Source: a virus. From it: a stretch of 58,468 nt of DNA. A program made the position numbers and the translations under genes. A model generated the notes under the pieces. It saw only the letters and a program-made list of their open reading frames with translations, searched no databases and was not told the origin of the DNA. The stretch is taken from positions 1-58,468 of the IMG/VR virus record IMGVR_UViG_3300003322_000857. One strand, written 5' to 3'. Every line of letters begins with the position of its first letter. Positions within the stretch are counted from its first letter, which is position 1. This document shows positions 1 to 58,468 of the stretch, in pieces.

Positions 1-2222
1 GACTCGGCTGTTGTTACTCGAAACAAACGATTTAGAGTGCTTCTAGCCTCTTTCTCTTTTCCTGCTTTACGTAAAAAAGCATAGTCCCTTGCTTCTTTAA
101 CAAAAATCGGATTAGCAACTAATTTAGAGAGTAAATAAGGTGATGCAACAGAGGCGATTGCGCCCCCCAATGCCCCGGCACTTCCATAAAAAGAGTAGCC
201 TGCTGGTACGGCACCAACAGCAACCTTAGCCGAACCAAATAATGTATTTAAAGTTTCTTTAGCTAAAGTTTGCGCTCTATCCATATCGGCCCCTACTAAA
301 GCGGTGCCGCTGGTATTTAATAATTCGCTTCCAGAGCTTGAAAACTCAGAGGATATTTTAGCTAAGTCATTTAGTTTTTTATATTCTTTCTTTCCAATTA
401 GCTCTTGTATAACATCTTGGTTTTTTTCGCCTTTCTGAAATATTTTAGCAAAAGCTGCTTTGCGTAATCGTCCTTCGTCGAAATCACCTTCAATTGAATT
501 CTTAAAAATGTCTCTTAATTTTGCTTTTTTTAAATCATTAAAAACTTGTATCCCTTTTGGGCTATTACCCGCTATTTCTCCAATTAATTGAATCCCTTTA
601 ACTGAGTTCATAGCGTCAAAAGCTTCTTTGGGTGCTTCTCCAGTTAACATGCTATGCGCTAAGTCAGATTCTACTCGCGATACGACGTTTTCATGATAGA
701 ATTTATTTGCACCTTTCCATTTTTCAATGAATTCAGGATTATTTACCGATTCAATATCTTTGGTTACAGAGTCTCGCAACACTTTTAATAATTTTTTAGG
801 ACCTCTTAAATCTTGGTCAAAAATCATGTCCCCTAGTTCTTGTCTAACTTCATTTAGTCTCCCTAACTCTATAGATGGTTTTTGATCTATATTTTTTAAT
901 ATTTTTGACAACAAAGCCGGGTCTTCATATCCCTTCTCTCGTAATTGTTTAACAATCTTATTATTTTGGGCATTTAATAAACCCCATTTATCTGCTAATT
1001 CCCCAAATACTTTGGCTACTTTTAAAGTCTCAGGAGCACGAATATCTCTATCTAATATTTCTCTAAATTTATGGATATCTTTTATAGTGTTCTCAGGAAT
1101 AACTGTGTCTGATTTTCCACTTTTAAGAACAGCATCATTATAAAGCTCATTAACCTTGTCTTTAATGTCTTTTTTTTCTGATTTTAAAAAATCCCGATAC
1201 TGAGCAGAAGCTGTTGATGGTTTAATATTGTCCACCCCTAAAGTATTTAAAGATGATTTAAATTTATCAAACATTTGTTTATCGGCTTTAGCAAACGTAT
1301 CTTTATATGCTTTTGAGGCAAACATAGATTTTAAGAAATTATTTTCTATCCATTTTAGACCTCTATTGCCTGAGCCAACACTAACCGGAACATCTATGCC
1401 ATATTTTTTGGTTAATTTATGTGTTAACTCATTTGGATCAGAAAATTTACCTGCAAATCTACCCGCTGCCTTAAAAGGATATTCTTTAATATTCTTTTTA
1501 AGCGTACCTTCATTAATATTTTTAGCTAAACTGTTTGCAATATTACCTGCTGTGCCAGTTAACTTATGAGCGCCACGCGCACCAACAATAGCGTGTGCAA
1601 AATCCTCAACGCTTCTATCAAGCGTATCTTCTTTTGTCATTTTGGGCGCATTATGGATAGCGGTTGACGCTCCTACTGCACCGACTAATTCTTTACCAAG
1701 AGTTTTACCTAATGCTTTAACGCCCATGCTCCCTGCTTTCAGAACACCGCTTCCTGGTAATGGAAATAAAATCTCACCAGCCGTTTGCGCTACATTTCTT
1801 ACTTTATCATGAGGTAACGGCTGAGAAGTATTAAAGGCTCTGTCATATTTTTCCACAAAAGGTTCATAATTTGTTTCTGCAACCGCTTCTCTTCTAGGAA
1901 CTCTAGGGTTAGCGTTCAAAATCTGCGTTCGCTCATCTTGAGAAAGACTATGATAATCATTTAATGACATTCCATTAAATAAATATGATAATATATTACC
2001 AACCGCATCAAAACCTAAAGTACCACCTCTGCCACCATATTTTAGTAATTCCTGAGCATCTACTGGCGGAACAGGCTGTTGCTCTTGTGGTGTTTTGTAC
2101 CCAATAATATTACCAATCTCGGCTTCTTCATTATCAACTTGAGGTTGAGGATTGCTTGAATTTAAGATATTCCAGATTTCTTGCTCTTCATTATCCATTT
2201 GATTTGGGATCATATTTTTCAT
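1..2222 (-). CDS. Partial large internal/ejection-type virion protein (3' end off window)
   Basis: An open frame runs from an ATG at 2222 to the window edge (about 740 codons) with no stop. The ATG overlaps the upstream stop as TAATG, so it is translationally coupled. The protein is mostly helical and Lys/Glu-rich. It has a Gly/Ala-rich hydrophobic stretch near residues 130-170 and another near 690-720 that could be membrane-active. Position at the end of the tail gene block, after the tail hub, is typical of podovirus ejection proteins. No enzymatic motif was seen in the visible part. The function is inferred from position. Confidence 0.7.
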   Translation of the reverse strand, partial: MKNMIPNQMDNEEQEIWNILNSSNPQPQVDNEEAEIGNIIGYKTPQEQQPVPPVDAQELLKYGGRGGTLGFDAVGNILSYLFNGMSLNDYHSLSQDERTQILNANPRVPRREAVAETNYEPFVEKYDRAFNTSQPLPHDKVRNVAQTAGEILFPLPGSGVLKAGSMGVKALGKTLGKELVGAVGASTAIHNAPKMTKEDTLDRSVEDFAHAIVGARGAHKLTGTAGNIANSLAKNINEGTLKKNIKEYPFKAAGRFAGKFSDPNELTHKLTKKYGIDVPVSVGSGNRGLKWIENNFLKSMFASKAYKDTFAKADKQMFDKFKSSLNTLGVDNIKPSTASAQYRDFLKSEKKDIKDKVNELYNDAVLKSGKSDTVIPENTIKDIHKFREILDRDIRAPETLKVAKVFGELADKWGLLNAQNNKIVKQLREKGYEDPALLSKILKNIDQKPSIELGRLNEVRQELGDMIFDQDLRGPKKLLKVLRDSVTKDIESVNNPEFIEKWKGANKFYHENVVSRVESDLAHSMLTGEAPKEAFDAMNSVKGIQLIGEIAGNSPKGIQVFNDLKKAKLRDIFKNSIEGDFDEGRLRKAAFAKIFQKGEKNQDVIQELIGKKEYKKLNDLAKISSEFSSSGSELLNTSGTALVGADMDRAQTLAKETLNTLFGSAKVAVGAVPAGYSFYGSAGALGGAIASVASPYLLSKLVANPIFVKEARDYAFLRKAGKEKEARSTLNRLFRVTTAE

Positions 2223-3562
2223 TATTTACCCTCTTTCATTTGAATAACTTTCAATATTTTTTCATCGCTATACTTATCTAATTCAGGATGTTGAGCACGA
2301 TATTCAGCGATACGCGCTTTGCTTCCTTCGGTTAATACGCTTGCTTCTCTCTCAATTTTATCAGCTTCTGACTCAGATATATTTCTTCCCATCGCATGGG
2401 ATAACTCTAATCTTCTCTTTTCTCTAGCAAGCGTATCTCTCATCATGCCTGCGCTATTTAATGCCTGCTCGTCCGTCATGTGACCAAGATTTGCATATAA
2501 ACCTAGTTTTTCATAATAATTTGTTAATCCTTGCTTTAAGGTGTTGCCTTCTAAAGCTCTTTCTTGCATTGCTCTTACTCTATCAAAAAGACTTTTAACC
2601 ATCATGCTAGTATTAGCAAAATCTTTCATTTCTTTATTGCCAAGCACGTGACCTGTAATATTATAAAATTCCGTAGCAAATCCTCTAGTAAGAGGATTTT
2701 GTGGGTCTAGCAAAAAGTTTTTATCTTTTTTGTAGTCACGATATTTATTCAAAAGATTTATAGCCTCATTAACTTTTGTTAATTGCTCATCAACAGCAGT
2801 TCTCTCTTTAGCCACTTGGTCTGCTACCTTTTTATTATTTCCAAAAGGCTTATATTGCGTTACATCAACTTTGCTTAGATCAATAGCTTTACCATTTCCC
2901 ATATCAACTAAGTTTCCAGGGTTATATTCTGGACCCTTTTTCAAAGCTAATTCTTGCGCTCTCAACGCTAAAGCTTGCTGCTGATAAGGCGTCATACCAG
3001 AAGCTAATTCTTTATTCTTATAGCCCATCTCATCTTGATGCACTTTTCGCTTAAATTCCATATCTTCTTGACGCTCTAATCTTCTTTGCAACTCTTTTTC
3101 CATCATATCTTGACGGTCTAATTGCATCTTATTCATTCTCCAGATACGTTCTCGCTCATCCCCCATCGAGTTAACCGCATCTCTCAAACCTAAATTTAAA
3201 CCACCTAAAACAGTCGGATGTTGTCCTTGGTTAGCGCTCAAACCACCAAACATTTGAGCAAATGCTAAACCCATCAATTGACTTTTTTGGTCTTCGTCCC
3301 AGTCAATAGCATCCCGGGCCGTTTGCATTCCTGCTGATAATCCCTTAGTAATCGGGTTATCTTGCTGTGGCATAGCGGGAGCTGCTTGTGGCATCGGATT
3401 CTGTGGGGCTGGGGCCATTGGAGCAGGTCCCATAGGCTGAGGAGCCATACTTTGTGGCGCCATCTGTGGTAAACCTTGCAACACATTATTTGGAAACATC
3501 GGTTGCTTATTTAAACCAATCAGTCCTCTAAAATATTCTTGCGCAGGGGTAAAATATGTCAT
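2222..3562 (-). CDS. Probable internal/ejection virion protein, Pro/Met/Gln-rich N-terminus
   Basis: 446 residues. Residues ~20-70 are a low-complexity Met-Ala-Pro-Gln stretch. Residues ~135-210 are strongly charged and predicted coiled coil, rich in Arg/Glu/Met, followed by a helical C-terminal half. The start overlaps the stop of the upstream gene by one base and its own stop overlaps the next start, so it forms a coupled block with both neighbours. It resembles P22-type ejection proteins only in position and composition; no sequence family is recognised. Confidence 0.65.
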   Translation of the reverse strand: MTYFTPAQEYFRGLIGLNKQPMFPNNVLQGLPQMAPQSMAPQPMGPAPMAPAPQNPMPQAAPAMPQQDNPITKGLSAGMQTARDAIDWDEDQKSQLMGLAFAQMFGGLSANQGQHPTVLGGLNLGLRDAVNSMGDERERIWRMNKMQLDRQDMMEKELQRRLERQEDMEFKRKVHQDEMGYKNKELASGMTPYQQQALALRAQELALKKGPEYNPGNLVDMGNGKAIDLSKVDVTQYKPFGNNKKVADQVAKERTAVDEQLTKVNEAINLLNKYRDYKKDKNFLLDPQNPLTRGFATEFYNITGHVLGNKEMKDFANTSMMVKSLFDRVRAMQERALEGNTLKQGLTNYYEKLGLYANLGHMTDEQALNSAGMMRDTLAREKRRLELSHAMGRNISESEADKIEREASVLTEGSKARIAEYRAQHPELDKYSDEKILKVIQMKEGK

Positions 3563-4512
3563 TATTCTTTCCCTTTCTTTTTCGTCGGAATTCTAGACAG
3601 CATTTTCAATCCGCCACCTTCCTTGAACCGTCTTCCACCACCAAAGTTCTGAGCAAGCCCCGACAATTGACCTGCAAGCTGTGCCATTTGCCCCGTACGA
3701 TTAAGTTGAGGCGTTGCAGGTTGCTGCATATAAGTCATCCCTTGACTTGAGTATGGGAACCCTTGCATAGCACCAGATAAATTAGATAACTGTTGCCAGG
3801 GATGTTCGGTTTGTCTTAAATAATCCCTGTAACCCACATCTAAGTTTTCTTGATTTAGATTACGCGCACGTTCACCCTGATTCTCTAGTGCTGCAACATC
3901 CGCAATATTTGCAGCTTGACTCATCTGTCCAAGTTGCGCTCTATTGTTAGAAGCACTTAGCAATCTATCTTGGTCGGCTGCGTGCATTTGACCCGCTTGC
4001 TGATAGCCAGACGCAAGTGCTTGATGTTGACTATCTAAAATACGTTGGTGTGCATCACGTGCCGCACGCTCTGCCATATTTGCATGTAACGTGCCACCAT
4101 AATTACCATTCTGAATAAACGTTGATGCTAATGCAGGCATAATCCCTTCATTAAAACTTCGTTCGCCTTCAGATCGCAATCGATTTAATACCGCTTCCAT
4201 ATAAGGATTTAAATAATTGTGATAATTTTTATAAAATGGATTTGAAGCTTGTCCATAACCTTGAGCTGCATCGTTAAAAAAAGGCTGATAAATACCAGTC
4301 CTTCTACCTAATCGCTCTGCTTCTGAAATATCTTTTTGACCCGCTCTCGCCGCATCTTGAGGGCTTAAATTATTGTAAGGAGCGACTCGCAGAGGACCAT
4401 TAAACGGTTTAAATTCACTTTGCGATAATGCAAAAGCACGCTCAAGGCCTGCTTTTGCGATAGCATCTCTGTAAGGTGCTTGTTGTTGCATATTAACTTG
4501 TGATACCGACAT
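3562..4512 (-). CDS. Probable virion protein of the tail/ejection block
   Basis: 316 residues, Gln/Ala/Asn-rich, with a C-terminal Gly-Lys tail (FKEGGGLKMLSR followed by a lysine cluster). This short GG-plus-Lys motif recurs in several other structural-block proteins here. It lies between two other putative ejection proteins, 2 bases after the upstream stop. The function is assigned from position only. Confidence 0.6.
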   Translation of the reverse strand: MSVSQVNMQQQAPYRDAIAKAGLERAFALSQSEFKPFNGPLRVAPYNNLSPQDAARAGQKDISEAERLGRRTGIYQPFFNDAAQGYGQASNPFYKNYHNYLNPYMEAVLNRLRSEGERSFNEGIMPALASTFIQNGNYGGTLHANMAERAARDAHQRILDSQHQALASGYQQAGQMHAADQDRLLSASNNRAQLGQMSQAANIADVAALENQGERARNLNQENLDVGYRDYLRQTEHPWQQLSNLSGAMQGFPYSSQGMTYMQQPATPQLNRTGQMAQLAGQLSGLAQNFGGGRRFKEGGGLKMLSRIPTKKKGKE

Positions 4513-4514
4513 AT

Positions 4515-5987
4515 TTATTTACCTCCCATGTAGGCTTTAATCGATTTAGCTTTGGGTGGTAATTTCTTTGAATTTGAACGTTTGTGTTTGCGTACGTTCT
4601 TAACCATTTTTTCAATAACTTTATGGCCTTTTTCAATATCACCGTTTCCTGCTTTTCGAACTGCTTCTGGACTAATACTGACTTCACCGGATGAGACCAT
4701 CACTGGAACATCATTTGCAGAGCCACCATTTTTTAAACCAAAACTTCTTAAACCCCCGAAATGTTCAGCGATTTTCTTGATTCCAGCTTCTGAATTCCCG
4801 TCTCCAATGTCTGCAACTGACGAGGCGTCCACCACATGCGAATTAGGCTGTAGGCGGTAATTTATGTCGTCTAATTGGCCACCTTCATTTCCCCTAAAAG
4901 GGGTAACATGTCCACCTTCTGCATAACCATTAATTGGATTGACTTCATCGTAATAAAGATATTCAGGATTAAATCCAGGCGCGTAATTCTCTGGGTCAAA
5001 ATGTCTTAATGACCGATCAAGTGGTTTAATATCTCTTGGTTGATGTTCAGGACCCCATTTAGGACCCGCATTTACCATATCTTGTAATGAAGGTTGATTT
5101 GGCGTTTTATATTTTGCGCCAAGCGTTCCTAGTAATGCCGTTGCGCCCAGTAAATTACTTAAGCCACTTCCACCAAATAATCCGCCGCCAGTACCCGAAG
5201 CACCACCACCGCCACCAAATAAACTACCTAAGCCACCGCCTGAACTATTACTAGCGGCACCTTTACCTAAACCAGAAGCTGCACCGTTTCCGCTACCTAA
5301 TAAACTACCGATTGCGCCATAGTTTCCTAGTGTCGGACTCATGCCCATGCCTCGGCCCATCATGCTTTGTGGATCGACTCCAAAGTGACTACCCGCATAA
5401 GGCATTACATTTCCTTGGATATAACCTTGCAGTCCACCTTTCACAAAGTTTTTACCAAAATTTCTTCTAATACTTCCTTTCGATGTTAATGCTTTAGTAA
5501 GACCCGATGCGACAGCTGCACCAGCAGGACCGCCTATAGCAGAACCTACGGCAGCTGCTGCAATTTGTGCAGCGGGACGAAGAATTTTACCAGGTGCACG
5601 GAATATTTTTTTAAGAAATCCAAATTGTCTTAACCCAGTTTGCGGGTTAATATCAGAACCGTATTTATAATCTAATTCTGCCGCTTCTTCCGGGTTAATA
5701 TGCGCAAGAATAGTATCTTCACCTTGACCATAACCTTGTAATTTATTGGCAAAACCTCTTAAACCATTAATGCGCCCACCCTGTGCAAAATTATTTTGTG
5801 CAAATGAGTTATTCGTAAAATTAGAACTCATGTTGGGATAACCTTGCTGGTTAGCGCTCATAAGTCCCATGGGCTGTGGTAAATCATTGCCCATACCATA
5901 AGGCATATCATTCATATTATGCGCACGTCCATAAGGCACATCTTGCTCATATGGCGTGTAGAACTGCGACTCTCCGTACATTTTCAT
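4515..5987 (-). CDS. Probable ejection/tail protein with Gly-rich centre
   Basis: 490 residues. The N-terminus is Met/Gln/Asn-rich, and residues ~140-165 form a Gly/Ala-rich hydrophobic segment that could insert in a membrane. Residues ~240-290 are extremely Gly/Ser-rich. The C-terminal ~80 residues carry a motif (VMVSSGEVSISPEAV) followed by a strongly basic tail. That C-terminal type is common in uncultured podovirus virion proteins. An AAGGA site lies a few bases before ATG 5987; a second in-frame ATG two codons later is also well placed. Confidence 0.65.
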   Translation of the reverse strand: MKMYGESQFYTPYEQDVPYGRAHNMNDMPYGMGNDLPQPMGLMSANQQGYPNMSSNFTNNSFAQNNFAQGGRINGLRGFANKLQGYGQGEDTILAHINPEEAAELDYKYGSDINPQTGLRQFGFLKKIFRAPGKILRPAAQIAAAAVGSAIGGPAGAAVASGLTKALTSKGSIRRNFGKNFVKGGLQGYIQGNVMPYAGSHFGVDPQSMMGRGMGMSPTLGNYGAIGSLLGSGNGAASGLGKGAASNSSGGGLGSLFGGGGGASGTGGGLFGGSGLSNLLGATALLGTLGAKYKTPNQPSLQDMVNAGPKWGPEHQPRDIKPLDRSLRHFDPENYAPGFNPEYLYYDEVNPINGYAEGGHVTPFRGNEGGQLDDINYRLQPNSHVVDASSVADIGDGNSEAGIKKIAEHFGGLRSFGLKNGGSANDVPVMVSSGEVSISPEAVRKAGNGDIEKGHKVIEKMVKNVRKHKRSNSKKLPPKAKSIKAYMGGK

Positions 5988-6221
5988 TCATCCTTGAATC
6001 ATTCCGGCACTCAAATAAAAGACATTCGCCCAGTCTTGCCAGTTATCATAAAGCTCCGTCCTTGGCACATTTAACTGACTGAATAAAGGGCTATCGATAA
6101 CATCATTCCCCCAATCCTTCCATTCTTCTTTATTATAGAGTATAGGTACATTTTCGTCTGGAAAATCTATCAATAATGAAGCTGCCCAGTCTTCCAATGA
6201 GATATATTGAGGAATTATCAT
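5988..6221 (-). CDS. Small acidic protein, unknown
   Basis: 77 residues, acidic and Trp-rich (five Trp). It is packed between the tail hub gene (4-base ATGA overlap) and the next gene (adjacent). No family recognised. Strict coupling inside the tail block suggests a small tail or assembly component. Confidence 0.6.
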   Translation of the reverse strand: MIIPQYISLEDWAASLLIDFPDENVPILYNKEEWKDWGNDVIDSPLFSQLNVPRTELYDNWQDWANVFYLSAGMIQG

Positions 6222-7774
6222 GAACGCGCATCCCCAATGCTAAGATTTAAGATGGGTTGACCCATTTCATAATAACCGCCGATAACGTTACTCTCGAACC
6301 GTAATGTCATATGACGCAGTTGCACGCGAGGCGTATCCCTGGCTTTATCAGGTGTAAACGTAATGGGCGGGAACGTTGTCAACGCTCCTCTAGAATACTC
6401 TCTACCTTGCACTGTTAAAGTCATTGGACCCGTTTGTCTAAAGTCATATTCAATTTGATTTAAAGATACCCAGCGATTAACACCTGTCCAACTACCACTT
6501 GGACCTAATGCGCAGAATGAGATATCACTTGTTTCAAAATAAGATTGAATGGGATTTATCGTGCCATTGAGTAATACTTCATCTAGTCCTTTCTCATGCG
6601 TAAAGATTGAGTATTGGCCATTATTGTTTGGGGTATTCGTTGCCCAAATTGGGAAAGGATAAATTTGTTCAAAATAGCCTGCTCCACGCAAAGACATTGT
6701 GTTATACCATGTATTTTCGCGTTTATTAAAAATAACCGCTTGATTACACTCAGTACTGTTACCAAAAGGAAAGTGAATCCATATCTCGCCTTTTCTCGGG
6801 TATTTAGTAACCCAGACTTTTTGACGTTGCGAATAATTAATATTGTCAAAAAACCAATTAATGTTGATATTATTTGGAACTTCAACAGCTGTTCCGTTAA
6901 AAAAACAGAACCTGTCCACACAAACCCAAAAGTAAAGACCATCGTATTCGATAGCTGCATTTTGGCTAATGATAGAGGTTTGATCGGAAATCGTGTCAAA
7001 TTTAAAATTAGGTGTCCCATTTGCAAGAGGCGAAAAATAAGCCCTGATTAGGGTGTCAAGGCTCCAAAAAAGGGCACCCGGTGCGGCGTTTCCCGCTCTT
7101 GTTTGTAATGCTGTAACAATTTTTTGTGAGCAAATCGATTGTGTATTAATAATTCTTGTTGGGTCATTATCCGCTGAAAAACTAACAAGTCCATTATTCC
7201 CATAAGTAACTAAGAATGGATGCAATGCTAAAATGCCGCCAGAAACAGCTGCTCCTATACCGTTCGCAGGCGTTGGGATGGGAATTAATTTATCTGTATT
7301 ATCGATACCGCCAGAAGATAATAAACCATAATAAACAGGAGTTTCGACTGTGCTATTGATATCTGCTGCGTTCGGTGCCGCATGCGCAAAGATATAACTT
7401 GTTCTCGAAACGGAAGAATAAATTACATCAAATGTCCACATATTATTTGGGTCAGCTCTAAATCCGACGGGGGTTCTATCAAATGCACCAGGGTTATTTA
7501 TCTCACCATCGGCCAAGTCAAAAAAGTATTCAGTAAGGTTGTTTTGATCTCCATTAAACAAAGCCATTTGACCATTACTAACAGCAGGATTAACATAAAT
7601 GCCGCTTGAAGGATATTGAAGACCGCTAACCATTTCGACGCGTCCTCCCATCTTTTGAGGTAGACCTCGCTGAAAACGACAGTGCTGGCCATCAATATAA
7701 TAATTACCTGCATAGGGTGTACCATCTCTTCTAATCCCCGCCATTGTGTTAATCGGAAAATTCTTACCACTCAT
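6218..7774 (-). CDS. gp10-like tail hub / packaged-DNA stabilization protein
   Basis: 518 residues, beta-rich. The N-terminus (AGIRRDGTPYAGNYYIDGQH then RFQRGLPQK) has the pattern seen in P22 gp10-like tail accessory proteins, which form the hub below the portal and adaptor ring. Blocks with alternating aromatic and Gly residues suggest a propeller-type fold. It follows the gp11-like adaptor with a one-base overlap, the usual order for this assembly. Family assignment is by pattern, not by search. Confidence 0.6.
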   Translation of the reverse strand: MSGKNFPINTMAGIRRDGTPYAGNYYIDGQHCRFQRGLPQKMGGRVEMVSGLQYPSSGIYVNPAVSNGQMALFNGDQNNLTEYFFDLADGEINNPGAFDRTPVGFRADPNNMWTFDVIYSSVSRTSYIFAHAAPNAADINSTVETPVYYGLLSSGGIDNTDKLIPIPTPANGIGAAVSGGILALHPFLVTYGNNGLVSFSADNDPTRIINTQSICSQKIVTALQTRAGNAAPGALFWSLDTLIRAYFSPLANGTPNFKFDTISDQTSIISQNAAIEYDGLYFWVCVDRFCFFNGTAVEVPNNININWFFDNINYSQRQKVWVTKYPRKGEIWIHFPFGNSTECNQAVIFNKRENTWYNTMSLRGAGYFEQIYPFPIWATNTPNNNGQYSIFTHEKGLDEVLLNGTINPIQSYFETSDISFCALGPSGSWTGVNRWVSLNQIEYDFRQTGPMTLTVQGREYSRGALTTFPPITFTPDKARDTPRVQLRHMTLRFESNVIGGYYEMGQPILNLSIGDARS

Positions 7775-8418
7775 TAGTCAGCCCCTCTGTAACTCGCTCT
7801 GTCTACAAAGTTTGCTTTGTCTAAAACATCTAATGAGGCTCTCGCATCTTCATAATATTTTTGCCATATCGGAATCCGCTCATCATCTTTTAAAAACGGA
7901 ATTGCTTTGCATAACGTCCCCCACAAAAGTGCATCTGGCGCAAACTCGGTTAACCAATTCATCTGATTGTTTACCGTAACAGGGGTCGGCATTTGCACAA
8001 ATCCAACCTGAAACGGATAAGCTAATGTAGGCGTTGGCACAATTAACCAGTGTTGATAATCATAATCCGCATAAAATGCAGGAACTCCCGTTTGCGTTGC
8101 ATCGGGCCAATAGAGTTTGCAATACTCAAAAGTTCTTTTGTAAAGTTGATTGGAATTATTAAAATTATCACCAATACCGCACGTAAAACTAATGTCTCGT
8201 CGCCAACCATCGGGTTTTGGAACAACAGAACCGCCGTTTATCGCACCCGCAATGAACGTGCCATTCACATATACCACGTATCCAATGTTGACATAAGTAC
8301 GGCAAATCTCTTGATGCGTTAAATAAATAAAGTTTGGAATTTGCGCGATAGTAACCGGATCTGTTGTATTCAAATACTGCGTTACATCCCTTACTAAAGA
8401 GTCATATGTCATTACCAT
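7774..8418 (-). CDS. T7 gp11-like tail tubular / adaptor protein
   Basis: 214 residues. Shows the adaptor pattern: N-terminal helix pair with IYLTHQEICR, PDGWRRDISF, a P-FYADYD segment, then WLTEFAPDALLWGTL and a C-terminal WQKYYEDA helix. Such proteins form the dodecameric ring under the portal in podoviruses. A GGAGG site sits 9 bases before ATG 8418. It precedes the gp10-like hub in the same operon, which supports the role. Confidence 0.7.
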   Translation of the reverse strand: MVMTYDSLVRDVTQYLNTTDPVTIAQIPNFIYLTHQEICRTYVNIGYVVYVNGTFIAGAINGGSVVPKPDGWRRDISFTCGIGDNFNNSNQLYKRTFEYCKLYWPDATQTGVPAFYADYDYQHWLIVPTPTLAYPFQVGFVQMPTPVTVNNQMNWLTEFAPDALLWGTLCKAIPFLKDDERIPIWQKYYEDARASLDVLDKANFVDRASYRGAD

Positions 8419-8458
8419 TTAAGTACACCTCCATGTGTACAAACATTAATTAAACCGA

Positions 8459-9331
8459 TTACGTACTTAGTAACATCATCCAAGCAAACTGTGATGTATC
8501 ATTAAAAAATGAATCTATCGTCTGAATATCGATAGAAACTCCTTCATTCACGCCAAATAAATAAGGCAAAGAAATATTTTGTCTATTGATATTGGTTTGC
8601 ATAATCGATGAGAATACAATCACGTTAAATGCGGCGCGTGTCGTTGCAATTTGAACGGGCAAACCGCCAACACTAAACTGGCCTTTGCCATAGCTTTGGC
8701 TAGCGCTATTCACATCAAACCAAGGACAACTAATCGTTAAATTAGTATTGGTTGATGGAGAATAAGTTGGATATAAAATCCAGTAACCAATCTCTGCATT
8801 ATCAAATGGAACGGTAGAATTTATATTAAATCCAGATCCTGGGACCATATCTTGAATATAATAAAAAGGATTACCACCCGCTGTTGATTTTGCTTGTACC
8901 GATAAGAGAATAGGGGTATTTGCATTAACATAGGTACTCGGAACAAATGCAGTGCCAGCGAATAAACTGGCAACACCGTAAGTCTTTGCGCTACCCGAGT
9001 TGGCTAATAATGGATATCCGTAAGTGTCTTGTGCAATTGAACCCGATTGTTCCGACGCCTCAACAATGATAAACCAACAAACAATGCTAGTATCATTTGG
9101 ATTGGTTGAGCCAATGGTAAACGTATTAGTGCTCGGTGTAATCGCCGCTATATAAAGCCTTCCTGGATTATTAGCAGAGTAATAAGAAAGAAATATTTTA
9201 GCGTTCGGTCTAGCATATACGGACGTTACAACAACACCACCGCCTATTAACTGAACAAAACCTGCTGTCGCATTTGGATAAGTAATGCTACTGTTTATAT
9301 TCAGAAGTGGTAAACTTGCTGGAACAGACAT
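8459..9331 (-). CDS. Appendage protein with duplicated beta-domain (copy A)
   Basis: 290 residues built from two copies of a ~120-residue beta-domain. Each copy has a Gly-Val strand, a segment like KIFLSYY, an L-Y-I/V strand, and ends in a [TS]-S/A-x-V/I-x-W/Y-[FIL]-I motif. Such domains recur in phage tail appendages and surface proteins. It is clearly paralogous to the next upstream gene (9341-10231). Likely an adhesin or tail-tip decoration; the ligand is unknown. Confidence 0.6.
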   Translation of the reverse strand: MSVPASLPLLNINSSITYPNATAGFVQLIGGGVVVTSVYARPNAKIFLSYYSANNPGRLYIAAITPSTNTFTIGSTNPNDTSIVCWFIIVEASEQSGSIAQDTYGYPLLANSGSAKTYGVASLFAGTAFVPSTYVNANTPILLSVQAKSTAGGNPFYYIQDMVPGSGFNINSTVPFDNAEIGYWILYPTYSPSTNTNLTISCPWFDVNSASQSYGKGQFSVGGLPVQIATTRAAFNVIVFSSIMQTNINRQNISLPYLFGVNEGVSIDIQTIDSFFNDTSQFAWMMLLST

Positions 9332-9340
9332 TCAACCCCC

Positions 9341-10231
9341 TTATGGCAGCAATAGCCAAGAGAATTTAGAATTCTCACCGTTATATTGAACAACTTGTTT
9401 GGCTGTGAAATCAGTTCCGACCGTGACGGATGAGACATAAAGCGGATATAAAAAACTAGAGGGATTAATGAAACTTGTAAAAAAAACAGACATGTCATTA
9501 CTTGCTCTGGTCGTATATAATGTCCAGGGAACCGCATTGAGACTAAATCCAAATCCATAATTAGCCGAGCCCCCTGGGCTTGTGCTCGGATCTGAATCCA
9601 GCCCCAATGTCGTATAATCCCCTCCGGGCAAACTGCCCGGGATGGTATTCCAGTTCTCAACCGGATTTAAAATTAAATACGAAACAATAGCGGTATCATC
9701 GTCTTGATTAGATCTAATTTTAAAACTCGTGTAATCAACAATGTCACTTACAAAGTAAAGTACATCTGGTGTCGGATTAGTCGGAGAAGGCGTTTTAATT
9801 GACAAGATAACTGGAACACCCGACTTAATAAAAGGCGTATTAATCGTCACTTCACTCGCCGTTAACTGAGCGTTCCCATAATTGTAATTTTTTTTCAACA
9901 ACAAATTACTGCACGTTCTCGATAAATTCAGCACTGTATTAAATCCAGCTGTACTTTCCAAAATCACAAACCAAGATACTGTGCTGTCGTCGGAGACACT
10001 AAAGCTTTTAATATTAAACGAAAAGAAAGGACTATTGACAATCTCAACATATAACCGAGACGCACCCTGAGACACATTATAATGCGTTACAAATATTTTA
10101 TAATTTGCTAAAGTACCACCCAATTCAGTAATATTTACCTGAGCCTCACCATTAACTAATGTTGCAAAACCACAGGTAGCAAAATTATCATTGCCTATTC
10201 TAACGATAGATGACGGTAAAATATTTGACAT
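9341..10231 (-). CDS. Appendage protein with duplicated beta-domain (copy B)
   Basis: 296 residues with the same two-domain layout as 8459-9331 (for example YKIFVTHYN and DDSTVSWFVILES in the first domain, DDDTAIVSYLILN in the second). Sequence identity between the copies is low, so the duplication is old. Placed directly after the fibre-like genes, it is most likely a second receptor-binding or accessory appendage. Confidence 0.6.
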   Translation of the reverse strand: MSNILPSSIVRIGNDNFATCGFATLVNGEAQVNITELGGTLANYKIFVTHYNVSQGASRLYVEIVNSPFFSFNIKSFSVSDDSTVSWFVILESTAGFNTVLNLSRTCSNLLLKKNYNYGNAQLTASEVTINTPFIKSGVPVILSIKTPSPTNPTPDVLYFVSDIVDYTSFKIRSNQDDDTAIVSYLILNPVENWNTIPGSLPGGDYTTLGLDSDPSTSPGGSANYGFGFSLNAVPWTLYTTRASNDMSVFFTSFINPSSFLYPLYVSSVTVGTDFTAKQVVQYNGENSKFSWLLLP

Positions 10232-10244
10232 AATTTATCTCTTA

Positions 10245-12008
10245 TTACGCATAGAAAACACTTTCAACAACAACTTGAAAAATAGATGACGCAGAAGTTG
10301 TATCACCCGTTACTTCTATTTGAATATCATTTCCAATATTCGCAACCGTAATAGCACCACCCGTTGAAGAGTTAATTAAGTCATAATCTAATAACTCTTC
10401 TGTTACGGATGTCTCATCGCGTCGGTAACACGCTTTAATCGTGCCAGATATCACCGCCATGGCATGACCATCTATGCTAGAGAATGAACCGCCATTCACC
10501 GTAATTTTTAAATAAACATAAGAATTATCAGTCATTGTCAAAATGGTTCTGGTCTGAGGAGAAGCACCCGTTGTCGCAATCTTACAAGTCGATACCGTAT
10601 ATCCAGGATTAATTGAGAACTGAGTAGGTAACGTTAAATCCATTCTGACATTACAAGGATAATAAGGCGCACTTGATGAATGAGGTTTAATATCTAAAAC
10701 AGCTAATGGCGGATTAACATTGATACCTAGTTGCGCAATACCCATTAATCCTTGATACGCAGCGGTTGCATTTAATGTGGTGAATGAACCTAAACTCATA
10801 CAACCATCAAACCCACCGTTTATAGTTGAAGCACGACCAATAATAATATTATCACTCGCTGTCGTTAATCCGGTTGTGGCGGAACTTGCACCCAGCACAA
10901 CGTTGCCTAAACCTGTCGTAATTGAGCTGCCTGTTAAATAGCCCGCAGCAACATTACTTTTGCCAGTCGTTACCGCGCTTAAAACCTGAAATCCAATTCC
11001 GCTGTTAAAATCAGCATTATTAACCGCTGCGGCAAGTCCGCCATATCCGAAAATAGAATTGCCCGTACTATCTTCGATATTAATGCCGCAGTTAATGCCA
11101 AATAGGTGATTGAACTGCCCCGCAGTAATTGAAGTGGCAGTATTTCTGCCGTAAAAAAGATTTCCAGTTACAATACCGCTATCAATAATTCGGGTTGGAT
11201 TACCTTGTGCTAAATAATCACTTCCAGGAACGGCAATCGATAACGCGCCTGTTCCATTTGTGCTTTTTAATATGCCTGTATCAAATGTCGATAATGCAAT
11301 TTCATTACTTAAGCCACTGACCGGAACGGTTGTAATATAAGGCGCATCCGTTGGCGCCCCTGTTGCACTTCCATTCGATGCAGCGGTTATCCATCCATAT
11401 TCATTAATGGTTAAGGAACCGCCCCCGAAAACATAAGTATCTGCTGTTACACCGGTTGGAACCACGCTTAATTCAGGACTGCCCACAATACCATCCGCAT
11501 TGGAAACGGCTATGGCAGAAGAGTCAGAGGTTAAAATAGAACGTGTAGCGGTTCCTGAGTTTGTTCTAACTAATAATCCCTCAGAGATTAAATCAGAGAT
11601 ACTTTGTAATGTATCATCAAGCTCTGCCATAATCGTGCCAGAACCAACAATAGGACCGCCTGTAAAAACAATACCCGTACCAGTCGCTGCGATATCAATG
11701 CTCGTTACCGTTCCGGTTCCAGCCGGGGTGACCCAAGTACTCGTATTATCGGTATAATTAATTACGCCGGTATCCGTATTAAAAATTTGCATACCGGGTG
11801 CTTTATTTAATGCATTTCTATCCTCGGTTCCCATCCTTGGTAATACAAATGCCCCTTTCGTTGATTGTATTTCAAGTGCTGCTGAAATCGGCGCATTATT
11901 TGCCCGCGTTAAAGTCGGTGTAACACCAACCGTTAATGGGCTGCTTAACGTATCCGCAATCAATGCGCTCGTTGGTATATAAGTTGGTGTAACTAAATTG
12001 ATACTCAT
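10245..12008 (-). CDS. Fibre-like virion protein with shared N-terminal module
   Basis: 587 residues. Residues ~30-90 hold a module shared with three other genes in this window: ISAALEIQSTKGAFVLPRM, then a Gly-Met-Gln-hydrophobic-Asn turn. The remainder is Ser/Thr/Gly/Asn-rich beta-structure with GTVTSI and GSGTI repeats and a region resembling trimeric adhesin head repeats (residues ~300-420). Likely a trimeric fibre or decoration, with the common module as its virion anchor. Confidence 0.65.
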   Translation of the reverse strand: MSINLVTPTYIPTSALIADTLSSPLTVGVTPTLTRANNAPISAALEIQSTKGAFVLPRMGTEDRNALNKAPGMQIFNTDTGVINYTDNTSTWVTPAGTGTVTSIDIAATGTGIVFTGGPIVGSGTIMAELDDTLQSISDLISEGLLVRTNSGTATRSILTSDSSAIAVSNADGIVGSPELSVVPTGVTADTYVFGGGSLTINEYGWITAASNGSATGAPTDAPYITTVPVSGLSNEIALSTFDTGILKSTNGTGALSIAVPGSDYLAQGNPTRIIDSGIVTGNLFYGRNTATSITAGQFNHLFGINCGINIEDSTGNSIFGYGGLAAAVNNADFNSGIGFQVLSAVTTGKSNVAAGYLTGSSITTGLGNVVLGASSATTGLTTASDNIIIGRASTINGGFDGCMSLGSFTTLNATAAYQGLMGIAQLGINVNPPLAVLDIKPHSSSAPYYPCNVRMDLTLPTQFSINPGYTVSTCKIATTGASPQTRTILTMTDNSYVYLKITVNGGSFSSIDGHAMAVISGTIKACYRRDETSVTEELLDYDLINSSTGGAITVANIGNDIQIEVTGDTTSASSIFQVVVESVFYA

Positions 12009-12034
12009 ATATTTAAATCCTTTTAAATATTAAA

Positions 12035-14374
12035 TTAAGCGGGTGCTAAAACAGTGATAGTTCCATTAGAACCGATGTACCTTAAAGCACCGCCTTGAAC
12101 ATAAAGAATGCCGCCGCCAACTGGTGTCGTTGGTCCATTACTGGTAGTTGCAATAAAGACATTCGCGTTCGGTGTTCCGCCCACATTGTTTATCTTTAAT
12201 GCATAGGTTGCATCCGGCGCATAATAATCAGTACCAGCAACAGCAATACTTTGTACCCCGGTGGTTGTCGTGTTTTTAACTAAACCTGTCGCTAAGGCAC
12301 CCATTGCTTGTGCATTTGGCATTGAACCGTCAGCCACTTGAAGTAAAAATTTAGCACTGGCACTCGGTCCCGTTGCAGCCGTCCAAGATAAATTACCGCT
12401 GGTGTCAGACGATAAATGGTAACCACTGACGCTTGGATAAGCATTTGGCCAAACATACGGTGTATCGCCGCCTGGGAACGTTGCAGGGGCTTTAATCGAG
12501 AAGAAATTACCATTACTATTGCCCCACACTTTTAATGCGCGACGTGTAGTCCCATTAGAAATAATTTCAAAATCCGCTAACGATAAAACGGTCGTGCTGG
12601 GCGCAAGACTAATTCCACCATTCGGTGCAACCAGATTAAAATTGGTTGTGGTGCCGTCCCCCGCAATTCCGCTTGAATTGGATAACCAACCACCCACTGT
12701 TGTCGCGACTAATCCGGTCAGTGTGGTGTTTAGTCCTATCGATCCACTCCCTGTGATAACGCCACCGGTTAAATTTGGGCTAGTGGCAGTGATAGAGGTA
12801 ACAGTACCTGTACCGGGTGTTACCCAACTCATCACACCTGCGGTCGTTGAACTTAATACTTGACCATTCGACGCGGGGGCTGCTTGAGGCAACGTATAGC
12901 TATGCGTTGTTAAAGTTCCGGGTGCTGTAAAGCCAACCGAGTTTGCACCGTTAAATACTTTAAGCGAAGAAGTAACGTTCATATTAGCGGTTGATACAGC
13001 AGTCCCTGCAACAAGCAATAAAGTTGGTAAAGTCGTTAAAATTTTACTATTTGATGCATCTTGGTCCGCAATTGTCATTGAGCCTACAGCAACGCTTGTT
13101 AAACCAGTCAAAGTGCTATTTAGTGCGATGGTTCCGCTGCCTGTGATAGTTCCGCCTGACAAATTGGATCCAGCGGTTATCGATGTGACAGTACCGCCGC
13201 CACTGGTTACCCAAGACATGGCACCACCCGTAGTACAGCTTAATAATTGACCATTTGATACAGGGGGAGCAGAAGGTAAAGTGTAAGATGAAATGGTGGG
13301 AGCCGATGGTGCAGAGATACTAATACTGCCAGACGCAGAACCATTAAATACAAGTGGATTTCCAGACATTAATCTAGCAATACCAGCAAAAGAAGTGATA
13401 GCAGCACTAATTGCTATAGAACCGCTGCCAGAATCAGAATTTATCGTCAAACCAGGATTTGTTGAGCTAATTAGTGAATTTGAACCCGATGTAGAAATTG
13501 TTAAGTTACCAACGCTGACAGCAGCCGATGATAAACTGGTCAGTCCCGATACCGTATTACTTAAAGAAATCGTACCCGTCCCGGTAATGGGATTCGGTGT
13601 CGCACTTAAATTAGATCCTGCGGTAATGCTAATGCTTGCCGTCGTTGGATTTACCCAACTCATCACACCTAATGTAGTTGAAGCTAAAACTTGCCCATTC
13701 ACGCTTGGCAATGTAGTTGGCAAAGTATAACTAGCAGAAGCAGCTAAGGTTGGGTCAGCGGCTAATGATATAAACCGAGTTGAAGCGGTATTATATAATG
13801 CTAAACGTGCGCCCCCTTGAATCCCAAATGTACCGCCCCCATTATTAACATCAGGCGCGACTAAAATATTGCCGCCTGAAATAAGATTAAGTACGCCAAT
13901 TGCAGCGGTAGAACCCATGGTTAAGTTTGAAGAGTTCGCCGTAATATTTGAGTTACTAATGCTCACGTTACCAATAGCAGCACTTGTTAATCCGGTTAAT
14001 ACGGGATTTAAAGAAACAGAACCCGTTGTTGAAATCGTGCTCGGAGACAAAACAATATTAGAACCTTGGGTAATGCTGGTGACCGTTCCTGCCCCAGCAG
14101 ACCCGATAGGGGCCCACGCACCGCCCGCTCTGGCATAAACCGCGGTATGGGTAATGTTATATACCTGCATCCCGTCTATCGCAGGCGAAATGTCATTCAT
14201 TTCAGAATCAGTGACCCTCGGCATTAAAAATGCGCCTTCTGTTGATTGCAGTTCTAAACAGGCAGCAACAGGCACATTGTTAACCATTGTAGGGGCTGGT
14301 ATATAACCTAGCGTAGTAGGGTCAGCGATCAAAAATCCGCTAGCGATTGCGGTAGGGTAAGTAAAGTCAGCCAT
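12035..14374 (-). CDS. Long repetitive tail-fibre-like protein
   Basis: 779 residues. The shared N-terminal module (ACLELQSTEGAFLMPRV) occupies residues ~35-90. It is followed by at least four repeats that pair a 'GTVTSI-x-GSNL-GSGTI' strand with a 'NGQ-x-LSSTT-GVMSWV' element. The repeat architecture and Ser/Thr/Gly composition are typical of trimeric tail fibres. The C-terminus (GGGILYVQGGALRYIGSNG) is a beta end cap. Likely the main receptor-binding fibre. Confidence 0.7.
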   Translation of the reverse strand: MADFTYPTAIASGFLIADPTTLGYIPAPTMVNNVPVAACLELQSTEGAFLMPRVTDSEMNDISPAIDGMQVYNITHTAVYARAGGAWAPIGSAGAGTVTSITQGSNIVLSPSTISTTGSVSLNPVLTGLTSAAIGNVSISNSNITANSSNLTMGSTAAIGVLNLISGGNILVAPDVNNGGGTFGIQGGARLALYNTASTRFISLAADPTLAASASYTLPTTLPSVNGQVLASTTLGVMSWVNPTTASISITAGSNLSATPNPITGTGTISLSNTVSGLTSLSSAAVSVGNLTISTSGSNSLISSTNPGLTINSDSGSGSIAISAAITSFAGIARLMSGNPLVFNGSASGSISISAPSAPTISSYTLPSAPPVSNGQLLSCTTGGAMSWVTSGGGTVTSITAGSNLSGGTITGSGTIALNSTLTGLTSVAVGSMTIADQDASNSKILTTLPTLLLVAGTAVSTANMNVTSSLKVFNGANSVGFTAPGTLTTHSYTLPQAAPASNGQVLSSTTAGVMSWVTPGTGTVTSITATSPNLTGGVITGSGSIGLNTTLTGLVATTVGGWLSNSSGIAGDGTTTNFNLVAPNGGISLAPSTTVLSLADFEIISNGTTRRALKVWGNSNGNFFSIKAPATFPGGDTPYVWPNAYPSVSGYHLSSDTSGNLSWTAATGPSASAKFLLQVADGSMPNAQAMGALATGLVKNTTTTGVQSIAVAGTDYYAPDATYALKINNVGGTPNANVFIATTSNGPTTPVGGGILYVQGGALRYIGSNGTITVLAPA

Positions 14375-14385
14375 GGTAATTCCTT

Positions 14386-14727
14386 TTATCCTGGGCTAGT
14401 AAAATTAATGTTCTCCAATTGTTTAAGATTGGCGTCATAGGGCAAAATTGTTGATCCCTTATTTCCTTCTGGAAACGGTATAGGCGGTCTCGGATTTGGA
14501 ATCGGCGGTGGATCTGGCGGCAGCGTTAAAGGTATATTCTGAGGTTGCGGCTCATCATAAAATTCTTTATTCACCATATAACCAGTCCAAACTAAACGTT
14601 TACCGCGCCATTCCATTTGCTTGACTAAATCGCTGTAATTGCACACCATTCCGCTGGTATCACAAATTGCAACGGCGTCAGGATTTTTGGTATTAATACG
14701 AACATATCGACCAGTAGGACTTGTCAT
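14386..14727 (-). CDS. Small head-tail block protein with Pro-rich middle
   Basis: 113 residues. The N-terminal half has a CDTSGMVCNYSDL segment with two Cys and a W-W pair (MEWRGKRLVWTG). This recalls a small family found beside podovirus adaptors, which pair a Cys motif with a short Trp-Gly strand. Residues ~70-90 are a run of Pro. Four-base overlap with the adaptor gene upstream. Function unknown. Confidence 0.55.
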   Translation of the reverse strand: MTSPTGRYVRINTKNPDAVAICDTSGMVCNYSDLVKQMEWRGKRLVWTGYMVNKEFYDEPQPQNIPLTLPPDPPPIPNPRPPIPFPEGNKGSTILPYDANLKQLENINFTSPG

Positions 14728-15809
14728 ACTCTACCCCACCCGGTTAAATAGCTAGGCGCAATAAGTAAAGGCACTTTCTCGGTATCTTCCGTTGCTGCAT
14801 AGGAGTAAGCTTCTTTTTCTTGTTTTTCTAATAATGCTATTCTCAACTCATCAAGCTTTTCAGATTTCATATGAATTCGTTTTGCGACGGCTGCGCAATA
14901 CGCATCATAAAACCGTGCGGGAATTTCCAGTGTATCCGTAAGGCTGCCAACATCTTGTAACATTCGAATAACGCGAGCAGATAATACTTGATATTGAGCA
15001 GTTGGCGCAGGCCATAAAACGAGAACTGGGTTTTGTGGTTGCCTATCTACCCAAAAACAATTTGGTCTTGATGCTTGTGTGCTTTTATTTGGATACGACA
15101 TATAATTAGAACCACTGACTCTTGCCATGGGAATATCAACCACATTTGTAGCAAACCAGATTTGTTCTATATCTAACGTTTGACCACCCGTTTCACGAAT
15201 ACGAAAATATTGCGCTGTTACAGGGGTTGCAATATCAAACCACTGAGGAACACTAGCGGTATAAAATACAGGGGCCGGATCTGCTTGCGGAACAAACGGC
15301 GTATTCGTTGACGTCCAGATAAGTCCATCATTTGAATATTCAAAAACTAAAGAATATTCAGCATTAAAAGGGGTGCTGACGCCAACCATGGTAACCATAT
15401 AAGAATTACCACTACCATAGTTATAACTAATATATCCGTTTGGCGCATTTTGAACACAGTCACCTGTGCCGCCAAATACATTGTCTGCATTGCCGCCATT
15501 ACTAGAAAATGCCGTTCCACCCAGTGGACGCGAAAAAGTCCGGGTATTGCAGTCGATAACGTCGCTAACACGAGCATCTAAATTATAATTAGCTTGATTT
15601 GGATTAAGCGATATAAAAACTCGAGTAGAAGTAAATAAATTATAACCTTTATTAATCCACTCAGTTAATACTAAATTACCAGAGCGAATAGCTGTTTGAA
15701 CATGTCTTGCTGTGATAACATCAGGAACAATTCCGGCGCGCTCGTAACACTCATCAACAAATTGCTGATTCGTGGTGGAAATAAAATTGTAAGTATTTGA
15801 TGTTGTCAC
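14724..15809 (-). CDS. gp4-like head-to-tail adaptor with an inserted discoidin-like domain
   Basis: 361 residues. The ends match a podovirus head-tail adaptor: QFVDECYERAGIVPD near the start; VLWPAPTAQYQVLSARVIRM, then an AYCAAVAKRIHMKSEKL helix near the end. Between them (residues ~115-225) lies a beta-domain with SNDGLIWTS, WFDIATPVTAQYFRIRETGG and LDIEQIWFA. That is the order of conserved strands in F5/8 type C (discoidin) carbohydrate-binding modules. The insert is unusual for an adaptor, which normally sits between portal and tail. Confidence 0.6.
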   Translation of the reverse strand: MTTSNTYNFISTTNQQFVDECYERAGIVPDVITARHVQTAIRSGNLVLTEWINKGYNLFTSTRVFISLNPNQANYNLDARVSDVIDCNTRTFSRPLGGTAFSSNGGNADNVFGGTGDCVQNAPNGYISYNYGSGNSYMVTMVGVSTPFNAEYSLVFEYSNDGLIWTSTNTPFVPQADPAPVFYTASVPQWFDIATPVTAQYFRIRETGGQTLDIEQIWFATNVVDIPMARVSGSNYMSYPNKSTQASRPNCFWVDRQPQNPVLVLWPAPTAQYQVLSARVIRMLQDVGSLTDTLEIPARFYDAYCAAVAKRIHMKSEKLDELRIALLEKQEKEAYSYAATEDTEKVPLLIAPSYLTGWGRV

Positions 15810-15824
15810 TAACGTTTACCATCC

Positions 15825-16019
15825 TTATTTACCGCTATTAGCCTTCCCAAATGTTTTGGCAAGACTTACTCGCTTTCTCATTAATGGACTTTTTGAATGA
15901 GCAGCTTTAGCTAATTTAGCTTTAGGTATCGTCTTATCTTTGGGTACGTGTAATGCTTCCTTTAAAGCCCCGGGCTTCTTAACTGAGCCACGCATCCAGT
16001 CTTTACGTTCTCTTCCCAT
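15825..16019 (-). CDS. Small basic protein
   Basis: 64 residues, about one third Lys/Arg, with no hydrophobic core. It could bind DNA or coat the packaged genome, like the other small basic proteins in this structural block. No family recognised. Confidence 0.5.
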   Translation of the reverse strand: MGRERKDWMRGSVKKPGALKEALHVPKDKTIPKAKLAKAAHSKSPLMRKRVSLAKTFGKANSGK

Positions 16020-16020
16020 T

Positions 16021-16644
16021 TTAAGTAATTCCTTGTTGACAAATTGTTTCTGTTAATGTCGCGCCCGCAGTGCTCGCAGTAATCCTGATTCTTGAATAAG
16101 CAATCGGCGTCGTGTAATTAGCCAATTGATTAGTCGTTGCACCCGTCATAGCAACAATCGGATTGAAAACAGTCGGCACAGAAACTTTGTTGACATCATC
16201 TAGCGTTACATCAAATGAATAGGTAATTGTTCCAGTAACAACAACTTGAATCCCATCATTCATGACCATTCTGTTGTAGTCATTACCATGCCACACTAAA
16301 GAACCAATATGGCCAAGGCCAACTGATACCGCATTTACCGCACCATTTGTTGTAATACTTTGAATCGTCCCAAACGTTCCAACCGTCTCAACTGTGTTAT
16401 TGTTAGGACCCGCAATGACTTCTTGCTGACCCGTTGTTGAGGTAATGGTAAAATTAACCGCTGACAAGTTATTGGCAGACGTTAATGATATATTTCTTAC
16501 CATTGGATATAAGTTTGCAAATAATGGATTTTGCACGGAATATTGACCACTTAAAGTTAACGTGCCAGCAGCAGCTAAACTTTGTAATGGGGCGATAGCC
16601 GCAGTACTTGCGGCTACCCAGTTATAAACAACAGGCTTAGTCAT
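16021..16644 (-). CDS. Unknown beta-rich virion-block protein
   Basis: 207 residues, Ala/Thr/Asn/Val-rich, predicted mostly beta. Composition resembles phage decoration or small tail proteins. It overlaps the upstream coiled-coil gene by 8 bases, so the two are probably made together. Confidence 0.55.
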   Translation of the reverse strand: MTKPVVYNWVAASTAAIAPLQSLAAAGTLTLSGQYSVQNPLFANLYPMVRNISLTSANNLSAVNFTITSTTGQQEVIAGPNNNTVETVGTFGTIQSITTNGAVNAVSVGLGHIGSLVWHGNDYNRMVMNDGIQVVVTGTITYSFDVTLDDVNKVSVPTVFNPIVAMTGATTNQLANYTTPIAYSRIRITASTAGATLTETICQQGIT

Positions 16645-16894
16645 GTGTTATTTCATCCGTTACAGCACCATTAGAAACAGAGCTTCTGTTTTCAACGATT
16701 TGAACACAACCATTAAATGCTTGAATTGCACCTAATATTTTGGCTAATTCTGCTTCAATTAATTTCTTTTCTTGACGCAATTGCTTGATGGTTGCAATCA
16801 CTTTAGAATTTAATTGACCTTGAAGCTCAGTATATCTATCGCTTAATGCTTTGATATTTGCGTCAAGTTCAACTTTTACTTTACTAACTTCCAT
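16637..16894 (-). CDS. Small coiled-coil protein
   Basis: 85 residues. Residues ~5-65 are a continuous heptad-like helix (Leu/Ile spaced by charged residues), with a polar tail. It lies between a fibre-like gene and the beta-rich gene it overlaps. Could be a chaperone or trimerisation partner for them; this is inference from position. Confidence 0.55.
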   Translation of the reverse strand: MEVSKVKVELDANIKALSDRYTELQGQLNSKVIATIKQLRQEKKLIEAELAKILGAIQAFNGCVQIVENRSSVSNGAVTDEITHD

Positions 16895-16936
16895 TTTACT
16901 AACTCCCTAATGTTACAATGAAAAAAACTTTAAACC

Positions 16937-17989
16937 TTATGTTGCGTCGGTGCTTGCCAATAAGTAATAAGATGTCCCATTAATTTGAATACGAATCTTT
17001 TTCTGGTTCGCGTTAACAATCGAATCGGTAACGGCTGCCGCATTCATGGTTAATCCTAAACATCCGGCATTTCCACCTAGCGTTGGCGCATAAATCTGTA
17101 AAGAATTGGCAACGCCAGTAGGTGTATTCGTACCATTTGTTCCAATGGTTAATACAGTGAGCCCCGTTGACTCAATAGCAGTGGTTCCGACATTTAGGCC
17201 GCGCGAATTAACGGTTACTTTAGAAGCTCCAGACAAATCAAAAGAAAGATATAGGGAGCCACTGTTATATGACATTCCGCTTGATGTACCGCTTGAAAAT
17301 GCATACCTATTATTTGTTAAAAGATTTCCGGAGCCTTTACCTAATACAGAAATCGCAATAGTCGATGATGCGCCTTCTGCAGAAATGGTTGGGCCATTTC
17401 CAGTGCCTGAACTGGAAGTACCAGCTATTAATACGTCATTTACTGCATTTGAAGGGCCTGCCACTCGAAATTGCAAAACACCCGCAGTTGCTATCCCAAT
17501 CGAGTCCGCTTGATCGCTATAAACTCCGGTATTTGTGTCGCCTGTAAAAGAATAAGTCGGTGCACCTGCGGTACCAGAAGAACTAAATAAACTCGCAATT
17601 CCAGTAACAACAGCAGATATGGGATTAATCGCTACAGCTGCCGCTTGAATCAGCTTTCCAGTAACGCCATTAAATACCGCAACGCCATTATTTGGTGAGT
17701 TTGCAGGACCAACAACATTGCCGTTTCCGAAACCACCTTGCCATGCGCCATTTTTATAAATGTCAGCAACACCCAAAGTTGTATCAAAAACCTCCATCCC
17801 ATCAATTTTTACGGCAATTGCATTTTTTTCAGCCGTTGTCATTCTGGGTAAAACAAATCCGCGTGTTGTGGATTGACATTCAATGACAGCCGATATATTG
17901 ACGCCATTCACTTGTGTTGGGGTTGCAGGATATCCGTTAACGGTATCTGCTGCTAAGAGTGAAGTTAATTCTGTTGCGAGAGTCGACAT
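16937..17989 (-). CDS. Fibre-like protein with shared N-terminal module (near capsid gene)
   Basis: 350 residues. Residues ~20-90 are nearly collinear with 17999-19063: TPTQVNGVNISAVIECQSTT, then VLPRMTTAEKNAIAVKI. Residues ~135-160 (SLFSSSGTAGAPTYSFTGD) are also shared, then the two diverge in a Gly/Ser/Thr-rich body. Both converge again near the C-terminus (TPTGVANSLQIY, then an IRINGTSYYLLA-type end). Recent duplicate whose middle varies; likely a capsid- or tail-attached fibre. Confidence 0.65.
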   Translation of the reverse strand: MSTLATELTSLLAADTVNGYPATPTQVNGVNISAVIECQSTTRGFVLPRMTTAEKNAIAVKIDGMEVFDTTLGVADIYKNGAWQGGFGNGNVVGPANSPNNGVAVFNGVTGKLIQAAAVAINPISAVVTGIASLFSSSGTAGAPTYSFTGDTNTGVYSDQADSIGIATAGVLQFRVAGPSNAVNDVLIAGTSSSGTGNGPTISAEGASSTIAISVLGKGSGNLLTNNRYAFSSGTSSGMSYNSGSLYLSFDLSGASKVTVNSRGLNVGTTAIESTGLTVLTIGTNGTNTPTGVANSLQIYAPTLGGNAGCLGLTMNAAAVTDSIVNANQKKIRIQINGTSYYLLASTDAT

Positions 17990-17998
17990 ATTTCACTC

Positions 17999-19063
17999 CT
18001 ATACATCGGTTGCCAATAAGTAATAAACCGTACCGTTAACTCTTAATTGAATTTTTTTAGTTGCTGTATCTGTTGAGTCGGTAATGCATTCGCTTGGAAT
18101 AGACAAACCTAACATCCCGGCATTTGTGCCCCCCGCTGTCGTTGCACCATAAATTTGTAATTTATTTGCAACACCCGTTGGTACTACGCCGGTTCCTTCA
18201 ATACTAATTCCTCTGACCATCGTTGAGTCAAATGTGGTGCTTCCTATGTTTAATACACCGCGACCATTAAAGGCGAACGGTGATGTACCACTTGTATTGA
18301 TTCCTAAATAATTTGTGGCAGGTACTGCGATGGTTCCCGACGGTGTGACATCGATACTCGCTGTCTGGAAGTAAAGAGAAGCATTGTTACCTAAATTGAT
18401 TGGTCGACCAGTTCCTTTTGGACTTATTGTAATATCTATTATTGAACTTAAACCTGCGGCACCAATAGTAACTGCGGAGCCGCCTACAGAACCTTGCAAT
18501 TGAACATAATTAGTGGCACTTGCTGACCCTGTTACTGATAACTGGGTTGCACCATTCGCCGAGAATCCAATTTCATTTGCACCAATACGATACATTCCCG
18601 TATCTGCATCGCCTGTAAAAGAATAAGTGGGTGCGCCCGCTGTTCCTGCTGAACTAAATAAACTTGCAATTCCAGTGAAAACGGCACTTAATGGATCGAG
18701 TGCCACCGTACTCGCTTGAATAATCTTTCCGGTAGTGCCGCTAAATAGTGCTAAGGTATTGTTGGATGCAGCATTAGGGCCAACCACATCGCCGCTACCG
18801 ATTCCGCCAATCCAGGCATTATTTTGATAAAAATCAACTTTCCCTAAGTCCGTATCAAAAACTTGCATGCCATTTACTTTAACGGCAATTGCATTCTTTT
18901 GAGCGGTTGTCATTCGAGGCATTAAAAGCGCACGAGTTGTCGACTGACATTCAATCACAGCGGATACGTTGACACCATTGACTTGTGTCGGAGTGGCGAC
19001 AGCACCACCCGTACCCGAATCCGCTGCGAGTAATGCGGTTAATTCAGTAGGCGTAATCGACAT
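17999..19063 (-). CDS. Fibre-like protein with shared N-terminal module (paralog)
   Basis: 354 residues, paralog of 16937-17989 with conserved N- and C-termini and a diverged middle. It starts 18 bases after the capsid gene stop, inside the same transcript, so high expression is expected. That placement, away from the main tail fibres at 10-14 kb, suggests a head fibre or decoration rather than a tail-tip fibre. Confidence 0.65.
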   Translation of the reverse strand: MSITPTELTALLAADSGTGGAVATPTQVNGVNVSAVIECQSTTRALLMPRMTTAQKNAIAVKVNGMQVFDTDLGKVDFYQNNAWIGGIGSGDVVGPNAASNNTLALFSGTTGKIIQASTVALDPLSAVFTGIASLFSSAGTAGAPTYSFTGDADTGMYRIGANEIGFSANGATQLSVTGSASATNYVQLQGSVGGSAVTIGAAGLSSIIDITISPKGTGRPINLGNNASLYFQTASIDVTPSGTIAVPATNYLGINTSGTSPFAFNGRGVLNIGSTTFDSTMVRGISIEGTGVVPTGVANKLQIYGATTAGGTNAGMLGLSIPSECITDSTDTATKKIQLRVNGTVYYLLATDV

Positions 19064-19081
19064 AATTAAATTCCTACTTAA

Positions 19082-20020
19082 TTAATTTCCGTAACTACCA
19101 AATACTGTTCTAAAGTTATCACACCCCATAGCATACCGTTCGAGTGCGCTAACAAGTAAATTTTTGGTGTTAAAATCAGCGTAAGCGTCAATTGTTAAAG
19201 GTTTACGAACGAAATGTCTTAAGCCTTCGCAATCGGTTACAATAAACCATGGGTTACCACCATTTACTTGTTGTAAGTAAATGTTCATCTTATAACCTTG
19301 CGGTATTGCATTTGTGCTATACAACGGATTTACGTCGTTATTGGCATTCCCTGGCATAAATTGTGATCCCAAAATCCGCTCCGCGATCCACTGATTTTGT
19401 TGATTAACAATTAATTTAAGCGGTTTAATTTTGGTATAAATACCCGATGGTGATTTAAAATAATTAATTCCAGTGATAGCGGATTCGATTGCAGCTTCAC
19501 TTAATCCTAATGGATTTTGAAAAGTGTTATCGATAAAGCCACCATCAAATGGATGTCCAGTTGCACCACCTGCACCACCTGCGGCTGAGAATAAAGGTTG
19601 TCCGTCATAAACAGGGAAATTGGTATCCCATCCGTTGTTAAAAAGTGCGGCTGCAACGGTTTCTTTTGTAGCGTCTAATGAAGACTTCATTGCTTTATTA
19701 GCAAGCGGGAAATACGACTGATAAAGGTTGTCTTCAACAGATTCTTCAGTCATCGCATAGCCGATCGAAAAAGTTTTGATGTAATAATTCGCCGTGGCAC
19801 GCGTTCCGAGATTGTTGTCAAAAGCAATAGAATTGCCTTGAGTCTTCAATTGTCCTGGTGCTAATAGGCGAATTTCTTGTACAACTTCTTGGAATTTATC
19901 AGAAGGATAAACCTTGTAAATTTCAGTCCATTGTGCTGGGTAATCATTGTAATCAGAACCTTGAATTGCGGCCAATCCTGGCACAAGTAATTGTCTGATA
20001 TCACTAGTTGACATAGGCAT
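19082..20020 (-). CDS. Major capsid protein (Mu gpT-like / HK97-fold type)
   Basis: 312 residues. The pattern fits Mu gpT-like major head subunits: a W-x-x-IYKVYPSDKFQE segment, a Gly-Tyr-Ala-Met-Thr-Glu-Glu turn followed by ED-LY, LANKAMKSSLDATKE, an N-x-G-W followed by DGQPLFSA, and later LIVNQQNQWIAERIL. A GGAG site lies 8 bases upstream of ATG 20020. Location after scaffold-like and decoration-like genes is the standard head-gene order. Confidence 0.75.
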   Translation of the reverse strand: MPMSTSDIRQLLVPGLAAIQGSDYNDYPAQWTEIYKVYPSDKFQEVVQEIRLLAPGQLKTQGNSIAFDNNLGTRATANYYIKTFSIGYAMTEESVEDNLYQSYFPLANKAMKSSLDATKETVAAALFNNGWDTNFPVYDGQPLFSAAGGAGGATGHPFDGGFIDNTFQNPLGLSEAAIESAITGINYFKSPSGIYTKIKPLKLIVNQQNQWIAERILGSQFMPGNANNDVNPLYSTNAIPQGYKMNIYLQQVNGGNPWFIVTDCEGLRHFVRKPLTIDAYADFNTKNLLVSALERYAMGCDNFRTVFGSYGN

Positions 20021-20051
20021 GTTAGAATCTCCGTATTCTTAATTTAATCCG

Positions 20052-20654
20052 TTAAATTGATGCGACTCCGGCTTTGTAGTAGTGGTTATTGATTAGCACT
20101 TCTACATTGTTGTACTGAACCCCTGGCAAATTATCGCCTTCAGTTGTTGGAACAATCCGATAGATTTTGATTTGCTTGGTTGCACCTGTACCGACAGTGG
20201 TTTGATCTATCATCCATCCAGATAAACCAGAATAAGCATTCCCTGCACCCGCAATTAAACTTGCGTTTCTGTTTAACATGGAATTTGTGATACCTGCGCC
20301 ACCTGCGCCGTTACCTTGAACGTTGAAGACAATCATCGGATCGTCTGCAACATATGCGATTGCATCTTGACCATTTTGTGTGACAGTACCAGCAACCCAT
20401 TTAGGGCCTTGCTGTACAATGCCGTTAACATCAACCCATTGAAAGCCAGAGAATGCGCCGAGCAAAACGTTTCCGTCGCCAGCGACTCCAATACCAACAT
20501 AACCGTTAGCAACAGGTGTGGCCGGATCGTTTTTGAATAAATTAGTGTTATAACCAGAAGGAATGCGGTAGGGATTGCGTTGATCGTTCCAAGCAGCCCC
20601 TGACATGTACCTGACCGGAAAAAGCCCCCAGGCAGAATTTGTGCCGTATGACAT
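20052..20654 (-). CDS. Probable capsid decoration/stabilization protein
   Basis: 200 residues, Gly/Asn/Ala-rich and beta-predicted. It sits directly before the major capsid gene, where head-stabilizing proteins are usually encoded. An earlier in-frame ATG at 20669 overlaps the Shine-Dalgarno itself. The GGAGG at 20663-20667 is 8 bases from ATG 20654, so the start is set at 20654 (protein begins MSYGTNSAWG). Confidence 0.55.
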   Translation of the reverse strand: MSYGTNSAWGLFPVRYMSGAAWNDQRNPYRIPSGYNTNLFKNDPATPVANGYVGIGVAGDGNVLLGAFSGFQWVDVNGIVQQGPKWVAGTVTQNGQDAIAYVADDPMIVFNVQGNGAGGAGITNSMLNRNASLIAGAGNAYSGLSGWMIDQTTVGTGATKQIKIYRIVPTTEGDNLPGVQYNNVEVLINNHYYKAGVASI

Positions 20655-20818
20655 TGTATCGTCCTCCATGACGAATTCGTAAAAATATTGATTTTATAGC
20701 GCGAATTCGCGGAAGGACTTCCCGTCCTTGATACCGAATTGAGGTACAGTTCCCCTCGGTTATAGAGAAAACCCTATAACCTATTTCTTAAGATAGTTGA
20801 CATTTTAAAAAATGCAAA
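20655..20818 (-). promoter_or_regulatory. Hairpin-rich leader ahead of the capsid genes
   Basis: 164 bases without a gene. Holds an 8-bp stem (GGTTATAG at 20758-20765 with its complement at 20774-20781), a 6-bp stem (AAGGAC/GTCCTT around 20713-20729), and two perfect 10-bp palindromes 30 bases apart (GCGAATTCGC 20701-20710, ACGAATTCGT 20671-20680). A TATAAA sits between the palindromes on the minus strand but no good -35 was found. Likely an mRNA stability or processing leader, or a protein-binding site. Confidence 0.5.
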
Positions 20819-21343
20819 TTAATTAAATTGACGAGCTCCACCAATATGAGTATCATTTTGTTTGATACCGATATCGTACCGACTCATCCCAGTAAACTTC
20901 TCTAAAGCATCGGCTCTCGTTAAAGCCTCCAAGCTTTTCTCAGCAGTAATAGCGACCGCCTCATTATGAAGCTCAACAGGACGTTCCATTAAAACATGAT
21001 TTCTAACCTTGATATAATTTCTCTTAGCAGAATCTTCCCGACCAAAAATATCCGGCGTTGAAATCTCAGGATGTCGAGAAGGGGGTACTAGCGACCAACC
21101 GTCTCTTAAGTTCTGTCTCCATCCGCCTTCATTATCCATACCTAAAATAGAAATAGCAGGCCAAGAATAAACCATGTTTTTTGGTCTTTTGGTCTCATCT
21201 AACCAAAAATCATTACGATAATTCATGCGCATGTTTTTTCGAATTTCTTCAATTGAGAAATTAGGCTGATACCTATCCTCTAGCGCATCAATCATGTTGA
21301 CGCCTCTATTTTGCTCAAATCTATCTAATTTACGTCTAGTCAT
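20819..21343 (-). CDS. Unknown head-block protein
   Basis: 174 residues, mixed charge, with a Trp-rich middle (DFWLDETKR, VYSWPAISIL). AAGGA lies upstream of ATG 21343. It lies between the scaffold-like gene and the capsid leader. No family recognised; role in head assembly inferred from position only. Confidence 0.55.
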   Translation of the reverse strand: MTRRKLDRFEQNRGVNMIDALEDRYQPNFSIEEIRKNMRMNYRNDFWLDETKRPKNMVYSWPAISILGMDNEGGWRQNLRDGWSLVPPSRHPEISTPDIFGREDSAKRNYIKVRNHVLMERPVELHNEAVAITAEKSLEALTRADALEKFTGMSRYDIGIKQNDTHIGGARQFN

Positions 21344-21370
21344 AACACATCCTTGTTAAAAAAAATAAAA

Positions 21371-22438
21371 TTAATTACCGCGGCTGCTTCCGATTGTGAT
21401 ACGTTTTTCTCTTAATAAACGTTCACCTTCCCTTTGGTATTTTAACCAGTCTTCTGTTTTCCAATTGGAATGATTTTTAATTTGTTCCTGATTTTTGTTT
21501 AAATAATGTCGATTGCCTTGACTGTTTGCAGCTTGTGAAGTCCTGCCAGCTGAAGCAACGGGTGATTTTGGTCTATTCATGACTAAAGCTCCTTGCGCTT
21601 GATGCCCTTGTGGTTTAACTGAATTTAAATGTTTTGCCATATATTTATCTAAATCCGCAAAATATTCGTGACTAAAAACTTGATTCGCCCTGCCTTCTTG
21701 TGCATATTTTTTCTCTAAATATTGAGAATAAACCTGCGCTTTCTCGCTAAGATAAGGATCATATTCATCAACATTTTCCATGCTAAACCAGGGATTTTCT
21801 TCGAACCAGTCATAAGCCTCTGGCGGCATAATTCTAGATTGCTCTTGATGCTGAACATTATTTTGTTGTTCATATTGTTTGCGACGTTCTTCTTCGTCTT
21901 TCTTCTCCTCTTCAAAGAACTGTTGATTGTATTTTTGATTATCAATATATCGCTTATCGGCCATGTAACCAGCAAGCATCTTATCTGCCTCTATCTCGCC
22001 AGTGACGTCACCTTCTTCTCTCGCTTTCGCCTTTAATTGTGTCGCATGTTTAATATTGCTTTCAATCAAATTATCTTGAGCATTCAGAAATGCTTTACTA
22101 GACATCTCATGGTTACGTTTAAGTTTTTCGTTCTCTTCACGTAATTTGCGCAGCTCATCTTCTGCTTTCTGAGCACGTCTATCTGACTCGTATTTCTCAC
22201 GAGTATATTTATTAAGTCGATTCTTGACTGAATGATGATTATCTTTCTTACTAGCCGTTTTAGGTGAAGCGGGTTCGTCTAGATGCTCATCGATATCGCT
22301 TGATTCAGCGGTAGACTCTTCGTTTAAAACAACCTCATCTTCAGCATAACCTTCTGGCTCACCCTCTACTTCGGGCTCTTCATTAGGAACCTCATTTTGA
22401 TTTACGTCATCTTCAAAGTCTTTAATTTCATCTATCAT
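21371..22438 (-). CDS. Probable scaffolding protein
   Basis: 355 residues. Residues 1-60 are very acidic; ~75-215 form a long charged coiled coil (for example AEDELRKLREENEKLKRN); the C-terminal ~60 residues are basic. An acidic, coiled-coil protein with a basic end encoded between portal and capsid is the usual profile of a phage scaffold, where the basic end contacts the coat protein. Assignment is from architecture and position. Confidence 0.6.
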   Translation of the reverse strand: MIDEIKDFEDDVNQNEVPNEEPEVEGEPEGYAEDEVVLNEESTAESSDIDEHLDEPASPKTASKKDNHHSVKNRLNKYTREKYESDRRAQKAEDELRKLREENEKLKRNHEMSSKAFLNAQDNLIESNIKHATQLKAKAREEGDVTGEIEADKMLAGYMADKRYIDNQKYNQQFFEEEKKDEEERRKQYEQQNNVQHQEQSRIMPPEAYDWFEENPWFSMENVDEYDPYLSEKAQVYSQYLEKKYAQEGRANQVFSHEYFADLDKYMAKHLNSVKPQGHQAQGALVMNRPKSPVASAGRTSQAANSQGNRHYLNKNQEQIKNHSNWKTEDWLKYQREGERLLREKRITIGSSRGN

Positions 22439-22449
22439 GATTTCATTCC

Positions 22450-23202
22450 TTAAAATCCGCGTTTAATGTCTTGTGGTTTTTTAAGAACCATATAAGCATC
22501 CACATCACTAATAACAATAATTGGAATGCCGCAATAATTTTGCACCTCACCCGCATGCCTTGGGAAAGCTACAAAATCACCTACTCTGTACCAGGGCCGA
22601 TACGAAGAGGGTTTCATATACTTGCCAAAAAAGAATCGTGCAGTTCGGCTTAGTATTGGCTCAATAAAATCCCTTCCACGAAAAGCCCAGGGACCCATAC
22701 CGATTACAAGACCCGTGCAATTTCGATATTTTTCTTCGTCCTTGGTAGAATCCGGCATGTGTATTATTGTTTTTATACCATTTACATAATGAAAATTGTT
22801 TTCTTGAATAGCAATTGCGACTTTGTAGCCGCACACGTGAGGTGCTTCTACGCCTAATGTTTCCTCTACAATTCTCTTGGCTTTTTCTTCTTCGTCCTTT
22901 TGAACCCATCCGAAAGAATCACTTTTTACTAACTGATACTTTTCATACAAGCTTTTTTCTTCTTCTTCGGTTTTGACACTAATAGGCGGAAGACTATCGA
23001 AATGCTCTTTCCTTTCCTTAATAGCATCCAAAAGTTCTTGCTCGTATAAATCATCTGCTTTTGTATAGATAGCGTTAACATCGCTAAGATTTATCGGAGA
23101 AATAGCGGGGGCAGACTTCTTTAACGTATCTGCTGTAGAAACCCCTTCACTCTTTCCACGTTTGTCATTGAATCTAACCTTTGAATGCTGCTCCAAAGCC
23201 AT
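22450..23202 (-). CDS. Protein with GroES-like (cpn10) C-terminal domain
   Basis: 250 residues. Residues ~1-110 are a charged helical extension. Residues ~115-245 follow the cpn10 order: GYKVAIAIQE, a mobile-loop-like stretch ending in KTIIHMPDS, NCTGLVIGMGPWAF, then WYRVGDFVAFPRHAG, CGIPIIVISDVDAYMVL. This matches the GroES strand pattern R-V-L-V / I-I-P-D / G-x-V-x-A-V-G-P-G / V-G-D-x-V-x-F / G / Y-x-I-x-x-x-x-D-I-x-A. Sitting between portal and scaffold, it may help capsid protein folding with host GroEL. GGAGAG precedes ATG 23202. Confidence 0.6.
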   Translation of the reverse strand: MALEQHSKVRFNDKRGKSEGVSTADTLKKSAPAISPINLSDVNAIYTKADDLYEQELLDAIKERKEHFDSLPPISVKTEEEEKSLYEKYQLVKSDSFGWVQKDEEEKAKRIVEETLGVEAPHVCGYKVAIAIQENNFHYVNGIKTIIHMPDSTKDEEKYRNCTGLVIGMGPWAFRGRDFIEPILSRTARFFFGKYMKPSSYRPWYRVGDFVAFPRHAGEVQNYCGIPIIVISDVDAYMVLKKPQDIKRGF

Positions 23203-23422
23203 CGTTTTCTCTCCATGAAACTAAAGTGGTAGTATGGTAAAACTGAGAATAGACATGCTCTAGATGATTTATGCACTCTTGAAAAGCGATTGCTCTTCCA
23301 AGAAGGTGCCTATAATCAGCTATATCGTTTATGCCATTCCCTGTGCAGAGTGCCTTGTTAGCACTCTCCAGTTTTTCCCTTAAGCCTTTTACATACGAAG
23401 TGACAAAATTATCTACTTGCAT
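23174..23422 (-). CDS. Small helical protein, unknown
   Basis: 82 residues, mainly helical, overlapping the GroES-like gene start by 29 bases. The overlap region contains that gene's ribosome-binding site, so the two are coupled. No family recognised. Confidence 0.5.
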   Translation of the reverse strand: MQVDNFVTSYVKGLREKLESANKALCTGNGINDIADYRHLLGRAIAFQECINHLEHVYSQFYHTTTLVSWRENDGFGAAFKG

Positions 23423-23431
23423 GTTGTATGA

Positions 23432-23647
23432 TTAACACATACCTTTTCTGGCTTTAGCCGCTCCACCCATGGCCAGTTTTTTCTTAACCGCTCCACCTTT
23501 CTTTAGATATGCACCGTGCGATGCATCATAAGGTTGTTTAGGTGCCTTAACAGAACTATTTGATTTAGGCATTTTTGCGCCTTGCGTTCCCTTTTTGGTT
23601 GAGATTGGTTTTTGACCATTCATCAAGCTTTCGTATTTACTTCCCAT
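23432..23647 (-). CDS. Small Lys/Gly-rich protein (KKGGAVKK type)
   Basis: 71 residues, strongly basic. Contains YDASHGAYLKKGGAVKKK, of which the first nine residues recur at the C-terminus of the next upstream protein. Likely a virion or DNA-associated basic protein; no family function known to me. Confidence 0.55.
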   Translation of the reverse strand: MGSKYESLMNGQKPISTKKGTQGAKMPKSNSSVKAPKQPYDASHGAYLKKGGAVKKKLAMGGAAKARKGMC

Positions 23648-23682
23648 AATGTTTACCTTCCTTGTTAAATTTTGCCAACATC

Positions 23683-24138
23683 CTATAAATATGCGCCATG
23701 AGACGCATCAAAGGAATTTGTATCCTTCGCTTTTCTCTTAGTATTTACAGTCGCTTTTTTAGCGCTTGCAAATTTGGGAGATTTTGCTTTCGAACCAATC
23801 ATTGGGTGTTTACCCGCAATTATTGGCTTTGGATTCTTCATTTTAACCTTACCGCCATTTTTTAATTTATCGGCTTTCACCTGTAAATCCCCAGCTTGGG
23901 ATAATGGTCTAGATTTAGGTTTTTTGAATTTCATTGCGCCTGGTATATGAAGTTCAGATTTTGATTTCTTTACCGCTCCCCCTTTTTTATAAGGTCTTGC
24001 TTTCTCAAACTGAATTGCACTTTTACTTGGCACAGTTTTAATCGGTCTATCTATGTCGCCTTTTAATAAGGTGCGCGCTGTATCCCGCATAACATCCTTT
24101 TTACCGACATATCCAGCATAATTACAATCTGATTTCAT
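23683..24138 (-). CDS. Lys/Gly-rich basic protein
   Basis: 151 residues with about 25% Lys. Two KKGGAVKK / KNGGKVK-type motifs lie in the middle, and the chain ends FDASHGAYL, exactly where the 23432-23647 protein continues with KKGGAVKK. The shared end suggests duplication followed by truncation. It follows the portal gene by 4 bases. Possibly packed with DNA. Confidence 0.55.
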   Translation of the reverse strand: MKSDCNYAGYVGKKDVMRDTARTLLKGDIDRPIKTVPSKSAIQFEKARPYKKGGAVKKSKSELHIPGAMKFKKPKSRPLSQAGDLQVKADKLKNGGKVKMKNPKPIIAGKHPMIGSKAKSPKFASAKKATVNTKRKAKDTNSFDASHGAYL

Positions 24139-24142
24139 CTCA

Positions 24143-26506
24143 TCATTCCTTGTGTGAACCTTTATTCAGTATAGCTCTGTTTTTAGAATGTGCTTTTTCT
24201 TCCAATCTCATCTCAGCCACTTCTAAATCTTTCTCGTTCTTCTCTTCTGCCATCTCTACTTGTGCTCGCAATTTCGCCATTTCTGTTTCAAACTGCATTC
24301 CTGCTTTCATCGAGTCAGCCTCAACCTTCATCTTAGTTTCCTCATTCTTCAACTGAGCCGCCCTATCACGCTGTTCAATATCCATGACGAGTACTTGCTG
24401 CGGTGTTGGGTCTTTTTGTGCATTACGTTGCGCTGCAAGTTCTTGCGCAGCAGGAGCTGCTAGCATTGCGATTTGATTTTGTATATTAACGTCTTGCAAC
24501 TGTTCTGGCGGTGGTAATTGAATACCCATTAACTGTTGCATTTCTAATAAATACTTCATCGCCATATGGGTTTGAATATGCGCTGCCATGTCGGGTGCTT
24601 CCGCATTTGGCGACGCAGAATGAACGGCAATATGGGCATCATGGTTTTGCTCTAAAGAGGCTTTAAGCGGTTTGCCCATCATCGAGTTCATGTTTTCAGT
24701 GATTGGATCGAGTGGCACTGCTTCTTCAGGTCTAACAACAATCTTATCAATATCTTGAATATTAAACGCCGAGTATAACCTTGTCAGAATTTCTGGGACA
24801 TTATGATATTGCGGATATCTTTCGGCAATTTGTAATTGATACCAAGCCTTTAACGCCCTTTGATTCATGGTATCTAAATCGGCATCCGATACTGGAACGA
24901 CACGAATATTGTCATGGAAATCTAATTTTGTTATGGTGACCCGCTCACCCTTCATATTAAAGGTGTGAGGCTCATCTGACATGTATTCTTTAAAGCAATT
25001 GTAAATTAATTGTAATTCAATGGATAAGCTTTTATGTAAGCATCGCATGACAGAAGATTGAATTACGCCTGATTTCTCCATAAGCGCCAAGATTGTGCCA
25101 ACCGCGGCGTCACTATGTTTCTCGGATATTTTGGCTTCTGCGACGCCAGCAGGGGCTGCGGACTCGTCTTTTAATTCTTTTCGTAAGGTTAAGTACCCTG
25201 GGTCTGCTCCTTTATAAGGTAAAGGCATAATGGCATCTTGTAACCGAATTGACCCGCCTGTCTCAATCTCGTAAGCTTCGCCCGGCCCTGGCAGCTTATC
25301 ATTATTCTCCATCTTAAGGCCCTTAACCTTGAGGAAAGCAGGAAAATTGGATAGTGTGGCCGCATCGACCGACTGACGAAGCATTTGAGTTAATGTAATT
25401 GAATTCGATCCGATAAGATGAATTAAACCGTATCCATATAAACCAAAACCCGGCAAATATTTTGCATGAACAAAGCACTCTAATCGTTCGTATTTATCGT
25501 CGCCTTCCTTCCAGTTACGGACAATTGAAACAATTTTGCGATTTAGTTTATCAATGGTTATTTTATAGGGTAGTGGGAACTCGTTATCATTAATCCCGGT
25601 TTTTTCTTTTAAGCCATCAATACATCTGGTTGTGTGCATCTCATAATAGGCAAATACGCTTTTGTTATCGACAACAGATTTTGTTATTCCGTCAATCTTA
25701 TCGATAATTTCTTTGACAGCATTCTGCGGGTCTAAGTCGTCATTTATCTCTTTTCTTTCTATATCAATGAATTCACCCGCTTTAACTTTTAGTAGTATTT
25801 CTTGTTCTGTTAAGGGGTAGTGATGGGTAATCCTGCATGAGCTTAGTAAATCACTGCAATTACTATCTACAATCATATCAAAAGGTGGAATATTTCGAGA
25901 CCGGGGTAGATAGTTTACCGGGTCTTGCCACACCTTTTTAAAACCATTTCCAACAAATGCGGTGTAGAGATAGAAGATATCGCAATCAGAATAATAACTG
26001 GCGTCTTTAATGGTTAGATAATTATTTAAAAATTTCTTAACTTTTGCGCAGCTTTCTAATAGTTCATAGCTTTCTGGCCCTTCTAATACGGTACTGGCTG
26101 GGCCAGTCGCTGGCAAGAGTTCTGCCCGAATTCCAGCCCAAGCACCGACTAAGCTGCTTGATAAATTAGAATCAAATGCAGCACATGCGGTCATAAAAGG
26201 AATTGATCGATATTCTTCTACGGTATAACCTAAGTATTTAAGACCCGTTGCAAATGCTTGGTCCCATCCCTGGCGACTTTTGATGTCAGCGTCAATCTCT
26301 CTTAATAATTCTTCTGCTAATGCGGTAAGGAGCTCTGGGCTTAAGTCTTCTGCTAGATTGCGGTAGAAAGATTGATCTAAAACCTTTTTTTTAGATTCGT
26401 ATACGCGCGTGCCATCCTCTAGGGGGTCTAGTTCTATAAGTTCGCCAATTTCATCATTAATCAACTCTTCTGGAAAATCCATTTCTTCCAGAGCATTAAA
26501 CGCCAT
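24143..26506 (-). CDS. Portal protein
   Basis: 787 residues, in the size range of P22-type podovirus portals. It begins with a long acidic N-terminus, then a large mixed domain with DIFYLYTAFVGNGFKKVW and YGLIHLIGSNSITLTQMLRQ, and ends with a Gln/Glu/Lys-rich helical barrel region (residues ~640-787). Placement directly downstream of the terminase large subunit and upstream of the scaffold-like gene supports it. Forms the dodecameric DNA channel. Confidence 0.75.
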   Translation of the reverse strand: MAFNALEEMDFPEELINDEIGELIELDPLEDGTRVYESKKKVLDQSFYRNLAEDLSPELLTALAEELLREIDADIKSRQGWDQAFATGLKYLGYTVEEYRSIPFMTACAAFDSNLSSSLVGAWAGIRAELLPATGPASTVLEGPESYELLESCAKVKKFLNNYLTIKDASYYSDCDIFYLYTAFVGNGFKKVWQDPVNYLPRSRNIPPFDMIVDSNCSDLLSSCRITHHYPLTEQEILLKVKAGEFIDIERKEINDDLDPQNAVKEIIDKIDGITKSVVDNKSVFAYYEMHTTRCIDGLKEKTGINDNEFPLPYKITIDKLNRKIVSIVRNWKEGDDKYERLECFVHAKYLPGFGLYGYGLIHLIGSNSITLTQMLRQSVDAATLSNFPAFLKVKGLKMENNDKLPGPGEAYEIETGGSIRLQDAIMPLPYKGADPGYLTLRKELKDESAAPAGVAEAKISEKHSDAAVGTILALMEKSGVIQSSVMRCLHKSLSIELQLIYNCFKEYMSDEPHTFNMKGERVTITKLDFHDNIRVVPVSDADLDTMNQRALKAWYQLQIAERYPQYHNVPEILTRLYSAFNIQDIDKIVVRPEEAVPLDPITENMNSMMGKPLKASLEQNHDAHIAVHSASPNAEAPDMAAHIQTHMAMKYLLEMQQLMGIQLPPPEQLQDVNIQNQIAMLAAPAAQELAAQRNAQKDPTPQQVLVMDIEQRDRAAQLKNEETKMKVEADSMKAGMQFETEMAKLRAQVEMAEEKNEKDLEVAEMRLEEKAHSKNRAILNKGSHKE

Positions 26507-26814
26507 TACTCAAACCTTACATCCGTGTTAGGTGTACGAGATAGCGGAATTGTGATGTCTATTGCATAGCAGGTAACAAATGAAAACTATCTCGTACTTA
26601 ATGAGTATAGATAGGGATTTAGAATATTCCAGTATTTTTGTAAAATGGGGGCAGCTAGAGAAAGGATAGTAAAGTCACCTACCAAAGAGTTAAAAATAAA
26701 TGACCCCATACTCTAGCCGCCATAATGGAGAACGGCTAACGATTGGAAGCCACACCATCAAGGAAAATGTAAGCAAATGGTGACGGACTCGTTAGCCACT
26801 CATATTCAATATAG
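26507..26814 (-). other. 308-base structured spacer between terminase and portal
   Basis: No ORF with a ribosome-binding site. Contains an 11-bp inverted repeat (26534-26544 with 26587-26597, arm GTACGAGATAG) and a 9-bp inverted repeat (26734-26742 with 26789-26797, arm GGCTAACGA). The latter encloses a 6-bp one (26753-26758 with 26777-26782). A third imperfect pair joins GCTAGAG to CTCTAGC near 26652 and 26711. Could be a structured RNA, a processing site, or the packaging (pac/cos) site. Confidence 0.5.
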
Positions 26815-28401
26815 TCAATATAATGGAGTTCTTCTAGTTTTTTTAAATTCTCCTAAAAACTCGCCGTCATTTGGATTCGTGAGCATTCTATGAATATTTA
26901 ACTTAAGCAGAACCTGAACCATTGAATCGGTATAATCTCGCTCCGCCGGAAAACTAACGCAAGATTCAACAAACTCAGCTGCACTGCCAAATAACCTGGT
27001 ATAATTAGGCGGTTCTGCTGCTACCCAAACCCGGCCTCCTTCTAATAAATGCGTAATAACATGCACCCGGGTTAATTTATTACCAAATTTATCTGGATTG
27101 AATCCAAAAGAATTAATCCCCGCTGCATTAAAATCTTGCAATAAAGATATACCAGACGATTTTTCTTCTACTAAAACATAATCGGGAACATGTTTGCCAT
27201 CCGGCGTAATCGGTTTAGAACCATCATCCCGATAATCCGCCGCAAGCTTCTTAGCTCTGCTTCTCAATTCTGGATAAGATATTCTGCCACGATAAGCACT
27301 TAACAAAATAACATTTAAATTGTCTTTTTCATCATAAAAAAGACCCCAAGTCGTGCACGCGCTATAGCAAGCCGTTTTTTTATCCGATAGGGCCGTGTCC
27401 CAACTTTGAATGACTTGTATACAGTCTGGTACGTAAGATTCTTTCCACCAGCGGAACCAAGCGCGTTTGATGCAATCGCCTTCGGCAGCCGTTGGACGCT
27501 GTTGCAATTGCCCGGCTATCGCTGTCGGACTATGCATTTCAATTTTTAAATCTTCGACAGCGGATGCCGTCATATGTTCAGGCCATAAAAGTTGACCTTC
27601 TTTGGTTCTTGGATCTTTCCATTTCTTCCCCTTAGTGAACGGCAAAGGGACTGTTTCAGCACATCTTGGTACTTCAAACTCCATGGGCAATATTAATTTA
27701 ACCCAGGCATTTCGATAATCATTATTAATAACAAAGCCTGATATATCCTCCATATCAACCCGTTGCTGCATAACAATTCTGACAGTTCTGCTGGGCTTGT
27801 TACCTCGAGTTGACCAAGTTCGACTAAACCAGTCAATGCTTTCTTTTTTCTTGGCAACAGACTCCGCGCGCCGGGTATCATTAGGATCGTCCGCTATCAA
27901 AAAAGTACCACCACGACCCGTTGTCGTACCGTTGGTACTGGTTGCAATATATGCGCCCCCTTTATTATTGGTAAAATTGGCTTTTTCTCGTTGGTCTTTT
28001 GAGAGCGAAAATAAATGACCCCACCGCTCTTGATACCAAGGACTTAAAATAAGTTCTTTACATTTACGCGCAGCTTCTTTTGATAAATCTCGAGTATAGG
28101 AAGAAGTTAAGAATCGTTCACTGGGATTTTTAATAAATACCCATGCCGGAAACATAATAAGCGTTAAGGTAGTTTTCATACATCGAGGCGGGATATTCAT
28201 TAAAAGTCTTAGTATTTCCCGTCTATATCCAGCTTCTAAATGCTCGCAAATTGCTTTGATATGCCAGCCGTCAACGAATTCGTTTCCACCCTCGACTACT
28301 TCCCAAGCTTGTTTTACAAACTCGTAAAACGAATCCTCAGCCTTATAAACTGATTGTAAATAAATAAATTCTTGTTCTGAGATAACGACTTTTGATGCCA
28401 T
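26815..28401 (-). CDS. terL: Terminase large subunit (packaging ATPase/nuclease)
   Basis: 528 residues, normal TerL size. ATPase: Walker A-like NIPPRCMKTTL at 69-79, with Met where Gly is usual before Lys-Thr, and Walker B LIADDP at 168-173. Nuclease: candidate acidic residues D335 (SWDTAL), E412 (LVEEKSSG) and D492 (YTDSM). Pumps DNA through the portal and cuts the concatemer. Its small subunit is not adjacent; a candidate lies at 38875-39213. Confidence 0.9.
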   Translation of the reverse strand: MASKVVISEQEFIYLQSVYKAEDSFYEFVKQAWEVVEGGNEFVDGWHIKAICEHLEAGYRREILRLLMNIPPRCMKTTLTLIMFPAWVFIKNPSERFLTSSYTRDLSKEAARKCKELILSPWYQERWGHLFSLSKDQREKANFTNNKGGAYIATSTNGTTTGRGGTFLIADDPNDTRRAESVAKKKESIDWFSRTWSTRGNKPSRTVRIVMQQRVDMEDISGFVINNDYRNAWVKLILPMEFEVPRCAETVPLPFTKGKKWKDPRTKEGQLLWPEHMTASAVEDLKIEMHSPTAIAGQLQQRPTAAEGDCIKRAWFRWWKESYVPDCIQVIQSWDTALSDKKTACYSACTTWGLFYDEKDNLNVILLSAYRGRISYPELRSRAKKLAADYRDDGSKPITPDGKHVPDYVLVEEKSSGISLLQDFNAAGINSFGFNPDKFGNKLTRVHVITHLLEGGRVWVAAEPPNYTRLFGSAAEFVESCVSFPAERDYTDSMVQVLLKLNIHRMLTNPNDGEFLGEFKKTRRTPLY

Positions 28402-28425
28402 CCTTGGCCTTCTCGAGTCCTTATA

Positions 28426-28887
28426 TTAGATAATTTCTGATAGCATTTTCTCCAATTCCTCTGGAGTTCTTGGCTCGATTGTCACAAATCCAAATTCTTT
28501 TTTACTCTGGCAAGTCTCGGAAGCCCAACCCTTCATTGTTTGATTCTCGCACGCCTCATTTAAATGAATTAATATTGGAATAACAAACGTAGTAACTTCT
28601 TTTTTCTCATGAGGCATAAATATACTATTGTTATTGATACTAAAAAAAGTACGCGTAACCTTCTTAAAAATCATTCCATGACAAAAACGAAAATCATAAC
28701 CTGACGCATATAAGTCAGGCTGTTTAAGACAAATAGATTTAAGTACCGCTGTAAAATGGTCCTGAATATTGGCAGAATAAGAGTAAGCCGACTTAATTCT
28801 GTTGGCTTTTTTAACAGATCCTTTCTTCTTTTTTACTGCTTTAACTGATTTTGACTTAACTATTTCTTTAGATTTAACCGATTTCAC
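28426..28887 (-). CDS. Unknown protein with Lys-rich N-terminus
   Basis: 153 residues. Residues 1-35 are almost entirely Lys/Ser/Val/Ala (a disordered basic tail). The rest is a compact domain with several Cys and aromatic residues. First gene of the minus-strand structural block, just before terL. It could be a terminase partner by position, but no small-terminase pattern was seen. Confidence 0.55.
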   Translation of the reverse strand: MKSVKSKEIVKSKSVKAVKKKKGSVKKANRIKSAYSYSANIQDHFTAVLKSICLKQPDLYASGYDFRFCHGMIFKKVTRTFFSINNNSIFMPHEKKEVTTFVIPILIHLNEACENQTMKGWASETCQSKKEFGFVTIEPRTPEELEKMLSEII

Positions 28888-28925
28888 TATAATTCCTCCC
28901 TAAAAGACCAATAATGAATAATATA

Positions 28926-28954
28926 AATATAAGAAGGGAAGCTAAATATAGCAA
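28926..28954 (-). promoter_or_regulatory. Possible late promoter
   Basis: Reading minus strand: TTGCTA, 17 bases, TATATT, ending about 40 bases upstream of ATG 28887. A TTGACA also lies 7 bases further upstream but without a -10 at the right distance. AT-rich gap 28888-29026 otherwise holds no ORF. Confidence 0.3.
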
Positions 28955-29026
28955 ATGAACTGTCAAGGAATCTTTGACAATTGGGGGTGAAAACTATGTG
29001 ACAAACTAGGGGCAACCTGTCACCGT

Positions 29027-29482
29027 TTAGGAAGCTGGGGGTAGAGGGTCGTCAGTACCTGGTATCTTTCCAAACACATCCTCATAGGTTAGTAGCGTAG
29101 TTACTGGTAATCCGTTAAATGGGTTGAAATTTATTTTTGTGAAAGAATGCCCAGTTTTCATTAAATCTTCACGTCTCTTCTTATATGCTTCCTCTCTCTC
29201 TTGTATTTCTTTCTCTAGCACAGCCTCACACTCTCTAATAAGTTTATAGACTGGCGTATCTTTTCTTTTTTTATCTCTGAACTCTTCCATGCCAAATATT
29301 GTAGAGTAAGGAACTATCCCTTTCTCTGGAAAGTCTGGGTTATAAAGATATGCTGTTGTATTCGGTGGAAATAATGCTTTCGCTTGTTCTGCCGTTAACC
29401 GTGGCAAATCATCAGTATTTATTCGTTTTTTATTTTTGAACTCTTCCATGTCAACAACATTATCGTATGTTATCTCATCCAT
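29027..29482 (-). CDS. Unknown protein with an internal repeat
   Basis: 151 residues. MEEFKNKKR near residue 12 recurs as MEEFRDKKRKD near residue 64, each followed by a Pro/Leu-rich segment. A charged helix (residues ~80-110) and a Pro-rich C-terminus follow. Starts 5 bases after the upstream HTH gene stop, so the two form one unit. No family recognised. Confidence 0.55.
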   Translation of the reverse strand: MDEITYDNVVDMEEFKNKKRINTDDLPRLTAEQAKALFPPNTTAYLYNPDFPEKGIVPYSTIFGMEEFRDKKRKDTPVYKLIRECEAVLEKEIQEREEAYKKRREDLMKTGHSFTKINFNPFNGLPVTTLLTYEDVFGKIPGTDDPLPPAS

Positions 29483-29487
29483 TTGAT

Positions 29488-29763
29488 TTACTCCTTATGT
29501 TGGTTAATATGGTTCGCTATTATCTTTTTAATCTCATCCTCTGCCCCCGGAATAATATCAATCGAACCAGGAACCCAAGGTAATCCTAAATCTCTTAATT
29601 TTATCCAAGCACGCAATGTGTGTAATGCGGCTTTAGGCGTAAATATATTCCCAGCAACCCAGCGGCGTATTGTTCTAATATCCACAGATAAATATTTAGC
29701 CGCTTCAATTTGAGTTATTTTAAGATTATCCATAAGATTTAAAAGCTCAGAACTCATACACAT
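29488..29763 (-). CDS. Helix-turn-helix DNA-binding protein
   Basis: 91 residues. Residues ~14-45 read as an HTH: KITQIEAAKYLSVDIRTIRR then WVAGN, the usual 'aeyLgvs-tvrrW' pattern. Small size and lack of an effector domain suggest a Cro/excisionase-like regulator. A candidate for binding the palindromic operators in this window; which one is not known. Confidence 0.6.
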   Translation of the reverse strand: MCMSSELLNLMDNLKITQIEAAKYLSVDIRTIRRWVAGNIFTPKAALHTLRAWIKLRDLGLPWVPGSIDIIPGAEDEIKKIIANHINQHKE

Positions 29764-29787
29764 TACTTTCCTTTGATTTACCCCTAC

Positions 29788-30615
29788 TTATTCTATTTCA
29801 ATTATACCCTGTATAACCGGGTTAGAATATTCGCTCCCGCCAGCCCTTACTCTTAGGTTAGGCAAAATATTAACATCTGCCTTACCATGAGTATGACCAC
29901 AAAGAACTAAAAACTCAATATTGGGATGAGTTTCAGCATACTTTTGAATAATGTCGCCCGTCGCTTTACAGCTATAAAATGGCAAAAACCTATCATCCGT
30001 TGGTTCTCCACGATACAGACAAGCCTCTTTAAAAGGAGGAATGTGAGTTAATATTATCAATTGTTTTGGATGTAATACTTTAATAATCTCGTTCATATTT
30101 ATATCAAGAACAGAAGCATCATTATCTGCTAATTCCTGAATTTTACTAAGAAGCTTCATTTTACCTAAAAAAGCAATGTTAGCTAATTCTTCAATATGTA
30201 AAAAATCGCTTAACTGAACCCTGCTCTCAACGTAATTACCATACCTTCCATCATACCAGCCGTCTATTCCTATGATACAAACGTTACTTGGCAGTCTTGA
30301 AATCGCTGGCATATCGGGAGCACCAAGCCATCTTAATTTTGGACAATCATGCCTGCACAAATCATACATCGACTCTCTGACACGCTTAATGCTTCCACGA
30401 TAATAATCATGATTACCTAGCACAAAAAAGACACGCTTATCAATATAAGAAACCATTTCTTTAAGCATATCGCAGACAGACGGAGCCTCAGCTATATCAC
30501 CCGTTATTAAAACTTCATCACATCCAGAGTTAACTATCTTTTGATAAAATTTTTCTCTATCTTCTTTTTTATGTATAAAATTTAAATGTATATCAGTTAA
30601 CCATGCGAATTTCAT
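29788..30615 (-). CDS. Calcineurin-like metallophosphoesterase
   Basis: 275 residues from ATG 30615, which is preceded by GGGGG four bases away; the longer frame to 30669 has no such site. The metal ligands are in order: D8-x-H10 (LTDIHL), GD at 39-40 (ITGD), GNHD at 67-70, H in ILTHIPP, and GHTH near the C-terminus. A hydrolase of phosphoesters; substrate unknown. Phage members may act on nucleic acid or nucleotide ends. Confidence 0.85.
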   Translation of the reverse strand: MKFAWLTDIHLNFIHKKEDREKFYQKIVNSGCDEVLITGDIAEAPSVCDMLKEMVSYIDKRVFFVLGNHDYYRGSIKRVRESMYDLCRHDCPKLRWLGAPDMPAISRLPSNVCIIGIDGWYDGRYGNYVESRVQLSDFLHIEELANIAFLGKMKLLSKIQELADNDASVLDINMNEIIKVLHPKQLIILTHIPPFKEACLYRGEPTDDRFLPFYSCKATGDIIQKYAETHPNIEFLVLCGHTHGKADVNILPNLRVRAGGSEYSNPVIQGIIEIE

Positions 30616-30701
30616 GCTGCCCCCTTTAAAAAGACCCATCGTGGTGCGCATAATGCCGAGAGTAGTCAAACATTAGAGGCGTGACAGGTCCTATTAATAT
30701 A

Positions 30702-30730
30702 ATTATTAGGAATAATAGGATTATTGTCAA
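30702..30730 (-). promoter_or_regulatory. Sigma70-type promoter for the metallophosphoesterase
   Basis: TTGACA (minus strand, 30725-30730), exact 17-base spacer, AATAAT (30702-30707). It lies about 85 bases before ATG 30615. The flank ATTTGACAATAAYCC is repeated after the stop of the paralogous gene 30936-31259. Confidence 0.55.
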
Positions 30731-30735
30731 ATATC

Positions 30736-30900
30736 TTATAAAGTTATCCTAATCCCTTTATTTTTCCACTTCCACAGAATCCTATTTTTATGTCGTTGAT
30801 ACCACCCTTTCTTTTTTTTAATTCTTTTTAAATAAAGAAAATCATCCTCAATTTTATGATGAACTTTATTAATCCATATATCTTCGAATGTGAGTGGCAT
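30736..30900 (-). CDS. Small basic protein, paralog of the C-terminal half of 30936-31259
   Basis: 54 residues, ATG 30900 with GGAG upstream. The run LKRIKKKKGWYQRHKNRI followed by LWKWK aligns with LKKIKKNKGHLRRHKNRM then VWKWK of the next upstream gene. Shortened tandem duplicate. Arg/Lys/Trp-rich, so nucleic-acid binding is plausible. Confidence 0.55.
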   Translation of the reverse strand: MPLTFEDIWINKVHHKIEDDFLYLKRIKKKKGWYQRHKNRILWKWKNKGIRITL

Positions 30901-30935
30901 ATTTAAATCTCCCTGCTAAAAACTAAGGGTTATTG

Positions 30936-31259
30936 TCAAATAGAGTAGAATTTAAATTCTTCTAATAGTAAATCATCTAATCTATCTTTCTTCCATTTCC
31001 AAACCATTCTATTTTTATGCCTACGCAAGTGCCCTTTATTTTTCTTAATTTTCTTTAAATAAGCTATATCAGAACGCATCAACCATCTATTGACAGCAAT
31101 CGTATGTGCTTGCACGTGCTCCTCATGATTATTCATCATCTCAATGACTCCTTGAGCGCGATATTCAGACATATCTAATCCCTCTCGCTCTATCAATTCG
31201 GATGGATTATAGGCAAACGTTCTTAAATAATTCTTTATATCTTCTCTGGTAATAGACAT
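30936..31259 (-). CDS. Small basic protein
   Basis: 107 residues; acidic-polar N-terminal half with the segment AQGVIEMMNNHEEHVQAH, basic C-terminal half LKKIKKNKGHLRRHKNRM. The TGA stop is part of a TTGACA sequence. Parent or sister of the 54-residue duplicate downstream. No family recognised. Confidence 0.6.
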   Translation of the reverse strand: MSITREDIKNYLRTFAYNPSELIEREGLDMSEYRAQGVIEMMNNHEEHVQAHTIAVNRWLMRSDIAYLKKIKKNKGHLRRHKNRMVWKWKKDRLDDLLLEEFKFYSI

Positions 31260-31261
31260 GC

Positions 31262-31468
31262 CTAACCCTCCACATTAAGACTATACATTTCCTGCCAATG
31301 TTTCGGATAGTATTTTTTAGAATAATTATTATTTATTCTTTTCCTTTCAAAAAATGACTTTGACTTACCTTTTTTAGCATCTTCTATATCAAAATGAAAT
31401 TCTGAACCGGGATGACCAACAGCGGATAACTCAAACGCGTCCGCTATAAAGCTAGTATCAATTGGCAT
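31262..31468 (-). CDS. Small unknown protein
   Basis: 68 residues; acidic first half, basic second half (KGKSKSFFERKRINNNYSKK). Two bases before the next gene start, nine bases after the previous stop. No family recognised. Confidence 0.55.
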   Translation of the reverse strand: MPIDTSFIADAFELSAVGHPGSEFHFDIEDAKKGKSKSFFERKRINNNYSKKYYPKHWQEMYSLNVEG

Positions 31469-31477
31469 AACTCCCCC

Positions 31478-31858
31478 CTAAGCTTCTTGAATCATCTGGA
31501 TTAATGAATCAACACTAACATTATCTGGACCATCTAACTTAATAGTTTTAAATCCAATATGCATATACATATCATATAAACTATTTACTTGATTATGTAT
31601 ATAAGAGCTATCGAATGTATGTACTAATCCTACATCAATTAAAACAGGTTCTACCATTTCTGCATCTACCCATTCATTTTTTATTGAGTCTAACTTTTTT
31701 ACCTTGATTTTCTTATAAACAACCATAAAGCACTCATGATCACCATAATCCTCATAAATATCACACACCATTTTATTTTCGCATATCTTGTAATTTACAT
31801 TACAAAAAAGAGTCAAAGCTTTTTTAAATCCATGTGGCCCCCAATATTCTTTATCCAT
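31478..31858 (-). CDS. Unknown protein, first gene of its minus-strand operon
   Basis: 126 residues from ATG 31858, which has GGAGG five bases upstream; earlier in-frame ATGs lack such a site. Mixed alpha/beta with four Cys in the first half (CNVNYKICENKMVCDIYED). Divergent from the plus-strand operon at 31993. No family recognised. Confidence 0.6.
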   Translation of the reverse strand: MDKEYWGPHGFKKALTLFCNVNYKICENKMVCDIYEDYGDHECFMVVYKKIKVKKLDSIKNEWVDAEMVEPVLIDVGLVHTFDSSYIHNQVNSLYDMYMHIGFKTIKLDGPDNVSVDSLIQMIQEA

Positions 31859-31925
31859 AAACCCCTCCATAATTATCCCAATTAATTTAATCCTACTATA
31901 CTTATAGATAATTATCACTACCCTC

Positions 31926-31955
31926 TTGACAAAGCGATAGCGCTATCGCTATACT
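31926..31955 (+). promoter_or_regulatory. Strong promoter with palindromic operator in the spacer
   Basis: TTGACA 31926-31931, 18-base spacer, TATACT 31950-31955. The spacer and first -10 base form a perfect 18-bp palindrome, AGCGATAGCGCTATCGCT (31933-31950). A repressor dimer there would block RNA polymerase directly. It drives the plus-strand small-gene operon starting at 31993. Confidence 0.75.
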
Positions 31956-31992
31956 CCATACAGCTTAAATCATTTAATATGGAGAAATTACT

Positions 31993-32271
31993 ATGTACAG
32001 ATACGTCTTTTTTTATAAACCTAAGAATAAATTTAGTGAGATTACTTGGTCATTTCACAATGATATAGAGATATTAAAAGCTAAAACTAAATATTTATGG
32101 GCTAATTATTATGAAGAAACACCCTATTACATTAGAGACTTTTTAACTAGAAAACTGTATAATCCATGGTTATCTAGAGAATTAGGGTGGCAATGGAGAG
32201 AGGTAGAAAATGAAAAAATACAGAAAATTGAAAGCTTGCACCATTCGGATGGATTACGGTGTATGGGCTAA
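31993..32271 (+). CDS. Unknown small protein, first gene of the plus operon
   Basis: 92 residues, Tyr/Trp/Lys-rich. GGAG lies 7 bases before the ATG. Its last 62 bases overlap the next gene, which has its own strong ribosome-binding site, so the C-terminal 20 residues are constrained by that gene. No family recognised. Confidence 0.6.
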   Translation: MYRYVFFYKPKNKFSEITWSFHNDIEILKAKTKYLWANYYEETPYYIRDFLTRKLYNPWLSRELGWQWREVENEKIQKIESLHHSDGLRCMG

Positions 32272-32401
32272 CGTTCAGCATGTGGCTAAACGGGTTCATG
32301 GTGATAAATACGCTCAAAGCGCATCTCTTTTGGTTAGAAGATGCGTAGAGCACTGTAGAAAAGAAGGTATATTGGTTAAATTAGCTAATGCTAAGGAGTG
32401 A
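32210..32401 (+). CDS. Small basic protein, possible ribbon-helix-helix regulator
   Basis: 63 residues. A short strand (ACTIRMDYGVW) followed by two helices (NVQHVAKRVH, SASLLVRRCVEHCRK) fits the ribbon-helix-helix layout. GAGG precedes the ATG by 8 bases. As second gene after a palindromic promoter, it could be the autoregulator. The fold is inferred. Confidence 0.5.
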   Translation: MKKYRKLKACTIRMDYGVWANVQHVAKRVHGDKYAQSASLLVRRCVEHCRKEGILVKLANAKE

Positions 32402-32403
32402 TT

Positions 32404-32739
32404 ATGAGTTCATTAAGAGGTTTTTTAAGGCAATCTTTAGAAAACAATAAGGAAGCATTTGATTCTGAATTTAAGGATTTACATTTTTATATAACCCAAT
32501 TTTTAATGCTGGGTTCAGATTTTAATAATTTACGTATGTTTGATATAGATATTTTTTTAAATACTGTAAGCGATCATATCAAAGATATGAAGAATCAAAT
32601 TAGTTATTATGAAAGTATGACCGATATTATGTACCAAAAAAGAAGAGAGTGTTCTATTCTTGGTGATTGCAATAAAGAGAAAAAAATTTATGATGATTAT
32701 TCAGAATATAGAAAAGATAGGGCTAGCGAGGAGGATTGA
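32404..32739 (+). CDS. Tandem-duplicate helical protein, copy 1
   Basis: 111 residues from ATG 32404 (AAGGAG five bases upstream). Shares order and motifs with copy 2: FDSEFKDL, GSDFNNLRM, a Y-Y-E-S-M helix, KRRECSILGDC. The Cys-Ser-Ile-Leu...Cys motif is conserved, hinting at a structural role. Function unknown. Confidence 0.65.
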   Translation: MSSLRGFLRQSLENNKEAFDSEFKDLHFYITQFLMLGSDFNNLRMFDIDIFLNTVSDHIKDMKNQISYYESMTDIMYQKRRECSILGDCNKEKKIYDDYSEYRKDRASEED

Positions 32740-32741
32740 TT

Positions 32742-33080
32742 GTGAACTCATTTAAAAAAGATTTAGCTCAACATAGTATGAGCGAAAGAAAAACGTTTGA
32801 TTCTATATTTGAAGATTTATATAATGATGTAAAGCAATATTTAAAAATTGGTTCACATTTTGATATTTTGCGGATGCTTGAGTTAGATTATTTTTTAGAT
32901 ACCATTAGAAAACATATTGAAAACATGAATGGTCAAATTGCTTATTATCAGGCTATGTCTAATATTTTGCTTGATAAAAGAAAACAGTGCTCTATTCTTG
33001 ACGGGTGTAGTAGAGAGAAAAGAGCTTATGAAAATTATTTAGAATATAAAAATCATAATGAATTTTTGATTAAGGACTGA
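32742..33080 (+). CDS. Tandem-duplicate helical protein, copy 2
   Basis: 112 residues; GTG start at 32742 with GGAGG seven bases upstream. Aligns over its length with copy 1 (FDSIFEDL, GSHFDILRM, AYYQAM, KRKQCSILDGC). Roughly half the positions are identical or similar, so the duplication is moderately old. Function unknown. Confidence 0.65.
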   Translation: MNSFKKDLAQHSMSERKTFDSIFEDLYNDVKQYLKIGSHFDILRMLELDYFLDTIRKHIENMNGQIAYYQAMSNILLDKRKQCSILDGCSREKRAYENYLEYKNHNEFLIKD

Positions 33081-33082
33081 TT

Positions 33083-33298
33083 ATGGAAGATAACAAGCTT
33101 AATAATTTACTTAATTTAATAGAAAATATTCATGATTTACATATATTTCAACACATCTCACATGATGATTTTGTATATATGTTGAAAAATATACGATATG
33201 GTAAAATTTTAGATATAAAAAATAGACTTTCCGATATTATTATAAGATTAGAAAATGTTATTGAATATGTTGATAAATGCCTTGAGGACTTATCATGA
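33083..33298 (+). CDS. Small helical protein, possibly a third diverged copy
   Basis: 71 residues, helical, Ile/Asp/Asn-rich. The layout (short N-terminal helix, ILDIKNRLSDIIIRLENVIEYV helix) recalls the middle helices of the two preceding duplicates but lacks the Cys motif. Related only tentatively. Confidence 0.5.
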   Translation: MEDNKLNNLLNLIENIHDLHIFQHISHDDFVYMLKNIRYGKILDIKNRLSDIIIRLENVIEYVDKCLEDLS

Positions 33299-33483
33299 CT
33301 AGCTTTAAATGCACTAACTGGGAATGCAAACTCAAGATAGATAAGTTGAAAGAAAAGAATGCTGCCCAGTTGAAAGAGATTAAGAGCCTTAAGGCTGAAG
33401 TTAAGCTACTAAAAAGAGAAAATAATTTATTAGTTAAGGGAAATATACGGTTAAACTATAGGAAGCCTTATGAAGCTGGATGA
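33295..33483 (+). CDS. Small coiled-coil protein with Cys pair
   Basis: 62 residues. ATGA overlap with the previous stop. N-terminal FKCTNWECKLK, then a Lys/Glu/Leu coiled coil (residues ~15-50). No family recognised. Confidence 0.5.
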   Translation: MTSFKCTNWECKLKIDKLKEKNAAQLKEIKSLKAEVKLLKRENNLLVKGNIRLNYRKPYEAG

Positions 33484-33709
33484 TATGACTCTTGATCAAT
33501 TATTAGTCATACTTAATACGCATCCATTTGTGTGTAACGAAGCACTTTGTTCGGTTTTAGAAAGAATTGTTAGAAAATATAATGATATATTGAATTTACA
33601 ATATGATGAGAAAACCATTTACTTTTTTGTAAATAAGTTTGCAGCTGATTACTGGAACGATAAAATGATATCACTTTATGAAGATATTTTGCCAAAAAAA
33701 GGAGCCTAG
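33470..33709 (+). CDS. Small unknown protein
   Basis: 79 residues. AGGAAG lies 4 bases before the ATG inside the previous gene (14-base overlap). Acidic-neutral, helical. No family recognised. Confidence 0.5.
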   Translation: MKLDDMTLDQLLVILNTHPFVCNEALCSVLERIVRKYNDILNLQYDEKTIYFFVNKFAADYWNDKMISLYEDILPKKGA

Positions 33710-33712
33710 GTT

Positions 33713-33943
33713 ATGACATTTGACGAATTATATGATGAGTATGTGACATTATCTAAAGAGATATTAGATGCAACCTCTAGGAGGTGGACTAATTATTACG
33801 AACAATCAGAAGAAGAAATTTTACTAAGGAGACTCGAGTTACGATACAAAGTTATTGATAATATAATGTTCTGCTTAAATTCCGGTCTTGATGATAATAA
33901 AAAACAAAAACTATTAGATGATATATTCCCACCTAAGGAGTGA
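33713..33943 (+). CDS. Small acidic helical protein
   Basis: 76 residues, acidic, helical; GGAG lies upstream within the preceding gene end. Layout (YVTLSKEILDATSRRW then EEILLRRLELRYKVIDNIM) suggests a helical hairpin. Unknown function. Confidence 0.5.
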   Translation: MTFDELYDEYVTLSKEILDATSRRWTNYYEQSEEEILLRRLELRYKVIDNIMFCLNSGLDDNKKQKLLDDIFPPKE

Positions 33944-33945
33944 TA

Positions 33946-34206
33946 ATGTTTTTAAATAACAAGGTTGAATTTAGCATTTTATCTATGAGGAAATTTAGGT
34001 CAGCATTGAATTCTGAAAATCAAGATTTATTGCTACAAACTATTCATCAGCTGCGAAACAATATATTACTTGAATACATGAAGGACGAATTAAAAGACGA
34101 AATATCTTTTGATAAAGTAAAGCTTGATAATATAAATGATGTTAAGAGAACTAATGCTGTATTAAGAGATAATGGGCTGGAAGAATTTTGTTATGAGGAG
34201 AAGTAA
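33946..34206 (+). CDS. Small helical protein
   Basis: 86 residues from ATG 33946 (AAGGAG five bases upstream; an in-frame GTG six bases earlier overlaps that site and was not chosen). Charged and helical, unknown function. Confidence 0.5.
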   Translation: MFLNNKVEFSILSMRKFRSALNSENQDLLLQTIHQLRNNILLEYMKDELKDEISFDKVKLDNINDVKRTNAVLRDNGLEEFCYEEK

Positions 34207-34237
34207 ATGCTTACATCTATCCTAAGGAGTAATTAAT

Positions 34238-34519
34238 ATGTTTGAGAAAGAATATAAGATTATAAACAAACCAGCAACAACTAAGACTAGTATTACTAGA
34301 GAATTTAAAAAGCTTTATAAAGATGGAATAATAACTAAAAAGTATTATGATATTTTTTTAAAGCTAGTTAATAATGATGATAATATGTGGGGAGTTAGGA
34401 TGCATGCAGTACATTTATATGCAAAAACTAGAGATTTTTATTATTCAGTAGAGGATTATGAGAAAAGAATGCTAGGGAGGAGCGATTATGCAAGGCGTAA
34501 AATTTATCCTAAAAAATAA
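34238..34519 (+). CDS. Small basic protein
   Basis: 93 residues, Lys/Tyr/Arg-rich. AAGGAG precedes the ATG by 8 bases. Its last 30 codons overlap a separate tiny membrane-protein gene in another frame. No family recognised. Confidence 0.55.
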   Translation: MFEKEYKIINKPATTKTSITREFKKLYKDGIITKKYYDIFLKLVNNDDNMWGVRMHAVHLYAKTRDFYYSVEDYEKRMLGRSDYARRKIYPKK

Positions 34520-34586
34520 CTTTGTTATCTTTACTATTGGTCTAGTGTTTTGCGTGCTTTATTTAATGGGATTAATGTTTATTTAA
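34488..34586 (+). CDS. Tiny single-span membrane protein
   Basis: 32 residues, not long enough for usual gene calls. GGAGG lies 8 bases before the ATG. Almost the whole chain after a Lys pair is hydrophobic (residues ~9-32). Partly nested in the end of 34238-34519. Confidence 0.55.
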   Translation: MQGVKFILKNNFVIFTIGLVFCVLYLMGLMFI

Positions 34587-34599
34587 GTAAGGGAATTAA

Positions 34600-34806
34600 A
34601 TGTTGGAGATCATTGACAAAATTTTGTTGACAGCAGCTTTTTTATCTTTTGTATCGATGGTGATAAGCGTAATACTTATATGTTTTACAGAAGATACAGA
34701 CGAAGTCGAGATTAATATAGAGATGTTAAAATTAGTTTTTAGTTTCTCTTTACTTACATTTGTTTTCACATTTATTATTGGAATAGTTTTGTTTATTTGG
34801 ACTTGA
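34600..34806 (+). CDS. Small two-span membrane protein
   Basis: 68 residues with hydrophobic segments ~8-29 and ~44-67 separated by an acidic loop (TEDTDEVEINIE). Size and topology would suit a holin, but no lysis partner is nearby. Confidence 0.5.
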   Translation: MLEIIDKILLTAAFLSFVSMVISVILICFTEDTDEVEINIEMLKLVFSFSLLTFVFTFIIGIVLFIWT

Positions 34807-34816
34807 TGAGGTAATC

Positions 34817-35011
34817 ATGGATAGCTTTTTGTTATCAAAGATATTTATTTCCAGCTTATTTTTACTTGTTGGAATTGGTGTTGTACCTATATTTCTAGAG
34901 TTGTTTGATATTATAAGCGCTGAACATCGAGATTCATTTTTTATGTATTATTTACCGTTATCTGTTTTGTGGTTTATTGGTGGTTTCGTTGGTTTAATTT
35001 GGTTTGCATGA
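34817..35011 (+). CDS. Small two-span membrane protein
   Basis: 64 residues with hydrophobic segments ~8-30 and ~42-63. The upstream context (TGAGGTAATCATGGAT) is repeated exactly before the next gene, evidence of local duplication of translation starts. Confidence 0.5.
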   Translation: MDSFLLSKIFISSLFLLVGIGVVPIFLELFDIISAEHRDSFFMYYLPLSVLWFIGGFVGLIWFA

Positions 35012-35018
35012 GGTAATC

Positions 35019-35114
35019 ATGGATATTGTTATGTTCTTGAAAATATGTCTCTTTATGATTTCATTAGTTGTTGTTGCATCAGTTTGGATTGCTAAATTTG
35101 AGAGGGATAAATGA
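35019..35114 (+). CDS. Tiny single-span membrane protein
   Basis: 31 residues: short N-terminus, one hydrophobic segment (~5-23), charged end KFERDK. GAGG lies 6 bases upstream. The TGA overlaps the next ATG as ATGA. Confidence 0.55.
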   Translation: MDIVMFLKICLFMISLVVVASVWIAKFERDK

Positions 35115-35515
35115 TAACAGATTTTGATAGAGATGAACGAAGCGAAATGTTTGGCATTGACATGGATTTGGATAGCGCAATTAATGATATGATTATGTAT
35201 CAAAAGCGATTGTTTAGAAGGTTAGAATATATAATTCTTAGATATTTAAAAGATGGTGAGATGATGTTCGAAGATTTGAGAAATGAAAATAGTCATACAT
35301 CTGATTATGATATGAAAAAATTCGAAATAAGAGCAAAAGAAACGTGCGATTATTTTTTAGCTAAACGTTCTCAGGTCAAGGAATTATACGATATTAGCGG
35401 ATCACTTTTTGACAAGTTAAGCAATTTATTAAATGAATGCCGCGAGAAGAATGGCAAAGATATAAAAGCTGTTGATGACGAATTTGATGCTTTATTAGGA
35501 AGAAATAAATCATGA
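35111..35515 (+). CDS. Unknown soluble helical protein
   Basis: 134 residues, helical, charged (35% D/E/K/R). ATGA overlaps at both ends with tiny membrane-protein genes. A four-helix type arrangement is plausible. No family recognised. Confidence 0.6.
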   Translation: MITDFDRDERSEMFGIDMDLDSAINDMIMYQKRLFRRLEYIILRYLKDGEMMFEDLRNENSHTSDYDMKKFEIRAKETCDYFLAKRSQVKELYDISGSLFDKLSNLLNECREKNGKDIKAVDDEFDALLGRNKS

Positions 35516-35583
35516 ATGACACGTTAGAAGGTATTATTTACGGTATATGTATCGTTATAATCTTTGTATGGATATTTGGGTAA
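35512..35583 (+). CDS. Tiny single-span membrane protein
   Basis: 23 residues; ATGA overlap with the previous stop gives translational coupling. Residues ~8-23 are hydrophobic (IIYGICIVIIFVWIFG). Very short, so less certain. Confidence 0.4.
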   Translation: MNDTLEGIIYGICIVIIFVWIFG

Positions 35584-35588
35584 GCTGT

Positions 35589-35723
35589 ATGAGGGATATA
35601 ATAGGTGCTCTTGTTTCTGGCGTCATTCTTGAGATATCAGGCATATACCTAGAAAACTATCTTGTTATGATTTGTGGTGGGATATGTATAGCGTGCGGTT
35701 TAATAATGATTGAATACAGATGA
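35589..35723 (+). CDS. Tiny membrane protein, two hydrophobic stretches
   Basis: 44 residues. Hydrophobic stretches ~4-19 and ~24-41. No strong ribosome-binding site is seen, but it starts 5 bases after the previous stop and ends in an ATGA overlap with the next gene. Confidence 0.45.
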   Translation: MRDIIGALVSGVILEISGIYLENYLVMICGGICIACGLIMIEYR

Positions 35724-35803
35724 ACGATATAGTTCTGGCTATGCTATCTGGCATAGGAGTTGGGATAGTTATTGTTATGGTGCTTTATTATTTAGGGGAT
35801 TAG
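35720..35803 (+). CDS. Tiny single-span membrane protein
   Basis: 27 residues, hydrophobic from residue ~4 to 25, rich in Gly/Val/Ile. Coupled by ATGA to the gene before; the next ATG follows its TAG after one base. Confidence 0.45.
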   Translation: MNDIVLAMLSGIGVGIVIVMVLYYLGD

Positions 35804-35804
35804 T

Positions 35805-36128
35805 ATGAGTGATGTTGTAGAGTTGTCTTATAATCAGTATGAAATCGACAAAATAAGACTTATGATGATGGAATATTTGGTTTTAAACAAACCACGGCTG
35901 GGTGAATTTAATAATGAATATTTTATTCATAATCTTTCTGTAGATATTCAAAAAATATCTCATTTATTAATATATGATATCGCAAAAGCTAAAAATTTTA
36001 TTAAAGAAGTTGAGAATAAGTTGGGTGAACTTAAGATGTTAGAAGTGGAATGTATTAAGAAATGGAATGAAACTAATTCAACCAAGGAAGGAACAGAGGG
36101 GTTATGTCAGGAACAGAGTGTAAGCTAG
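35805..36128 (+). CDS. Unknown helical protein
   Basis: 107 residues, helical. GGGG lies 8 bases upstream. Layout resembles the helical proteins at 32.4-33.1 kb (Asn-rich middle, long amphipathic helix) without clear identity. Overlaps the next gene by 25 bases. Confidence 0.55.
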   Translation: MSDVVELSYNQYEIDKIRLMMMEYLVLNKPRLGEFNNEYFIHNLSVDIQKISHLLIYDIAKAKNFIKEVENKLGELKMLEVECIKKWNETNSTKEGTEGLCQEQSVS

Positions 36129-36322
36129 AGAAGCTAAAGAAACAGGTTAAGAGAATCATAGGTAACGAGGTAAGCGATATGGGTATAAACAAGGATTACA
36201 GCCTTAGATATACGTTAACATCTAATGTTAAGAAGATGCAGTTAGCAGCGTTTGGACTAGGGTTTAGCTGTGCTGCTATATTGATGGGAGCTGTGTTGAT
36301 TGTTAGGTTGTATTTAGGATGA
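36104..36322 (+). CDS. Small C-terminally anchored membrane protein
   Basis: 72 residues: basic soluble N-terminus, then one hydrophobic segment (~47-71). Start overlaps the previous gene; AGAGG lies a few bases upstream. Confidence 0.5.
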   Translation: MSGTECKLEKLKKQVKRIIGNEVSDMGINKDYSLRYTLTSNVKKMQLAAFGLGFSCAAILMGAVLIVRLYLG

Positions 36323-36331
36323 GGGGTAAAT

Positions 36332-36727
36332 ATGAGTGATGATAATTACGTTAATTCTCTAAGAAAGTTCAATGATGAGCGCAGAAAATATTATGCTAGG
36401 CGTTTAAGAAGGCTTAAATTTGATAGATTGCTATTTATTGTTGGTATGCTAGGTTTTGGTGGGGGATATGCTCTTTGTGTTAATTTTTCTCTAGAAAATC
36501 ATTTTAATTACTGGTTAAGATTCTTAATAGCAGCTTTTGGGGGATTTTTTATAGGCAATATATCAGGTGACTTTTTATGGAAAGAAAATGAATATATAGA
36601 AAAAATAAAAAGCAAGTTAAATTATTGCGTTCGATGTGGAGGGAATGGCTATATAGATACTTTTGAGCTACTTGACCCTACCCGTAAAACAGTGATTAAT
36701 TGTAATGTCTGCAAACCACCTCAATAA
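36332..36727 (+). CDS. Membrane protein with zinc-knuckle-like C-terminus
   Basis: 131 residues: basic N-terminus (residues 1-30), two hydrophobic segments (~32-52, ~62-79), then C99-x-x-C102-G-G-N-G and C124-x-x-C127. The CxxCxGxG pattern is that of a DnaJ-type zinc knuckle. GAGG lies upstream of the ATG. Role unknown. Confidence 0.55.
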   Translation: MSDDNYVNSLRKFNDERRKYYARRLRRLKFDRLLFIVGMLGFGGGYALCVNFSLENHFNYWLRFLIAAFGGFFIGNISGDFLWKENEYIEKIKSKLNYCVRCGGNGYIDTFELLDPTRKTVINCNVCKPPQ

Positions 36728-36752
36728 GAAAGAGAGGTGCTAAGGAATTAAC

Positions 36753-37022
36753 ATGATAGATGTAGTTAAAATCAGAAAAGAGCTTAATAGGTCCATATTG
36801 TTTTTAAGCATTATGAGATATGCTTTCGTGGCTAGCCTTATCGGAACTACTTGGTTTATATTCGATATTCTTAAACTCTTGGATACTAACGAATTCGGAA
36901 GATTTTTGTTTATTCTATCTATAAGCATCTTCTTTTCTTCTTGCGCTGTAGTAGTTGGGGCCAGATTTGAAGAGGCATTAGATAGAGCAAAAGAATGCCT
37001 CAAAAAGCTTGACAACCTCTAA
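36753..37022 (+). CDS. Two-span membrane protein
   Basis: 89 residues: basic N-terminus, hydrophobic segments ~15-40 and ~49-72, then a Glu/Lys amphipathic end. AAGGA lies 6 bases upstream. Unknown function. Confidence 0.55.
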   Translation: MIDVVKIRKELNRSILFLSIMRYAFVASLIGTTWFIFDILKLLDTNEFGRFLFILSISIFFSSCAVVVGARFEEALDRAKECLKKLDNL

Positions 37023-37067
37023 TAAAGCCAGGAAAATGAGGTCATTAGGGAATAGGGAAATCACTAT

Positions 37068-37265
37068 ATGAACAAAGATATTAAAAGTTGTACTGAGTCT
37101 AATGACTTACAAAATAATAAGGGTCATGGCAAGACGGGTCATGGACTGCCAATTTCAACAAATAAAACTAGCCCATTAAACGATTTATGGATTGAAAGTT
37201 CATACAATAAATACCCGCCAGAAATGGCAAATTTGATGAAAGGACTAGCTTTTGTGAAGTTTTAA
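37068..37265 (+). CDS. Small polar protein, uncertain
   Basis: 65 residues, Asn/Lys/Ser-rich, with no strong ribosome-binding site and no recognisable fold. Kept because it fills the only gap in an otherwise continuous operon. Confidence 0.35.
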   Translation: MNKDIKSCTESNDLQNNKGHGKTGHGLPISTNKTSPLNDLWIESSYNKYPPEMANLMKGLAFVKF

Positions 37266-37276
37266 TGGGAGTTTAT

Positions 37277-37414
37277 ATGAGTAAATTTTCAACATTTTTA
37301 TTATGGTTTGCTGTTTCTAGTTGTGTAGTGTTTCACTTTAGGGTTTCAATATTAGAGAAAGAATTCAAATCTCTCAAACAAGAGATAGAAACAATCAAGA
37401 AGCATATAGACTAA
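37277..37414 (+). CDS. Tiny membrane protein with coiled-coil tail
   Basis: 45 residues: hydrophobic segment ~6-23, then a Lys/Glu heptad helix (ILEKEFKSLKQEIETIKKH). GGGAG lies 6 bases before the ATG. This membrane-anchor-plus-helix layout occurs in inner-membrane spanin-like or antiholin-like proteins, but nothing specific supports lysis. Confidence 0.5.
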   Translation: MSKFSTFLLWFAVSSCVVFHFRVSILEKEFKSLKQEIETIKKHID

Positions 37415-37415
37415 T

Positions 37416-37688
37416 ATGGCTAATATATACTGCTTAATGCACGCTAGGAATCAAAGGTCTGTAGGTAGCATTGTTAAGGCTTATTATGATTCTAAACGCT
37501 GTGAATCAGCTTTAAAAGAGCTTACAGAATGCTTGCAAGCCGTAAGAATAAGAAAGAGAGGAGCTATTGTTAAGCCAGACATAGAGGATATTAAGGAAAG
37601 ATTTTCGATATTACATCCTGAATTTGATTTTAATTTAAATAGAACAATGAATGATATTTACTGGGTTGAAGAGGTAGAGATAGTTTGA
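37416..37688 (+). CDS. Unknown small protein
   Basis: 90 residues, basic N-terminal half, acidic C-terminus. Starts one base after the previous stop and overlaps the next gene by 4 bases. No family recognised. Confidence 0.55.
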   Translation: MANIYCLMHARNQRSVGSIVKAYYDSKRCESALKELTECLQAVRIRKRGAIVKPDIEDIKERFSILHPEFDFNLNRTMNDIYWVEEVEIV

Positions 37689-38086
37689 CTTATGATGAGG
37701 CTATAAAAGAGTTACCACTTATCCATCCAACAAATTATTATGTTGCCGTAATTGAATGTCCTATCGCTCCACGTGATGATAAGATTTTAAATGCTATTTT
37801 TGGTGAAACAGCAATTAATTATATTAAAGATAATTATAGAAAAGTTAAAGTAGTTGGCGTAGGTCCTCGAGCTGAAAATATAGCTTTAGGTGATGAGTTG
37901 TGGGGGTCTAAAAACCCATGCATAGAATGCTTGTTATATCGCGAAATAAATATATGGATGTATTTAGATAAAAAATTAATTAAAACAGAAGAGTTGCCTT
38001 ATGTTATGGTAGGCGCTCATCTTCATATTGTTGAAAAGGATTTTTTGGAGCGTATTGATATTATATTGGCTTCAATAAAAACCTAA
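37685..38086 (+). CDS. Possible GroES-like (cpn10-type) protein
   Basis: 133 residues. The strand order YYVAVIECPI ... VKVVGVGPRAENIALGDELW ... ELPYVMVGAHLHIVEK resembles the cpn10 core (first strand, V-x-A-V-G-P, V-G-D-x-V, final Y-x-I-x-x-x-x-I strand). The mobile-loop region (residues ~30-50) is atypical. Start appears to be TTG at 37685, overlapping the previous stop. Last gene of the plus operon; its tail overlaps the convergent gene by 26 bases. Confidence 0.4.
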   Translation: MTYDEAIKELPLIHPTNYYVAVIECPIAPRDDKILNAIFGETAINYIKDNYRKVKVVGVGPRAENIALGDELWGSKNPCIECLLYREINIWMYLDKKLIKTEELPYVMVGAHLHIVEKDFLERIDIILASIKT

Positions 38087-38366
38087 ACAATTCAGCTATC
38101 TTTAAAATAGTGCTATGCTTTGATGTATCCCACATTGGGTCATGAATCTTTTCATGTCTGTTAGTGCACAAACGTATCAATTTATTATATAAGTCTATAT
38201 ACTCGCTGCTTACAGCTCTAACGGGTAAATCGGGTACTTTTTTATCGATTATAATCGTTACTATTTCTTTTAGTGCGATATTCATTTGTAAGCCAAGCAT
38301 ATCGCCAAACTCATCCCGTGTAGGACTCTCATTTATTGCGTCTCTGTATCTGTCATTCTCGTTCAT
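38061..38366 (-). CDS. Unknown small protein
   Basis: 101 residues, helical, with a His/Lys/Trp patch (TNRHEKIHDPMWDTSKH). ATGA overlap with the NADAR gene before it; its 3' end is shared with the convergent plus-strand gene. Possibly works with the NADAR protein. Confidence 0.55.
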   Translation of the reverse strand: MNENDRYRDAINESPTRDEFGDMLGLQMNIALKEIVTIIIDKKVPDLPVRAVSSEYIDLYNKLIRLCTNRHEKIHDPMWDTSKHSTILKIAELFRFLLKPI

Positions 38367-38875
38367 TTACTAGGCATCTCTTCTTTAATAAGCCTTTCTC
38401 TAACATTATCTAGAACCTTACCTAATAGATTTAATCCTTTCCATTTCTCAGGCATCTTACATCGAGGATCATATTTATCTAGGCCTATCCCCCATATCTT
38501 ATCAAGAGGCGAAGCCTCAACGAACCTACCTTTCTCGTTTATAATCTTCTCGCGTAATTTGAGATTCTGTGAGAACTTAGCGTATACCGCTTCTTCCATT
38601 ATATCAAATCGTTTATTAGCCCAGATATTATCATCATAGTTCTTGACCTTTCGTCCTATCATTTTGATTTCACCAGGGTCATCTGATTTCATAATACGGT
38701 AAGCTGATAGTAAGTCATTAAACAATACTGCTTTCATATCCATGAATCTTTGTTCTACACAGAAATACACTGTTGGTATCAAGCTATCCGTTGAAGGAAA
38801 AACAATAGGGCTAGCATAAAAATTATCATACGGACTATCTATCCCGTAAAATATATGGAATTGTGGTTCAGGCAT
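38363..38875 (-). CDS. NADAR (YbiA-like) domain protein
   Basis: 170 residues, a single complete NADAR domain. Conserved positions present: E41 in CVEQRF, GRKVKNYDDNIW (74-85), KFSQNLKLRE (100-109), FVEASPLDKIWGIGL (118-132, with E120 and W128-G129), and the GLNLLGKVLDNVRERL end (147-162). Characterised NADAR proteins are N-glycosidases; YbiA acts on a riboflavin-pathway intermediate, and NADAR partners of DarT1 remove ADP-ribose from guanine in DNA. Here a counter-defence or base-repair role is plausible. Substrate cannot be read from sequence. Confidence 0.85.
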   Translation of the reverse strand: MPEPQFHIFYGIDSPYDNFYASPIVFPSTDSLIPTVYFCVEQRFMDMKAVLFNDLLSAYRIMKSDDPGEIKMIGRKVKNYDDNIWANKRFDIMEEAVYAKFSQNLKLREKIINEKGRFVEASPLDKIWGIGLDKYDPRCKMPEKWKGLNLLGKVLDNVRERLIKEEMPSK

Positions 38876-39213
38876 TATGCTTGCTCCTTCTGATTTAGCT
38901 TAGCCAAAATCATTTGCTCTAATGGCACACGTCCTAGAACAGGCAGTACTTGCCCATCTATAGTTGTACCACATAAAGCAGGATTATTGCTATCAATACT
39001 AACTGTTTTTGCAATGGCCCCATAAGCTCTATCAGCTAATATCTCAATTGCTCTTAATCTAGTTGTTCCTTTTTCTGATTCGTCTAAATGAATCTTTCTT
39101 AAGGTTTCTAGTGCCTCAGGCATATAAGAGCGTGCTAGCTCTGTAAACTCGTGTAAGTCCTTTGGTCTCCCGCTTGGGTTACCCGATTGTCCTTTTTTAA
39201 ATACCATCTTCAT
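38875..39213 (-). CDS. DUF5681-type protein, possible terminase small subunit
   Basis: 112 residues. The N-terminal FKKGQSGNPSGRPK is the signature of DUF5681 proteins, often found beside terminase genes and proposed as small subunits. Residues ~25-70 are helical. Unlike most members it lies about 10 kb from terL, in the accessory operon. One-base overlap with the NADAR gene. Confidence 0.6.
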   Translation of the reverse strand: MKMVFKKGQSGNPSGRPKDLHEFTELARSYMPEALETLRKIHLDESEKGTTRLRAIEILADRAYGAIAKTVSIDSNNPALCGTTIDGQVLPVLGRVPLEQMILAKLNQKEQA

Positions 39214-39546
39214 CTACCATCGTCTGTTAACAATTGTTTTATATAAATTATAAGCCCATGTGTGCCATTTAATTTTCTCTTCAACACTATCTAACCATTT
39301 AAACTTAAAACTAATTCTCCCTTGCTTACCATCAAGCACATTATCTGAGTCAGGTTGATTTATTCTATTCTTTCTCTGTTCTAGTCTAAACCTAAGTCTA
39401 TCAATTTTTAAATTATTAATCTTTTTATTATATTCTTCATTAGATATGCATCCGAATGCTAGTCTTTCCATTAATCTATGAGATAGAATATCAAAAAATA
39501 TTTCATTCTTAACCTTAAATGGCAATGGCTTAATTGCATCGGACAT
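39214..39546 (-). CDS. Unknown basic protein
   Basis: 110 residues from ATG 39546 (GAGG eight bases upstream; the longer frame to 39591 lacks one). Arg/Lys-rich helix near residues 35-60 and a Trp-rich C-terminus. No family recognised. Confidence 0.55.
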   Translation of the reverse strand: MSDAIKPLPFKVKNEIFFDILSHRLMERLAFGCISNEEYNKKINNLKIDRLRFRLEQRKNRINQPDSDNVLDGKQGRISFKFKWLDSVEEKIKWHTWAYNLYKTIVNRRW

Positions 39547-39581
39547 TTGTTTTACCTCACTCCTTGTCAGTATAAAATTCT

Positions 39582-39779
39582 TTAGGAACAAACTATTTCC
39601 ACCTCGAACTTACCAGTAACAATATATTTTATTGCTTTATATATTCGATGAGCCATCCGTACATTGGTTTTAACATCTCCGAAACATCTCGTTGACATAA
39701 CTTCCTCTTTGAAAAATTCCAAATAGGTTTTCACTTTGTCTATCTCTTTTATTAAATCATTCACGTCTGGTTTATTCAT
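39582..39779 (-). CDS. Small helical protein
   Basis: 65 residues, helical, overlapping the previous gene by 8 bases. No family recognised. Confidence 0.5.
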   Translation of the reverse strand: MNKPDVNDLIKEIDKVKTYLEFFKEEVMSTRCFGDVKTNVRMAHRIYKAIKYIVTGKFEVEIVCS

Positions 39780-40047
39780 TTATGGCCCCCTTTGATTCAT
39801 CCTTCGATATTATCTCGTTCATATCCTCTCCCGTCAACTCTTTAAATTTATCCTCACAAAACTTATCTAATTTTTCTAAAGCAATTATTGAAGCAGATAA
39901 TAGTTTTTTATCTTCTTCGCTAATGCCTAATTTCTTCTGTTCTTCTTCATTACGTAAAAAATAAAAACAATGCAAACCGATTCCAGCAATGTATTTACAC
40001 ATTCCTATAAACGTATCACTATCTACTGTAATATTTTTCAATGACAT
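39772..40047 (-). CDS. Small acidic helical protein
   Basis: 91 residues, acidic; a hydrophobic-aromatic segment (GIGLHCFYFL) then Glu/Lys-rich helices. GGGG lies upstream of ATG 40047. Unknown. Confidence 0.5.
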   Translation of the reverse strand: MSLKNITVDSDTFIGMCKYIAGIGLHCFYFLRNEEEQKKLGISEEDKKLLSASIIALEKLDKFCEDKFKELTGEDMNEIISKDESKGAINE

Positions 40048-40056
40048 AATCTCCCC

Positions 40057-40428
40057 CTATCCCAATAACTCAATATCGTGTTGAAGCTTATTTTTAATTG
40101 ATTTTAGTTCATCAATCTGTTTGCTATAAAAAGACTGTAGTTCATCCGACAGCCTATATTTAATAGGTATTAAGTTTTTATCGCAATCTATAAGACTCTT
40201 AATTCTCGCATCTATTTTTTTAATATGAATTAATCCTATATCTTTCAAGGCACTTTGTGATAATGATTTCCAAAAATCATCTACAGCCTCATTAATAAAT
40301 CGCTCGGAATATTTTTCCCAATAATTGGCTGTAGCCACTCTCATTTCTAAAGCTTCATGCTCGCTAATATAACCATCAACCTTGCCTATAAATAAGAATT
40401 TAATAGTTAGCCATAATCGTTTAATCAT
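40057..40428 (-). CDS. Three-member paralog family, copy C
   Basis: 123 residues from ATG 40428 (GAGGAAACAAG upstream; the longer frame to 40479 overlaps another gene). Family layout: short amphipathic N-terminus, D-GYISE motif, helix with LSQSALKDIG, C-terminal coiled coil IDELKSIKNKLQHDIELL. Overlaps the preceding tiny membrane gene by 8 bases (ATGATTAA). Function unknown. Confidence 0.55.
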   Translation of the reverse strand: MIKRLWLTIKFLFIGKVDGYISEHEALEMRVATANYWEKYSERFINEAVDDFWKSLSQSALKDIGLIHIKKIDARIKSLIDCDKNLIPIKYRLSDELQSFYSKQIDELKSIKNKLQHDIELLG

Positions 40429-40582
40429 CTTGTTTCCTCTCAAAAAGTAATACCTCAATTTCGCAATCCATTTCGTCATCTTCTCTTCTAAAGCTTATTA
40501 CACGATGAATTTTAAGCGCTAAGTGTGCAGTAAATATAAATTTTATAGCTATTAATACGCGTATAAAAAATCTTTTAAACAT
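40421..40582 (-). CDS. Tiny membrane protein
   Basis: 53 residues, ATG 40582 with AAGGA 7 bases upstream. Basic start (MFKRFFIR), one hydrophobic segment (~9-23), acidic end (REDDEMDCEIEVL). Lies between two members of a paralog family and overlaps one. Confidence 0.5.
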   Translation of the reverse strand: MFKRFFIRVLIAIKFIFTAHLALKIHRVISFRREDDEMDCEIEVLLFERKQDD

Positions 40583-40595
40583 TTTGTTTCCTTAT

Positions 40596-40919
40596 TCAAC
40601 TCGGCCATATTTTATCGTCACAAAATTTAATCCTATCCAAATCCTCTTGTATACTTTCCTTTCTTTTATTTAATTCCTCTAATCTAGAATCATAATCTGG
40701 CCGACCTGTCCCCCACGTCTTTATGTTATGTATAGTAGCGTCAATAACAGATATCTGATAATTGCCAAAATCAGTTAATGACATCTTTTCAAATGAGTCT
40801 ATAATTTTACGTTCGGCAACCGCAATACTATACATAGCTAATAACTCACTAACATAACCAGGAATTTTAAGGTTATAAAACTTATTTAGACACCAATTAT
40901 AAATTGATCTTGCGCTCAT
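40596..40919 (-). CDS. Three-member paralog family, copy B
   Basis: 107 residues with the same layout: IPGYVSE near residue 18, MSLTDFGNYQISVID helix, C-terminal coiled coil LEELNKRKESIQEDLDRI. The start context shows no strong ribosome-binding site. Function unknown. Confidence 0.55.
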   Translation of the reverse strand: MSARSIYNWCLNKFYNLKIPGYVSELLAMYSIAVAERKIIDSFEKMSLTDFGNYQISVIDATIHNIKTWGTGRPDYDSRLEELNKRKESIQEDLDRIKFCDDKIWPS

Positions 40920-40987
40920 GTAATTTATCTATTACCCCTCTAATTTGGCGATGTCTATAGTTAGTTTAATCGTTTGATAAAATTCAT

Positions 40988-41275
40988 TTAGGCATTCTCT
41001 AGCTTCTTTATATCAGAAATAAGCTTATCTCTTATTTCCCGTAGTTTTTGTATTTCGTCTAAATGATTAATCTTTTTGAAACTAAAATATAATTTAGTTA
41101 ACATTGCTTCACCAACAAACCTTAAGTCACTTTGAGATATATTTTCCCACAAATCTTCTTCAAATATATCGAGCGTAGTTCTCAATTTTTCATCTGATAA
41201 TTTAATTTTAATATATCCAGGAATCTCACCTTTGAATAATCCTTTAATACCATCGAGAACGCTTTTAATAGTCAT
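40988..41275 (-). CDS. Three-member paralog family, copy A
   Basis: 95 residues: EIPGYIK motif, ISQSDLRFVG helix, C-terminal coiled coil IQKLREIRDKLISDIKKL. First gene after the promoter at 41470-41498 and its leader. Function unknown. Confidence 0.55.
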   Translation of the reverse strand: MTIKSVLDGIKGLFKGEIPGYIKIKLSDEKLRTTLDIFEEDLWENISQSDLRFVGEAMLTKLYFSFKKINHLDEIQKLREIRDKLISDIKKLENA

Positions 41276-41463
41276 TTAGACAGCTTCCTTACTATTGATA
41301 ACCCATTGTTAGCAATAAGTATAGAACAGATAGGGCGTGATGTGTAAAATTAATAGTTATATCAGGAAAGAATATACATTTGAGTAGATAACATAATCAA
41401 TCATTAAATGGAATCTGTAACATCACTTTCACATTTATTGAACAGCCTATATATTCTTTCCTT
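41276..41463 (-). promoter_or_regulatory. 188-base mRNA leader closed by a 13-bp inverted repeat
   Basis: Transcription from the promoter at 41470-41498 should begin near 41463. The RNA would open with AGGAAAGAATATA (complement of 41450-41462), which pairs perfectly with TATATTCTTTCCT 73 bases later (complement of 41364-41376). The rest to ATG 41275 has no ORF. A long leader sealed by such a stem suggests RNA-level regulation. Confidence 0.45.
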
Positions 41464-41469
41464 GCGTGC

Positions 41470-41498
41470 ATTATATTTATGCTGAATATATTAGTCAA
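41470..41498 (-). promoter_or_regulatory. Near-consensus sigma70 promoter
   Basis: Minus strand: TTGACT (41493-41498), exact 17-base spacer, TATAAT (41470-41475). Drives the minus operon 41275 to 38061 that includes the paralog family, DUF5681 and NADAR genes. Confidence 0.7.
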
Positions 41499-41515
41499 TA
41501 GTTATTTTTATTAAA

Positions 41516-41577
41516 CCTCCCAATACTCACATACTGGGAGGCCGTATATCTTGTGTAAAGAGGTGAACTTTACACAA
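41516..41577. other. Two adjacent inverted repeats
   Basis: CCTCCCA (41516-41522) pairs with TGGGAGG (41535-41541), 7 bp. TTGTGTAAAG (41551-41560) pairs with CTTTACACAA (41568-41577), a perfect 10 bp with a 7-base loop. They lie just upstream of the 41470-41498 promoter. Likely protein-binding sites or a weak terminator; 41278-41732 otherwise contains only the leader, promoter and terminator listed. Confidence 0.45.
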
Positions 41578-41620
41578 TTATGATTATAGCCAATTTAATA
41601 ATTATCAGCAATGGTTATCC

Positions 41621-41659
41621 AAAAAAAACCCCGCAAGGAATTAGATAGACCTTACAGGG
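41621..41659 (-). terminator. Rho-independent terminator
   Basis: Minus strand: CCCTGTAAGG, 11-base loop, CCTTGCGGGG, then eight T. The 10-bp stem includes two G-U pairs. Ends the transcript of the 41884-42084 gene. Confidence 0.75.
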
Positions 41660-41732
41660 CTAAATTTTTATGTCACGTTACTTAATGTAACTTTGGGCAT
41701 GATATAGAGGATTAATGTGAATGTCAACATAT

Positions 41733-41903
41733 TTAATTGTTATTAGTTTCTCTTGGGCGAAAATCAATATACGGACTTTCCCAAATTAAAGTTATTTCAC
41801 CAGGGTTCTTTTGCGTATTAATCTCTAGATTCCAACCATGTTGTAGTTTGTATTCTTTATCATCGATTTTAATAGATATAGTTTTAGGTATTATTAAGTG
41901 CTT
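41733..41903 (-). other. Open frame without a normal start codon
   Basis: About 56 codons ending TAA at 41733, with a protein-like sequence (KLQHGWNLEINTQ, ITLIWESPYIDFRPR). It has no ATG, GTG or TTG after the in-frame stop near 41903. It overlaps the end of 41884-42084 in the +1 frame. Could be read by frameshift from that gene, by a rare AUA/AUU start, or be a decayed gene. Confidence 0.35.
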
Positions 41904-42084
41904 CCGATGAAATCAAGTCACCATCCTTAAAAACCAAGCGCCTCTGGGGTATACCATTTTTAATTAGGGTAGAAATTAAACGGCCCGGAGGAGAAGTAAT
42001 AAGAATTGCTTCTGTATTTTGATATTTAACTCTAGTTTCAGATCCACTAGGTAAAGTCACTTCTATATTATCTTTGCTACCCAT
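41884..42084 (-). CDS. Small unknown protein
   Basis: 66 residues from ATG 42084 (GAGG five bases upstream). Longer in-frame starts would run through the terminator at 42096-42130 and were rejected. Beta-strand-rich (NIEVTLPSGSETRVKY). No family recognised. Confidence 0.5.
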   Translation of the reverse strand: MGSKDNIEVTLPSGSETRVKYQNTEAILITSPPGRLISTLIKNGIPQRRLVFKDGDLISSEALNNT

Positions 42085-42095
42085 AATTACCTCGC

Positions 42096-42130
42096 AAAAA
42101 AATCCCCGAGGAAAATAAGGAACCTCGGGG
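42096..42130 (-). terminator. Rho-independent terminator of the tRNA-Glu unit
   Basis: Minus strand: CCCCGAGG, 11-base loop, CCTCGGGG (perfect 8-bp stem), then ATTTTTTT. It lies 73 bases after the tRNA end. Confidence 0.85.
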
Positions 42131-42202
42131 AGTACTATAGAGATTACAAGATATGAAGAATAGATATTACTAGTATTGTATTTGCCCGTCAATAGCTATT
42201 AG

Positions 42203-42275
42203 TGTCCCCACCCGGACTCGAACCGAGATTACCTCCATGAAAAAGAGATGTCCTAACCAGTTAGACGATGGAGAC
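42203..42275 (-). tRNA. tRNA-Glu (anticodon UUC)
   Basis: 73 bases. Acceptor GTCTCCA/TGGGGAC (one G-U), D arm GTCT/GGAC with T8-C9, anticodon loop TTTTCAT (TTC at 34-36) on a 5-bp stem, T arm CTCGG-TTCGAGT-CCGGG. Close to bacterial tRNA-Glu throughout. CCA is not encoded, so host nucleotidyltransferase must add it. It has its own promoter and terminator. Confidence 0.93.
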
Positions 42276-42282
42276 ATTTAAA

Positions 42283-42341
42283 GGTGACCAATTGCATTAC
42301 AAGACTGGTAGTCTTACAAGCAGTTACAGCAATCAGTCACC
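42283..42341 (-). ncRNA. Structured RNA element upstream of tRNA-Glu
   Basis: 59 bases that fold into one long interrupted hairpin: GGTGAC pairs with GTCACC (ends), ATTGC with GCAAT (middle), AAGACT with AGTCTT around an ACC loop. It is in the same transcript as the tRNA, 7 bases before it. It is not a tRNA (no T arm). Possibly a processing guide or an independent small RNA. Confidence 0.5.
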
Positions 42342-42374
42342 AAGCATTAAACCAAATTTTAAACGCTCGAACGC

Positions 42375-42403
42375 ATTATACTGATTTAATCAGTAAGGGT
42401 CAA
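42375..42403 (-). promoter_or_regulatory. Near-consensus promoter of the tRNA-Glu unit
   Basis: Minus strand: TTGACC (42398-42403), 17-base spacer, TATAAT (42375-42380). The spacer holds TACTGATTAAATCAGTA, a 17-base palindrome except for its centre, which could be an operator. Confidence 0.75.
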
Positions 42404-42447
42404 CTTTTGCTATGAAGCTTCAGCTGTTTTTTCTTCATCGTACATTT

Positions 42448-42750
42448 TCAGCAACCATCTTTTTCATCAGTTTTAACCTTGTCGGCGATAGATGCCAACC
42501 AAGGGCGGAGCGCATCTGCTGCATATAGTTTTACCCCCTTAGAATTAGATTTATTTGGCTTGCTACAATCTTCAACCATCTTTTCCAACCGCTCAATAGC
42601 CTTATCAGTTTCAGACCTTGGATAGTCAAAGCATTCGACCGTTAATCCAGTAGGAATATGAATTATTCTTTTTATAGAAGGACGCATTTTAGGACCTGCA
42701 TCAGCAGTTCTAAATGTTTCTATCCTTAAATCAGCTGGATTTAGTTTCAT
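42448..42750 (-). CDS. Release-factor-like protein lacking GGQ
   Basis: 100 residues. Residues 7-60 follow the class I release-factor catalytic domain: DLRIETFRTADAG, then IKRIIHIPTGLTVECFDYPR (RF: D-L-R-I-D-T-Y-R-x-S-G-A-G-G-Q ... I-T-H-I-P-T-G-I-V-V). The GGQ loop is replaced by DAGPKM (residues 17-22), and the tail is short. It should not hydrolyse peptidyl-tRNA. Its place beside a tRNA unit suggests ribosome or tRNA interaction. Family call by motif order. Confidence 0.6.
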   Translation of the reverse strand: MKLNPADLRIETFRTADAGPKMRPSIKRIIHIPTGLTVECFDYPRSETDKAIERLEKMVEDCSKPNKSNSKGVKLYAADALRPWLASIADKVKTDEKDGC

Positions 42751-42753
42751 TTT

Positions 42754-42954
42754 TTAGCCTAACAACATATTTAATAATTTCTTTCTTGCAGCCTCGGGAT
42801 CATTTGCGCTTTTTGGATCAAAGCTTTTTGTTGTTGTAAAAGGTATATAGCTATCAAATAGTTCGCGCCTTTCCTCTATAGTGATATCTAGTCTACCGTA
42901 TACATGTAATGACCCTTCGATAACTAAGTATTCTATATATTCTTCATCTGTCAT
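42754..42954 (-). CDS. Small acidic protein
   Basis: 66 residues, acidic N-terminal half, helical C-terminus (EAARKKLLNMLLG). Three bases before the release-factor-like gene, so likely cotranslated. Unknown. Confidence 0.55.
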   Translation of the reverse strand: MTDEEYIEYLVIEGSLHVYGRLDITIEERRELFDSYIPFTTTKSFDPKSANDPEAARKKLLNMLLG

Positions 42955-43384
42955 TATATTTTCTCCATTTATATTTTGCTAGTTTATCTGTCAACCATTT
43001 TGGAAGACGCTTCCATAGATTATTAACTAACCAGGGATGGACGCCGTAATTACTCCAGTTATGCTTGTCATATTCCTCGAATTCTTCTTTGGTAGCAGGA
43101 TCTTTATCTTGAAAAAATTCACTTTTAACTACTGGGGTATACGATACTTTCTGCACCCAATATCCGTTAGAGTCTTTTATCATTCCATGTCCAGGAATCT
43201 GATAATTAGTAAAACCAACATTTACTTTATATTTTTTCATTAATCTATACATCTCGCCAATTACCAGCTCACCCTCTTTAAATCTGGGATGCTTAGTAAA
43301 TATATAACCTGGCTTAATATTGAATTTGTTATCTAAAACCTCATGATATTTTCGCTTATACCAATCCTTGAGCCTAATAAACAT
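42944..43384 (-). CDS. Unknown basic protein
   Basis: 146 residues from ATG 43384 (AAGGA six bases upstream; the ATG at 43390 abuts that site). Tyr/Trp/Lys-rich with conserved-looking NYGVHPWLVNNLWKRLPKW. No family recognised. Confidence 0.55.
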   Translation of the reverse strand: MFIRLKDWYKRKYHEVLDNKFNIKPGYIFTKHPRFKEGELVIGEMYRLMKKYKVNVGFTNYQIPGHGMIKDSNGYWVQKVSYTPVVKSEFFQDKDPATKEEFEEYDKHNWSNYGVHPWLVNNLWKRLPKWLTDKLAKYKWRKYNDR

Positions 43385-43396
43385 TAACATTCCTTG

Positions 43397-43570
43397 TTAC
43401 TCCTTATCTTTTGATGCCAACTGGCCAGCCTTTATCAACTCAATTATTCCAGCTCCAAAATAATGTATGTTAAGCGGAAGTTCGAGTGTTAGGAATTCAA
43501 ATTCCTCAGAATCATCATGCTCAATTACGCCTGGGATATCTTTATCTAAAGAACTAGTGTGATTGCACAT
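43397..43570 (-). CDS. Small acidic protein
   Basis: 57 residues, ATG 43570 overlapping the previous gene by 17 bases; AGAAG precedes it. Very acidic first half (HDDSEEFEFL), hydrophobic middle (LPLNIHYFGAGIIELI). Unknown. Confidence 0.5.
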   Translation of the reverse strand: MCNHTSSLDKDIPGVIEHDDSEEFEFLTLELPLNIHYFGAGIIELIKAGQLASKDKE

Positions 43571-43733
43571 CTTCTTTTGGCCCCAATATACATTTAAGCC
43601 CTAACGGAATTGTAATTTCAAAATCTTTGACTACATAATCCGTACCATAAGATTGATTAAGTAATTTTAACGCTATGGCAGCTTGCTCCCAGTCTTTAAC
43701 TAGAATCCAATGAGGCTTAGCATTATTGCTCAT
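43554..43733 (-). CDS. Small unknown protein
   Basis: 59 residues from ATG 43733, two bases after the preceding stop, suggesting reinitiation. An upstream in-frame GTG lies inside the preceding gene. The segment HWILVKDWEQAAIALKLLNQ fits a strand-helix fold. Unknown. Confidence 0.5.
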   Translation of the reverse strand: MSNNAKPHWILVKDWEQAAIALKLLNQSYGTDYVVKDFEITIPLGLKCILGPKEDVQSH

Positions 43734-43735
43734 GA

Positions 43736-44143
43736 TTAATCTTTGCACTCCCTACATTGACATAATTGCCCGCTAGCGAATTTTTCTGTAGGCGCAATAC
43801 AAGGAGTTTCCCTACATTTTTCAAATTCTTTTTGGGTTAAAGGAGAAGGCCATACAGATATAGGCGACCCCGAATACCCAAATGATTGCCTAGGAATATT
43901 TTCATACTTAAGGTTTTTCTCATAATCAGCCCACTTCATCTTAAGTCTATCTAAATCATGAATTAACTGACTTAAGTTCTCTATCCCATAAATAAATAGA
44001 TTATAACCATCCCCGCTAATCTCTAATCTACAGTCATTCTCTTTACTTAATAATAAAGATAAGTTTATAGGGCTGGTCTTACCTATTTCAGCGACAGCAG
44101 TTTTAAGGGTTAAGGTTGTTTCAGATTTTATTTCATTGGTCAT
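43736..44143 (-). CDS. Unknown protein with Cys cluster
   Basis: 135 residues; C-terminus carries CRETPCIAPTEKFASGQLCQ then CRECK, five or six Cys that could bind zinc. Start overlaps the previous stop as TAATG. Confidence 0.55.
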   Translation of the reverse strand: MTNEIKSETTLTLKTAVAEIGKTSPINLSLLLSKENDCRLEISGDGYNLFIYGIENLSQLIHDLDRLKMKWADYEKNLKYENIPRQSFGYSGSPISVWPSPLTQKEFEKCRETPCIAPTEKFASGQLCQCRECKD

Positions 44144-44481
44144 TATATTGTCCCACTAGAAAAGTTAGATAAAGTTTCGAAACCTCTGTCTGTGTTTTCT
44201 TTAAACTTGTCCACATATTCTTTTACTTTAAATAAAGTTTCCCCATATTCTCGTAAATGAGCTAAATTTAGAATAGAACAGATTTCTCCCTGGTTGTCGC
44301 TAATAATTAAATCTTTTGGCCCCTCTATAGCCCAATTAGTAATTTTTATCTTAAATTGGTTTTTGGGGTCAGACGGAACCCCCAATTCAAGAAACAAATC
44401 ACCATCCCGTTCACTTTTCATATCAACAGCCACATATGTATTGTCATCAACCATGCTTTTCCCATTATTTAGTAATCTCAA
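44143..44481 (-). CDS. Unknown protein, first gene of its operon
   Basis: 112 residues, beta-rich in the first 70 (LFLELGVPSDPKNQFKIKIT), then helical. No strong ribosome-binding site upstream. Faces a divergent plus-strand gene. Unknown. Confidence 0.5.
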   Translation of the reverse strand: MRLLNNGKSMVDDNTYVAVDMKSERDGDLFLELGVPSDPKNQFKIKITNWAIEGPKDLIISDNQGEICSILNLAHLREYGETLFKVKEYVDKFKENTDRGFETLSNFSSGTI

Positions 44482-44583
44482 TTCAATCAGTATAGCAGAT
44501 AATTTTTATTACAAAACTATTGACATTATCATTAAATCTATCTTAAACTATCCCCAGCTTAAACATCTTGAAGGGTAGAAATT

Positions 44584-44730
44584 ATGAATTCTTTTACGCG
44601 CATCTATTTTATAATCGCATCTATTGTCTATTTTATGTTCTTATATTACATTGCTACTAATTGCAGAGTTGATCATGGCAGGATAATTAGGATTCCTGTA
44701 TGTGAAAGATGCATTAAAAAGGCAGAATAG
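44584..44730 (+). CDS. Tiny membrane protein with Cys motif
   Basis: 48 residues: hydrophobic segment ~6-24, then C27 and C40-x-x-C43. GAAGGG lies 8 bases before the ATG, and TTGACA at about 44521 may be its promoter. The stop is 6 bases from the tRNA-like RNA, so both are in one transcript. Confidence 0.5.
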   Translation: MNSFTRIYFIIASIVYFMFLYYIATNCRVDHGRIIRIPVCERCIKKAE

Positions 44731-44736
44731 TTTAAT

Positions 44737-44865
44737 GGTGCAGTAGCGAAGCGAGTTACGCGAACTCGTAAATCTCATTGCAGTAAAGCGCGACCGTCAA
44801 TCCGGTTTTATAGTGTGCACCGCGCTTTTTTGAGAGTAAAGGTTCAAATCCTTTCTGCACCGCCA
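44737..44865 (+). tRNA. tRNA-like RNA with abnormal centre
   Basis: 129 bases. Perfect acceptor stem GGTGCAG/CTGCACC (7 bp), discriminator G, encoded CCA, perfect T arm AAAGG-TTCAAAT-CCTTT, D-stem GCG/CGC. The middle does not give a normal anticodon arm (ACTCGTAAATC looks like a tRNA-Tyr loop with an extra base). It is enlarged by a hairpin AAAGCGCG/CGCGCTTT. Either a decayed tRNA-Tyr-like gene or a tRNA mimic with an insertion. Confidence 0.5.
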
Positions 44866-44903
44866 TTCAAATAGACCGACTTATTTAAAAGACTGTCTAT
44901 AAT

Positions 44904-45143
44904 TTAAAATCCTTTCCTTTTCCAATTAATAAACCCGTACACATTCAACCCTAACGAGAAAACACAAAATACAGCCTGCGAGTATAGCCCTATACTAATG
45001 TCCCTAACGCACCAGTAAACTACACAAGCAGACCATATTAAAAAACACAACCTCTTTCCTCTAACATTTAGCCATCTTCCATATTTTCCAGATAAGCTAA
45101 CTAATGTGTCCAATATTTCATCGGCCCAGTTAATTTGGATCAT
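44904..45143 (-). CDS. Small membrane protein, PnuC-half-like
   Basis: 79 residues with hydrophobic segments ~31-48 and ~53-72 and an ending LNVYGFINWKRKG. That ending and the W-x-V repeat recall the C-terminal half of PnuC-type nicotinamide transporters, but full PnuC is about three times longer. It follows the RHH partition gene by 3 bases. Transport function is doubtful. Confidence 0.4.
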   Translation of the reverse strand: MIQINWADEILDTLVSLSGKYGRWLNVRGKRLCFLIWSACVVYWCVRDISIGLYSQAVFCVFSLGLNVYGFINWKRKGF

Positions 45144-45146
45144 CCG

Positions 45147-45359
45147 CTATCCTTGATCAGATTCTAAAAACTTCCTAATTTGACTCTTCACCCAAGCAGT
45201 TTGTGAAATATGCAATTGAGCAAGTTTCGTTTCAAACTTAATCTTCATTGCTAACGGTATTCGGACACTCACGTATTCCATTTTATCTCTAGATAACTCT
45301 TGGATAGCCGATTTCATTTGAGCGTCATTTCTTGAAGTTGTCTTAATCTTTAAAGTCAT
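45147..45359 (-). CDS. Ribbon-helix-helix partition/regulatory protein
   Basis: 70 residues: flexible N-terminus, strand MEYVSVRIPLAMK, helix IKFETKLAQLH, helix QTAWVKSQIRKFLES. This is a CopG/ParG-type layout. Downstream of parA in the same orientation, it is the likely centromere-binding partner (ParB functional analogue) and repressor of its own operon. Confidence 0.7.
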   Translation of the reverse strand: MTLKIKTTSRNDAQMKSAIQELSRDKMEYVSVRIPLAMKIKFETKLAQLHISQTAWVKSQIRKFLESDQG

Positions 45360-45383
45360 TGCCCATCCCCTATATTGTTAGCA

Positions 45384-45412
45384 TAATAGTTTGCTAGCAT
45401 TTTAGCAAGATA
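45384..45412 (-). repeat. 29-bp direct repeat, copy upstream of the RHH gene
   Basis: Identical to 46183-46211. Core TTGCTAGCATTTTAGCAAG contains TTGCTA and its complement TAGCAA. On the minus strand it places TTGCTA 17 bases before TATGCT, so it overlaps a possible promoter of the RHH gene. Likely binding site for the RHH protein. Confidence 0.7.
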
Positions 45413-45444
45413 ATATGTTATCAATTTATCATTATAACAAATCA

Positions 45445-46146
45445 TCATGATATCAATTTATTTTTATCAATTGAAAGCTTTAGCAATAATGCTACTTCTT
45501 CCACTAACGCTGAAAATTCTATAGCAGCGGGTCCTTTTTCCGATGTAACGCCAAGACCAGATTGAGCGGTAGTTGGATACGCAACAAAATTTGTTAATTT
45601 ACTTTTCAGGGTAGGTATCTCATATGCATCGAGAGCGTCTTGAACGTCTCTAGCTAATATAGAGTTCTTTAATAATCGATTTATAACAAAAGCGGCTAAC
45701 GGCTGCGTGTTACCAGTTATTTCTTGTCTTTGTATTACAAGATCAACTAAATCCTTAGTTGCCCACACATCGTAAGGACTTGGCTGTACAGGAATTAAAA
45801 CCAAGTCAGACACCATTATTGCAGCGGAAGCTAGCTTATCAATTCTTGGTGCGCCATCTATAATAATTAGATTATAGTTATCCTTCATCCTTTCGATATC
45901 CTTAGCCAAGGTAGTCCGTGGAATCGAAATGCATTCAACATGTTTACCACCATTTGCTTCGTGCCAATCTCCAGCAGAACCCTGCGGATCACTATCGACC
46001 AGCAACACCTTGCCTGTTAACAATGATTCATTTGAGCCAATAGGTAATTGAAAAAATGCCTGTTGAAATTCGTATGCCAAATTAGTAGAAACCGTTGTTT
46101 TGCCAACCCCCCCTTTATCATTAATTACGGCAATAACCTTTCCCAT
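45445..46146 (-). CDS. parA: ParA-type partition ATPase
   Basis: 233 residues. Deviant Walker A KGGVGKTT (11-18), Walker A' / B VDSDPQG (50-56), IIIDGAP (94-100), and PVQPSPYDVWA. No N-terminal HTH, so it is the small (type Ib, ParF-like) class, which pairs with RHH proteins such as the one downstream. It segregates low-copy plasmids, so the element is maintained extrachromosomally at some stage. Confidence 0.88.
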   Translation of the reverse strand: MGKVIAVINDKGGVGKTTVSTNLAYEFQQAFFQLPIGSNESLLTGKVLLVDSDPQGSAGDWHEANGGKHVECISIPRTTLAKDIERMKDNYNLIIIDGAPRIDKLASAAIMVSDLVLIPVQPSPYDVWATKDLVDLVIQRQEITGNTQPLAAFVINRLLKNSILARDVQDALDAYEIPTLKSKLTNFVAYPTTAQSGLGVTSEKGPAAIEFSALVEEVALLLKLSIDKNKLIS

Positions 46147-46182
46147 GCTGACCCCCTGCTAAATTGATAAAAAGCTAATTTA

Positions 46183-46211
46183 ATAGTTTGCTAGCATTTT
46201 AGCAAGATATT
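46183..46211 (-). repeat. 29-bp direct repeat, copy upstream of parA
   Basis: Second exact copy of 45384-45412, ending 37 bases before ATG 46146. On the minus strand TTGCTA is followed after 17 bases by TAAATT. Likely operator and/or parS-type centromere. Confidence 0.7.
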
Positions 46212-46233
46212 TTTTTATCATGCTAATTTGCTA

Positions 46234-46251
46234 TATTGATATCAATATATG
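46234..46251. repeat. Perfect 18-bp palindrome
   Basis: TATATTGATATCAATATA reads the same on both strands. It lies 23 bases upstream of the second 29-bp repeat in the parA control region; the related half-site TATCAATT appears at the end of parA (near 45455). The 197-base gap 46147-46343 holds nothing else. Confidence 0.55.
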
Positions 46252-46343
46252 TTTAATAATAGGTTGAAATTATTGGTTAGATATTAGATAATATTGGCGG
46301 GCGATGACTCCCAAATCCTCAAGGTAATTTCTTCCTAGATGAT

Positions 46344-46523
46344 TTAAGCTAGGGGGTCGTCCCCATCCTCTTTGTGTTCGTAGACATTCCCCTGACTTTC
46401 TTTATTGAAATTATTACAAAATGTTTCGAATGCTTTGCCAAGTCTTATATGTAAGGCATCGATTGATTCAATATATTCTCCCTGTAGTGGAGGGTGGGCA
46501 ATTTCTTTTTCTTCTTCACTCAT
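46344..46523 (-). CDS. Small acidic protein
   Basis: 59 residues from ATG 46523, overlapping the previous stop by 8 bases (ATGAGTGA); longer in-frame start at 46556 lies inside the previous gene. Acidic at both ends. Unknown. Confidence 0.5.
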   Translation of the reverse strand: MSEEEKEIAHPPLQGEYIESIDALHIRLGKAFETFCNNFNKESQGNVYEHKEDGDDPLA

Positions 46524-46764
46524 AATCAGAGGCCAACATAGGGCTACGAATGTCATCGTAATCCGATGACTTATGCTGTCTACCTTTTAATCTATTAAAA
46601 AGAGCAGCACGATTTTTAAAATAAACTGGTGGTCTACATTTTAAGAATTTGGCACCACGTGTCCTAATGGTAATTAAATTATCAATCATTGCAAACACGT
46701 CACCAATATTTGGATATCTACTTGATTCGTCAGGGGTAAAGGAAATCTCGGAAGGTGCACCCAT
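46516..46764 (-). CDS. Small basic protein
   Basis: 82 residues from ATG 46764 (GGAG six bases upstream). Contains RTRGAKFLKCRPPVYFKNRA, a basic stretch. Divergent from the ArdA-like gene. Unknown. Confidence 0.5.
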   Translation of the reverse strand: MGAPSEISFTPDESSRYPNIGDVFAMIDNLITIRTRGAKFLKCRPPVYFKNRAALFNRLKGRQHKSSDYDDIRSPMLASDYE

Positions 46765-46781
46765 TATTTTCTCCATTGATA

Positions 46782-46810
46782 TTGACAATCCATTTAAAAA
46801 GGCTTATATT
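46782..46810 (+). promoter_or_regulatory. Promoter of the ArdA-like gene
   Basis: TTGACA 46782-46787, 17-base spacer, TATATT 46805-46810, about 100 bases ahead of ATG 46914. Confidence 0.65.
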
Positions 46811-46913
46811 TTGAACAAGTTTCTCATTTTAGAAGCTTAAGCGGGATGATAAGTATGTCTATTACTCATCACCCCTAACACAGCAACCATCATACTTTTA
46901 GGAGCTGATTGCC

Positions 46914-47243
46914 ATGTCTACAAATATGTTAACCCATTATGCGAATTTAAACCAGCATGATTTTTTCAAAAAATATGGAGAGTTAGGAAGAGAAGTACTT
47001 TCTCATTATGGTGATATAGATTCTGCCATTTACGCTTTAGATAATTTATATGAGGGTCCTTACGATAACCTAATGGAATTCTCCATGCATCATTTTGATA
47101 GATTATATATGGATGATATCCCTTATGGCGCGCAGCCTTTTATTAACTATCTGCTTTATAGAGACGAATTATTCAAAGATAATTACTTTTCTATTAAAGT
47201 AGATGGTATGCATCATGTTTTTGAGACAGAGAAAAATAATTAG
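46914..47243 (+). CDS. ArdA-like antirestriction protein (short)
   Basis: 109 residues, acidic. The sequence from residue ~38 follows the ArdA pattern: AIYALDNLYEGPYDNLMEF, then MDDIPYGAQPFINYLLYRDE, ending VDGMHHVFE. ArdA proteins (about 165 residues) mimic bent DNA and block type I restriction enzymes. This one lacks the first domain, so it may be a minimal form. AGGAG lies 9 bases upstream; it is transcribed alone from its own promoter. Confidence 0.6.
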   Translation: MSTNMLTHYANLNQHDFFKKYGELGREVLSHYGDIDSAIYALDNLYEGPYDNLMEFSMHHFDRLYMDDIPYGAQPFINYLLYRDELFKDNYFSIKVDGMHHVFETEKNN

Positions 47244-47251
47244 TCTGTATC

Positions 47252-47566
47252 TTACTCATATACCAGAACACCATTCTGATATATTTTTAGATTACTCAAA
47301 TTAAATCGTTGCTGTGTCTTGTGGTCCGAGATACAGCAACTACAGATTTTATCTGAGTTAGGGTAAAAGATTGTGTACCTTGCACAATCACAAGCAAATC
47401 CACCGTATACAAGAATTGATTTAATTACTTCTGGCGTATGTCCATGATAAGTCATTTGAAGCCCCTTAGTGGCATCTATTTGCGTGTCAGTTAGATCAAA
47501 TTTAGCGACATATGAACGAGATTCGTTTTTGCATTTCCAGTTATCAAATGAAATAAATTTTGACAC
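47252..47566 (-). CDS. Unknown protein with Cys cluster
   Basis: 104 residues; GTG start overlapping the previous stop (TAGTG). Cys at CDC and CSCC (residues ~59-78) could form a metal site. Convergent with the ArdA-like gene, 8 bases apart. Unknown. Confidence 0.5.
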   Translation of the reverse strand: MSKFISFDNWKCKNESRSYVAKFDLTDTQIDATKGLQMTYHGHTPEVIKSILVYGGFACDCARYTIFYPNSDKICSCCISDHKTQQRFNLSNLKIYQNGVLVYE

Positions 47567-48005
47567 TATTGCGCGCCTCTCTTTTTTATCTCGGCCATTA
47601 TTTCCCTTATGGTTTTCTTCCTGTCTCTGTCTACACTCTCAGGTTGCATAGAATCTACCAATTCTACCTTGTCCTGTAGCTTTTTGGTTTCCTCGATTCT
47701 TCGTAGGGCTAGTTCCTCGTTTAAACGATTGGTTTTCTCTAGCTGCCTAGCAGCTTCAATTTTATTATGCTCCTTTTTGCATAATTCAAAAAAGCTAAAA
47801 TAGTTCGATTTCCTATCGAAAGGGTTACATTCCAAATTTATGATTGGGGTAGCAATCCATTCGCATAGCGGTAACCCAAACATTTTTAAATATTTATCTG
47901 AATGTTCCACAATCAAGTTAATCAACTCGTTAGGCGAGACGGTAGAGCGTACAAAAGGGTTAGTCAGGGTAATAATTTTGAATACCCGACTTACGAGCCA
48001 ACGCA
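47566..48005 (-). CDS. Unknown protein downstream of the replication gene
   Basis: 146 residues if it starts at ATG 48005, ten bases after the replication gene stop (reinitiation). Longer in-frame starts up to 48192 would overlap that gene by 176 bases and are possible. First part: RWLVSRVFKIITLTNPF; C-terminal third is a charged coiled coil. Likely a replication accessory protein by position. Confidence 0.5.
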
Positions 48006-48016
48006 TCTGCTGAACT

Positions 48017-49042
48017 TCATACGAAACAGGTTGGGCTTGCTCCAGCTGGGATGATTGGTCGTTCAAAGACAGCAAAGGCTTCTTCGTATTGTTGAGCGGT
48101 TCCAGAGCGTGGTTGATTTCCAGGTTGTTTGTGTGCGTTTTGTATTGCTGCATTTGCGTACACCTCATCATAGTTTGTTTGATAACCGTCAATATCTAAC
48201 CAACGTTTAGCGGTTAGCCAAAAATTACCATGCTTCCAATCTGGGTAATCTACTTTCCAAGTTGGATTGTCGGCTTTAATTTTTCGTAGAATCTGACCTT
48301 CAGTGACGTATGCCACCAAACCCGCATAAATTTCTTCTGAGAGCTTTTTAGCCTCTGCTACGGGTAAGGGTGCCAGAAGGGATGTGAAATACTTCAGAGC
48401 GTCAGATTTGCCTTGTTTTTTGGGGTATAATTTCCAGTATCTCTTGAAGGCTGCCTCAATTTGTTCTTTTGTCGGTCTGTCTTTGTTTTTAAGTTTAACA
48501 ACTTTATTTTCTGAAAGAGCGTCACCATCGGTGACGATAAGATCACTTTCAATATTATTACTACAGTTACTATTGTTATTAGTATTCTTAATATTAGTAT
48601 TCTTAATACAAGTGCTGATTTTCAGCACTTCGGTTTTCATAACTTCGGGTTCTAGGGTTTTGTTCTCCGACGTTATGATTTTCATCACTTCGGTGGATGC
48701 GCTTTCGTCATCTAGGAAAACAGGTTCATCAGAAAATACGCGCTTAGACCCCATGAATTGTCCTTTTTCATTCTGGGGATTAGTAAATTTTTTCATATAT
48801 CCAAACTTTCTTAGTTCTGCGAATAGCTTATATAATTTTTGTCTGCCATAGCCTAAATTTTTCATAATGATGTGATCGTAAAATTTATGATTTGGCATGT
48901 TAATAAAGCTACATAAATAAATTAATAACATACGGGCAGAGTCAGATAATTTATCGTTTCTTATAAGTTCGTTTGATATCTGAGAAAAATTATCGCGTCT
49001 TTTTAATAGGCGAGGGTGGGCCATTAATTCACTAGCGGACAT
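48017..49042 (-). CDS. Replication initiator-like protein with winged helix
   Basis: 341 residues from ATG 49042 (AGGAG eight bases upstream). Residues ~15-95 form a winged HTH (LSDSARMLLIYLCSF, GYGRQKLYKLFAELRKFGYM). Residues ~130-185 are an Asn/Thr-rich linker. Residues ~190-275 match the C-terminal domain of phage O/DnaT-type replication proteins (FKRYWKLYPKKQGKSDALKYF ... HGNFWLTAKRWLD). It should bind the origin and recruit host helicase. The origin may lie inside the gene linker or in 49043-49400. Confidence 0.65.
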   Translation of the reverse strand: MSASELMAHPRLLKRRDNFSQISNELIRNDKLSDSARMLLIYLCSFINMPNHKFYDHIIMKNLGYGRQKLYKLFAELRKFGYMKKFTNPQNEKGQFMGSKRVFSDEPVFLDDESASTEVMKIITSENKTLEPEVMKTEVLKISTCIKNTNIKNTNNNSNCSNNIESDLIVTDGDALSENKVVKLKNKDRPTKEQIEAAFKRYWKLYPKKQGKSDALKYFTSLLAPLPVAEAKKLSEEIYAGLVAYVTEGQILRKIKADNPTWKVDYPDWKHGNFWLTAKRWLDIDGYQTNYDEVYANAAIQNAHKQPGNQPRSGTAQQYEEAFAVFERPIIPAGASPTCFV

Positions 49043-49080
49043 TCTTGTCACTCCTAAATTAATGCCAACTAAAAAAATAG

Positions 49081-49175
49081 TTGACAATAGATTAATCTTT
49101 GGAGATAATGCCCCTAACTTGATTGTGGGAACATTAAATCCATTCCTTAGGGCGACTTTGCGGGTCGCCCTTTTA
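49081..49175 (+). ncRNA. Promoter plus short terminated transcript (candidate small RNA)
   Basis: TTGACA 49081-49086, 17-base spacer, GATAAT 49104-49109; expected start near 49116. A stem AGGGCGAC/GTCGCCCT (49149-49156, 49164-49171) followed by TTTAATTT would stop it after ~60 bases. No ORF. It lies divergently between the replication gene and the next operon, where copy-control RNAs or attenuators are found. The remaining 49176-49361 is AT-rich with no gene. Confidence 0.5.
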
Positions 49176-49361
49176 ATTTGTAAAAGAATAGTGGAGATCC
49201 CTACCGTTTTGCAAGGGAATTCCCCAAAATCCTAAAAATATCTTAAATCCTCATCTTAGAACCTTTAATAACTAATTTGGTTAGCTTGTTAAATTTCAGA
49301 TCGCATTTTACACATCATTTAACATTAAATCAATAATTATTTAATATTTAATATATTGTTG

Positions 49362-49391
49362 TTGACACATAGTTATTTTCCATAGTACTTT
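49362..49391 (+). promoter_or_regulatory. Possible promoter of the 49.4-55.3 kb operon
   Basis: TTGACA 49362-49367, 18-base spacer, TACTTT 49386-49391 (weak -10), 24 bases before ATG 49416. Confidence 0.4.
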
Positions 49392-49415
49392 CAATTGTTT
49401 TTAAACGGAGGAATT

Positions 49416-49604
49416 ATGAAGAAAGATAAATCTATCAAAAAAGTTAAAACAAAGAAAAAGGTTAAGGTTAAAAAATCTGAAAGATTAGCTGTGCATTTTT
49501 TGGTTACTTGTAATGAGGCAGAACAAAAAAAATTAGGCAAGATAATTGATAAATCTGGATTGACTAGAATTCAATTTTTTAGAAAATGGATTCAAGAACT
49601 ATGA
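49416..49604 (+). CDS. Lys-rich ribbon-helix-helix-like protein
   Basis: 62 residues from ATG 49416 (GGAGG four bases upstream). Residues 1-22 are nearly all Lys/Val/Ser. The rest, LAVHFLVTCNEAEQKKLGKI then SGLTRIQFFRKWIQEL, fits strand-helix-helix. First gene of its operon, so possibly an autoregulator. Confidence 0.55.
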   Translation: MKKDKSIKKVKTKKKVKVKKSERLAVHFLVTCNEAEQKKLGKIIDKSGLTRIQFFRKWIQEL

Positions 49605-50089
49605 AAATTGAAGAGAGAGAAAGCAAGACGGCTGAACATATGGTGTTGGCAGCTTCTAGAATAATTAACAAATTTATTGGCAAAGATAGTAAGATTATTG
49701 ATGTTTTACAAGAGACCCATCTTAGTCTTAAGGAGAAGATTGAAAAAAAATTAGAGCCAGAAATAAAAAAATTAATACCGACACTTAAAATAATGAATCT
49801 CGATGGGATGGAGGACTATGATAAGATTCCAGAGGAAAAAATAAAAAATCACAAAAACGATCCAAAGTATGAAGCTCTTTCCTTGGCAATAATAGAGAAG
49901 ATAGCGACGACATTTATCTACACGCACGGGTTACAGGTTCTTTTAAAAGCTGAAATTTTTGGTCAACGAAAAATGATGCCTAGTCCTCTTTTTATGGAAT
50001 ATAAAGAAAGCATGTTAGTAGATTTATTGGCAAACCACCAAAAAGAGATTCAGCAAATTGTAACTGGATTCTATGATGGAGATATTTAA
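49601..50089 (+). CDS. Unknown helical protein
   Basis: 162 residues, ATGA overlap with the RHH-like gene. Helical with Lys/Glu-rich middle; HGLQVLLKAEIFGQRKMMPS near the C-terminal third. No family recognised. Confidence 0.55.
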   Translation: MKIEERESKTAEHMVLAASRIINKFIGKDSKIIDVLQETHLSLKEKIEKKLEPEIKKLIPTLKIMNLDGMEDYDKIPEEKIKNHKNDPKYEALSLAIIEKIATTFIYTHGLQVLLKAEIFGQRKMMPSPLFMEYKESMLVDLLANHQKEIQQIVTGFYDGDI

Positions 50090-50472
50090 TGAATGGTTAT
50101 TCCCCAAATAGGGTAGATTCGTTAATTGTTGATTGGTATCTTGTGTGGAAAAACTCTTTGTTTAACGAAGATGGTTCATCAAATCTTCCCTCAGCGTTGT
50201 ATATGTTAAAGCAGTGGATAAAATATAATGAATTTGAAAATATTGATTTAAACAAGAAAGAAAAAGAATATCTATATGTTGCTCTGGATTTATGGGCAAC
50301 CGCTTATAGCCCTGGCTGCCAAATATCAAAAGACGGTAATTTAACCCATGACTTTGGAGTTAAAAAAGAAATTTTGCGTAATCAGATAGCTGAGATTTTT
50401 ATTATGTGGGGAAGGTGTGGTTTATCAGAAAAGAAAATATCAAAATATTTAGATGAATCGGATAGTAAGTAA
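50089..50472 (+). CDS. Unknown protein
   Basis: 127 residues; TAATG overlap with the previous gene. Trp/Tyr-rich helical. No family recognised. Confidence 0.55.
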   Translation: MNGYSPNRVDSLIVDWYLVWKNSLFNEDGSSNLPSALYMLKQWIKYNEFENIDLNKKEKEYLYVALDLWATAYSPGCQISKDGNLTHDFGVKKEILRNQIAEIFIMWGRCGLSEKKISKYLDESDSK

Positions 50473-50513
50473 ATCTATGTAAAAGGAATTAACATTTATT
50501 TCACGGAGGAAAG

Positions 50514-50732
50514 ATGTCAAACATATTTAAAATCGTTTACAATTATTTTGGTGACGAGAGGGAAGTAGAGGCGATAGAGTTTTTTGACGGAAGCATAGCT
50601 GTCAAAGGATTAGATTTTTATAATATGCCTAACATATCAATAAAGGGAATAGGGCTTGATGGTAAGCTTTGTTTTTTTGAGTCATTAGAGGAATTCTTTT
50701 CTAAGTTTAAAGGGGTTAGGTGTGTTCGATAA
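50514..50732 (+). CDS. Small unknown protein
   Basis: 72 residues; CGGAGGAAAG precedes the ATG. Beta-rich, acidic. Its stop overlaps the next ATG (TAATG). Unknown. Confidence 0.5.
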   Translation: MSNIFKIVYNYFGDEREVEAIEFFDGSIAVKGLDFYNMPNISIKGIGLDGKLCFFESLEEFFSKFKGVRCVR

Positions 50733-51088
50733 TGAAAGATGAAGAATTAATAAATGAAATTAATCGAATTGGAGCTAAATATGCTTATGAAATTCATGTT
50801 TATTTTAATGATCAAATAAAAAAAGTGCCTGAGCGTATGCCTTTTTCTTTTATAAGTTACTACGAGCCATCCAAAAAAATTTATCATGTGAGCGCAGATA
50901 CTAAATATGAAGGTAAAGAGTATTCATTATGGGCTGGCTCTATTAATCTAAAACAGATCAAAAAAATAAGCTCTATTGAACCGGTTTTTCAATTTTGGAT
51001 GGGAGAGTTCAAGAAATCTATAGATAAAAAAGTAGAATTATATATAAATGCACATTTAGAATTTTTAAAGAAAAGTGGAAGTAAATAA
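50732..51088 (+). CDS. Unknown protein
   Basis: 118 residues from ATG 50732 (coupled by TAATG; an in-frame start 12 bases earlier is inside the previous gene). Mixed alpha/beta; ends in helix ELYINAHLEFLKKSG. Unknown. Confidence 0.5.
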   Translation: MKDEELINEINRIGAKYAYEIHVYFNDQIKKVPERMPFSFISYYEPSKKIYHVSADTKYEGKEYSLWAGSINLKQIKKISSIEPVFQFWMGEFKKSIDKKVELYINAHLEFLKKSGSK

Positions 51089-51091
51089 AAC

Positions 51092-51367
51092 ATGCAAAAT
51101 AAAAAATTAACCGCAAAAGAAAAATGGCTATTAAAACCTGAAGATGAAAAGCTTTTTTCTATAGCACATCGTGCGATCATGAGTTTGCAGAGTTCTATTA
51201 CACAATATTATCCACTGTTAGGAAAACTAGATTTCGATGAGTATATAGAGGGTTGTAAGGCACAAATTGATTATATTCAAGATAAGTATATAAGACATTT
51301 TATGCCGGGTGATGCATTATATCCTGGCAAAGGAAAATATGGGACGGAAAGGGGAGAGGAACAGTAA
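51092..51367 (+). CDS. Small unknown protein
   Basis: 91 residues, helical, basic N-terminus. Leads directly into the paralog array (TAATG overlap with the next gene). Confidence 0.5.
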   Translation: MQNKKLTAKEKWLLKPEDEKLFSIAHRAIMSLQSSITQYYPLLGKLDFDEYIEGCKAQIDYIQDKYIRHFMPGDALYPGKGKYGTERGEEQ

Positions 51368-51675
51368 TGAATGATGAAAAAATTAAACAAAGGGCATCTG
51401 TTATATTAAGCGAAGATGCTTTTAAGCTGTCGAAACAAGCGCAACTTAATTTCTTAGAAACAATACAAAATAGTGAAATCTATAAAATAATTAAAGATGA
51501 TCCCGTTTTACTTGAGACGTTTGTAATTAATAGTGCTAGTAGTCTTATAGATAGAATACTTCGTGCTACGGCGATTAAATACGGTGGTCTAGATTTGCGT
51601 ATGTTAGATGGTTGCTTAAATCAAATTAGAAGTGGCTTAATAGAGCATTTTAATTCTGAAAAGGAAGAGTCATGA
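51367..51675 (+). CDS. Tandem ~100-residue family, copy 1 (most diverged)
   Basis: 102 residues. Shares with the following genes the size, helical make-up, a central 'FVINSASSLIDRIL' helix and a Glu/Ser-rich end. Similarity to the others is weak, so membership is tentative. Function unknown. Confidence 0.5.
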   Translation: MNDEKIKQRASVILSEDAFKLSKQAQLNFLETIQNSEIYKIIKDDPVLLETFVINSASSLIDRILRATAIKYGGLDLRMLDGCLNQIRSGLIEHFNSEKEES

Positions 51676-52016
51676 TAAACCAAGATGAAAAAGCTTTGCC
51701 AGATCATATTTTATTAGCCGATGACTGGACCAAAAACTTAGTTAATAAAATAAGCGATGAAGTATTTAGAATTATACATTCTGTTGACTGTAACGATATA
51801 AATAAAGTTTTTAATGAAATTAATCTAAGAGAAGATGAAAAAAAATTTAGTTTTGTTATGACAATTTTAAGTAGTGTAATGTGTGCGGCATTGTCTGGCA
51901 TTAAAAATAGTGATGGCACAAAAGATGAAACGAGAAAGTTAATTGCTATTATTTTAAAAAACTTTATTGATGGTGTATGGAAAAACATGAACGAAAACGA
52001 TTCGGCTTTACATTAA
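51672..52016 (+). CDS. Tandem ~100-residue family, copy 2
   Basis: 114 residues. Family order visible: I-x-x-I-x-H-S-V start helix, KKFSFVMTILSSVMCAALSG central helix, KNFIDGVWKNMNENDSALH end. Closest to copy 3. Four-base ATGA overlap with copy 1. Function unknown. Confidence 0.6.
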   Translation: MINQDEKALPDHILLADDWTKNLVNKISDEVFRIIHSVDCNDINKVFNEINLREDEKKFSFVMTILSSVMCAALSGIKNSDGTKDETRKLIAIILKNFIDGVWKNMNENDSALH

Positions 52017-52026
52017 GGGGCAATTA

Positions 52027-52332
52027 ATGAGCGATAAAAAAGATTGTGCTTTTTTTGAAAAAATTTGCAATGGAATTGGCGATATTTTAAATTCTATTAA
52101 GTCGGAAGATCTCAAGAGAATCTATAAAGAGTCAGGTATGTCTCCAAAAGAGGCAAAAGTAAGCTTTGCATTTGGTATTTTAAGTCATGTGCTTTCAAAT
52201 ATAATAGTTAATCTTCCTAAACCGCCTGAGATTGGAAGAGAAGATAAAGTAAAATTTTATTCTTTTCTTATAAAGAATTTTACAGATACAACATGGCAGT
52301 TCATAAACGAATCAGATTCTCAAATACATTAA
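52027..52332 (+). CDS. Tandem ~100-residue family, copy 3
   Basis: 101 residues: ICNGIGDILNSIKSEDLKRI, VSFAFGILSHVLSNII, then KNFTDTTWQFINESDSQIH. Aligns with copy 2 over the full length; upstream TTAAGGGGCAATTA resembles the starts of copies 4 and 5. Confidence 0.6.
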   Translation: MSDKKDCAFFEKICNGIGDILNSIKSEDLKRIYKESGMSPKEAKVSFAFGILSHVLSNIIVNLPKPPEIGREDKVKFYSFLIKNFTDTTWQFINESDSQIH

Positions 52333-52342
52333 GGGGTAATTT

Positions 52343-52678
52343 ATGGCGCAAAGCGAATATTATGATGGTGAGACGATAAGAGCAGGATTCTTGACAGAAC
52401 AAAGCGATTTAGGGAAGCATGTTGTAACTGTCCTTAATAAATTAGTTAATATTCTTGAAGCTTATTACTTTATGAATAGAGAATCTATTCAACAATCTAC
52501 TGATGATGGTATGAATCCGCAGTTATCTTTTTACTCTAGCGTCATTTATTCTTTGGTAATGTCAGTTTTTGGGTCTGCGGCAAAGAATATAACGGATGAT
52601 AAATCAATTCGAGCCAAATATATAGATGAGGTTATGCATGAGATTCGGAATCGTTTAGATAATGTGTTGTTAAAATAA
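52343..52678 (+). CDS. Tandem ~100-residue family, copy 4
   Basis: 111 residues: LNKLVNILEAYYFM, SFYSSVIYSLVMSVFGSAAK, C-terminal amphipathic helix. Same layout, diverged C-terminus without the NE-D-S-x-H end. AGGGG upstream. Confidence 0.55.
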   Translation: MAQSEYYDGETIRAGFLTEQSDLGKHVVTVLNKLVNILEAYYFMNRESIQQSTDDGMNPQLSFYSSVIYSLVMSVFGSAAKNITDDKSIRAKYIDEVMHEIRNRLDNVLLK

Positions 52679-52687
52679 GGGTTAATT

Positions 52688-52996
52688 ATGAGTCGCGAAA
52701 ATAAATATGAAGATAAAGCGCAAAAGATTACAGGGAAATATATTAATTCAATCATTAATATATTAAATTCTATTGAATCTGAAGAGCTAGAAATTTTGCA
52801 AAAAGGTTTTGATTTGTCTGAAGGAGGATCAAGAGCATATTTTATAAATAATGTTTTAAGTGCCGTGCTTGCATGTGCCATGATGTCTGGGATGCAAAAA
52901 GAGCTAAGAGAAGATTTTTTAGCTGTTTTTTGGAGTTTTACAAGGAGTAGAGTTAAAGAAATAGAGGAAAACGAATCATTACAAACGCAGCATTAA
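52688..52996 (+). CDS. Tandem ~100-residue family, copy 5
   Basis: 102 residues: INSIINILNSIESEELEIL, RAYFINNVLSAVLACAMMSG, then FWSFTRSRVKEIEENESLQT and a QH end. Its 3' end was copied to make the fragment at 53657-53740. Confidence 0.6.
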   Translation: MSRENKYEDKAQKITGKYINSIINILNSIESEELEILQKGFDLSEGGSRAYFINNVLSAVLACAMMSGMQKELREDFLAVFWSFTRSRVKEIEENESLQTQH

Positions 52997-53014
52997 GGAA
53001 GAGGGGAAAATTAA

Positions 53015-53323
53015 ATGTATCCAAATGAAGATGATATGAACTTAGCATTAGAAGTTATAAAGAAATACGGCAAAAAAATAAATAAATTATTTAATTCGGC
53101 TGATGAAAGTGATCGAGAAATCTTATTAAAAGGACTGGCTGGGGACGGTAGCCCTTTAAAGGCTAGATTTAGCTTTATGTTTCAAGTTTTAGCTGACGTT
53201 GTAACGCAAGAAATAACATGTACTTTTGATAAAAAAGAATGGACAAAATTAATATCATTGTTTAAAAAGACAGTAGATGTGAGATTTGAAGTGATAAAGT
53301 TAGAGGATAATGATTCTAAATAA
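53015..53323 (+). CDS. Tandem ~100-residue family, copy 6
   Basis: 102 residues: KKINKLFNSADESDREILLK, ARFSFMFQVLADVVTQEI, KKTVDVRFEVIKLEDNDSK. Same three-block layout. Function unknown. Confidence 0.55.
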   Translation: MYPNEDDMNLALEVIKKYGKKINKLFNSADESDREILLKGLAGDGSPLKARFSFMFQVLADVVTQEITCTFDKKEWTKLISLFKKTVDVRFEVIKLEDNDSK

Positions 53324-53341
53324 AATAAAGGGGTAAATCGA

Positions 53342-53644
53342 ATGGAGTGGTCAGATAAATATTTAGAAGCCGTTAGTGCAATATTAGATAGCTATACCCG
53401 CCAGATAGTTGATATATTAAATTCTACTGACGATATAGAGAAAAAATACCTTGAAACAATTTTTGATTTGAGAGGTGAAGCTGCTAGGATGCATTTTGTA
53501 AATTGTGTCATATCCAGAGTTTTCGCAAGAACTTTAATAGCATTTGCTAGCGAAGAAAAGTGGAGGCCTCTTTTGAATGTTTTTGTTTCTAGTGTGAATG
53601 AGAAGCTGGAAGGATATAAAGCGCATATTGGCGAAAAGCATTAA
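53342..53644 (+). CDS. Tandem ~100-residue family, copy 7
   Basis: 100 residues: RQIVDILNSTDDIEKKYLET, MHFVNCVISRVFARTLIA, then VSSVNEKLEGYKAHIGEKH. Best aligned with copies 5 and 6. Function unknown. Confidence 0.55.
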   Translation: MEWSDKYLEAVSAILDSYTRQIVDILNSTDDIEKKYLETIFDLRGEAARMHFVNCVISRVFARTLIAFASEEKWRPLLNVFVSSVNEKLEGYKAHIGEKH

Positions 53645-53656
53645 GGAGTAAATAAA

Positions 53657-53740
53657 ATGGGGTTTTCAATTTTTTTGAAATCTACATGGAATAGAGTTAA
53701 AGTATTAGAGGAAGACGAATCATTACAAACGCAGCATTGA
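53657..53740 (+). pseudogene. 27-codon fragment of copy 5
   Basis: A short frame whose last ~15 codons (RVKVLEEDESLQTQH) match the end of copy 5 (RVKEIEENESLQTQH), nearly base for base. AAGGAG lies 9 bases before its ATG. The front is unrelated. Marks a recent, incomplete duplication. Confidence 0.65.
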
Positions 53741-53781
53741 GTGGACTCATCAAAAACTAAACATTGATAGGGGGAAGTGGG

Positions 53782-54252
53782 GTGGAAAAACAATTTAATC
53801 AGAAAGAATTTTTTAAAAAAGTTGGCTTAAGTAATACGGTAGGTAAATCATATGATTTTCCAATTAATAATAATTTTGTAAATGATTTAATCTATAAGGT
53901 TACAGAACACTGTTTTAATTATATAAGGGATGCTATAGAAGAAAATCATGACAATATATTTTTAAAGGAAGTTTCTAGAAACGAAGCCGTAATCGGAGGA
54001 ATAAAAAAAACCATTAGACGTCATATTTTTATGGATTGTAGTTCTTTTTTATATTACCATGCAAGCCTTCATTCCGCAGACTGGGGTTTTTACATGGATA
54101 AAATGGAAAAAGAAATAGATGTTAGATTAAATTTCCTTAAAAATAATTTAAAAGAATATATTTCTGGAATGACAAAGCCAATTCCTGAAGAAGAAAAAGA
54201 AGCAATCAAAAACATGCTTATATTAAAGTTTGATGTGAACGAAAAGCATTAA
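53782..54252 (+). CDS. Unknown helical protein, possible distant family member
   Basis: 156 residues if GTG 53782 is used (GGGGGAAG just upstream). Helical, with CFNYIRDAIEENHDNIF and a C-terminal ..NEKH end like copy 7. The relation to the array is suggested by position and end only. Confidence 0.5.
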   Translation: MEKQFNQKEFFKKVGLSNTVGKSYDFPINNNFVNDLIYKVTEHCFNYIRDAIEENHDNIFLKEVSRNEAVIGGIKKTIRRHIFMDCSSFLYYHASLHSADWGFYMDKMEKEIDVRLNFLKNNLKEYISGMTKPIPEEEKEAIKNMLILKFDVNEKH

Positions 54253-54264
54253 GGAGTAAACAAT

Positions 54265-54408
54265 ATGTCGGCAGATTGTTATAGTTCTATTGCAGTAGTT
54301 ATTTCGATTATTTTTAAACTAACGGTGACTGTATGTTTAATAATATGGCTTTTTGTAATAAAAAAAAAGATGAAACCAAAAGAATTAAAGCAAAATATGA
54401 AGAAATAA
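54265..54408 (+). CDS. Tiny membrane protein
   Basis: 47 residues: hydrophobic segment ~8-32, then a Lys-rich tail (KKKMKPKELKQNMKK). AAGGAG lies 8 bases before the ATG. Overlaps the next gene by 76 bases in another frame. Confidence 0.55.
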   Translation: MSADCYSSIAVVISIIFKLTVTVCLIIWLFVIKKKMKPKELKQNMKK

Positions 54409-54611
54409 CTTCACCAAAAATTACCGGAATGATAGTTTTTTGCAAACGTCTTAGAAATTTTTATTATTGGCACAACGAATGGCTATGTATATCTCTGATC
54501 AATAAAAAATGCGAAGATGTTATTCATGAGTACTATAGGATTTGTAATGATATGAAATATTTAGAAAGGGTAGATCTACTTAATCGTGAGATAAAGAAAG
54601 GTAAATCTTAG
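54333..54611 (+). CDS. Unknown basic protein
   Basis: 92 residues, Lys/Tyr/Cys-rich. No good ribosome-binding site at the first ATG; it may be made by coupling to the gene it overlaps. An ATG four codons later is an alternative start. Confidence 0.45.
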   Translation: MFNNMAFCNKKKDETKRIKAKYEEITSPKITGMIVFCKRLRNFYYWHNEWLCISLINKKCEDVIHEYYRICNDMKYLERVDLLNREIKKGKS

Positions 54612-54656
54612 GGGTGATTATAATGATTATCACCACTAAGGAATTTGGGGGTAAAA

Positions 54657-54923
54657 ATGGATAGCAAACAAAAAATTAAATATTTATCTGATAAAGGATT
54701 TAGTTTAGGTGACCTTGTTACTTTTCGCGTAGAAAATCAATGTTCAGGAGGATATTTAGGGCCAAATAAGGGATTTTTAATAATGCCATCTTCAGGAGAA
54801 GACCCATATATATTGTGTAACGGATGGACGGGAGACTCTTTTGTGATGTCGATTGACAAGGGGTATGATGCTTATATTGGATCAATAAAACATTGGAAAC
54901 CAAAGTCAGATAGTAAGGAGTAA
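54657..54923 (+). CDS. Small beta-rich protein, unknown
   Basis: 88 residues from ATG 54657 (GGGGG five bases upstream). First 17 residues helical, then beta with GYLGPNKGFLIMPSSGEDP, a small SH3-like pattern. A 22-base imperfect palindrome (6-bp arms GGTGAT/ATCACC) at 54614-54635 precedes it. Unknown. Confidence 0.5.
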   Translation: MDSKQKIKYLSDKGFSLGDLVTFRVENQCSGGYLGPNKGFLIMPSSGEDPYILCNGWTGDSFVMSIDKGYDAYIGSIKHWKPKSDSKE

Positions 54924-54928
54924 TAACT

Positions 54929-55273
54929 ATGCAACAAAATGGTTTAAGTGAACAACAATTAAATCTTTTAGATAATATCAAAAGTAGATGTAAAAACTTG
55001 AAAACCTTTCCTTGGGAGGGAGAAGCAAAAAATGTATTACATCTAGATACACGAAATGCAAGATATTTAAACGAATCTTTAGACAGAATTATATTGTCAG
55101 TGAATCAGATAAAATATAGCAGCTCAATAGATCCTGTCTTCAAAGAATTTTTAGATGATCCAGAAAATGAAACTGTAGGAGTTTTTGATCTAAAAGTTGG
55201 AAAATTATTTAAAAAACTAATTGAAAAAGTAATTACGTTAGAACAAACTATAGAGGAATTGAAATCTAAATAA
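54929..55273 (+). CDS. Unknown helical protein
   Basis: 114 residues; helical, with a C-terminal coiled coil (KLIEKVITLEQTIEELKSK). AAGGAG precedes the ATG. Last gene before a new internal promoter. Unknown. Confidence 0.5.
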   Translation: MQQNGLSEQQLNLLDNIKSRCKNLKTFPWEGEAKNVLHLDTRNARYLNESLDRIILSVNQIKYSSSIDPVFKEFLDDPENETVGVFDLKVGKLFKKLIEKVITLEQTIEELKSK

Positions 55274-55287
55274 TTCTCTTGTATAAT
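55259..55287 (+). promoter_or_regulatory. Near-consensus promoter
   Basis: TTGAAA 55259-55264, exact 17-base spacer, TATAAT 55282-55287, 28 bases before ATG 55316. Confidence 0.7.
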
Positions 55288-55315
55288 GCGCGTTCATACT
55301 TTAGGAGAATTGTCT

Positions 55316-55609
55316 ATGTCTAAACCGCTCGATGCTGCGCGCAAATATTTAGAGGAACAACGTTCTAAACTTCAATCACCGCCCTCCTCTCAACAATCAA
55401 CACCTGCGTCATCTACGCAGTCATCCCCTTCTGCTAATTCAGCTACTCCAAAAGATCCAGACGGATTGGAGATAGTAACTATTAATTTCAAAGCTTTTAG
55501 AAAGCAAAAGTTGATAGAAAGTCTAACTCCATTTGGTATTACTTATAATGACCTATCTCAATTAAATAGGATTGAACCTAAAGGTAGGTATATCTTTATA
55601 AATAGATAG
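55316..55609 (+). CDS. Unknown protein with Ser/Pro/Gln linker
   Basis: 97 residues from ATG 55316 (AGGAG eight bases upstream). Short N-terminal helix, a disordered Ser/Pro/Gln/Thr stretch (~18-45), then a compact C-terminal domain (LEIVTINFKAFRKQKLIES). Monocistronic, with promoter before and hairpin after. Unknown. Confidence 0.55.
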   Translation: MSKPLDAARKYLEEQRSKLQSPPSSQQSTPASSTQSSPSANSATPKDPDGLEIVTINFKAFRKQKLIESLTPFGITYNDLSQLNRIEPKGRYIFINR

Positions 55610-55714
55610 TCTCACATAATCTATAGGTAATATCCTACATTTTAAATCGTCACGAGATTATATTCTTAAATGGAAGGGATTCACTTGCTATCAAGGATGA
55701 TGGCTATTTCCTGT

Positions 55715-55753
55715 CCTTGCGCTTAAGCTGATCCTCTTAAGTGCAAGGATTTT
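55715..55753 (+). terminator. Strong hairpin, probable terminator
   Basis: CCTTGCGCTTAAG (55715-55727), 8-base loop, CTTAAGTGCAAGG (55736-55748): 13-bp stem with one G-U pair, followed by ATTTT. Lies 21 bases before the tRNA-like sequence; 55610-55714 holds nothing else recognisable. Confidence 0.6.
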
Positions 55754-55773
55754 GGGATTATTTGCATTTTTAG

Positions 55774-55848
55774 GGGGCGGTAGCTCATTTGGGAGAGTAC
55801 TGCATGTTATGCATGCGGAGGTGGCCAGTTCAAAACTGGCGGGCCCCT
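55774..55848 (+). tRNA. tRNA-like RNA, anticodon unclear
   Basis: About 75 bases. Good D arm (GCTC/GAGT with T8-A9), good T arm GCCAG-TTCAAAA-CTGGC. Acceptor GGGGCGG against GGGCCCC pairs 5 of 7. The anticodon arm CTGCA...TGCGG closes a 9-base loop TGTTATGCA (or 6 bp with loop GTTATGC), so the anticodon could be GUU or UAU. No encoded CCA. A diverged, possibly non-functional or unusual-loop tRNA. Confidence 0.5.
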
Positions 55849-55871
55849 TCACTACAAGGAATGTACAAAGC

Positions 55872-56285
55872 ATGAATGCTCAAGATTCAGTTGAATTTTG
55901 CAAAGGAGTTCTTAGTATTTCGGAAGTGGTCAACACTGCTTTTCATCTGGAAAAACTTTCTAAAAATATGGGGATTGAAAAAAAGCCCTATCTCATTGAA
56001 GCATCAAAAGACACACATACTATTAATGATATAAACGTTAATTTTGAATTGCCAATTATTTATAATTATGAAATAGTTTCTGACTTGATAGATAGCTATC
56101 TTATATCTATCGGAAAAGTCTATTCAAATTTTAAAGAGCCAATCATTCAGAAATTTATAATCGATATAAAGACAAATGATAAATATACCTGTTATCTTTT
56201 GAATATACAGATAAGCATTGCATTACCAAAAAACGATTCCCTGAAAAGTATTTATCAGTCTCAAGAAAGACTGCATCTGTATTAA
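55872..56285 (+). CDS. Unknown protein, possible pair with 56313-56729
   Basis: 137 residues from ATG 55872; the longer frame to 55752 runs through the tRNA-like RNA and was rejected. AAGGA lies 11 bases upstream. Mixed alpha/beta; helix SDLIDSYLISIGKVY then strands. Layout similar to the next gene. Unknown. Confidence 0.5.
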   Translation: MNAQDSVEFCKGVLSISEVVNTAFHLEKLSKNMGIEKKPYLIEASKDTHTINDINVNFELPIIYNYEIVSDLIDSYLISIGKVYSNFKEPIIQKFIIDIKTNDKYTCYLLNIQISIALPKNDSLKSIYQSQERLHLY

Positions 56286-56312
56286 TTAACCACTGACAAC
56301 AAGGAAGTTGTA

Positions 56313-56729
56313 ATGTCCTGTAATTTTGAATTGTCTGATAGTGATATCAAAAATATTAAAAAAAAGTTGTGCTCCAAAATAAAAATAGAAAATATCAACG
56401 TAGCTGAATTAGAAAGTATACAAGAATATGATTCGTTTGTTAGGCAGATTGATAATTCAAAGATATGCGTACAAGAAAGATTCCCTATAAAAATAGAATT
56501 AGATAGAGCTTATTGTTTTGACGAAAACAAATTCCAAGAAAGAATGTCAAAGCTAATAGAGTTTTGTAGTGAGTTTATTGCAGAAGATATTAATAATTTC
56601 ATAGTAAAACATAATTGCCGAAAAATATATTTAAGAAACTTTAGTTTATCCATTTATGGAGATTTTTCTTCAGCAAACTATCACGTAGATATGGCAACAC
56701 GAATAATGTTTGTAGTTGATAAACAGTAA
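56313..56729 (+). CDS. Unknown protein
   Basis: 138 residues; AAGGAAG precedes the ATG. Like its neighbour: acidic N-terminal half, long helix (ERMSKLIEFCSEFIAEDI), then beta strands with a basic loop (NCRKIYLRNFSLSIYG). Possibly a distant paralog. Unknown. Confidence 0.5.
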   Translation: MSCNFELSDSDIKNIKKKLCSKIKIENINVAELESIQEYDSFVRQIDNSKICVQERFPIKIELDRAYCFDENKFQERMSKLIEFCSEFIAEDINNFIVKHNCRKIYLRNFSLSIYGDFSSANYHVDMATRIMFVVDKQ

Positions 56730-56746
56730 TGACTATTTATCAACTA
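56713..56746. terminator. Hairpin between convergent genes
   Basis: TAGTTGATAAA (56713-56723) pairs with TTTATCAACTA (56736-56746), 11 bp, 12-base loop that contains the stop of 56313-56729. Neither side has a clear T run; may act on both strands. Confidence 0.45.
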
Positions 56747-56758
56747 TTGTCAGTGATA

Positions 56759-57100
56759 TTAGGCGCTCTTAAAGTGATCAATATCAGGGTTCTCAAATTT
56801 GTTTCCAATAACTTCTACAAGATCAGGATTAGTTAAAAAAAATTCTTTCCCAAGTTCAATAGGCTTACCATGACTTAAATGGCCTGACATATCCCATGAC
56901 TTCACAATATCTCCTTCCCACATATCTTTGCCGTTCTTATCCTTCCCATGAAGTTTCATAAATACGTAATCCTCATTGGAAAGAATTTTATTTAAATCAA
57001 CATCTCTAGGATCTTCAAACCCAAAAGTATTTTCATGAAAACTTAAATCATAAATCATTTTCTTTTGTGTCTTATCCCAATATCTAAATTTATAAGCCAT
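56759..57100 (-). CDS. YopX-family protein
   Basis: 113 residues with the family pattern: FRYWDKTQKKMIYD at the start, KLHGKDKNGKDMWEGDIVKS in the middle, and EVIGNKFENPDI at the end. YopX-like proteins are common in phages and their role is not established. AGGAGGG lies 9 bases upstream. Confidence 0.85.
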   Translation of the reverse strand: MAYKFRYWDKTQKKMIYDLSFHENTFGFEDPRDVDLNKILSNEDYVFMKLHGKDKNGKDMWEGDIVKSWDMSGHLSHGKPIELGKEFFLTNPDLVEVIGNKFENPDIDHFKSA

Positions 57101-57102
57101 AA

Positions 57103-57174
57103 TTAATTACCCTCCTGTAATTCACGCAGAACCTCATATTCATATCTATTTCTATCGTCCACATCTTCTTCCAT
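57103..57174 (-). CDS. Possible 23-residue leader-type protein
   Basis: ATG 57174 with GGGG upstream, very acidic (MEEDVDDRNRYEYEVLREL). Its end carries the ribosome-binding site of the YopX gene. May be a coupling peptide rather than a functional protein. Confidence 0.4.
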   Translation of the reverse strand: MEEDVDDRNRYEYEVLRELQEGN

Positions 57175-57175
57175 A

Positions 57176-57484
57176 TTACCATCCCCTTATATTTTGTTCG
57201 CTAATATCTTTTATTATAGATTCTGTAGTGACTTTATCATCTAGAAAAAATGATTCTATATCTTCTATAGATTCAAGTAATAGTTCAAATGATGACCTAC
57301 CTAAATCGTTATTTTCTAAAGCTTGCCGTGCATTTTTTCTGATTAAATTCATGATTTTGTAAGCCCGAACCAACCTATCTTGATAATTAAATTCAGCTGG
57401 ATGATTAGTAAATTCACTTTCACGCGCAATATATACCTCTTTTATAGTAAAAGGTTTTGTATAAAAACGTCTTACAAATTTCAT
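57176..57484 (-). CDS. Unknown helical protein
   Basis: 102 residues from ATG 57484 (GAGGGGG five bases upstream). Basic N-terminus, then helices (RAYKIMNLIRKNARQALEN, FELLLESIEDIESFF). Two bases after the RHH gene stop. Unknown. Confidence 0.55.
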   Translation of the reverse strand: MKFVRRFYTKPFTIKEVYIARESEFTNHPAEFNYQDRLVRAYKIMNLIRKNARQALENNDLGRSSFELLLESIEDIESFFLDDKVTTESIIKDISEQNIRGW

Positions 57485-57486
57485 TA

Positions 57487-57654
57487 TTACCCCCTCTTCT
57501 TCTCTCGCTCGATACCCTCTCTCATCCACTTTCTAACCATATCCGATCCATTAAGGTTATATTTTTTAGCTATTTTCTGGGCCTGCTCCCAGTCACGAAC
57601 ATCTAAAAAAACAGTGGTTCTAAATATATTTAAAGATTTACTTTTATTAACCAT
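57487..57654 (-). CDS. Small ribbon-helix-helix-like protein
   Basis: 55 residues from ATG 57654; an earlier in-frame ATG (57690) would overlap the divergent promoter. Strand RTTVFLDV then helices DWEQAQKIAKKYN and SDMVRKWMREGIEREKKR. Likely controls the divergent promoter region 57655-57733. Confidence 0.55.
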   Translation of the reverse strand: MVNKSKSLNIFRTTVFLDVRDWEQAQKIAKKYNLNGSDMVRKWMREGIEREKKRG

Positions 57655-57668
57655 TTTAAAAAAACCTA

Positions 57669-57697
57669 TTGACAGACATACAATAAGCATATATTAT
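57669..57697 (+). promoter_or_regulatory. Promoter of the ATPase gene
   Basis: TTGACA 57669-57674, 17-base spacer, TATTAT 57692-57697. The -10 lies in CATATATTATATG, a 13-base palindrome (57689-57701). Confidence 0.65.
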
Positions 57698-57733
57698 ATG
57701 TTTATATATTAAATGTCAAGAGGAGAATTGAGG

Positions 57734-58468
57734 ATGGCATTACAAGGTAAATTGCCTTCAAAAATACAAAAAAGGCTTAAATTGTTAGTGTATGGTCCGG
57801 CTGGGTGTGGTAAAACTTTTTGTGCGTTAGGTTTCCCCAAGTCTTATTATATTGACACAGAGGGTTCGGCAAAACATGATCAATACATTGATTTAATGGA
57901 AAAAAACGAAACGGTTTATTATTCAACTCAAGATTTTTTTACTCTTGAAAATGAAGTTAAAGAATTAGCTAATTGTAAACATGATTTCAAAACATTAATC
58001 ATAGATCCTATTACTATTATATATCAGTCTTTGGTAGATTCGTTTGAAGATAAGGGTTATAACGAGCATTATAAAAAAGCAAATAGAATATTTAGAAGAT
58101 TTATTAACTTATTAAATCGTCTTGATATGAATATCGTATTGATTAGCCATAGTAAAGATCAATATTATATAGATCCAAAATCAAAAGAAATGTCAGTTGT
58201 TGGTCAAACTTATGATACTTATAAGAAGAGTGATTATATGCTTGACTTATTATTAGAAACCAAATCTATAGATGGTAGAAGAATGGCTACAGTGAAGAAG
58301 TCAAGAATTTCTGGATTTCCTTTGCATGATGAATTTGAATTTTCATATGAACAAATTTGTAAACGTTATGATAAAAATATTTTAGAAAAAGATTCTACCC
58401 CGATTATGCTTGCTACTGATAAAACCCTGAAGGTTTTGGAAAATATATTTGAATCTAATGGGTATTCT
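57734..58468 (+). CDS. RecA/Sak4-like phage ATPase (3' end off window)
   Basis: 245 codons, open at the edge. AGGAG lies 8 bases before ATG 57734. Walker A GPAGCGKT (residues ~22-29), Walker B-like TLIIDP (~92-97), NIVLISHSKDQ (motif with sensor residue) and an E in IDTEGSA. This is the phage AAA_24/Sak4 type, which works with single-strand annealing and replication. It is likely the first gene of a recombination block continuing outside the window. Confidence 0.7.
   Translation, partial: MALQGKLPSKIQKRLKLLVYGPAGCGKTFCALGFPKSYYIDTEGSAKHDQYIDLMEKNETVYYSTQDFFTLENEVKELANCKHDFKTLIIDPITIIYQSLVDSFEDKGYNEHYKKANRIFRRFINLLNRLDMNIVLISHSKDQYYIDPKSKEMSVVGQTYDTYKKSDYMLDLLLETKSIDGRRMATVKKSRISGFPLHDEFEFSYEQICKRYDKNILEKDSTPIMLATDKTLKVLENIFESNGYS

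Follow-up and report, generated by a model that had tools for sequence, protein, structure and literature searches.

In phage T4, the anti-toxin gene tifA was amplified by segmental amplification (PMC9391042), and anti-defence loci undergo amplification driven by SegB (PMC13096335). Phage SPO1 has a host takeover module, a gene cluster encoding proteins that act on processes of the host (PMC6873191). These systems serve as precedents by analogy only for the locus described here, an array of diverged small genes in a single 58,468-base IMG/VR virus record, IMGVR_UViG_3300003322_000857, which was analysed over its whole length and is referred to as the window.

The window encodes a portal protein, a large terminase, a ParA partition ATPase (45445–46146, minus strand; phrog_164) and a replication initiator (48017–49087, minus strand; phrog_270), and hence we regard it as a tailed phage with plasmid-like genes. 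The ParA has plasmid relatives at about 50% identity, for example in Thiothrix, and the combination of ParA and initiator suggests a phage-plasmid lifestyle. A plus-strand stretch at 49081–49171, antisense to the leader of the initiator gene, carries a promoter-like TTGACA-17-GATAAT (11 of 12 positions, counted as consensus matches only) and, about 40 nt after it, a hairpin of 10 pairs and its T run; by its layout, this stretch looks like a candidate antisense copy-control RNA. At 44737–44862 (plus strand) there is a 126-nt tRNA-like sequence that scores 37.1 bits with Rfam and for which ARAGORN makes no call. Its T and acceptor arms are intact, and the anticodon-loop region holds, after UUGCA, some 50 nt that include a T run and a G+C-rich hairpin. 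The sequence may be a tRNA-Cys(GCA) split by an intron or by an insert that resembles a terminator. Two neighbouring tail-fibre-like genes (16937–19063, minus strand) are 52% identical to each other and share shorter similarity with the larger genes at 10245–12008 and 12035–14374. The array itself lies away from the head and packaging genes and close to the replication initiator gene, in a region where small ORFans abound.

Seven ORFs of 100–114 residues, named A to G in order, run along the plus strand from 51367 to 53644. Neighbours overlap by 4 nt at the closest and stand 18 nt apart at the widest, and a Shine–Dalgarno-like sequence stands ahead of every start, in agreement with the original prediction of adjacent small genes that resemble one another in size and start context. 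We compared the Smith–Waterman score of each pair with the scores of 300 shuffles. None of the 300 reached the score of B (51672–52016, 114 residues) against C (52027–52332, 101 residues), E (52688–52996, 102 residues) or G (53342–53644, 100 residues), and the same was true of C–E, C–G and E–G and of F (53015–53323, 102 residues) against both E and G. The pairs B–F and C–F are weaker, their scores being reached by 7/300 and 1/300 shuffles. The closest pairs are B–C (Z = 20) and E–G (Z = 17), which fits what would be expected from local duplication. When each of the five was left out in turn, hhalign recovered it from the other four with a probability of 94.0–97.5% (B, 96.8%; C, 97.5%; E, 97.4%; F, 94.2%; G, 94.0%), and the identity of the other copies to E is only about 20–30%. 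By these comparisons, B, C, E, F and G are one homologous family of small proteins.

Gene D (52343–52678, plus strand, 111 residues) is a borderline member. It has a collinear hhalign match of only 1.2% probability, yet that match lies above all 60 shuffles. Its hmmsearch score of 6.0 bits is reached by 8 of 1000 shuffles and equalled by an unrelated ORF, its semi-global pairwise scores against the family are not significant, and its AlphaFold model, built with the family alignment, is helical with a pLDDT of 61.6. Gene A (51367–51675, plus strand, 102 residues) is adjacent and similar in size, and we rejected it as a member because it scores no better than shuffled sequence: 406 of 1000 shuffles reach its score against the five-member profile, and 266 of 1000 against the six-member profile. 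The 156-residue neighbour H, considered as a longer member, likewise lacks profile support (809 of 1000 shuffles score as high). The seven paralogs originally proposed are thus reduced to the five upheld by shuffles and hhalign, with D at the border and A dropped, and the array appears to have five members, perhaps six, not seven.

Directly after the end of G lies a 27-codon ORF (53657–53740, plus strand) with its own ribosome site and ATG, which is read in the same frame as E. An ungapped 72-nt alignment between 52926–52997 and 53670–53741 is 86% identical; identity increases toward the 3′ end, and about 41 of the last 45 bases agree. This ORF had been described as a fresh partial copy of the gene at 52688–52996. 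That it copies the 3′ end of E was confirmed, and that it is fresh was not, since by its sequence it is an E-like copy truncated at the 5′ end, a remnant that is neither intact nor fresh. Over its last 24 codons, the remnant differs from E at about 11 nonsynonymous positions and 1 synonymous position, an excess that is not significant and cannot be distinguished from neutral change (P = 0.31). The boundary between G and the remnant is itself repeated. A 28-base sequence comprising the last codons of G, the stop, the ribosome site and the ATG of the remnant (53632–53659) recurs with 93% identity at 54240–54267, where it spans the end of H, its stop, a ribosome site and the ATG of the next ORF, both copies being on the plus strand. 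H is unrelated to G, yet the two genes have these 28 nt in common at their 3′ boundaries. Like the remnant, the 28-base repeat speaks for recombination at the boundaries of genes.

AlphaFold2, run on E with the five-member alignment, produced four helices (residues 3–28, 31–41, 45–66 and 71–101; mean pLDDT 78.5, pTM 0.51), a prediction of moderate confidence that points to a helical bundle as the family fold. The helical layout first noticed in the sequences is therefore borne out, and the motifs fall in helices 1 and 3: helix 1 closes with I/L, L/F/I, N/H and S, and helix 3 carries F-x-x-x-V/I-L/I-x-x-V. All five proteins have a hydrophobic residue in 21 columns of the alignment, among them the invariant F52 and V60. 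Conservation is higher in these columns, with 3.0 of 5 residues identical on average, than in the 50 polar columns, with 2.3 of 5. S28 is also invariant and looks like a helix cap, standing as it does at the end of helix 1. Helix 1 is strongly amphipathic (0 of 2000 shuffles), and helix 3, the most hydrophobic of the four, is probably central; the highest helix average on the Kyte–Doolittle scale is 0.73. GRAVY values of the members range from −0.18 to −0.41, and the calculated charge at pH 7 of these 100–114-residue proteins ranges from −0.3 to −5.2, which suggests neither membrane proteins nor DNA mimics. A small membrane protein of the holin or exclusion type was rejected because hydropathy (GRAVY and Kyte–Doolittle) reveals no transmembrane-like segment, and a DNA-mimic antirestriction protein of the ArdA or Ocr type was rejected because strong acidity would be required. 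The members are predicted to be soluble, all-helical proteins of 11.5–13 kDa, near neutral to mildly acidic.

We searched widely for relatives of the family. Pfam, PHROGs, NCBIfam and PADLOC returned sub-threshold matches only, PADLOC being a collection for defence and not counter-defence proteins, and in these four collections no member matches a known anti-defence, host-takeover or other family. The best hit of the family profile in a PDB sequence search had an E value of 0.12, which we took as chance, and Foldseek with the moderate-confidence E model found nothing at E ≤ 0.001 in the PDB (best 1.8) or BFVD (best 1.4). Scans of IMG/VR with B, C, E, G and H and of GTDB with G yielded no relative, and tblastn gave nothing significant in phages (B, E and F) or plasmids (E), although scans with a single short protein reach close relatives only and distant ones could escape. 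An exact scan of IMG/VR with 29 nt from the 3′ end of E found none, and no family member was present in 369 genomes from the class of a Methylomonas MAG that carries a related terminase. It had been proposed to compare copy number among related phages; a full-sensitivity profile search of eight of them, five longer than 46 kb, found no member in any. The nearest relative, L086, whose terminase is about 71% identical, is a 20.9-kb fragment, and so the absence of the array from it proves little. In the literature that we covered, outside of which lie most subscription papers, no phage family of this kind is described. As far as searched, then, the family is undescribed, as had been predicted, and it is narrow and apparently restricted to its lineage.

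Taken together, we favour, at a probability of roughly 0.4, a lineage-specific helical family that arose by unequal recombination and supplies accessory proteins that bind and modulate differing factors of the host, of defence systems or of competitors. Repeated unequal recombination would have copied units consisting of a gene plus its ribosome site, so that the array grew; one later copy would have been truncated by deletion, leaving the remnant, and gene-boundary sequence would likewise have been copied downstream. The tightly packed run of genes is probably expressed as one transcript. The copies would have retained their common hydrophobic core while similarity elsewhere was lost, and one scaffold might in this way have come to serve several partners. 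The accessory-factor part of this reading is weakened by the lack, in the four collections searched, of a match to any known anti-defence or host-takeover family. Nor do substitutions between the copies, or between E and the remnant, reveal the positive selection that might be expected if, as first suggested, the array were selected against varying host targets.

Somewhat unlikely, in our judgement, is the alternative that the array owes its existence mainly to an accessory region prone to duplication. Copies there would arise frequently by recombination, drift with little constraint and disappear again, and one original modest function would suffice, with no diversifying role besides. A survey of all small genes of the window for adjacent duplicates recovered two further sets of tandem small ORFans, unrelated to the array: 32398–32739 with 32736–33080 (plus strand, Z = 32), and 40057–40479 with 40988–41275 (minus strand, Z about 8), which 40596–40919 joins (Z = 5). 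The array, at 51.7–53.6 kb, is the largest tandem case in the window. L086 has at least four tandem small-gene sets within about 6 kb (11885–12483, 12750–13305, 13516–14636 and 16609–17491). These resemble the array in being adjacent, diverged small ORFs in an accessory part of the genome, but they belong to other, unrelated families and do not match the profile of the array family. The set at 13516–14636 consists of two adjoining genes of about 185 codons that by look encode helix-turn-helix regulators, and the one at 16609–17491 of three copies of about 75 residues each. In another relative (L087–L090), duplicates are both adjacent and dispersed. A 129-residue gene that by appearance resembles MazF/PemK occurs there twice, at L087:8797–9186 and L088:6793–7182, 96% identical and in opposite orientation. 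Judging from these gene sets, the lineage makes a general habit of duplicating small accessory genes in tandem. Because unrelated small genes are likewise duplicated here and in L086, this habit accounts for the copying better than a dedicated system does, and adjacent duplication alone is no sign of target variation.

The truncated remnant inside the array also speaks for such turnover, as do the substitution rates. Between full copies, Nei–Gojobori dN is 0.76–1.15 and dS 0.82–1.84, both high and near saturation, so that they bear out no more than the upkeep of the reading frames and the core. Against drift as the main explanation, five full-length ORFs remain open with their ribosome sites and a conserved core in spite of near-saturated silent sites, which argues that the copies are maintained by selection.

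We consider it improbable that the paralogs come together as subunits in a single hetero-oligomeric assembly of helical proteins, where every copy would be specialised for its own position. Divergence of duplicated homo-oligomer subunits is an established route to hetero-oligomers, and co-directional genes with short spacers that encode amphipathic helical proteins of equal size would suit such an assembly; the truncated remnant and the borderline D, however, suggest that copy number is not fixed. We hold equally little expectation that the array serves the maintenance or immunity of a plasmid-like phage, through superinfection exclusion, copy control or plasmid stability. The ParA and initiator genes reside in the same genome, and the array starts about 2.5 kb from the latter, but no member matches a toxin, repressor or DNA-binding family in Pfam, PHROGs, NCBIfam or PADLOC, and none has a membrane-like segment. 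Less probable still is that the five or six copies form a functional set built on a new helical scaffold, in which each paralog binds its own partner among host defence proteins or competitor proteins, or hetero-oligomers widen the range of targets, and in which copy number rises and falls by recombination at conserved gene boundaries.

If, as we favour, the copies act on different host or rival factors, the array would be a natural panel in which one scaffold has been adapted several ways within one genome, and such a panel would help to identify what these phages counter. Should duplication be the whole explanation, the locus would still illustrate clearly how lineage-specific families come about in phage accessory regions through the copying of whole gene-plus-ribosome-site units, since a single genome here preserves both a truncated remnant and a copied gene boundary.

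Set beside the known systems, the array would share with the SPO1 host takeover module the arrangement of a gene cluster whose products act on the host, as we propose; no sequence relation between the two was found. The likeness to the amplification of tifA and of the loci driven by SegB lies in the process, in which recombination yields tandem copies of a phage gene. Those amplifications are recent and laboratory-selected, whereas the copies described here are only about 20–30% identical to E.
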